Source: Candidatus Woesearchaeota archaeon
Lineage (GTDB): Archaea > Nanobdellota > Nanobdellia > Woesearchaeales > ARS49
Direction of reading: 5' to 3'
DNA: 35,360 bases
NCBI GenBank assembly: GCA_014729195.1
Contig: WJKI01000057.1
Location: forward strand, 1 to 35,360
In this document: in pieces, positions 1 through 35,360 of the stretch
Numbering within the stretch: the first letter of the stretch is position 1
Layout of the letters: every line of letters starts with the position of its first letter
Notes under the pieces: model-generated
The model's input: only the letters and a program-made list of their open reading frames with translations
Told to the model about the DNA's origin: nothing
Databases searched by the model: none
Program-made: the position numbers and the translations under genes

Positions 1-10
1 AGTTATTAAG

Positions 11-1570
11 ATGAGCATAAGAGGAAGCAAACGCCTGATAATGGCCGGATTTGCCACAGACGAGTTTAAAAAGGAATACCCAAACTGGGGCTCATTATCA
101 GACTCAGAAAAAAAAGAACTGCTGGACAAAATAGAATCAAAAGCAAAAGACAATGCAGAAGAAAAACTTGCATCATATGCCAAACATGATGAAATAGTAA
201 TGGGACAAGACCAATTAATGCTTGTAGATTATCCCAAACCAATAAACAGGTATCAAGTAGTATATGAAAGCCCACATTCTTCAGTAGAACCATACTATTA
301 TTTTGTATACCATAACCTTCATTATTCATTTAATTTTCCAATAGTGGACAAAATAACAGACATATTCACAGCATCAGAACACAGCTCATTCTATGGAGCA
401 GCAGCACAAAGACTAGGACTTGCACAAGACAAAGTATCGCAATACATGGCAGCAATAGGACAATTTGTTAGAAAAGATCTGTTTCAGTTGATTCGTGATT
501 TACGCTGGCTGGAAGAAAGAATAAAAATACATGAAGACGCCCGTCAATACACAAAAGAAGGCAAATTGCAGGACGAATCAGCAGAAATAACCTTGAAGGG
601 GATATGGACAGACTTGGTTGACGGAGTAGTGCAGGGACAAAGAGTATCTGCAAATGTCTTTCAAATGGCACAGCAGCTGCAGTTTACATCTCTTCCAGAT
701 TTCTTTTTTTCAATACACCCACAAAACGACGCAGAAATAAACAAAAAAGTAGATGCACTGGATACAACAAACAACCTGAAAAGCGTGCTAAAAAGAAAAC
801 TAAAAGATTTTCTGATATGGAAAGAAGCAAACTACAAGGAATTAAAAGTCCGTAAGAATTTTGAACTAAAATATTTAAGACAACATTACAGCATAATAAA
901 CATGTATCTCCAATGGGTAAAACCCTACATGAAACACATGGCAAAACTCCGCGGAGACGTGGAAAAAGCAGACACAGCAGAACTAATATCTGCATTTGAA
1001 GGCTCAATGATAGAAATAGAAGTTTTGGGACAAAGACTGGAAAGAGGCAATAAAAAAGTCTTTACATGCATACTAGCAACAATTGAATACCGAACAAGAC
1101 CTTCTTTGAGTTATCAGCAAGAAGCAGGATTCCACCGCGGACCAATACACATGGGCGAAATGAAATTGACATATAGATGCTATGCATGGACAAAAAAACA
1201 AATAGAAGCATACAAAAAAATGAAACAAAAAGAAGACATGGAATTATTTGAGGAAGTAAGTTCAGGAGTCAAGGCAACAATGGATGCGATTCGCGAAGAC
1301 TTGGACAGATTCCTAAAAGAAGCAGAAGGAAAAAAAGAAGAAGCAAAAGAAAAGAAAAAACCAGAAAGTGTCTTAGCACCATTCACTTCAATAGGCAAAG
1401 GATTTGGAGACGTATTTAAGATGTTCATTCCCAATCCTCCAAAACCAGGAGCAAAAGCAGAAAAAGCAATGATAAAAGGAGAAACAAAAACAGCAGAAAA
1501 ATCTGCCAAAAGTTTCATGTGGCTGAACTATAAAGCATTTAAGAAAGCACACAAAATGCTTACTTGGTAG
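11..1570 (+). CDS. conserved hypothetical protein, Lys/Glu-rich C-terminal region
   Basis: Long uninterrupted 519-aa ORF with archaeal codon usage; no recognised catalytic motif. Confidence 0.8.
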   Translation: MSIRGSKRLIMAGFATDEFKKEYPNWGSLSDSEKKELLDKIESKAKDNAEEKLASYAKHDEIVMGQDQLMLVDYPKPINRYQVVYESPHSSVEPYYYFVYHNLHYSFNFPIVDKITDIFTASEHSSFYGAAAQRLGLAQDKVSQYMAAIGQFVRKDLFQLIRDLRWLEERIKIHEDARQYTKEGKLQDESAEITLKGIWTDLVDGVVQGQRVSANVFQMAQQLQFTSLPDFFFSIHPQNDAEINKKVDALDTTNNLKSVLKRKLKDFLIWKEANYKELKVRKNFELKYLRQHYSIINMYLQWVKPYMKHMAKLRGDVEKADTAELISAFEGSMIEIEVLGQRLERGNKKVFTCILATIEYRTRPSLSYQQEAGFHRGPIHMGEMKLTYRCYAWTKKQIEAYKKMKQKEDMELFEEVSSGVKATMDAIREDLDRFLKEAEGKKEEAKEKKKPESVLAPFTSIGKGFGDVFKMFIPNPPKPGAKAEKAMIKGETKTAEKSAKSFMWLNYKAFKKAHKMLTW

Positions 1571-1571
1571 A

Positions 1572-2348
1572 TTATTCTGGACGGGGTATAAAAACTTTTT
1601 TTGATTCTCTAATTTCTAGCGGTTCAAAAGTATAGTTAGGTTTTTTTGTTCCAAGTCCAATATGTCTTACAAATTGTATAAATTCTCCATCTCCCCAGTT
1701 TATATCTGCTGCGCGGAATTTAAACTGATAAAATTCTATTTTTCTTCCTGTAGACATCAGTGTCGGATTAATTTCAAATTGTACTGGCAGAGGTGCTCCT
1801 TCTTCTTCAGCTTTTTGATACGCTTTTGACTTGAATTTTGCCCAGCTATACCCCGCATCGCTAGTCAATGTCCCAAATTGCGAATGACAAGTACTTAACT
1901 CCAAGCCATACCTATGAGATCGAATAGGTATTACTTGCTTTTTGTTTATCATTATTAATATATCATATAAATTAGCAGCATCACGATATTTTGATGTTCG
2001 TCTTTTTCTTGCCCAACAATTTGGATTAGGAGAAAGTGATTTGTCTGATATGTCTGGCAGCAGAATATCTGAATTAAGAGTAATTGCCATTTCAACGCTA
2101 TGTCCTAGCGGGCCGAGTAATTCCTCTGCCTCAAAAAAAAACTTAATCGAAGGTCTACCTTCATAGGAATAGAAAAAACGCCCCCAACTAACAAATTCAT
2201 TTTTTTCAATTAATTTACGTAATTTATCTATATCCTTATTTGCTTTGCCAAGCACTTTTTCATATTTTATAATTGCATTAGTTATGATATTCCTAGAAGC
2301 TAATTCCTCAAGAGTGTCTATATGTATTGCTGTTTTTAGTCTTTTCAT
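1572..2348 (-). CDS. hypothetical protein (start trimmed to MKRLKTAIHI...)
   Basis: 258-aa ORF; the track start at 2567 would overlap the divergent dehydrogenase, so the in-frame ATG at 2348 is preferred. Confidence 0.7.
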   Translation of the reverse strand: MKRLKTAIHIDTLEELASRNIITNAIIKYEKVLGKANKDIDKLRKLIEKNEFVSWGRFFYSYEGRPSIKFFFEAEELLGPLGHSVEMAITLNSDILLPDISDKSLSPNPNCWARKRRTSKYRDAANLYDILIMINKKQVIPIRSHRYGLELSTCHSQFGTLTSDAGYSWAKFKSKAYQKAEEEGAPLPVQFEINPTLMSTGRKIEFYQFKFRAADINWGDGEFIQFVRHIGLGTKKPNYTFEPLEIRESKKVFIPRPE

Positions 2349-2445
2349 CTTGAAAAAGAAGTAGAAGAACATTTTTAAAGATTTATGTTCGCGAGTTATA
2401 TCTGATTCGCAATGTTTATAAATCACCAGGCACTGTTTTTGTCCT

Positions 2446-3339
2446 ATGACCAAAATCAGTTTTATTGGGGCGGGGAACGTAGGAACAACTGCTGCTTTGA
2501 GAGTAATTGAGAAACAACTAGGAGATGTTGTATTGTTAGATATTGATTCTGAAATGGCTCTTGGCAAATCACTTGATTTATCTGACTATCAAAGCTCTGT
2601 TAACGGCAAATGCAAGATAATCGGAACATCTGATTATTCTTTGATAAAAGATTCAGATATAATCGTTGTAACAGCTGGCAGAGCAAGAAAAAAAGAAGAG
2701 AAAATAACGCGCGAAGGTCTTGCACAAATTAATACAGATATTATTAAAACAGTTGCAGAAAACATAAAAAAATATTCTCCTGACTCAATAGTATTAACAG
2801 TTACTAATCCAGTAGACAAAATGAACAAAATAATATTTGATATACTGCAAACTGACAGGAAAAAAATAATCGGGGTTGGCAGTCTGCTTGATTCTTTTAG
2901 ATTAAAAACAGTCATTTCTGAAGAATTGAAAACTCCTTCATCCGCTGTTTTAGGAATGGTTATTGGTCCTCACAATGATGATATGATACCCTTGTTCAGC
3001 AAAACAACTGTTAATGGAAAAAAAATTACTGAATTAATTACTGCTGACCGTTTAACTGAATTGAAAAAAGAAATACAATTACGCGGTAAAAAAATAACTT
3101 CTTTAATGGGGAGCGGGTATTATGCAATAGGAAATACAATTTCCTTGATGATAGAAACGATATTACAAGATAAAAAGGAAATAATCCCTGCAAGTATCAT
3201 TCTTGAAGGAGAATACGGCATTACTGATATCAGTGTGGGTGTTCCAATAAAGTTAGGTAGAAATGGAGCTGAAGTAGTTGAAATGGACTTTTCTGAGAAG
3301 GAAGAATTAGTTGAGATTGCTGGAAATATGCTTAATTAA
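2446..3339 (+). CDS. malate/L-lactate dehydrogenase family (NAD-dependent)
   Basis: N-terminal GAGNVG Rossmann motif, VTNPVD, LDSFRLK, GPHNDDMIP active-site His region. Confidence 0.92.
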   Translation: MTKISFIGAGNVGTTAALRVIEKQLGDVVLLDIDSEMALGKSLDLSDYQSSVNGKCKIIGTSDYSLIKDSDIIVVTAGRARKKEEKITREGLAQINTDIIKTVAENIKKYSPDSIVLTVTNPVDKMNKIIFDILQTDRKKIIGVGSLLDSFRLKTVISEELKTPSSAVLGMVIGPHNDDMIPLFSKTTVNGKKITELITADRLTELKKEIQLRGKKITSLMGSGYYAIGNTISLMIETILQDKKEIIPASIILEGEYGITDISVGVPIKLGRNGAEVVEMDFSEKEELVEIAGNMLN

Positions 3340-3505
3340 ATTTTCTAGAATATCCTGAAATCTATTCAAAACTGGAATATTTATTGCTTTTTTGATTGTA
3401 AAAAGGAATAAACTTCTTAATTTTCCATATTCAAATATGATATTATGGGATAATCCCTAATAAGAAAAAAATATTTATATTATATTTGTAATATATTCCA
3501 ATAAA

Positions 3506-3952
3506 ATGAAAATAACTGAAAAAGATTTGAAAATACTTGCTGAACTGGGCAAGAATTCCAAAAACACAGTTGCTTTGATATCTGCAGCCACTGGAGTTCC
3601 TGTAACCACTGTTCATAATAGAATAAAGCAAATGGAACGCTCTGGAGTGATTAAGAAATACACTTTAGAACTAAACCATGCAATCTTGGGAAATACACTA
3701 ACTGCTTATTTAATGATACATACCAACACCATGCTTGCAAACGGAATGAAAGTCAATCAAAAAGATATTGCTAATGAAATAAAAGAAATAAAAGGTGTTG
3801 AAAAAGTAGAATTATTAGCAGGACATGGAGACATACTAACTAAAGTCAGAGCAAAAGATACTGCCGAGCTTAATGAGTCTGTAATGCAAAAAGTAAGAAA
3901 AATAGACGGTGTAGACAAAACACAAACAATGGTTGTGCTTGAGGAATTCTAA
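3506..3952 (+). CDS. Lrp/AsnC family transcriptional regulator
   Basis: N-terminal HTH (GVPVTTVHNRIKQMERSGVIKKYTLELN) followed by a RAM-like alpha/beta domain. Confidence 0.9.
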   Translation: MKITEKDLKILAELGKNSKNTVALISAATGVPVTTVHNRIKQMERSGVIKKYTLELNHAILGNTLTAYLMIHTNTMLANGMKVNQKDIANEIKEIKGVEKVELLAGHGDILTKVRAKDTAELNESVMQKVRKIDGVDKTQTMVVLEEF

Positions 3953-4761
3953 AGAACAAAATGAATAACCTTTGCACTTACAAATACTTCTAAAACAGCT
4001 GCAAAAAAAATAAAGGCCAGGCCGGCAACAAACATTAACAAAGAATTCTGAACAACATTCTTAAAATAAGAAGAACCCCAATGCTCACGCATAATAGCAA
4101 CAGACAAGACAGAACCCGCCATTGCAGCAAGAAGAAAACCGGCAATCTCAGGAATAAAATGAACAAACAAAACCAAACTAGGCAGTTTAGGACTAAGATT
4201 GTTAACAACAAACAAGAAAAAGCCAGCAAAAAGAGTAGCATTCAAAACTATCAAAAAAACAGCACCAGCACCATAAAAAACAGACAAAACCAAACAAATC
4301 AAAGCAACCTCAAGATTAAAAGTAAACAAACCAAGAGCATCACCAAAAGAAGGATTAAACACGCCAGAACCAAATTCCTGCATCAAAGAAAGACCTCTAT
4401 GTCTAAACAGAAAATCAGTCTGATAAGAGAACAACTCAGAAGGAAGAAAAAAACTCACAGCCAGCAAACCAAGAATAACACCCAAAAAAACAAAACAAAA
4501 AACCTTGAAAAAATGCCGGTGATTAGAAATAAAATGCTTTAAGCCCTCCTTGCGCTCTGTCTTTTCCTCAACAGAAACAATATGATGCAAAGAAGGAACC
4601 AACAACAAAGTTAAAGTAAAAACAGCAACAACAGAAACAGAAGATGAAAAAAACAAATAAGCAATGCCATAAGCGATTAAAACATAAAAAAAAGTCAACA
4701 ACAAAATAAAAAAAGGATTCTGCTTAATCCTATTTGTATCCAGCAACTGCTCAAAAACCAT
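3949..4761 (-). CDS. SpoIIM/DUF95-like integral membrane protein
   Basis: Multiple TM segments and a VHFIPEIAGFLLAAMAG motif typical of the SpoIIM-like family. Confidence 0.75.
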   Translation of the reverse strand: MVFEQLLDTNRIKQNPFFILLLTFFYVLIAYGIAYLFFSSSVSVVAVFTLTLLLVPSLHHIVSVEEKTERKEGLKHFISNHRHFFKVFCFVFLGVILGLLAVSFFLPSELFSYQTDFLFRHRGLSLMQEFGSGVFNPSFGDALGLFTFNLEVALICLVLSVFYGAGAVFLIVLNATLFAGFFLFVVNNLSPKLPSLVLFVHFIPEIAGFLLAAMAGSVLSVAIMREHWGSSYFKNVVQNSLLMFVAGLAFIFFAAVLEVFVSAKVIHFVL

Positions 4762-4764
4762 TCT

Positions 4765-7194
4765 TTACCTGAACTTGGGACCCCAATCAATCTCATCAGA
4801 GCCCTTTTTCTTTTTCCTAAAACTATAAACTCCTCCAGCAATTAATCCTGCAAGAGTCAATATTATCAAGCCCCACTTGACTGGCTGTCCAAGACTGTCA
4901 AACAATCCAGTTGCAGCGCCAGTAGCCAACGGAACTCTTGGCTCTTCTTCAGGAATTTCCTCTACAACAACCGGTTCTTCTGTTGGTTCAATTAATTCAG
5001 AAGCAGAAGCTTCTCCAGATGGCTCTGGTTCTGGTTCAGGAGCAGGTTCTTCTGGCTTGATACCTGAATAACCTCCCTGATAATCAAAAGGAATGCCTTT
5101 GCTTCCGCTGCCGCTATCACTTGTCTGCTGAGCAGGGGAAACAACACTAAAAGACTCTGTTGCACGGTAAATAAGGTTTTCAGTTTCATAAGCCACAATA
5201 ACATCATAACTGCCGTCTGAATCAGGAGCAGTAAAGTCATAACTAAAATCAGAATTCTCATTTAGTTCAACATCTGCTGCACCATCAGGATAAGTAATAG
5301 TAACTATTCCTGCAACTTCTGAAGAATCATCCTTTGTAACACCGCCAGTCACTGCAATATTAGCATTTGGTTCAACAGAACCAGGCAGATTCACATTTAC
5401 TTCATAATTTTCAACAACAGTCATTTCCTCAACAACAGTGTTTATCTGGTCATTATTATCCATTGCTTCTACAGTAATATCATAATCTCCAGGAGTCTGA
5501 TCTGCAGGAATTGAAATAACTGCCTGATAAACATCATTACCCTGGTCTACTAAGGTTAATAAATCACCTTCAAAGTTAGCAGTAACCTGCTTGACACCGC
5601 TGATGTCTGTTACAGCAGCTTCCAAGGTCAAATCAGTTCCTCTGGCAACATAATTGATATCATCAACAAAAATATCAGGACCTGTCAAGTCTTCAGCAGT
5701 TGCAGTCCTCTGCTCTGACTGTGCAGAATTACCCAAATCATCAACACAAAGCATATACCATGAGAAATTACCCAAAGGAAGCATAACATTAATTGTAGAT
5801 TCTTCGCCGGAATTAACTTCCTGAGTAACAGGCTCGGCAACACTTGTGCTTACCGCGCACTCAATAGAATCATCATAATCATCGGTTACTTGAACAACAA
5901 AAGTTCCATGATAATCAAAAGAAGCACCATCTTCAGGACTGACAATACTAATTTCAGGAGCCTTCCGGTCAACATAAAAATTAAAAACTTCCTCTGCAGT
6001 ATTTCCTGCCTTATCAACTGCGATTACTGATAAGGTATTTTCTCCATCAGGCCACACAGAAGAGTTCAATTCCCGACTATAATCAACTGTATCAATCTCA
6101 TAATTATCTGAAACAGCAATATCAATCATGACATCTTTTATTCCAGAATTATCAGCAGGACCATTCAAGTCAATCATTGGAGGGGTAATGTCATAAATGA
6201 AGGAATCCTGGTCCTCACCTTGCAAACCAACAGCATCTGTGCACATGATTTTCCAGTCATGTGCTCCTTCACTGACATTAGCCTCTAATGCAAACGCGTT
6301 AATGCCCTCAAATGCTTCTATCTCCTGAATATCATTCAAAGTATCAATCTCTATTTCGCAGTCGAATTGGGTTGCTTTATTATCAAAAACCTCAAACCTG
6401 AACATATTGTTAGAATAACTATTATTCACAGGAGATAATAAAGTAACAGTGGGCGGTGTGTTGTCAAAACCAAAAGAACCGCTTATTGTTGTTGTTTCTT
6501 CTGCATTGTTTGTTATTTCAACTGTAAAGCAGGCAGTATCGTTTTCGCCGTAATTTGCGAAATCAGCATTTCCAGTGCATTCTCCTTCATTGCAGGTTAA
6601 GTTCACTTGCGTCGCAGGGTTTGTGCAGTCACTATACTCATATTGAACTTCTTTGATTCCTGTTTCAGAGTCAGAAGCATTAATCCTTATTTCCTGATTA
6701 TTATTATACGCTCTTGCATAACTGTTATTCGCAGGGAAAATATTGTTTAAAACAGGGGGAGTATTATCATTTTTGATTGTAACGTTTATTGAGAAATCCT
6801 CTGTTGTAAAGTCATCATAAGTCAAAGTGCCGGCAATAGTTCCTGCTTCATCCTGATTTACTAAGCCTGCCTTGGCAGTATAAACAAATAAGGCATTTTT
6901 GACATTATTTTCTACGGTTCCATCATACCATGTGATTTGCGAGGAGGATAAATCACTAGACCAACCAAGAAAATCCAAAACATCAATCAATTCCAAATCA
7001 GGAGAATTTAATTCAACCTGGGTTATTACATCATAACCTAAATAATTATCAATCTGCATATTGAACTCTGCTTCAACACTCTCATAAGTTTCTACAGGTG
7101 TTAAAGTCACTTCAGCTGCTAAAACTGGTGCAACCAGAATTAGTAATACTACCGCAAATACAAAGACATTTTTCATCCTCTTTTTCCCTCGCAA
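4765..7194 (-). CDS. secreted surface protein with tandem Ig-like domains and C-terminal TM anchor
   Basis: Signal peptide MKNVFVFAVVLLILVAPVLAA; repeated 'DNTPPVLNNIFPANNSY / DNTPPTVTLLSPVNNSY / DITPPMIDLNGPADNS / DRKAPEISIVSPEDGAS' units; Pro/Glu-rich linker; terminal TM plus RKKKK. Confidence 0.88.
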   Translation of the reverse strand: MRGKKRMKNVFVFAVVLLILVAPVLAAEVTLTPVETYESVEAEFNMQIDNYLGYDVITQVELNSPDLELIDVLDFLGWSSDLSSSQITWYDGTVENNVKNALFVYTAKAGLVNQDEAGTIAGTLTYDDFTTEDFSINVTIKNDNTPPVLNNIFPANNSYARAYNNNQEIRINASDSETGIKEVQYEYSDCTNPATQVNLTCNEGECTGNADFANYGENDTACFTVEITNNAEETTTISGSFGFDNTPPTVTLLSPVNNSYSNNMFRFEVFDNKATQFDCEIEIDTLNDIQEIEAFEGINAFALEANVSEGAHDWKIMCTDAVGLQGEDQDSFIYDITPPMIDLNGPADNSGIKDVMIDIAVSDNYEIDTVDYSRELNSSVWPDGENTLSVIAVDKAGNTAEEVFNFYVDRKAPEISIVSPEDGASFDYHGTFVVQVTDDYDDSIECAVSTSVAEPVTQEVNSGEESTINVMLPLGNFSWYMLCVDDLGNSAQSEQRTATAEDLTGPDIFVDDINYVARGTDLTLEAAVTDISGVKQVTANFEGDLLTLVDQGNDVYQAVISIPADQTPGDYDITVEAMDNNDQINTVVEEMTVVENYEVNVNLPGSVEPNANIAVTGGVTKDDSSEVAGIVTITYPDGAADVELNENSDFSYDFTAPDSDGSYDVIVAYETENLIYRATESFSVVSPAQQTSDSGSGSKGIPFDYQGGYSGIKPEEPAPEPEPEPSGEASASELIEPTEEPVVVEEIPEEEPRVPLATGAATGLFDSLGQPVKWGLIILTLAGLIAGGVYSFRKKKKGSDEIDWGPKFR

Positions 7195-7326
7195 AATTGT
7201 TATATATAGTGCTCATACATAATTACTATATAAATATATTGATTTGTATACTGGTTTCTGAGAGCATTATTTAGTAGTGATAAAGAATTTTAAAGCTGAG
7301 AAATCAAATTCAATATAGGGGATGGT

Positions 7327-7794
7327 ATGAGAGTTGAACTAGTATATGTTGGGATACTATTGTTTATCCTAGGATTTAGTGTATCATCAATGCTGTCAGA
7401 AGTTCAGACAAGAGTGGCTATCGGGGGAACTGTGGATAGAAACAACCCATCTGATTCTATTAATTCAGATGAAATACATTTATACTCTGACAGAATGGTG
7501 GTAGAGAAAAAAGGATTAACATATGCTCCTGTGGAAGATACAAAATCAATGGAGCCATTATTAAGCTCTAATTCACATGTGATCGAAAAAGAAGTTGATT
7601 TTTCAGAATTAGTTGTTGGAGATATTATCTCTTTTTCTAAAAAAGGACAAGTAATAGTTCATTCTGTTGTTGAAATAGGAGAAGATTCTATTGGAAAATA
7701 CGCTTTGACAAAAGGATATAACAATGATTTTATAGATGACTGGAAAGTTAGAGCATTTGAACTGAAAGGAAAAGTAGTAGGAGTTCTGAATTAA
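7327..7794 (+). CDS. signal peptidase I-like (S26B/Sec11-type) protein
   Basis: N-terminal TM; KSMEP nucleophile box; GDIISF...VIVHSVVEI with His in place of the bacterial Lys; TKGYNNDFIDDW. Confidence 0.8.
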   Translation: MRVELVYVGILLFILGFSVSSMLSEVQTRVAIGGTVDRNNPSDSINSDEIHLYSDRMVVEKKGLTYAPVEDTKSMEPLLSSNSHVIEKEVDFSELVVGDIISFSKKGQVIVHSVVEIGEDSIGKYALTKGYNNDFIDDWKVRAFELKGKVVGVLN

Positions 7795-7832
7795 AGATAA
7801 TTTTAAATAAATCAAGCACATATTCTCCATTA

Positions 7833-8375
7833 ATGAAAAAAATAGATTTTACGCAAATCAAGAAGTTACCTCCTGAAGAAAAAATCAAGGTACTTGAAAG
7901 AGTAGAGGGAGAATTAAAAACATTAATTGAAAAACGCAAAAAAGAAATTGAAGAGAAAAATCTAGAAATAGAAAATGCAGAAGAATTATTACAAGAAGCA
8001 CAAAACGAAGCAAAAGTTTTAGAAGAAATCAAGACACCGGAAATTAAAAAAGTAGACATCGGAAAATTATTCCATCCTGAAGAAAAAGATCTGGAAGGAA
8101 TAGCAGCAACAGCACCCTCTGAAGCAGAAAAAAAAGCACAAATTGAAGAGCTAAGCAAGCAACCAGTGCAGGAATTATATAACACTGTTGTTGGAATCAA
8201 AAGCGAAATAGATAAAACAGGAATAGAAACTTTATATCAACAGGAGAAAATAGAGCAGATAAATGAAGCCCTTTATGAGAAGAAAAAAGCAGTAGAGAAC
8301 AAACAATATAATCCCACCAAAAAAGCGCGGCACTTACTGACTGCTGCAGAGCAAATGATGGAAAATTATATGTAG
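7833..8375 (+). CDS. hypothetical coiled-coil protein
   Basis: 180-aa ORF with Lys/Glu heptad-like N-terminal half. Confidence 0.75.
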   Translation: MKKIDFTQIKKLPPEEKIKVLERVEGELKTLIEKRKKEIEEKNLEIENAEELLQEAQNEAKVLEEIKTPEIKKVDIGKLFHPEEKDLEGIAATAPSEAEKKAQIEELSKQPVQELYNTVVGIKSEIDKTGIETLYQQEKIEQINEALYEKKKAVENKQYNPTKKARHLLTAAEQMMENYM

Positions 8376-8378
8376 AAA

Positions 8379-9452
8379 ATGATTAAAAAAATAATAGTGA
8401 TGACAATTCTCTTATTTTTAATAGGCTGTGTTATCGAACCCCGAGAAGAAATTCAAAAAGAAAATGTAAATGATACGCAAATTCAAGCTGGCGAAGTTAT
8501 AGTTAAGGAAAGTGCTGTTGAAGAAAAATCAGTAGACATTCGGCGATGTAATGACGGAACATTGTATAATGAATGCTCTGTACAAAAACCATACTATTGT
8601 TTAGACGGCAATATTATCAAAAAAGCTTCTGTCTGTGGATGCCCCAAGAATCAAATCGCGTCTTATGAAAATTGTGTGTCTGCATTTGAAATAACGCCTT
8701 TTGAACAAACATTTACTTACACTCTTAACGGCAGAGAAAACTCAATTTCATTAACAGTCTACAAAGAACTAAACGATTTTTTAAGCGCAAAACCAAGAAA
8801 ATATTACTGCAATCCGGAATGCCCTTCTTCGCGCGAAATAGAAATGAAATACATAGATAATACAGAACAAAAACCATATATGAAAAAATTAGTTTCTAAG
8901 ATCAAATCCAAAACCTCAGATAAAAAAGAACAAGCAAGAATAGCAATCGCTCTGGTTCAAAGAATACCATATGCAGACACTGAACGCAGAAATAACGCAT
9001 TAACCGGAAGATATCCATACGAAGTTCTTTTTGATAACCGCGGTGTTTGCGGAGAAAAATCCTTATTATTAGCATTCTTATTACGCGAAATAGGATACGG
9101 AGTTTCCCTATTCCATTATCCCGAAGAAAAACACATGACTGTTGGATTAAAATGTCCCTTAGAATATTCTTATCAGGAATCAGGCTATTGTTTCATAGAA
9201 ACAGTAGAGCCAATAATACCAACATATATTCCTTCAAAATATGTAGATATCGGTTCTCTTGATTCTGACCCGGAAATAATACAAGTATCAGAAGGAAAAA
9301 CATTTGACATATCTGAAGAATATTCTGACGCCCGTGAACTGAAACGAATCAATTCAATCGGATTAGTGTTACAGCCAAAAGACTATGCAATCTGGAGAGA
9401 CCTGATGAAAAAATACGGAATATATGTTAGAGGAAGATTGTTTTTTAGGTAG
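8379..9452 (+). CDS. transglutaminase-like (Cys-His) putative lipoprotein
   Basis: Lipobox-like LFLIGC; NRGVCGEKSLLLAFLLREIGY...HMTVGL transglutaminase-core pattern. Confidence 0.75.
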   Translation: MIKKIIVMTILLFLIGCVIEPREEIQKENVNDTQIQAGEVIVKESAVEEKSVDIRRCNDGTLYNECSVQKPYYCLDGNIIKKASVCGCPKNQIASYENCVSAFEITPFEQTFTYTLNGRENSISLTVYKELNDFLSAKPRKYYCNPECPSSREIEMKYIDNTEQKPYMKKLVSKIKSKTSDKKEQARIAIALVQRIPYADTERRNNALTGRYPYEVLFDNRGVCGEKSLLLAFLLREIGYGVSLFHYPEEKHMTVGLKCPLEYSYQESGYCFIETVEPIIPTYIPSKYVDIGSLDSDPEIIQVSEGKTFDISEEYSDARELKRINSIGLVLQPKDYAIWRDLMKKYGIYVRGRLFFR

Positions 9453-9528
9453 CTCTATCAGAAATTCTACTGTTAAACACGGAAATAATCTGATTTTTCT
9501 TGGGAAAGACATATTAAACATTAATACG

Positions 9529-9551
9529 TAATCTAATATCATAATAGATTA
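9529..9551. promoter_or_regulatory. inverted repeat TAATCTA-N9-TAGATTA, candidate operator upstream of the DUF4258/YgiT-type module
   Basis: 7-bp perfect inverted repeat ~55 nt upstream of the module start, next to repeated TTTAACATTAA-like motifs. Confidence 0.35.
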
Positions 9552-9607
9552 ACATATAGTTTAACATTAAATTTAACCTAAAGTTTTATATACTCGCGGT
9601 GTTTACA

Positions 9608-9875
9608 ATGAAAAAGAAGCAGATAAATATCGAAACATATGCCTTTTTCAGAATGCTTGAAAGAGGAATGCAATACGAACTCGATTATTATGAAACAAAA
9701 GAACGCGCATATGAGGCCGTAAGAACCGGCAAACGTAACAAAAAAACGCAAATCAAGAATATTCAAAACATATTATCGGTATTTTAATGATAATCTGTCT
9801 TTTTATGTTATCTGCCAGAAAAACAAAAACCAGATGTTAATCAAAACCGTCATAATAGAAAAAGGTAAAAAATGA
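9608..9875 (+). pseudogene. DUF4258-like small protein, split by a one-base frameshift in the A-run near 9765-9768
   Basis: Frame 1: MKKKQINIETYAFFRMLERGMQYELDYYETKERAYEAVRTGKRNKKTQIKNIQ; continues in another frame as TYYRYFNDNLSFYVICQKNKNQMLIKTVIIEKGKK* and ends with an ATGA overlap onto the next gene. Confidence 0.65.
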
Positions 9876-10192
9876 AAAAGAAATGCATCAATTGCAACAT
9901 CCCGATGAAAAAAACCTCTGTAAAATATAAAGGAATAAAATTTGAAGCAATGCAATGCCCCAAATGCAAACAAAAAATCTTTACAGAGGACTTGGCAATG
10001 AAAGCAATAAACAAAATAGAATCAGAAAGACTAAAATCAGAATATATAAAACACCCAATAAAAATAGGCCACAGCTGGGGAATAACATTTCCAAAAGAAA
10101 TCACAGACGTGTTTGAACTAAACAAAGGAAACACAAAACTAAAAATACATCCAGATGTTACAAGAGGAAAAATAGAAATTTCATTAAAATAA
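9872..10192 (+). CDS. YgiT-type (MqsA-like) zinc-finger, putative antitoxin/regulator
   Basis: CINC...CPKC knuckles plus C-terminal AbrB-like segment (HSWGITFPKEITDVFELNKGN). Confidence 0.7.
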   Translation: MKKKCINCNIPMKKTSVKYKGIKFEAMQCPKCKQKIFTEDLAMKAINKIESERLKSEYIKHPIKIGHSWGITFPKEITDVFELNKGNTKLKIHPDVTRGKIEISLK

Positions 10193-10329
10193 GCTTTTTA
10201 AACCTCTAAACATTATTACAAAACAAGGCTTTCTACCCAAAAATCATACACCGAAAAATATAATTTTTCAAGATTAAAAGTTTCTGACGAAACTTTTAAA
10301 TACTTAATATACTAAAAAGTATACTGAAA

Positions 10330-12144
10330 ATGGTAGAATTTCAAAGTGACTATTACCATCCAATGGACCGCGAGTATGAAGTAGGCATAGCTTCAGGAGT
10401 AGGAAAACAAAACAAAATAGAAGAACCAATAGTAACAATAGGAGAACTAGGACAAACAGTGCCGGAAAAAGATCCTGCAGGAAAATTCAAAAACATGGTC
10501 CAGGGAGTACAGGCAGCAATGAGAGCCGGCTCAAAAAACATCCAATTAGTAATGTCAGAATCCCATACAAGTCCGATGGGCGGAAGACCAAAAGCATATG
10601 GCAAAGAAGTAAGACAAGCAATGAAAGATGCTTTCCTGGCAAATGATGCACGATTAATCGGAATAGAAATGCCAACCAGATCTATGAACAACTTATCAGG
10701 ATTTGACCAGCAACAAGGAGTATTCAGTGAAACAGCAAGAAAAAAATCACTAGACGAAGTAAAAGAAGCAATACGATTTGCATCAGACGTAGGACAAGGA
10801 GGAGGAGTAGACATAGTTGCATTTGAATACAACAGACCAATATCTGATATTGCAAATGAAAAACAAGGATTCATGCCAGAAGAAGAGGAAGTAGTACAAA
10901 TAGTTGACAAAGAAACAGGACAAATACAAGCATTCAGAAAATCACAAGTAAGAATACAACTGCCTTATGATCCAAAAACAGGAAAAGAAATAACCGATAT
11001 TCAAGACGGATTGCCGGTATTAAAAGAATGGAGATGGGAAGATTTTGAAAAACTGGCAGAAAGAAAAGGTCCGGACTATGACCCTGGAAAAGAATTCTTA
11101 AAAATGCAATACGACGGTCAAATAAGGATTGCACAAAGCTGGGCAAGAAATTATGCAGGAAGATTAGACAAATTGAAAGAAGCAAAAGATGAACTAGAAC
11201 AAATTCCCCATAGAACTCCTACACAAGAAAGTGAATTACACAATATAAAAATGCAAATACAATCTTCAAGAGATATGGCATTTGGACAACAACAACAAGC
11301 AGCAGAATACGAAGAAAGAAAAAAAAGAATGATTCCTGTATCAGATTATGCTCAAAAGAAATCAATGATGTCATATGCAGAATTAGGAGTTGCAGCAATG
11401 GATGAATCAAACAATAATCCAAAAATAAGACATCCAATACACGTCGGACCTGAAATAGGATGGCCGCATGCATACGGCGGACATCCAGAAGAATTCATAG
11501 AACTAATACGGGGCGCAAGAAAAGAAATGATAAACTTGCTTACAAAACCAGAAATATTAGACCCAAAAACCGGCGGAATAAAACGAAATCCTTTTTATAG
11601 AGGACTAAACCCAAAACAAGCTCAAAAAGAAGCAAATGAACACATAAGAGGAATGTTTGACACAGGACACTTAGGAATGTGGCTGGAACATTTTAAACCT
11701 CATCTGCCTTACAGAGAAAGAGTAAAACAATTCAACAATTGGTTCATGGAACAAGTTGATAAAATCTCCAAAGCAGATGTAGTAGGAGGAATACAGGCGG
11801 TAGATTCAGCAGGGGCAGCACACGGACACCTACCTGCAGGACAAGGAATATTTCCAGTAGTAGAAGCAGTAAAAAAACTAAAAAAAGAAGGATTTAAAGG
11901 ATATATTGTATCAGAAGGACATGAAGAAGAACAATTTGGAGAAGGAAGAATATTATTAAACACCTGGAAAGCATTTAATGCACCAATAGAATCAAGATAT
12001 GGGCCAGGAGTTCACGGCGGAAGACAATTCAATGATGTTCATCAAGGATATTTTGGAAGACAAAGACCTCCTCAACAAATGTTTGGGTCATACACCCCTC
12101 CATTTGGAGAATACAAGCCATGGTCTGAAATACCCTTTGAATAA
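10330..12144 (+). CDS. conserved hypothetical protein, possible xylose-isomerase-like TIM barrel
   Basis: 604-aa ORF; FDTGHLGMWLEHF, AHGHLPAGQGIFPVVEAVKKLKKEGFKGYIVSEGHEEE resemble TIM-barrel metal-site strands. Confidence 0.65.
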   Translation: MVEFQSDYYHPMDREYEVGIASGVGKQNKIEEPIVTIGELGQTVPEKDPAGKFKNMVQGVQAAMRAGSKNIQLVMSESHTSPMGGRPKAYGKEVRQAMKDAFLANDARLIGIEMPTRSMNNLSGFDQQQGVFSETARKKSLDEVKEAIRFASDVGQGGGVDIVAFEYNRPISDIANEKQGFMPEEEEVVQIVDKETGQIQAFRKSQVRIQLPYDPKTGKEITDIQDGLPVLKEWRWEDFEKLAERKGPDYDPGKEFLKMQYDGQIRIAQSWARNYAGRLDKLKEAKDELEQIPHRTPTQESELHNIKMQIQSSRDMAFGQQQQAAEYEERKKRMIPVSDYAQKKSMMSYAELGVAAMDESNNNPKIRHPIHVGPEIGWPHAYGGHPEEFIELIRGARKEMINLLTKPEILDPKTGGIKRNPFYRGLNPKQAQKEANEHIRGMFDTGHLGMWLEHFKPHLPYRERVKQFNNWFMEQVDKISKADVVGGIQAVDSAGAAHGHLPAGQGIFPVVEAVKKLKKEGFKGYIVSEGHEEEQFGEGRILLNTWKAFNAPIESRYGPGVHGGRQFNDVHQGYFGRQRPPQQMFGSYTPPFGEYKPWSEIPFE

Positions 12145-12146
12145 AC

Positions 12147-12272
12147 TCATTTCTTTGAATGTTTCTTAGCCAAATAAGCTTTGTAGGCCCGCATTGCAGC
12201 AGACTTGGTCTTATACATACATTTTCCAGAGCCAATACGCCACTTTCCATTAGAACATTTTCTCACAGGCAT
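12147..12272 (-). CDS. small basic protein MPVRKCSNGKWRIGSGKCMYKTKSAAMRAYKAYLAKKHSKK
   Basis: 41-aa ORF absent from the supplied track (below length cutoff); GGTG just upstream of ATG; compact C...W...C composition. Confidence 0.6.
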   Translation of the reverse strand: MPVRKCSNGKWRIGSGKCMYKTKSAAMRAYKAYLAKKHSKK

Positions 12273-12365
12273 GGTTTCACCTCTTTTATTGATTAATAAA
12301 TTTGAACTATTTAAAATATTTGTACTTGACGAATCTTTTTAAACGCAAAGCAATTCTTAGGAAAT

Positions 12366-12992
12366 ATGCAATATTTTTCATTTTCAAAAAAAGGAAACAG
12401 ACCAATCAATGCAGATTATCTTATCACTGATGCAAAAAAAGGCATATTCATAATTGCAGACGCAGTTGGAAGCAATGATTCAGCAAAAAAAACAAGCCAA
12501 ACAGCATGTACAATTGCACACGAGGAATGCCTGAAAAAAGAAATCAAAGAACCAATGATAAAAATTATTTCTGCATTGGATGAAGCACATAATTCTGTAG
12601 TAAGAAATCTTCCTGGCAGCGCAACAACACTTGACCTGCTTTTAATTGAGAATAAACAAGCATATATCGGGCACTTAGGAGATTCAAGAGTTTATCTATT
12701 CAGAAACCATGAATTACGGCAGTTAACAGAAGATCATTCAATCAGACACAAGATATACCAGGCAATAGGCCTGCCAGATTCAGTTCCTGACCAAATAAAT
12801 CCGCCAAAACTTAAAAGAGGCGACTTGATAGCAATGACCACTGATGGAGTTCATAACTCTGTATCAAGAGAAGACTTGACATACCTGTTTAATACAGGGA
12901 TAGCACTTCCAGATCTTGCAGAGGTTCTTATATGGGAAATAGAACGAAAAGGAGAATATGATAATTATACAGGGATATTGATAAGAATTTAA
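12366..12992 (+). CDS. PP2C-family serine/threonine protein phosphatase
   Basis: RPINADYLI, SATTLDLLLI, YIGHLGDSRVYLFR, AMTTDGVHNSVS, DNYTGI motifs. Confidence 0.88.
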   Translation: MQYFSFSKKGNRPINADYLITDAKKGIFIIADAVGSNDSAKKTSQTACTIAHEECLKKEIKEPMIKIISALDEAHNSVVRNLPGSATTLDLLLIENKQAYIGHLGDSRVYLFRNHELRQLTEDHSIRHKIYQAIGLPDSVPDQINPPKLKRGDLIAMTTDGVHNSVSREDLTYLFNTGIALPDLAEVLIWEIERKGEYDNYTGILIRI

Positions 12993-13001
12993 GTTGAATA
13001 A

Positions 13002-13062
13002 GTCGTTTCTGTGGGCGATAGAAATCGCGGGTGTGGGGGGATTGCTATGCCCACTTCACGAC
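13002..13062 (+). ncRNA. candidate structured RNA or bidirectional terminator (strand uncertain)
   Basis: GTCGT/ACGAC (13002-13006/13058-13062), GTGGGC/GCCCAC (13011-13016/13049-13054) and hairpin GCGAT-AGAA-ATCGC (13015-13028, sharing two bases with the previous helix); GC-rich island in an AT-rich intergenic region. Confidence 0.35.
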
Positions 13063-13138
13063 ATTATTGTAACTAGAGAGTGATAATATATCGGCCTTTA
13101 TAAAGCTTATGGTTATTTGGTACTGAACAGTGGTTAAT

Positions 13139-13693
13139 CTATTTTGTTGAGAATACCATAAAAGAACTAGCATCATACATGAACTTCCAAAGCCCTGGAT
13201 TCATGGCCTTGAAAAACAAATTACTTTCTTTTTCTTCAAAAGTCTCATATTCACCCACAAAAAGACCCTCATTTTTCATCTTGGCATGAAAATTAGTCTT
13301 GATTGCAGTATTAAATGCTTTTGTTTCCCGAGCCTGAATAGTATTATTTTCCTGTTTATCTGATTGATACGGTTTTTCATAATACGTATTTAAAGTAGTA
13401 GGAGAATCCTCTCTCTGCCAGTACTGCAAAATATTGGAATAAGACGTCTCAATCTGCTCAGGCATCTGCTGATAAACATCCAAATCCACAGTAACAGGTT
13501 CAGAAATATCCGTGTCATCGATAACAGAATCAATAGCGTCTTCAATCTCTTTGTTAATCAATTCTGTCTCATCAGGCTCTGTCAAAGAAGCAATAGACTT
13601 AATTTCTTCTGTTTCATTCGGCTCTACAACAGAATTTAAAACAGTATCAATAACATTCAATTCTTCTATTGGTGTTTCATCTTCCCCTGACAT
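13139..13693 (-). CDS. hypothetical protein with acidic low-complexity N-terminus
   Basis: 184-aa ORF, Glu/Asp/Thr-rich first ~70 residues. Confidence 0.65.
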   Translation of the reverse strand: MSGEDETPIEELNVIDTVLNSVVEPNETEEIKSIASLTEPDETELINKEIEDAIDSVIDDTDISEPVTVDLDVYQQMPEQIETSYSNILQYWQREDSPTTLNTYYEKPYQSDKQENNTIQARETKAFNTAIKTNFHAKMKNEGLFVGEYETFEEKESNLFFKAMNPGLWKFMYDASSFMVFSTK

Positions 13694-13816
13694 CGTAATG
13701 CATAAAGGTTTTTTATTTTCTTTTTAAGCTTTACTAATCATAAGCATCTTACTCACGAAGTGACCATTCTTCAATAGTGATAAAGTTATTTAAAAACTCC
13801 TGATAGTAACAGAATA

Positions 13817-14629
13817 ATGGAGTTTGAAACTAGAGAAAGGACTCATCCAAACATAAGAAGCTACAGTGCTGACGATTTTAAGCTGGCAAGAGAATTCTCA
13901 GACAAGATACAAAAAGAACTTGAAGGAGGCTTCCTGAAAGCGACAATACTATTCGGAAGCACTGCAAGAAAAGAAAAAACATATCACGAGCCAGACATAG
14001 ACATTTTATTAGTCATTAATGACCTAACCATGATCCTAAGCCCAGAAGTAGTAGAGGCGTATAGGGTAATAACACGAAACGTTGCTTCAAAAATATCTAA
14101 ACGACTTCACATAACAACATTTAAAATAACCTCATTTTGGGACTATCTGCGAAACGGAGACCCAGTAGCAGTGAATATACTCAGGGATGGTGTGCCATTA
14201 TACGACGCCGGCTTTTTTGAACCTGCGCAGGCTCTACTATTTCAAGGCAGGATAAGACCAACAAAAGAAAGTGTATGGACCTATTTTACTCGCGCTCCAA
14301 ACACAATCAAAAGTGCTGAATGGCATTTATTACAGGCTTCTTTGGACTTATATTGGGCAGTAATAGATTCAGCACATGCTGCTTTGATGCATTACAAAGA
14401 AGTACCGCCATCACCATCGCATGTTGCAGACATGATAATGTCCAAATTAGTAACAAGAAAACTCTGCACAAAAAGAGAAGCAGAAACAATGAAATTCTTC
14501 TATGATCTAAGCAAGAAAATAACACACAGACAAATAGCAGAAATCACAGGAAAACAATACGACGAACATTTGAAAAGAGCAAAACAATTTGTTGATGCCA
14601 TGGAACGAATAATTGAAGGAAGAAGGTAA
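13817..14629 (+). CDS. nucleotidyltransferase (MNT-like) with putative C-terminal HEPN-like domain
   Basis: FGSTARKEKTYHEPDIDILLV nucleotidyltransferase motif; C-terminal helical AEWHLLQASLDLYWAVIDSAHAALM segment. Confidence 0.82.
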   Translation: MEFETRERTHPNIRSYSADDFKLAREFSDKIQKELEGGFLKATILFGSTARKEKTYHEPDIDILLVINDLTMILSPEVVEAYRVITRNVASKISKRLHITTFKITSFWDYLRNGDPVAVNILRDGVPLYDAGFFEPAQALLFQGRIRPTKESVWTYFTRAPNTIKSAEWHLLQASLDLYWAVIDSAHAALMHYKEVPPSPSHVADMIMSKLVTRKLCTKREAETMKFFYDLSKKITHRQIAEITGKQYDEHLKRAKQFVDAMERIIEGRR

Positions 14630-14662
14630 AGCTTTATATTCTGAATTCTAATCAATTCAATC

Positions 14663-15220
14663 ATGACTTTTGAACTGGACAAACAAAATATACTAGGGAA
14701 AATAGATAAATCTCAGATTGGGACAATCGATTCTGGAATTGCCGAGATTTGCGATTTAATAAATTATAAAGAAAACTATTACACAACATCATCATGTTCC
14801 GGAAGAATAGTTCTGCTTGAATCTGAATCTGACAAGAAAAACGAAGTAAACTGGTTATTTGTTTCGCATGATTTAGTTGATTTTAATGAAGCGAGTTCTA
14901 AGCTTTCATCTGAAAAAGATATCTGGCTAAGACAGGAAGGAGCAATACTCCATGTTTGCTGTAAAACAATAAAAGATGCAGAAAAATTAATCAATTTAGT
15001 CAAATCAATCGGATTTAAACGAACAGGAATGATATCAGTTAATAGCAGGTTTATAGTAGAGATAATAAGTTCTGAGCATTTATGCGCTCCTGTGATGAAA
15101 AAAGGAATTAAGGTTGTTTCTGATGAGTATTTTAAACTATTAATTTCTGAGGCCAAGTATAAGATGGAAAAGAATAAGAAGAAGCTAAACAAACTTACCA
15201 AAGAGCTACGAAACCTTTAA
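14663..15220 (+). CDS. taw3: TYW3-like tRNA wybutosine-derivative methyltransferase
   Basis: YYTTSSCSGRIVLLE and AILHVCCKTIKDAEKL patterns characteristic of TYW3. Confidence 0.85.
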   Translation: MTFELDKQNILGKIDKSQIGTIDSGIAEICDLINYKENYYTTSSCSGRIVLLESESDKKNEVNWLFVSHDLVDFNEASSKLSSEKDIWLRQEGAILHVCCKTIKDAEKLINLVKSIGFKRTGMISVNSRFIVEIISSEHLCAPVMKKGIKVVSDEYFKLLISEAKYKMEKNKKKLNKLTKELRNL

Positions 15221-15244
15221 AAACTAAAGAATATTAGTAATATT

Positions 15245-15370
15245 ATGGAAGTGAAGATGACTAAAGAGGCCAAGGACCCTTGTTTTGGAAAAAAATACAA
15301 GACCTGCCCTCAATGCGAAAACTGCTGGGTAGAAACAGCATGCCTGATTTGTTTCAGAAATAAAAAATAA
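15245..15370 (+). CDS. small Cys-rich (zinc-ribbon-like) protein, 41 aa
   Basis: MEVKMTKEAKDPCFGKKYKTCPQCENCWVETACLICFRNKK; CPQCENC and CLIC; not in the track; abuts the convergent gene end to end. Confidence 0.6.
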   Translation: MEVKMTKEAKDPCFGKKYKTCPQCENCWVETACLICFRNKK

Positions 15371-16504
15371 TCATTCTGCACGTAGGACAATCAAATCCTC
15401 ATAACTTCCCAAGTCAGTATTCTCCGGAATCTCAACCTTTAAGGACAACTCCTGCTGTTTGCCTGCTCCTAATTCAAAACTATCCTCAAAAGTCAGAAAA
15501 TCATCCTCTAGTTTGTATTGAAAATTGAACATGCTTTCTGTCTCAAGGTTAAAAAGAAGATTAACATTTCCTTTGTTAAGGATTTTGATCTTATTCGAGG
15601 AAATACTGGAAGTTCCTGGAATAACATTAAACTTAATCTTGTCTGCAATTACCTTGTAAGAAACAATTTCCTTTATTTCAAACTGTAATTCAGTATTGTC
15701 TGAGAAATAAATAGAGTAATTGCCCGGTGCCTGATAATAAGGAATGAAAAATCTTGTTTCATAAGTTGAATTATCAATTTTTGTCAATGTTTTTGTAATA
15801 TCCAAGAAGGTAGCAGACATTGATTTCCCTGCACGGACATGAATCGTCGTGTTTGAACCGGCATTTGGGATAATGCTGCCGCCCTCTAAAAGATAAGCAT
15901 TGCTTTGAACAGAATTTGTAATGTTAATCTCGGTTTGAACTATATTATTTCCATAAAAATCCGGCTCTGTGATGATAAAATCATTGGAATTGTCTCCTGT
16001 GTTATTTATCCTTAACAGAGCAAATCCCTGTGAAGCATCATTAGTCGGAGTGCCTGAAAATAGATTATTATTTATTCCCTCAACAGCTCCCCAACCAACT
16101 GCATCTATCAATTGATTTGAGGAATTGAAAAGAGCAACACCTGAATCAACATTATTCAAAGTAATGGGTGTCATGAAATCAGCATTTCTCCAATTTGAAT
16201 CATCCTTTCTCTCATCCCAGCGGTTATCAGCTAATAAATAATAATCATTAGATTTGATAGTGGTATTGGCTGGAATTATTGCATCCTGCATTGAAGACTC
16301 TGTAGCAATAATCCAGCCGCCAATATCCACATCAAAGGGGTGCGGGTTAAAGAACTCTACAGCTTCACCACCAGATTCGCTGTTAACAGGATCATAATAG
16401 ATTTGATGAATTTCCACTGCTGAAACAAGTTTTGGAAAGATTAAAAGACAAATGATTAATAATATTTTTTTGTTGTTCATAATTGAAATTTTATTCATTT
16501 TCAA
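15371..16504 (-). CDS. secreted lamin-tail-domain (LTD) protein
   Basis: Signal peptide; VEIHQIYYDPVNSESGGEAVEFFNPHPFDVDIGGWII LTD signature. Confidence 0.82.
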   Translation of the reverse strand: MKMNKISIMNNKKILLIICLLIFPKLVSAVEIHQIYYDPVNSESGGEAVEFFNPHPFDVDIGGWIIATESSMQDAIIPANTTIKSNDYYLLADNRWDERKDDSNWRNADFMTPITLNNVDSGVALFNSSNQLIDAVGWGAVEGINNNLFSGTPTNDASQGFALLRINNTGDNSNDFIITEPDFYGNNIVQTEINITNSVQSNAYLLEGGSIIPNAGSNTTIHVRAGKSMSATFLDITKTLTKIDNSTYETRFFIPYYQAPGNYSIYFSDNTELQFEIKEIVSYKVIADKIKFNVIPGTSSISSNKIKILNKGNVNLLFNLETESMFNFQYKLEDDFLTFEDSFELGAGKQQELSLKVEIPENTDLGSYEDLIVLRAE

Positions 16505-16533
16505 ATCACCTCAAGAATTAGAAAAAATTAATC

Positions 16534-16618
16534 TTTAAAATATATTACTGAGAGAAAACCGGAAAAATCGAGGAGAGAATCGGAAGATGTAATGGATTAT
16601 CCAGAAGGAATATTTGAA
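16534..16618. repeat. 85-bp direct repeat, copy 1
   Basis: 84/85 identical by eye to 17861-17945; starts TTTAAAATATATTACTGAGAGAAAACCGG. Confidence 0.95.
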
Positions 16619-16675
16619 TCAAGAAATAAAACACGGAAAATTTTTGGAGAAATCGGAAAAAATAATCGAGTTTAA
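16592..16675 (+). CDS. possible 27-aa micro-ORF MDYPEGIFESRNKTRKIFGEIGKNNRV
   Basis: Starts inside repeat copy 1; the same start and N-terminus occur in copy 2. Confidence 0.25.
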   Translation: MDYPEGIFESRNKTRKIFGEIGKNNRV

Positions 16676-16698
16676 TCTTCTAATTAGTATAATTTTTA

Positions 16699-17241
16699 TT
16701 ATTCTTTTAGTTTGAACATAAGTGTAGTTGAAATTATGAAAATTACTGCCACTATATAAAATACTATTTCAAAACCAAACTGTCCTACTAGAAAACCACC
16801 TGCAAAAATAGCAATTGCTTCTGAAATTCCTACTACTGCATCGTATTTTCCAATGTCTGCGCCGCGTTTTTCTTTTTCAGTCATATCTCCTAAAAACGCT
16901 GCTTCAGATGTTTCAAAAAGAGCTATAATTAGACCACTAAAAATCTGTAATAGATATAATTGCCAAAGAGAACCTATTATAGTATAAAGAAAAACAACTA
17001 AAGCAGAAGCATATCCTCCAAAAATAAGGAAAGGCTTTCTGCCAAACTTATCAGAATATTTGCCGACAAGTAAAGAAGTTAATGCTCCAGATAAGACAAC
17101 TAAGCCGACTGCAATACCGAAATTTTCTATACTGCCCCCGATTTTATTGATGAAAATTAAGTAAAACGGTCCAAACAATCCAAAAGCAAGAGCTATTAAA
17201 GCATTAGAAAAAGTAAATATTTTAAGATTTCTTTTTTTCAT
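16699..17241 (-). CDS. MFS transporter, N-terminal half only (180 aa)
   Basis: SLLVGKYSDKFGRKPFLIFGG (MFS A-motif region) and ~6 TM segments, then stop. Confidence 0.75.
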   Translation of the reverse strand: MKKRNLKIFTFSNALIALAFGLFGPFYLIFINKIGGSIENFGIAVGLVVLSGALTSLLVGKYSDKFGRKPFLIFGGYASALVVFLYTIIGSLWQLYLLQIFSGLIIALFETSEAAFLGDMTEKEKRGADIGKYDAVVGISEAIAIFAGGFLVGQFGFEIVFYIVAVIFIISTTLMFKLKE

Positions 17242-17316
17242 TGATTTAATATAAAATGTTAATACTTAAATAGTTTTCTAATATTAATGATTCTGCACAC
17301 TTTAAAAACCAATTTT

Positions 17317-17568
17317 TTATTCCTTATAAATCTCTTTTCTGTGGGCGATTTTTATGACCAGAATTAGTAGTTTATTATCTTTTATGTTCATTATAACTCT
17401 GTAATTTCCTATTCTTAACCTAAAATAAGGACTATTAACTAATCTTTTGACATGAGCATGAGGACGGATTCTGCATCTTTCAAGAACTGTGATTATTCTT
17501 TCTTTGTGTTGTTTATCTAATTTTTTAAGGAATTTCTTTGCATTTTGAGAAAGAGTTACTTGATACAT
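17317..17568 (-). CDS. RelE/ParE-family toxin
   Basis: YQVTLSQNAKKFLKKLDKQ...YFRLRIGNYRVIMNIKDNKLLILVIKIAHRKEIYKE. Confidence 0.9.
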   Translation of the reverse strand: MYQVTLSQNAKKFLKKLDKQHKERIITVLERCRIRPHAHVKRLVNSPYFRLRIGNYRVIMNIKDNKLLILVIKIAHRKEIYKE

Positions 17569-17787
17569 CTAAAGCCTCAATTCTTTTTTAATCTCTTCAA
17601 GAGTGTGGAATTTTCCCTCTTTGAACTCTTTTTCTGCTTGTTTAATATCTTTTATAGTTTCCTCGCTTAATTCCATTGTATCCTCAATTAAATCCCAAAT
17701 AACATCTTCATAGCTTTCTTTAGAATACATTTTTCTCTTTTTAAGTTCTTGAAGTAAATCATTACTTATCTGAATTGTTGTTGCCAT
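17569..17787 (-). CDS. cognate antitoxin
   Basis: MATTIQISNDLLQELKKRKMYSKESYEDVIWDLIEDTMEL..., directly abuts the toxin gene; start trimmed from 17838. Confidence 0.82.
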   Translation of the reverse strand: MATTIQISNDLLQELKKRKMYSKESYEDVIWDLIEDTMELSEETIKDIKQAEKEFKEGKFHTLEEIKKELRL

Positions 17788-17860
17788 AGAGACTATATAA
17801 GTTGATATAGTATTTAAAGGTTTTGATTCAATATCCATGTTTTTAGAAAAATCAGGATTG

Positions 17861-17945
17861 TTTAAAATATATTACTGAGAGAAAACCGGAAAAATCGAGG
17901 AGAGAATCGGAAGATGTAATGGATTATCCAGAAGGAACATTTGAA
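17861..17945. repeat. 85-bp direct repeat, copy 2
   Basis: 84/85 identical by eye to 16534-16618. Confidence 0.95.
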
Positions 17946-17993
17946 ATAGGTCAAAAAAATCGTAAGAAACACAGGTTAATCGGAAAAAAGTAA
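17919..17993 (+). CDS. possible 24-aa micro-ORF MDYPEGTFEIGQKNRKKHRLIGKK
   Basis: Starts inside repeat copy 2; shares MDYPEG and a basic ...IGK tail with the copy 1 micro-ORF. Confidence 0.25.
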   Translation: MDYPEGTFEIGQKNRKKHRLIGKK

Positions 17994-18011
17994 AAGAAAA
18001 AAATAAAGAAA

Positions 18012-19397
18012 TTATTCTTCGTCCAAAGGTCTTCTGAACAACACAATCAGCAACACTATAACAATAACTGCCAATAGCACGCTGATACCGGCCAACAACC
18101 AGATATATGCTGGACTGTCCTTAAATGAGGAAGCACTAGCACTTCTAACTCTTGCACTTGTTGCGCCAGTAGTTGTAACACTTGTATCAGAGGTTGTCAC
18201 AGTAGTAGTTGAATCATCATCAGATGAATCATCTGTTGTTTCAGCTGTTTTTTCACACTCTTCAACAACAAAATCAAACCTTTGAGTATTGCTTAAGGCT
18301 GTTGTGTCAAAAAATGTTTTCAGTTCAAGCGAATAAACTCTTGATTCAGTGTCTTTAGGTATTGTGAAACTAAAGGTCATTCTTTCAGAGTCATCCTCGT
18401 CCAATTCAGTGGTTTTTTTCTGCTCTAACTCCAAATCTGGAATTATTGCCTTGACAACAACTTCTTCTTCGTCTCTTTTACCAATGTTAAGAACGGTTGC
18501 ATCAACATTAAGTCTAGTATCACTGCAAGCACTCATCTGAACCGGCGTTATTGAAGCGGACTTAATCTTCAAATCATGCTTCAATCTGTCAACTTCCAAA
18601 TCAATTTCCCACATTTCCCCGTGGTAAGCATTGTTTTCGTCAATTCCGTAAACACGGATTTCAACAGGATAATTTCCATCTTCAAGATCTTCTTCAAGCT
18701 CAAAATCAAATGTGATTTCATCCTTATCATCTGCACTTAAATCAAGATCATCATCTTCATCCAGGTCCAAATCACTATCCATGCTTTCCACTTCGATATA
18801 TACCGGATCAAATTCAATATCTCCGATTTTCTGGTCATTCCGATCATCATCATTAAACGTATTTTCAAATTCAACAGTTATATAACAGTCCATATCAGGA
18901 GAAAGTTCTTCAAATTCCTCTCCATCATCAAGTCTTTCTGAATTATCATTACATACAACATTAACTTCATCTATTTCCAGTTGGTTAACTGCCTGCATGT
19001 TGAGATCTGCGATAATTTCAGTAGAACCAGATGCTGCTTTTATTGTTCCTATCTTGAAGGGGGTTTCATCAAGGAAATCTGAAGCGCCGGAGTTTTTAAC
19101 AACAGCATCAAAATTAACAGGAATGTCTCCTTTAACTGTGACTGTCTGTGTGGCTCCTGCAGCCAGATTAAATGTAGTAGGTTCAAATCGTATATTATAT
19201 GTAGAATCACCTGCAAAAGACATCACTACGTTTGTCAGATTAGTAGTTCCGTCATTTGTGACTGTGACAGTTGTGGACACGTCTTTAATACGGTCCTGGT
19301 CTGCGTTACCAATAGTTGCAGAACTTAGCTGCAATGCACTTGCTCCTGTTGCGAACAACACAACAAAAACCATTAACATCAATAAAATCTTTTTCAT
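18012..19397 (-). CDS. secreted S-layer-like (COG1361-type) surface protein with C-terminal TM
   Basis: Signal peptide; beta-rich repeats; Asp-rich DSDLDLDEDDDLDLSADDKDE tract; Ser/Thr linker; terminal TM. Confidence 0.82.
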   Translation of the reverse strand: MKKILLMLMVFVVLFATGASALQLSSATIGNADQDRIKDVSTTVTVTNDGTTNLTNVVMSFAGDSTYNIRFEPTTFNLAAGATQTVTVKGDIPVNFDAVVKNSGASDFLDETPFKIGTIKAASGSTEIIADLNMQAVNQLEIDEVNVVCNDNSERLDDGEEFEELSPDMDCYITVEFENTFNDDDRNDQKIGDIEFDPVYIEVESMDSDLDLDEDDDLDLSADDKDEITFDFELEEDLEDGNYPVEIRVYGIDENNAYHGEMWEIDLEVDRLKHDLKIKSASITPVQMSACSDTRLNVDATVLNIGKRDEEEVVVKAIIPDLELEQKKTTELDEDDSERMTFSFTIPKDTESRVYSLELKTFFDTTALSNTQRFDFVVEECEKTAETTDDSSDDDSTTTVTTSDTSVTTTGATSARVRSASASSFKDSPAYIWLLAGISVLLAVIVIVLLIVLFRRPLDEE

Positions 19398-19523
19398 GTT
19401 AAATCTCCCCCCAATATCTTTGTTATTAGTCTAGAGTAGTTACTTATTATTTAAAGGTTTTGGTTTTAGTTATATTACAATCTATATGTTATAGAATATA
19501 AAAGAAAAAGGTAAAAAATAAAA

Positions 19524-19901
19524 TTACTGCTGTTTTCCAGCCAATAAAATAACAGCTACCAAAGCAATTGCTGCAACAACCATAACAATACCTGTTGACA
19601 AGGGAGGCATTGAAAGAACAGAACTACCTACTCCAGCTGCGACACCACCAGTAATGGTTCTATAACCATAGTATATTAGTAAGATTGCCAAAACTATTAC
19701 TATTAACGCAGCTATTATAGCAAAATTATTTCTCTTAACAGGCTTTCTTTGAACTGCAGATAAATTAACTGTTGCAGGAGTATAGGCTCTAACAGGCCTT
19801 GCTTTTCTGGAAACTCTCTTAACAGGCTTTGGCTTAGTAGGTCTTTTTCTTCTTCTTTTAGGAGCCTTTTTTTTAGCTTTCTTCCTTTTTTTCTTAGCCA
19901 T
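19524..19901 (-). CDS. two-TM membrane protein with very basic N-terminal tail
   Basis: MAKKKRKKAKKKAPKRRRKRPTKPKPVKRVSRKAR followed by two hydrophobic segments. Confidence 0.8.
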   Translation of the reverse strand: MAKKKRKKAKKKAPKRRRKRPTKPKPVKRVSRKARPVRAYTPATVNLSAVQRKPVKRNNFAIIAALIVIVLAILLIYYGYRTITGGVAAGVGSSVLSMPPLSTGIVMVVAAIALVAVILLAGKQQ

Positions 19902-19953
19902 AAAATATCACCCTAGTCAATACTCTAGTACATCGCATATATAAACTTTACTA

Positions 19954-20352
19954 TTATCCCTGAACATCTTCTGCAACTTCTATGATGTCTTCTACTTCTT
20001 TAACATCCTGTTTAATTTCATTAATTTTCTTTTTCACTTTTTCAAATGTCTTATCATCTTTCCCACATTCTTTAATATCCTTTTTCAACTCTTCCTTGAC
20101 TTCTTCAAGTCCTTTCTTGATTTCTTTTAACTTTTCTTTTTCCTTTTTTTCCTTTTGTTCAAGCCCTTTAATTTCTTCTTCCATCAAATCACCTATTGGT
20201 TTTGTTTCATTTTCAACAGAATTCTCAATAATTTCCCTGGCTCTCTGAGTTGCTTCTTCAATAGAACAAGCAATATGCATGTTCTTCAGCTGCAAAGCCA
20301 GCTTAGACACCCTTGCCTCTTTTGAGTTAGTCATTAGGCAAAGAGAATACAA
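19954..20352 (-). CDS. coiled-coil hypothetical protein
   Basis: KEKKEKEKLKEIKKGLEEVKEELKKDIKE coiled-coil. Confidence 0.72.
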   Translation of the reverse strand: MYSLCLMTNSKEARVSKLALQLKNMHIACSIEEATQRAREIIENSVENETKPIGDLMEEEIKGLEQKEKKEKEKLKEIKKGLEEVKEELKKDIKECGKDDKTFEKVKKKINEIKQDVKEVEDIIEVAEDVQG

Positions 20353-20360
20353 GCAATATA

Positions 20361-21140
20361 TTAATTTTTTGAATGCTTCTGGGACTTAAAGAAATGGAGC
20401 AAAACAACAAACGCCAAGGACAAAATCAACCAGGCAACAAGAGGTATAAGATAAATATGCAAATTCCAAAAAGAAACCAAAGGAACCATCCATTTGGAAT
20501 AAACCGCAGAAGAAACAGTCTCAACACTGATTATTATAGTAGAAGAATAACAGGTTGCAAGAACACATTTTCTCCAAGGCTGACTAAACCTTGTCAAATC
20601 CGCCATAAGAAAAACAATCGTTCCCACCAAAAAAGCAAACAAAAAATATTTCAACCAAATACCTGCAAAAGTATAGAATATAACAGACGGAGCAATGAAT
20701 AACAGTATGTATAATAATAACTTACTTACCACCGGCTTGTCCAGATTCTTAATCTGGGACAAAGGAACCTCTTTTCTTCCTGCAAAAAATTTATAATATA
20801 ATGAATCCCTTGTTATAGTCACTTTTTCTCTTCCTGGATTTACTTCATTACCAGTAGCATCAATAATTATTAACGGCTCTTTCTCGGGAATCTGAATAGC
20901 ACTGGACTGCAAAACAGTACCCTTTGCCTCAAACTGCTCAAATTTTGTTAATTCATCCTGAATATCAGATTTCAACGAAACCAAGGAAGGAATCAACAAA
21001 ATTACCATGACTAAATAAGCAATAACCAGAATTTTAGTATAATATTTAATTCCCTTAGAAATCGGTGCATCAACCAAAGTATCATACCATTTAGGATTAA
21101 ACGTCCTTGCAATATCCTTTGTAAAATCTTCCAAAAACAT
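20361..21140 (-). CDS. DUF1189-like integral membrane protein
   Basis: Signal-anchor TM, soluble insert, then four or more TM segments; overall layout resembles DUF1189. Confidence 0.65.
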   Translation of the reverse strand: MFLEDFTKDIARTFNPKWYDTLVDAPISKGIKYYTKILVIAYLVMVILLIPSLVSLKSDIQDELTKFEQFEAKGTVLQSSAIQIPEKEPLIIIDATGNEVNPGREKVTITRDSLYYKFFAGRKEVPLSQIKNLDKPVVSKLLLYILLFIAPSVIFYTFAGIWLKYFLFAFLVGTIVFLMADLTRFSQPWRKCVLATCYSSTIIISVETVSSAVYSKWMVPLVSFWNLHIYLIPLVAWLILSLAFVVLLHFFKSQKHSKN

Positions 21141-21216
21141 GTTTATATAATATAATTGAACTAATATATAAATATTTAGTGAAATTTTTTAAAGAAACCA
21201 CACTTTCCAAACCAAA

Positions 21217-21693
21217 ATGATAGACCAAATAATAAACTCACTAAAAAGGCCAATAAAAAAACACAAGGCAAAATACAGGGGGAACAGTTATTTTCATCCA
21301 CTCTTTTCGATGATGCCCTATGAATTAGGAAACACACGCGGAGTAATGATACAAACCAAAAGAGAAGATTTTCTTGAAATAAACCTATCCTCAGATCCAG
21401 ATGGAGAAGAAAACCTGCTCGAACTGGCTATTGCGAACACAGATAATATATCTTTGCAAAATGAACTGGAACAATACAAATCAAAATCAAAAAAATACAC
21501 AAAAGTTATCGAAAAAATCCTGGATTACCTGCGCCACAGAATGGATTTTGGAACAGACCCTGCAAAAGCAGAAGTAATAATACCCTATTCAAAACAAGAG
21601 CAAAAATACGTGATAAGAATAATCAATTCATTAATCACTCACAAAAACAAATCAAATCAAAAGCATCGACGTCCAAAAAACGAACATTACTGA
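21217..21693 (+). CDS. hypothetical protein
   Basis: 158-aa ORF; 3' end overlaps the convergent methyltransferase gene by 59 bp. Confidence 0.65.
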   Translation: MIDQIINSLKRPIKKHKAKYRGNSYFHPLFSMMPYELGNTRGVMIQTKREDFLEINLSSDPDGEENLLELAIANTDNISLQNELEQYKSKSKKYTKVIEKILDYLRHRMDFGTDPAKAEVIIPYSKQEQKYVIRIINSLITHKNKSNQKHRRPKNEHY

Positions 21694-22111
21694 ATAACTG
21701 CGAAATCAATATTAAAATCTTATCCTTATTCCCAGACTTCTTCAGAACAGTCAAGGCAAAAATATTTTTTCCAACTCTTCTGATTTCTTTCAAACCTTTT
21801 TCAATATCATTAAAATTGTGTATTGACGTAACTGCAATAACTACATCAAATTCATTATCGCTAAAAGGCAACTTTTCTGCACATGCTTTAACTGTCTTAA
21901 AAGGACAATTAGCCAACAATTTTTCAGCAGGATCAACACCAGTTATATTACAATCGAAAACCCTTGCAGACAAGCCGGTGCCGCATCCAATATCCAACAA
22001 TTTTGTGTCTTTATTTATCTGCAGATACTGCGCAATTATTTTTAATTTAGCAAGCTGTTCACTGCCGTGTAATTCATCATATCCTTCTGCAATATCGTCG
22101 TAATAAGACAT
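21635..22111 (-). CDS. class I SAM-dependent methyltransferase
   Basis: LLDIGCGTGLSARVF, VDPAEKLL, EKLPFSDNEFDVVIAVTSIHN; start trimmed to MSYYDDIAEGYDE. Confidence 0.88.
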   Translation of the reverse strand: MSYYDDIAEGYDELHGSEQLAKLKIIAQYLQINKDTKLLDIGCGTGLSARVFDCNITGVDPAEKLLANCPFKTVKACAEKLPFSDNEFDVVIAVTSIHNFNDIEKGLKEIRRVGKNIFALTVLKKSGNKDKILILISQLFSNVRFLDVDAFDLICFCE

Positions 22112-22145
22112 AAGCTTTATTAAGCCCCAGAACTTTATATTAGTT

Positions 22146-22922
22146 ATGGAAGTCACAGAAAAACTCCACGAATTATTCAGAAAAAATAACATCAAACTAG
22201 TTGAATCAGGAGACCACGCCATCTTTTCTGTACTTAAATATCTTCAATCAAAAAACAAATCAAAAGTGCTTATACAAGACCAAGGAGGATGGCTGACCTA
22301 TAGAGATTACCCTAAAAAATGTGACATGCAGATAATTGAATTAAAGACCGATTATGGATTAATAGACTTAGACGACCTGCGTATGAAGGCAGACGCCAAT
22401 TCAGTCCTGCTTGTAAATTCCCTAAACGGATATTTTGCAGAACAAAACATGAAAGAAATTCAGCAAATATGCGCTGATAAGAATTGTCAACTCATCAATG
22501 ACGCATCAGGCTCGGTTGGAACAGAAAACGCAGTTTTTGGAGACATAATAATCTGCAGTTTTGGAAAAGACAAACCGATAAATTTACATTACGGAGGATG
22601 CATAGCATTTAACACCGGAACATTCTCCGGAGAATTTGATGAAAAGAAAACAGACAAATTAAGCAAAGAACTGGACGCACTGTTTTTCAGGCTGCAAAAA
22701 TGGGAAGAAACCCATCACAAAATCAAAAAAGATCTCAAGGATTTTGAAATAATTCATCCTGAATCACGGGGAATAAATGTAATTGTCAAATTTAAAGACG
22801 ATGAAGAAAAAAATAAAATAATCAAATACTGTGATGCGAATAAATACCCATATACTTTATGTCCAAGATACATCCGTGTTAAAGAGAAAGCAGTTTCTAT
22901 TGAGGTCAAAAGAATCAATTAA
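22146..22922 (+). CDS. short PLP-dependent aminotransferase-fold protein (DegT/DnrJ/EryC1/StrS-like)
   Basis: LINDASGSVGTENAVFGDIIICSFGKDKPINLHYGGCIAF: Asp plus Schiff-base Lys pattern. Confidence 0.7.
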   Translation: MEVTEKLHELFRKNNIKLVESGDHAIFSVLKYLQSKNKSKVLIQDQGGWLTYRDYPKKCDMQIIELKTDYGLIDLDDLRMKADANSVLLVNSLNGYFAEQNMKEIQQICADKNCQLINDASGSVGTENAVFGDIIICSFGKDKPINLHYGGCIAFNTGTFSGEFDEKKTDKLSKELDALFFRLQKWEETHHKIKKDLKDFEIIHPESRGINVIVKFKDDEEKNKIIKYCDANKYPYTLCPRYIRVKEKAVSIEVKRIN

Positions 22923-22974
22923 CAAAAAATTTAAAAACAAAAACAATTACTTGTTTTAGTGAGGTGAAGTTCGT

Positions 22975-23394
22975 ATGGTTTTAAAGATGCCCAATTCAAT
23001 GGAAGAATGTGTTTATTTTACCCGGCGCAAATTAGAGGACAAAGGATTTGCAATCGCCTGGGTCTACAGGGAAAAATGCCCCAAATGCAAAAAAGGATTA
23101 ATGGGAAAACCCAGAGATGAAAAAACAGGCAAAGTCAAGATTCTTGCCAAAGAATACGTATGCCCTGAATGCGGATACACAATGGAAAAAGGGGAATACG
23201 AAGACACTTTAACTGCAGATATCCAATATACCTGTCCTCACTGCGAATACAAAGGAGAACACCAGATGAGCTTTAAAAGAAAAAAAGTAAAGGTATTTGA
23301 CAAAGAAGAACAAAAAAAGAAATCAGTGGATGCACTCAAGTTCAAATGCGGAAAATGCGGAGAAGACATATTGATTACCAAGAAGATGAAATGA
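22975..23394 (+). CDS. multi-zinc-ribbon protein
   Basis: CPKC, CPEC, CPHC, CGKC knuckles; GAGGTGA upstream. Confidence 0.8.
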   Translation: MVLKMPNSMEECVYFTRRKLEDKGFAIAWVYREKCPKCKKGLMGKPRDEKTGKVKILAKEYVCPECGYTMEKGEYEDTLTADIQYTCPHCEYKGEHQMSFKRKKVKVFDKEEQKKKSVDALKFKCGKCGEDILITKKMK

Positions 23395-23433
23395 TAGGCA
23401 ACATTTAAATACAGTTGCCTTTTAATTCTTACT

Positions 23434-25410
23434 ATGACCAAAAAGAAATTTTACATAACCACAGCAATATTTTATCCTAATGCAAAACCGCATGTAGGAC
23501 ACTTGTACGAACAAGTAGTAGCTGATGCTATTGCGCGATGGCACAGACTAAAAGGAGAAGACGTATTCTTTCTTACAGGAACAGACGAGCACGGCCAGAA
23601 AATATACAAGACAGCAATAGAGCAAGGAAAAAAACCAAAAGTATTCGTAGACGAAATGCTCCCATTTTTCAAGGAACTCTGCACAAAACTAAATATCTCC
23701 CACACCCGTTTTATCAGGACAACAGAAGAAGGACATATCAAAACATGCCAGGAAATATTCAAAAAACTGGAAAAGTCAGGAGACATATATAAGGGAAGCT
23801 ATGAAGGACTTTATTGTTACGGATGTGAGGCATACTACACTGAAAAGGAACTGATAGAAGGTTTATGCCCGGTGCATAAAAGAAAACCAGAAGCATTCAA
23901 AGAGGAAACATATTTCTTTAAAATGTCAAGATATCAAACAAAATTAATAGACCACATCAAAAAAAATCCAGAATTCATACAACCAGAGTCTAAAAGAAAT
24001 GAAATATTAAACAGATTAAAAGAACCCTTAAGGGACTTATGCATTTCCAGACCATCAAAATCACTTCCGTGGGGAGTTCCTGTTCCCGGAGATCCAGATC
24101 AGATATTATATGTTTGGCTGGATGCGTTACTGAATTATATTTCCGGTATAGACTACCCCTCTGAAACATTCAAAAAATACTGGCCAGCAGATGTGCACAT
24201 AATCGGCAAAGACATAAATTGGTTTCATACAGTAATATGGCCCTGCGAGCTAATGTCTGCAGGAATAGAACTGCCAAAAACAGTGCAAATCCACGGATTT
24301 GTAAATCTCGGAGGAGAAAAATTATCCAAGTCAAGAGGAATAACTGTTGACCCAATAAAATTAGTAGAAGAATACGGAGTTGACCAAGTAAGATATTTCT
24401 TTATCAAAGAAATACCTGCAGGAGAAGACGGAAATTTCTCGTACGAAGCATTAACAGAAAGAACAAACTCTGACTTGGCAGACGACCTTGGAAATTTATT
24501 ACAACGAACAATGGTTTTGATTCACAAAAACTTTGCAGGAAAAATACCCTCCCCCTCAGAACTCACATCTACAGAAGAAGAACTAATAAAAGAATCAGAC
24601 ATTTTCAAAGAAACAGATTCACTAATGCAAAAATACGAATGGCACAGGGCAATAAACAAAATATGGGGATTTATACGAATGTGCAACAAATACATCAATG
24701 AAACAGAACCATGGAGATGCAAGGATGACAAAAAAAGATTAGCAACAATACTATACACACTTGCAGAAAGCCTGAGAATCATCTCAATTTATATACGGCC
24801 GTTTATTCCAGCAACTGCAGAAAAAATAACAGAGCAAATAGGACAAAATAAAGAGGACTTTTCAAGCATAAAATTCAGAAAAACAACCAAAGGAACACTT
24901 GAAAAACCGGAAATATTATTCAAAAAAACAGAAATAAAATCAGAAGATCCCTTTTCACATTTAAGCCTGAGAGTTGCAGAAATTAAAGAAGTAAAAGAAC
25001 ACCCATCAGCAGACAAATTGTTGATACTCCAAATTGATTTAGGAAAAGAAAAAAGACAAATAGTTGCAGGACTAAAACCATACTTTGACAAAGATGAACT
25101 AACAGGGAAACATATTGTTGTGGTAACTAATCTTAAACCAACCAAACTAAAAGGCGAAGAAAGCAATGGAATGCTATTAGCTGCAGAACACAAAGACAAA
25201 GTAGTATTATTAGAAGCGCCCTGCTCAGAACCAGGAGACCTGGTAAAAGTAGAAGGGATAGAACCAGAAGGAAAACAAATAACAATCAAGAACTTTACAA
25301 AAATCAAAATCACAACCAAAGACGGAAGAGCAGTCTACAAAGACAAGCCATTAAAAACCAAAAAAGAAGAAATAGAAGCAAACATAAAAGATGGAGCACA
25401 AATATCTTAG
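23434..25410 (+). CDS. metG: methionine--tRNA ligase with C-terminal tRNA-binding OB domain
   Basis: YPNAKPHVGHLY, GTDEHGQKI, CYGCEAYY...CPVH, GGEKLSKSRG, C-terminal VAEIKEVKEHPSADKLLILQIDLG. Confidence 0.97.
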   Translation: MTKKKFYITTAIFYPNAKPHVGHLYEQVVADAIARWHRLKGEDVFFLTGTDEHGQKIYKTAIEQGKKPKVFVDEMLPFFKELCTKLNISHTRFIRTTEEGHIKTCQEIFKKLEKSGDIYKGSYEGLYCYGCEAYYTEKELIEGLCPVHKRKPEAFKEETYFFKMSRYQTKLIDHIKKNPEFIQPESKRNEILNRLKEPLRDLCISRPSKSLPWGVPVPGDPDQILYVWLDALLNYISGIDYPSETFKKYWPADVHIIGKDINWFHTVIWPCELMSAGIELPKTVQIHGFVNLGGEKLSKSRGITVDPIKLVEEYGVDQVRYFFIKEIPAGEDGNFSYEALTERTNSDLADDLGNLLQRTMVLIHKNFAGKIPSPSELTSTEEELIKESDIFKETDSLMQKYEWHRAINKIWGFIRMCNKYINETEPWRCKDDKKRLATILYTLAESLRIISIYIRPFIPATAEKITEQIGQNKEDFSSIKFRKTTKGTLEKPEILFKKTEIKSEDPFSHLSLRVAEIKEVKEHPSADKLLILQIDLGKEKRQIVAGLKPYFDKDELTGKHIVVVTNLKPTKLKGEESNGMLLAAEHKDKVVLLEAPCSEPGDLVKVEGIEPEGKQITIKNFTKIKITTKDGRAVYKDKPLKTKKEEIEANIKDGAQIS

Positions 25411-25981
25411 ACTTCTCGGAATTGTTCTTGTTGTTGTTTCTGTTTACTTGTTAAGTTTTTCAATGGTTGTGTTTCATTATCCTATTTATGAGAAATTTAT
25501 TTTACAATACAGCGCAGACAAGACAACAGCAGAACTGCAAACAAAAAACATTATTTCATATTTTCAAGGCAAAGAAGAACTTCGCGGATTTACAAAACCT
25601 GAAGCAGACCATCTGAAAGATGCAAGATTTGTGATATGGCTTTTGATTCTTGTCTTAATATTTTCAATAATTGGTTTGTTCCTGATTAAAGATCAAAAAG
25701 CAATGGTTTACGGAGGATTGCTTAGTTTAATCATTCCCTTGATTTTGTATGCAATTCCATTTGAGCTGTTGTTTAACTATTTTCATTTTATTTTTTTCCC
25801 GCAGGGAAACTGGATGTTTGATACAAATTCTGTTTTGATACAAATGTATCCGATAGATTTTTTTTATGGTTTTTTCAAAGACATAATTTTAAGAGGATTT
25901 ATCTTTGGGATAGTGATAACAATAGTTTTTTCAATGAAGTTTCTAAAACACAAAATATATTTTACACTACAACAAAATTAA
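25391..25981 (+). CDS. DUF1461-like integral membrane protein
   Basis: TM segments plus FFPQGNWMFDTNSVLIQMYPIDFFYGFF signature. Confidence 0.72.
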   Translation: MEHKYLRLLGIVLVVVSVYLLSFSMVVFHYPIYEKFILQYSADKTTAELQTKNIISYFQGKEELRGFTKPEADHLKDARFVIWLLILVLIFSIIGLFLIKDQKAMVYGGLLSLIIPLILYAIPFELLFNYFHFIFFPQGNWMFDTNSVLIQMYPIDFFYGFFKDIILRGFIFGIVITIVFSMKFLKHKIYFTLQQN

Positions 25982-26032
25982 TAAATAGGATTGTTATTCT
26001 AAGATGATAACAACCTTAAAGAGGGGGATATT

Positions 26033-27292
26033 ATGGATACGAGAGTCAGAAAAATAATATTGGCAAGTTTAACAGTTCTAATAGTACTAATGCTAACAGG
26101 ATGTGCATTAAAGGATTTTAAAATCAAAAGAAAAGCACAGGTAACAGACACAGAAATGGACGACATAGACAAGGCACTGGAAGAAATAGAAAAAGTATCA
26201 GAACTGATAGAACAGGAAGACGCAGACGTGCCAATAGAAGAAATGAAAGACCAAACCCCTTCTGAAGATGAAGAAATAGATGAAAGCGGACTCCCAATCA
26301 AAAAGGTAAAAGAAGGAGAACTAATAAGCTTTCCAAACCTTAAAGCAACAGACCCAGACGGAGACCCAATCACATACACTTTCAGCTCACCATTAAACCA
26401 AAGAGGAATGTGGCAGACAAAAGAAGGAGACGCAGGAAGATACAAAGTAACAATCACTGCATCAGACGGAGTAAATAAAGTATCACAAGACGTAATACTA
26501 ATTGTAAAAGCACTAAACAAACCACCAAAACTAGAACTTGCAGAAAAAGAAATAATAGTCAAAGAAGGAGAAAAAGTAATACTAACAGCAAGAGCCACAG
26601 ATCCCGACGGTGATGAAGTAGAAATCTCATACACAGGATGGATGCTGATGCCCACAAAAGTAACTGACTACAGAGATGCAGGAGAACACACAGTAATAGT
26701 AACAGCATCAGACGGAAAAGAAAAAGTACAGGAAGAAGTCAAAGTAATAGTAGAAAACGTAAACAGAGGGCCAAAAATAGAACCAATAACAGACATAGTA
26801 ATAACAGAAGGAGACAAGATAACAATAGAACCGCGAGCAACAGACCCAGACGGAGACGACCTAAGATTTGAATACTCCAAACCAGTAGATAACATGGGAA
26901 AATGGCAGACACAAGAAGGAGATGCAGGAAAATACAGAATAACAGTCACTGTAACAGACGGAGAAGCCGAGGATCAGACAAGCTTTTACCTTGTTGTTGA
27001 ATCACTAAACAAAGCACCGATAATAACAGTGCCAGCAGACGTAATTTACGTAAACGAAGGAGAAACAGTAAGCATAAACGCAGAAATAACAGACCCAGAA
27101 AACGATGAAATGACAATAACCTACACCGGATGGATGAACTCAGACACATATGTTACCGACTACGAAGACCAAGGAACACACAAAGTAATAATCAAAGCAA
27201 CAGACGGCATAAACACCGCTGAGAAAGAACTAACAGTAGTAGTAAAAGACATAAACAGAGCACCGGTATTTGAAACAGGAGCTTTTGATTAA
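26033..27292 (+). CDS. putative lipoprotein with four cadherin/Ig-like repeats
   Basis: LMLTGC lipobox-like motif; four repeats containing DPDGD/DPEND and ASDG/TDG. Confidence 0.88.
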   Translation: MDTRVRKIILASLTVLIVLMLTGCALKDFKIKRKAQVTDTEMDDIDKALEEIEKVSELIEQEDADVPIEEMKDQTPSEDEEIDESGLPIKKVKEGELISFPNLKATDPDGDPITYTFSSPLNQRGMWQTKEGDAGRYKVTITASDGVNKVSQDVILIVKALNKPPKLELAEKEIIVKEGEKVILTARATDPDGDEVEISYTGWMLMPTKVTDYRDAGEHTVIVTASDGKEKVQEEVKVIVENVNRGPKIEPITDIVITEGDKITIEPRATDPDGDDLRFEYSKPVDNMGKWQTQEGDAGKYRITVTVTDGEAEDQTSFYLVVESLNKAPIITVPADVIYVNEGETVSINAEITDPENDEMTITYTGWMNSDTYVTDYEDQGTHKVIIKATDGINTAEKELTVVVKDINRAPVFETGAFD

Positions 27293-27387
27293 ATTCTTTT
27301 TTTTAACTTTTTTTTCCATAGAACTCTTCTAATATATTTCTCTCTAAAAGTATCTTTTCTAAATACTTTTATTATTTTAAAATAGAA

Positions 27388-27978
27388 TCAGAGTTTTGAA
27401 AAATCAGGCAATAAATCATGAGTTCTTAAAACCGAAACAAGAACTTCCAAAGGCAAGGAAAAATCAGCATGATAATATCCTTTTACAGTAAGACCAAATG
27501 TTCCTGCAAATTTACCCCTAGGATTTAACGCACCAGCATTACTAAACGGCTCTCCAGAAGCAATATAATTATCAACATCTACCTCTCTAAAACCACTAAA
27601 AATATAATTGGCGTGAAATGTCCGGGCAAACGATTCCTCAGGAGAAATAACACAAACGCCGGTATATTGATTATCAGGATATTTTTCAAGCATCATAATC
27701 ATTTCTTTAGCTTCTTCTTTTGTCCTGGGCTTGCCAAGAATTTTTCCATTACGAACACTAACAGTATCACAACCAACAACAATATAATCCCCTGATAAAT
27801 CAGCAGCAACGGTCTCAGCCTTTGTCTTTGCAAGAATTTCAACCAAGTCCAAAGGATCACTATGCTGCTCTATTATTTTGGCTTCATCGATATCTGCAGG
27901 AGCAATAATAAAAGGAATACCCAGTTCCCTTAATAACTCCGCTCTTGCAGAAGACCTAGAAGCAAGATATAATCTCAT
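27388..27978 (-). CDS. maf: Maf-family nucleotide pyrophosphatase
   Basis: LYLASRSSARAELLRELGIPF, DIDE, KTKAETVA, IVVGCDTVSV, GKILGKPRTKEEAKEMI. Confidence 0.93.
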   Translation of the reverse strand: MRLYLASRSSARAELLRELGIPFIIAPADIDEAKIIEQHSDPLDLVEILAKTKAETVAADLSGDYIVVGCDTVSVRNGKILGKPRTKEEAKEMIMMLEKYPDNQYTGVCVISPEESFARTFHANYIFSGFREVDVDNYIASGEPFSNAGALNPRGKFAGTFGLTVKGYYHADFSLPLEVLVSVLRTHDLLPDFSKL

Positions 27979-28044
27979 ATTCAGAATAAATAAAGAAGTG
28001 TTTAAATGCTTTTATTAAGTGCAGAATATATTTCCTGAATAAAA

Positions 28045-28644
28045 CTAATGAGAAGAAAAATCACTAAACTCATAACCCCTTAAAATCTTCTCCAACTTAT
28101 CCCAGCATAGGTGATGAGTCAACACAGGATTGCGTATTCTTTTATCAAAATAATACCTGCAGGTAAATTTTACTATCGGCTCCAGACCGACAAATTCCGT
28201 TTTATCAGTTAAAAAATCTTTTATCTCCTTAATAGAACATTTGAACTGGCTTTCTGCACGGGTATACCCCGCAGTTTCTTTTCCAGTTTCAGAATCAACC
28301 ACATAGACAGCAGCATAAACACCAAAAGGATTCATGGCACAGCGCATCAATACTGATTTCATTTCTTTATTATCCCCGGGAGGCATGATAATTATTTCAG
28401 GACCCACTGCTTTTTTTTCAGCCAAAACACAACCGCAACCAACTATCAGTGCATCTCGCAACCTATCTGGCGCACTTAAGCAAGCGATTTCTGCATTTGC
28501 CTTTGCCTGCGTTAACGCAGTCTTAACAGCATTACCCTCAACAGCACTAACATCAAAACCAGGAATCCACTGATGAGGAATATCCCTTTTCTTCAAAAAC
28601 CTTGACGGAAATTCTTCATTTGCAATCACATATAATTCAGTCAT
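28045..28644 (-). CDS. divergent Maf-like paralogue
   Basis: LYVIANEEFPSRFLKKRDIPH, QAKANAEIA, LIVGCGCVLAEKKAVGPE, NKEMKSVLMRC align by eye with the neighbouring Maf; start trimmed to MTELYV. Confidence 0.6.
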   Translation of the reverse strand: MTELYVIANEEFPSRFLKKRDIPHQWIPGFDVSAVEGNAVKTALTQAKANAEIACLSAPDRLRDALIVGCGCVLAEKKAVGPEIIIMPPGDNKEMKSVLMRCAMNPFGVYAAVYVVDSETGKETAGYTRAESQFKCSIKEIKDFLTDKTEFVGLEPIVKFTCRYYFDKRIRNPVLTHHLCWDKLEKILRGYEFSDFSSH

Positions 28645-28760
28645 GCAGTATATTCTCAACAAGGCATTTAAATTAATTTATCGTCTCTAAAATATATTTC
28701 ATAATAAACTGTATACTCTATCACAATAGACTTTAATAAATCTCTTGTTTTAATCTGATT

Positions 28761-30818
28761 ATGCTCCTGAAATCTCTTTATCTGGAAAACATACGAAGCT
28801 ACACTTCACAAAAAATAGAATTTCCCTCTGGAATTGTTTTATTATCCGGAGATATTGGCTCTGGAAAATCAACAATCCTGCTGGCCATTGAATTTGCACT
28901 GTTCGGAATACTGCCCGGAGAATTATCAGGAGGAACATTGCTGAGAAACGGAGAAGACAAAGGAACAGTAGAAATAATCTTTGAACTCAACAACCAAAAA
29001 ATAAAAATTCAAAGAACCCTGAAAAAAACCAAAACATCTGTGACACAAGGAAACGGCCACATCATAAAACAAGGAATAAAAAAAGACATGACGCCGGTAG
29101 AACTAAAAACCGCAGTGTTTGACTTGCTCGGATATCCCAAAGAAATGCTCACAAAAAGCAAAAATATCTACCGATTTACAGTCTATACTCCGCAGGAAGA
29201 CATGAAGCGGATTTTAATGGAAAAAAAAGAAGACAGACTTGATGTTCTCAGAAAACTATTCGACATAGACAAATACAAAAGAATTCAGGACAATACTTCA
29301 TTATATGTCAGGCAGATAAAAGAAAACCAAAAAGAAAAAGCAGGAATAACATCAGATCTGGAGGAAAAGAAAAAAAACAGAGATGCAAGGCAAAAAGAAT
29401 TTATACTCGCAGAAAAGAAATTACACGAATTAAAACCAAAAGTAGACGCGGCAAAAATAAAAGTGCAGCACAAACAAAAAATAATAACCGAAATTGAAAA
29501 AAGACAAAAAACATTAACTGAACTAAAACAAAAAATTGCAGTAATAGAGTCTGAAATAACCAGTAAAAAAGAACAGCACAAGACCAATCTCTCACAGGCA
29601 AAAGAACTCGAAAAGGAAACAACAAAATTAAGAGAAGAACTTTCGGGAACTGAAATAAAAAAATCTTTTATCGAAGAAATCGACTCATTAAACAAAAAAA
29701 TACAAAAAATATCCAAGGAAACACAAGCAATCCTTGAAAAGAAAACAATCCGCGAAACAGACAAAAAAAGAAGCGAAGAACTGAAGAAAAAAATAGCTGA
29801 ACTTAACAATTGCCCCACTTGCCTGCAAATCGTCGACAAAAACCACAAAGAACAAATTGCCTTTAAAGAAGACGAAAAAATACAGGAATTAATTTTACAT
29901 ATTGACAAACATTTAAAAGAAATATCTGAAAAAGAAACAATCAAAAAAGAACTGGAAAATAAAATAGAAGAACTGCGCAAAAAAGAGAAACAAACAGCAG
30001 AACTGCGAATAAAACAAAATACCCTTGAAAACAAAGAAAAACAGATTGATAATATCACGCAAACGCAGGAAAAACTTCTCAAAACAATAGACGCTGCTGA
30101 AACAGAAAAGGAGAAAATACAAACAGAAACAAAAAAATACAAAGATTTAGAAAAAGAACTGCAGGAGCACAAAAAAGAACTTAATTTCCTGCAGGAAACA
30201 GAGAAAAAAGAAGAAATAGAATTCAACAGGGCGGCAGAAAAAAAAGAAAACATAAAATCAATAATACAAGAACTTGATATGGAAATTAATAAAAAAGAAA
30301 AAATCCACTCTGAACTGATGAAACTAAATGACATAAAAAACTGGCTTTCAGACTATTTTATCAAACTGACAGAAACCATAGAAAAACAAGTAATGCTAAG
30401 AGTTTACCACGAATTCAACGAACTATTCCAGACCTGGTTTGATGCTCTGATAGCAGATGAAACCATTTCCTGCCGGCTAGACGATACATTCACTCCGGTA
30501 ATAATACAAAACGGATATGACGTGGATGTTGTTAATCTTAGCGGAGGAGAAAAAACCGCATGCGCACTTGCTTATAGACTTGCTCTGAATAAGGTAATCA
30601 ATGATTTAATCACAGGAATCAATACCAAGGAATTACTCATACTTGACGAGCCAACAGACGGATTTTCATCTGAACAACTAGACCAGATGAGAGATGTTTT
30701 AGAACAATTGAACATGAAACAAATAATAATAGTAAGCCATGAAACCAAAGTAGAAACATTTGCAGACCAAATAATAAAAGTACAAAAAAATGAACACATA
30801 AGTGAAATCCAGCAATAG
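28761..30818 (+). CDS. rad50: Rad50-like SMC-family ATPase
   Basis: Walker A GDIGSGKST, coiled coil with CPTC zinc hook, LSGGEKT signature, LLILDEPTDGF Walker B. Confidence 0.92.
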   Translation: MLLKSLYLENIRSYTSQKIEFPSGIVLLSGDIGSGKSTILLAIEFALFGILPGELSGGTLLRNGEDKGTVEIIFELNNQKIKIQRTLKKTKTSVTQGNGHIIKQGIKKDMTPVELKTAVFDLLGYPKEMLTKSKNIYRFTVYTPQEDMKRILMEKKEDRLDVLRKLFDIDKYKRIQDNTSLYVRQIKENQKEKAGITSDLEEKKKNRDARQKEFILAEKKLHELKPKVDAAKIKVQHKQKIITEIEKRQKTLTELKQKIAVIESEITSKKEQHKTNLSQAKELEKETTKLREELSGTEIKKSFIEEIDSLNKKIQKISKETQAILEKKTIRETDKKRSEELKKKIAELNNCPTCLQIVDKNHKEQIAFKEDEKIQELILHIDKHLKEISEKETIKKELENKIEELRKKEKQTAELRIKQNTLENKEKQIDNITQTQEKLLKTIDAAETEKEKIQTETKKYKDLEKELQEHKKELNFLQETEKKEEIEFNRAAEKKENIKSIIQELDMEINKKEKIHSELMKLNDIKNWLSDYFIKLTETIEKQVMLRVYHEFNELFQTWFDALIADETISCRLDDTFTPVIIQNGYDVDVVNLSGGEKTACALAYRLALNKVINDLITGINTKELLILDEPTDGFSSEQLDQMRDVLEQLNMKQIIIVSHETKVETFADQIIKVQKNEHISEIQQ

Positions 30819-30865
30819 AAAAGTATATAAATAAGCAGAAATCTGAACTATATATAGGGGTAATA

Positions 30866-32281
30866 ATGAAAAAAATAGGTTTGATGCTCTTGTCGGTACT
30901 TATTCTAGCCACAGCAGTCTATGCCCAAGACTTCTCAGCATCACTCTTATCCCATTCTGACTCAATAAAACAAAACGAAACAGCAAAATACTCACTAATG
31001 ATATCACACCCATACGGGACACCGCAAACATTTGAAGTCTACTCAACAGACATACTGTGGGATGTAAGAACAAAAGACACCCTAATAGTAGAACCAGGAA
31101 AAACACTTGAAACAGAACTTTATTTACGTCCATTAAACCTAAATCCAGGACTATACAGCATACCAATCCACATCAAAAAAACAGGAACAGACCAAATAGT
31201 AAAACAACACGTGCAACTGGAAGTACTCTCACAAAGACCGCCAGTAGCAACATACCTGCCAGCAATAAGAGGAACAGTGACAATGGCACGCAAGGCAGAT
31301 CCAAAAGATCCAATAAGAGTATATGTCCGCCTGGAAAATCAAAACAAAAAACTACTAAAAAATGTCCAAATAAAACTAAGAAGCAATGTAATAAACAAAG
31401 ACTATGATGCTGAACTAAAACCGCAAGAATCCAAAAAATTTACATTTGAAGCAATAGTAGACCCATACACATCCCCGCAAAAAGACGTGATGAAAGTAAC
31501 AGTAGTAGTGCAGGAAGCAGGAGAAGTATACCAGTTTGACCTCAACCCCGTGGAATTCACAGTCATAGAATACAGCGACTTTATAAAACTAAAAGAAGAA
31601 ACAACCAAAGAAACATTCAAGACAATAACGGAAATATGGCTGGTAAACGAAGGAAACACCCATTTACAGGAAAAATACTACCTACCAACAAATTTCATTG
31701 AAAGCATGTTCACAATAACAGAACCAGAATCCGAACGAATGAGAACACAACTGGCATGGGAACTGGACATTCCAAAAGGACAAACACAAAAAATAGTAAT
31801 AGTTACCAATTACAGGCCATTGGCATTTCTGATAACTGCCTTTATTGTGCTAATAATCGCTTATTTTATTTTCCGAAGCCCCATCATAATGAGAAAACAA
31901 GCAGCAGTAATAGGAACACAAGAAGGAGGAATATCAGAACTAAAAGTTCTCCTAACAATAAGAAACAGAAGCAAAAATAAAGTAAAACACCTAAAAATAA
32001 TAGACTTAGTCCCCCGCATAGCTTCCCTGAAAACAGATTCAGAAATAGGAACAGTAAACCCAGACAAAGTAGTCCGCAATGAACTCCAAGGAACTATCTT
32101 AAAATGGCATCTTGACTCAATAGATCCAGGAGAAGAACGACTGATATCCTATAAAATACAATCAAAACTAAGCATCTTAGGAGGAGTGACTCTACCCGTT
32201 GCTGTAGCAAAATTTTCAACACTGCGCGGAAAAATCAGACATTCTAATTCTAACAAAGCAAGAATTGGATTTCTAGGATAA
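30866..32281 (+). CDS. membrane protein: extracytoplasmic NEW3-like part, TM, cytoplasmic beta-domain
   Basis: Signal peptide, beta-rich N-terminal region, internal TM (LAFLITAFIVLIIAYFIF), C-terminal DUF11-like LKIIDLVPR...GTILKWHLDSIDPGEERLISYKI. Confidence 0.78.
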   Translation: MKKIGLMLLSVLILATAVYAQDFSASLLSHSDSIKQNETAKYSLMISHPYGTPQTFEVYSTDILWDVRTKDTLIVEPGKTLETELYLRPLNLNPGLYSIPIHIKKTGTDQIVKQHVQLEVLSQRPPVATYLPAIRGTVTMARKADPKDPIRVYVRLENQNKKLLKNVQIKLRSNVINKDYDAELKPQESKKFTFEAIVDPYTSPQKDVMKVTVVVQEAGEVYQFDLNPVEFTVIEYSDFIKLKEETTKETFKTITEIWLVNEGNTHLQEKYYLPTNFIESMFTITEPESERMRTQLAWELDIPKGQTQKIVIVTNYRPLAFLITAFIVLIIAYFIFRSPIIMRKQAAVIGTQEGGISELKVLLTIRNRSKNKVKHLKIIDLVPRIASLKTDSEIGTVNPDKVVRNELQGTILKWHLDSIDPGEERLISYKIQSKLSILGGVTLPVAVAKFSTLRGKIRHSNSNKARIGFLG

Positions 32282-32334
32282 ACAAGCCATTCTCGAAAAC
32301 TTTATAAAGATTTGAACAGTTGTTTTTACTAAGT

Positions 32335-32492
32335 CCCTGTGTAGCTCAATGGTGGAGCGTCCGGCTGTAGAAACATATCAGACTATAAGCATAAGATGCT
32401 AAGAATGATGATAAGTCAGCTGGAACCGGAAGGCTGCCGGAGATTTTCATAAACACTGTGAAAATCGGCGAATTCGAGTCCGGCCACAGGGA
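32335..32492 (+). tRNA. tRNA-Tyr(GUA) with two introns (approx. 32371-32424 and 32441-32472)
   Basis: Acceptor CCCTGTG/CACAGGG with C1:G72 (archaeal Tyr identity) and A73; D-arm GCTC/GAGC; anticodon stem TCCGG/CCGGA; GTA at 32367-32369; T-arm GCCGG-TTCGAGT-CCGGC only after removing 32441-32472; mature length 72 nt. Confidence 0.85.
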
Positions 32493-33210
32493 TGTTTTTT
32501 AATATATTAATTCTTTCAGGATACTTAGTGTGCGCAGGACAGAAACCGGTTTTTTGCCAGAGAATCAATTTTGTTAAATGCTTAGGATTTCTAAAACCAA
32601 TACTATCCATCCATTTTTTTAGATTCTCAATACCATTTATATTAATGCAAAAACTAGGGTAATCCGCGGGATTGCCAAAACCAGTTTTCCTAATCCTTCT
32701 TGTGTATGTATAAGAAATGCCCAGCATACTAATTACTTCACAAATGTCTTGTATAAGTTTATTCGAAGCAAATTCTGCTGAAATTACCGGATAATAATTT
32801 ATTTGTTTATGTCTTTTTTTAAAAGTCAAACAGAAATCAGTATCTGCTAATCCTCGCATAAAAGATAATAAGAATTTCTTGTTTTGCTTTATTTTCTTAG
32901 GAATCTGTATTATTCTTGCTTTTTTACCGGCTTTTAATCCATTTTCTTCAAAAAATTCTAAAATAAATTTGAAATTTAAACGCAATCTCAAACAATCTTT
33001 ATTGACTATTAATTTCGGAATAATTCCGAATTGTTCTGAAAATAATTTAATTAGAATTTTGAAAAAATCTGGCTCGTCGATTAAATCTCCAAAAACTTCC
33101 ACTTTATAATCTGTTCGTTTAGAAGAAATATACTTAGTGATACACCCATCACCTGCTACAACTCCGATAAGATAGGCTGTATCTGAATTAAGATCGGGTG
33201 AATAAGACAT
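32416..33210 (-). CDS. LAGLIDADG homing endonuclease
   Basis: Two LAGLIDADG-like motifs (AYLIGVVAGDGCI and LSFMRGLADTDFCL); C-terminal 25 residues encoded antisense to tRNA-Tyr. Confidence 0.88.
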   Translation of the reverse strand: MSYSPDLNSDTAYLIGVVAGDGCITKYISSKRTDYKVEVFGDLIDEPDFFKILIKLFSEQFGIIPKLIVNKDCLRLRLNFKFILEFFEENGLKAGKKARIIQIPKKIKQNKKFLLSFMRGLADTDFCLTFKKRHKQINYYPVISAEFASNKLIQDICEVISMLGISYTYTRRIRKTGFGNPADYPSFCININGIENLKKWMDSIGFRNPKHLTKLILWQKTGFCPAHTKYPERINILKNIPVAGLEFADFHSVYENLRQPSGSS

Positions 33211-33244
33211 ACTTTTATAAAGTGTTACTGATTTATAAATACTG

Positions 33245-33264
33245 CGCCAGACTGGCCAGTGGCG
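33245..33264. other. GC-rich inverted repeat CGCCA-GACTGGCCAG-TGGCG
   Basis: 5-bp stem around an inner CTGGCCAG palindrome, between divergent genes and downstream of a TTTATAAAT box. Confidence 0.4.
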
Positions 33265-33314
33265 TTAATTTTTATGTCAGAACGTTTTTAAACTTATAAA
33301 ACTGGTAAAAACAC

Positions 33315-34139
33315 ATGAAAAGAATACTACCAACAGCATTAAGCATAATACTTGCATGTTGTTCATCTACAAAACCGATACAACTCACAGAAACACAATT
33401 AAATCCAATACCTGTCGGCGCACAAGAACAAACAATAAAACAAAAAAGAGAAAATTTACTTGAAGAAATACTTGAACAAAACCCCTGCAAGCACATTAAA
33501 AAAATAATATACTACGAAGACGAAAACAAAGACACCTTCTGCAAACTAATAGAACAAGAATACAACGCAACCAGAGCCCAAAGCACAAAACTCTGGCACG
33601 GACTAGCAACAAGACAAGAAGAATACGCAGCACTAACCCTAAGCTCAAGACAACAAACAGCTCAAGGAAAACAATCTATATGCGTAATATTTCCAAAACT
33701 ATTCCAAATAAGAGAAAACAAAGAAGACATCCTAAGCTGCATAGTAGACCACGAATACATACACGCAAAAGACAATTTTGAAGGAATAATACTCTGCAAT
33801 GAAAAAATAACAAATGAAATAATAAAAAAAATCAAACCCCTGAATTACCAGGACATACTGGAACTAAGAGCATATTCCCATCAACTGGAACAGATAGAAA
33901 AAGGAAAAAGAAAAACAAGCAAATCATGCAAAAAAGAAGCAATATACAAATACACCGAAGCATACATCAGAGTCCGCGACCAAAAAAACAAATACGCAAA
34001 CCAAGCACTCAAACAAGCACCATACTTTCCATTCCCCGACATTCCAAATGACAAACTTCTTTTATACAGAAAAGAAAATCTGCCCAAAATAAAAGAACAA
34101 TTAAGAAAATACCTAAAAGAATCATTCAAAGACAAATAA
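33315..34139 (+). CDS. putative secreted zincin-like (HExxH) protein
   Basis: Short signal/lipobox-like MKRILPTALSIILACC; VDHEYIHAKD matches HExxH; downstream LELRAYSHQLE could give the third ligand. Confidence 0.6.
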   Translation: MKRILPTALSIILACCSSTKPIQLTETQLNPIPVGAQEQTIKQKRENLLEEILEQNPCKHIKKIIYYEDENKDTFCKLIEQEYNATRAQSTKLWHGLATRQEEYAALTLSSRQQTAQGKQSICVIFPKLFQIRENKEDILSCIVDHEYIHAKDNFEGIILCNEKITNEIIKKIKPLNYQDILELRAYSHQLEQIEKGKRKTSKSCKKEAIYKYTEAYIRVRDQKNKYANQALKQAPYFPFPDIPNDKLLLYRKENLPKIKEQLRKYLKESFKDK

Positions 34140-34237
34140 AGACACACAACCCTTTCTTAAACTCTCATCTTAACAATGTCATGCTGTTCTTTATTTACGC
34201 AAGATTTAAAAACTATCTTAATTTATTTGCCTTACAA

Positions 34238-34369
34238 GCCCCAGTAGTGTAGTGGCCTATCATGGAGCCCTGTCGAGTAACCTTTTAAAAAAAGGTTAAT
34301 CAAAACAGCGGACTAAATTCCGCCGTGCATAGAAAGGCTCCGACCTGGGTTCGACTCCCAGCTGGGGCG
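34238..34369 (+). tRNA. tRNA-Asp(GUC) with 59-nt anticodon-loop intron (34276-34334)
   Basis: GCCCCAG/CTGGGGC acceptor, G73, anticodon stem GAGCC/GGCTC, T-arm CTGGG-TTCGACT-CCCAG; BHB: CTGT/ATAG central helix with CG|A and AA|A bulges at 37/38. Confidence 0.95.
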
Positions 34370-34371
34370 TT

Positions 34372-34731
34372 TTAAACCCTTAACAAATGTTCTGTGCAGG
34401 TAGAAACTATTCTTAATCTTTTGTCATCAGGCATGTCGCGCTCAATAACTTTTTCTAACTGAGCTTTACTTTTTTCAGGACATATTCTGCGCAGCAAAGA
34501 TTTTAAATCAATTTCGCTTTTATCAGGATTACAAACAGTCATGGTGACAGTTGTTTTACCCTTACTATCTGAAAGATACTCCAGGGATAATTCCTTTCCA
34601 TACTGCAATGCCTGCTTCAATGCCTGACCTTCATCAGAACCAGGAAATTCCTTTTCAACAATTGCTACATCATCATGTTTGCCACCCAAACATGTTACAC
34701 CGTGTGTTATTTCATAAGATGCATTATACAT
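34372..34731 (-). CDS. hypothetical protein
   Basis: ORF trimmed to MYNASYEITHG; convergent with tRNA-Asp. Confidence 0.6.
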   Translation of the reverse strand: MYNASYEITHGVTCLGGKHDDVAIVEKEFPGSDEGQALKQALQYGKELSLEYLSDSKGKTTVTMTVCNPDKSEIDLKSLLRRICPEKSKAQLEKVIERDMPDDKRLRIVSTCTEHLLRV

Positions 34732-34847
34732 TTTAAATACCTCCCACAAAGACTATTAAGAGTGTAATTTATTTAAGCTTTTTGATGTATTTAAACCACA
34801 CTTTTAAATACTATTTCTGTTTTATATTGATAAGGAGGGATGCTAAC

Positions 34848-35246
34848 ATGAATAAAAACGCACCGTTATTTGGAATAATCACAACAATATTTGTTGTAGT
34901 TCTGATATTAGGGGCAATTCTTTACGGCTTTCCAAAATACAATGTTTGGAGAAAAGAACTAAGCGGAAAAGCCCAGCTAAAAGAAGCAGAGTGGAGCAGA
35001 CAAATAGCAGTAGAAGAAGCAAAAGCAAGAAAAGAAAGCGCAATATTAGACGCAGAAGCAGAAATAGAAAGAGCAAAAGGAGTAGCAAAAGCTAATAAAA
35101 TTATAGGAGACAGTCTTAAAGGAAATGAGGCATATCTAAGATATTTATGGATACAAGGATTACAGGATGAAACAAGCGAAGTAATCTATGTGCCAACAGA
35201 AACAAACCTTCCAATACTGGAAGCAACAAGAGGACTGCAAAGATAA
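34848..35246 (+). CDS. short membrane-anchored protein resembling the C-terminal half of SPFH/stomatin-like proteins
   Basis: Shine-Dalgarno AAGGAGG; N-terminal TM; EEAKARKESAILDAEAEIERAKGVAKANKIIGDSLKGNEAYLRYLWIQGL. Confidence 0.72.
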   Translation: MNKNAPLFGIITTIFVVVLILGAILYGFPKYNVWRKELSGKAQLKEAEWSRQIAVEEAKARKESAILDAEAEIERAKGVAKANKIIGDSLKGNEAYLRYLWIQGLQDETSEVIYVPTETNLPILEATRGLQR

Positions 35247-35308
35247 TTTTTTAATTTATATTTTGTTGTATCTAAAGATTTAAATAAGATGCAGGGTTAT
35301 TGATTAAT

Positions 35309-35360
35309 ATGAGCATAGACAACATAATTCAAAGAGCAACAATAGTTTTTCCACAGGGAA
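35309..35360 (+). CDS. 5' end of a CDS truncated by the window edge (MSIDNIIQRATIVFPQG...)
   Basis: Open frame from ATG to window end. Confidence 0.4.
   Translation, partial: MSIDNIIQRATIVFPQG

Follow-up and report, generated by a model that had tools for sequence, protein, structure and literature searches.

A frameshifted, probably inactivated BrnT/RelE-fold putative toxin gene with an intact zinc-finger antitoxin partner in a woesearchaeal genome

Among the described toxin-antitoxin (TA) systems closest to the locus analyzed here is BrnT/BrnA of Brucella abortus (PF04365, PDB 3u97), in which BrnA is a ribbon-helix-helix protein (PMC11980606). An essential Lys-His pair has been described for BrnT/RelS toxins (PMC13284704). 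DUF4258 (PF14076) is listed among the toxin families with a BECR fold and no known activity, and fusions of DUF4258 with MqsA have been reported (PMC11980606). Antitoxins that stand without a toxin are well documented and mostly described as remnants, although some have been proposed to act as anti-addiction or regulatory proteins (PMC7354431). Here we describe a related gene pair in a 35,360-nt stretch of DNA from a Candidatus Woesearchaeota archaeon (contig WJKI01000057.1; the whole stretch is referred to as the window), in which the toxin gene is divided between two reading frames directly upstream of an intact antitoxin gene (Table 1).

Table 1. Features of the gene pair and its surroundings (positions are those of the window)
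Feature	Position	Strand	Remarks
Accessory lipoprotein-like gene	8379..9452	+	Weak transglutaminase match
12-bp tandem repeat array, ~4 copies, unit like AGTTTAACnnAA	9540..9586	+	Tandem Repeats Finder: period 12, 3.8 copies
TATA-box-like promoter core AAGTTTTATATA	9581..9592	+	Overlaps last repeat; archaeal consensus only
5' toxin part, frame 0	9608..9787	+	59 aa from ATG; premature stop; aligns with residues 1-46 of the uninterrupted G002 toxin
Codon 11, Tyr (TAT) replacing His	9638..9640	+	His in every intact homologue
Lesion interval, net 2-base loss	9731..9753	+	Best gap positions; contains A7 run 9740-9746
3' toxin part, shifted frame	9747..9875	+	68% identity to G002 toxin residues 46-89; own separate match in genome search
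Intact antitoxin	9872..10192	+	Zinc finger with CxxC...CxxC at the N-terminus (DUF7479/MqsA-like); putative MazE/AbrB-like DNA-binding domain at the C-terminus

The initial annotation of this DNA had described a 62-aa ORF that stops early and a toxin stop codon coupled to the antitoxin start as ATGA. Both are present: the 62-codon ORF spans 9599-9787 when an alternative GTG start is used, and the overlap lies at 9872-9875, with the antitoxin ATG at 9872 and the toxin TGA at 9873-9875. The shifted frame encodes the peptide TYYRYFNDNLSFYVICQKNKNQMLIKTVIIEKGKK. Both frames align collinearly to one 89-aa protein from a genome of the same genus (G002; E 9e-25), and because they do so in order the second frame is a real coding sequence and not a chance one. 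Identity to the G002 toxin is 59% over residues 1-46 and 68% over residues 46-89, in agreement with the claim that coding is preserved in the second frame. Homologues of the fused protein are likewise found in relatives, as a single ORF of 89-94 aa in G002 and ~15 other loci of the phylum. A one-ORF toxin with the same partner directly 3' is seen in G002, G025, G469, G109, G455, G454, G213 and G466, with further such loci in G307, G133, G352, G474 (two copies), G502 and G480. Since G002, G025 and the ~15 loci keep the toxin uninterrupted, the single frame is the ancestral state.

The segment between two well-aligned blocks measures 88 nt in the window and a constant 90 nt in seven out of seven closest relatives, indicating a net loss of two bases in the window. 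While this bears out the recent indel and the frameshift suggested at the outset, it differs from the proposed event, a one-base slip through an extra A in the AAAA run at 9765-9768. A 2-base gap gives up to 369 nucleotide matches when placed at ~9731-9753 as opposed to 333-345 at 9762-9770 (339-345 at 9763-9768), which rules out the AAAA run as the slip site. At the protein level the fit of the shift point is ambiguous over ~9727-9763 and lower at 9766. The deletion site includes the A7 run but need not be that run, as gaps at 9733-9736 score equally well.

Loss of bases in an A-rich stretch could also have occurred in the contig alone, with an intact toxin in the living genome. The A7 run within the lesion interval is consistent with such an assembly or sequencing error, as is the conservation of the shifted half (68% to G002, dN/dS ~0.22), which is what one would expect of an intact gene. 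A homopolymer miscount, however, changes the length by one base, and the two-base difference from the seven relatives argues against a simple miscount, with the caveat that a genuine loss of one codon combined with a surplus A would produce an equal net change. In a survey of G002 proteins against this genome (~0.8 Mb of each), 4 out of 549 orthologues were frameshifted (5 out of 546 in the reverse direction), and the toxin was the only candidate in this genome to fall on a run of 6 or more. Frameshifts are therefore rare genome-wide, with none at other long runs, and the assembly has no general tendency toward homopolymer errors. The independent change of His to Tyr at codon 11 (H11Y) is not a homopolymer error either. 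We thus consider the sequencing error suggested by the initial annotation unlikely, though it is the strongest competitor of a real mutation, and the deletion is presumably present in the living cell.

Programmed +1 frameshifting, also suggested initially, or transcriptional slippage on A7 might instead yield some full-length toxin from the two frames. Both frames are open over 9723-9784 and an A7 run can in principle support slippage, but every intact homologue reads the toxin in a single frame, which leaves no conserved slip site, and the gene lacks the conserved frameshift by which a programmed +1 frameshift gene would be recognized. Furthermore, an RNA structure signal is absent downstream (z = -0.27), A7 runs occur in the window at chance frequency (95 vs 96.5 in shuffles), and the invariant His is lost as well. 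Recoding at this site is therefore very improbable.

To describe what the intact gene may encode, we rely on the G002 relative. Its AlphaFold2 model (pLDDT 91.3) has a strand-helix-helix-three strands arrangement, corresponding to the predicted beta-alpha-alpha-beta-beta-beta fold of RelE/BrnT (BECR) toxins. The best PDB match of the model is BrnT (3u97; Foldseek probability 1.00), at a moderate similarity (TM 0.57-0.64, E 2e-3), and the top matches, BrnT, RelE, ParE and YafQ, have probabilities of 0.97-1.00 with TM again moderate at ~0.5-0.6. In sequence searches, neither DUF4258 nor BrnT gave a Pfam match for the window pieces or for the G002 and G025 toxins; none of 14 toxin family members reached the DUF4258 model cut-off (one member was at E 0.0013), none of the 14 matched BrnT, and no NCBIfam model fits the family. 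Profile-profile comparison matched the family to DUF4258 proteins of relatives (probability 88%, E 3e-6), and the His-Ala of the N-terminal DUF4258 signature (HA..R) aligns with a His-Ala found in all intact homologues, which the window copy replaces with Tyr-Ala. Overall, we predict a BrnT/RelE fold for the intact protein, a putative toxin with a distant relationship to DUF4258. Distant relatives with the pattern H.F.R...L...IEETVR.GK...YFGKEN.TY.VIV...VKTAW.KKGR in G471, G333, G486 and G128 (L183-L186) represent another BrnT/DUF4258-like family of the same order.

The antitoxin is intact in the window, as are its orthologues in G002 (82% identity) and G025 (71%). The window protein scores above the Pfam DUF7479 cut-off, and Cys 5, 8, 29 and 32, which make up the two N-terminal CxxC pairs, are invariant in 15 aligned homologues. 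With the MqsA/YgiT-type models TIGR03830/TIGR03831 it reaches 13 bits against a cut-off of 61.8; weak matches to these models, below the cut-off, occur in 10 out of 15 antitoxin members, and 8 out of 15 have a weak match to TIGR02609. Foldseek matches of the antitoxin model include the MqsA N-terminal domain, AbrB-fold proteins and MazE, the MazE and AbrB-fold matches having a probability of 0.94 at best and E values above 0.3; the C-terminal half may tentatively be read as a MazE/AbrB-like DNA-binding domain. Thus, a toxin-like gene with a zinc-finger partner, as originally described, is supported, and the labels DUF4258-like and YgiT-type hold as distant relationships, although the curated cut-offs are reached for neither family.

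Upstream of the toxin gene the last copy of the 12-bp repeat runs into the TATA box, and the array and TATA box presumably represent operator and promoter. The three-copy arrangement TTTAAC-N6-TTTAAC-N6-TTTTATA has a single occurrence in 804 kb of this genome and a single one in 800 kb of G002, in both cases upstream of the toxin-antitoxin pair, and an array like the window's precedes most homologues. Across 353 genomes of the order, the core GTTTAACNNAAAGTTTTATA is matched exactly at seven sites, six of which lie directly before this toxin gene. The seventh (G275:C4:17349-17368, minus strand) lies before an AbrB-type antitoxin gene with a PIN-domain toxin gene downstream, which suggests an operator common to another AbrB-antitoxin operon. 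It would be natural for the AbrB-like antitoxin to repress its own operon by binding the 12-bp repeat array at the TATA box. Most likely, the intact system would work like MqsRA/BrnTA-type modules, the RelE/BrnT-fold toxin probably being an RNase or translation inhibitor that the zinc-finger/AbrB antitoxin would neutralize.

In the window, the toxin carries a second lesion in addition to the deletion. Among the alignment columns that are otherwise invariant across 16 homologues, this copy departs only at H11Y. Pairwise dN/dS between the window and G002 is 0.16 for the antitoxin and 0.34 for the two toxin pieces, and pairwise dN hints at accelerated toxin evolution, but in relative-rate tests the toxin pieces do not evolve significantly faster (p 0.24-1.0). 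We therefore do not take acceleration as proof of decay, the case for which rests on the deletion and one substitution. The same combination, a difference in pairwise dN/dS with no significant acceleration in the relative-rate tests, indicates that the break is recent. A genome search found no intact second copy of the toxin in the same genome. An intact pair on contig C51 (L088 5603-6135), consisting of a 66-aa DUF4258-like toxin and a zinc-finger/AbrB-like antitoxin, has a close copy in another genome of the genus (G001, L011) and belongs to a different DUF4258-like family; it is not a second copy of the window system.

We consider it likely that the locus represents a woesearchaeal TA family member in which the toxin has recently been inactivated, by the 2-base deletion and the loss of the invariant His, and in which the antitoxin and operator survive. 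This agrees with the earlier suggestion of a dead toxin beside a persisting zinc-finger partner. The full-length product in this genome would then come from the antitoxin only, and the solitary antitoxin may be a passing stage of decay or may be kept as a repressor or anti-addiction protein. A second decayed toxin is found in G474 (G474:C149:6460-6591; L190 1501-1632), where the C-terminal part is left, with a TAG upstream and an intact antitoxin directly 3'; the same genome also carries two intact copies. The G474 remnant is at a more advanced stage of decay and is independent of the window lesion; at least two cases in which a toxin was lost and its antitoxin survived have therefore probably occurred.

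One variant refines this explanation without fully competing with it: the remaining parts may have been retained deliberately, either with the short first protein and the antitoxin forming a new regulatory pair or with the antitoxin domesticated to serve as a transcription factor or in anti-addiction. Such retention would fit the intact antitoxin and operator, the additional antitoxin kept after toxin decay in G474, and the roles proposed for orphan antitoxins (PMC7354431). The lesion looks recent, however, leaving little time for selection of a new role, and of the predicted fold the frame-0 product would retain just strand 1 and the two helices, without the remaining sheet and with its last residues out of frame. 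We therefore regard retention for a new role as quite unlikely. It is similarly doubtful that the antitoxin outlived its toxin because it was recruited to act alone at the 12-bp repeat operator, whether as a repressor or as an anti-addiction protein; if true, such recruitment would represent archaeal toxin loss with antitoxin domestication, with an independent parallel in the woesearchaeal G474.

Consistent with a mobile toxin-antitoxin module, the family is patchy and its position changes. In G002, the counterparts of the genes at 7833-8375 and 10330-12144 are separated by 106 bp, so the gene pair and the lipoprotein-like gene are extra in this genome; ~1.95 kb of the window (8379-10329) is absent between the same flanks in G002. 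The G002 copy of the pair sits elsewhere, beside another DUF4258/zinc-finger pair and nucleotidyltransferase genes. The island on G002 contig C16 (L035 388-4500) comprises the toxin-antitoxin pair, the divergent DUF4258-like/zinc-finger pair and several nucleotidyltransferase/HEPN-like genes. Family members occur in 11 out of 371 genomes drawn from the phylum and in 22 out of 353 from the order, where a few distant and partial matches contribute to the figure. Phages, plasmids and viral contigs yielded no relatives.

Decay of toxin genes is common and unsurprising, and the window case is one of ordinary decay, in a TA family that has no description in curated libraries. The by-product of value is the family itself, a patchy Woesearchaeota TA family without a curated model, made up of a BrnT/DUF4258-like toxin, a zinc-finger/AbrB-like antitoxin and a recognizable 12-bp repeat operator. 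It provides a clean test set for studying how TA modules move and decay, and how solitary antitoxins are left behind, in archaea with very small genomes.

Like BrnT/BrnA, the family has the toxin gene first and the antitoxin gene second, and BrnT, with its RelE superfamily RNase fold, is the best structural match of the intact relative. In contrast to the ribbon-helix-helix BrnA, the partner in the window combines a zinc finger with a putative AbrB-like domain. The position of the BrnT Lys-His pair is occupied by Glu-Arg in the window family, as judged by sequence pattern and not by structural superposition. The invariant His of the family is therefore probably a different residue from that of BrnT, and we do not claim that the His lost in the window is the BrnT catalytic His. 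With DUF4258 toxins that have MqsA/YgiT-type antitoxins, the family shares the HA..R..eR signature, but its helical part is longer and its C-terminus, YF.DN...KTVII..GRE, is distinct. The pair also resembles MqsR/MqsA (YgiU/YgiT) in its toxin-first order and in the zinc finger at the antitoxin N-terminus, whereas MqsA continues with a helix-turn-helix and the C-terminal half of the window antitoxin appears to be MazE/AbrB-like.
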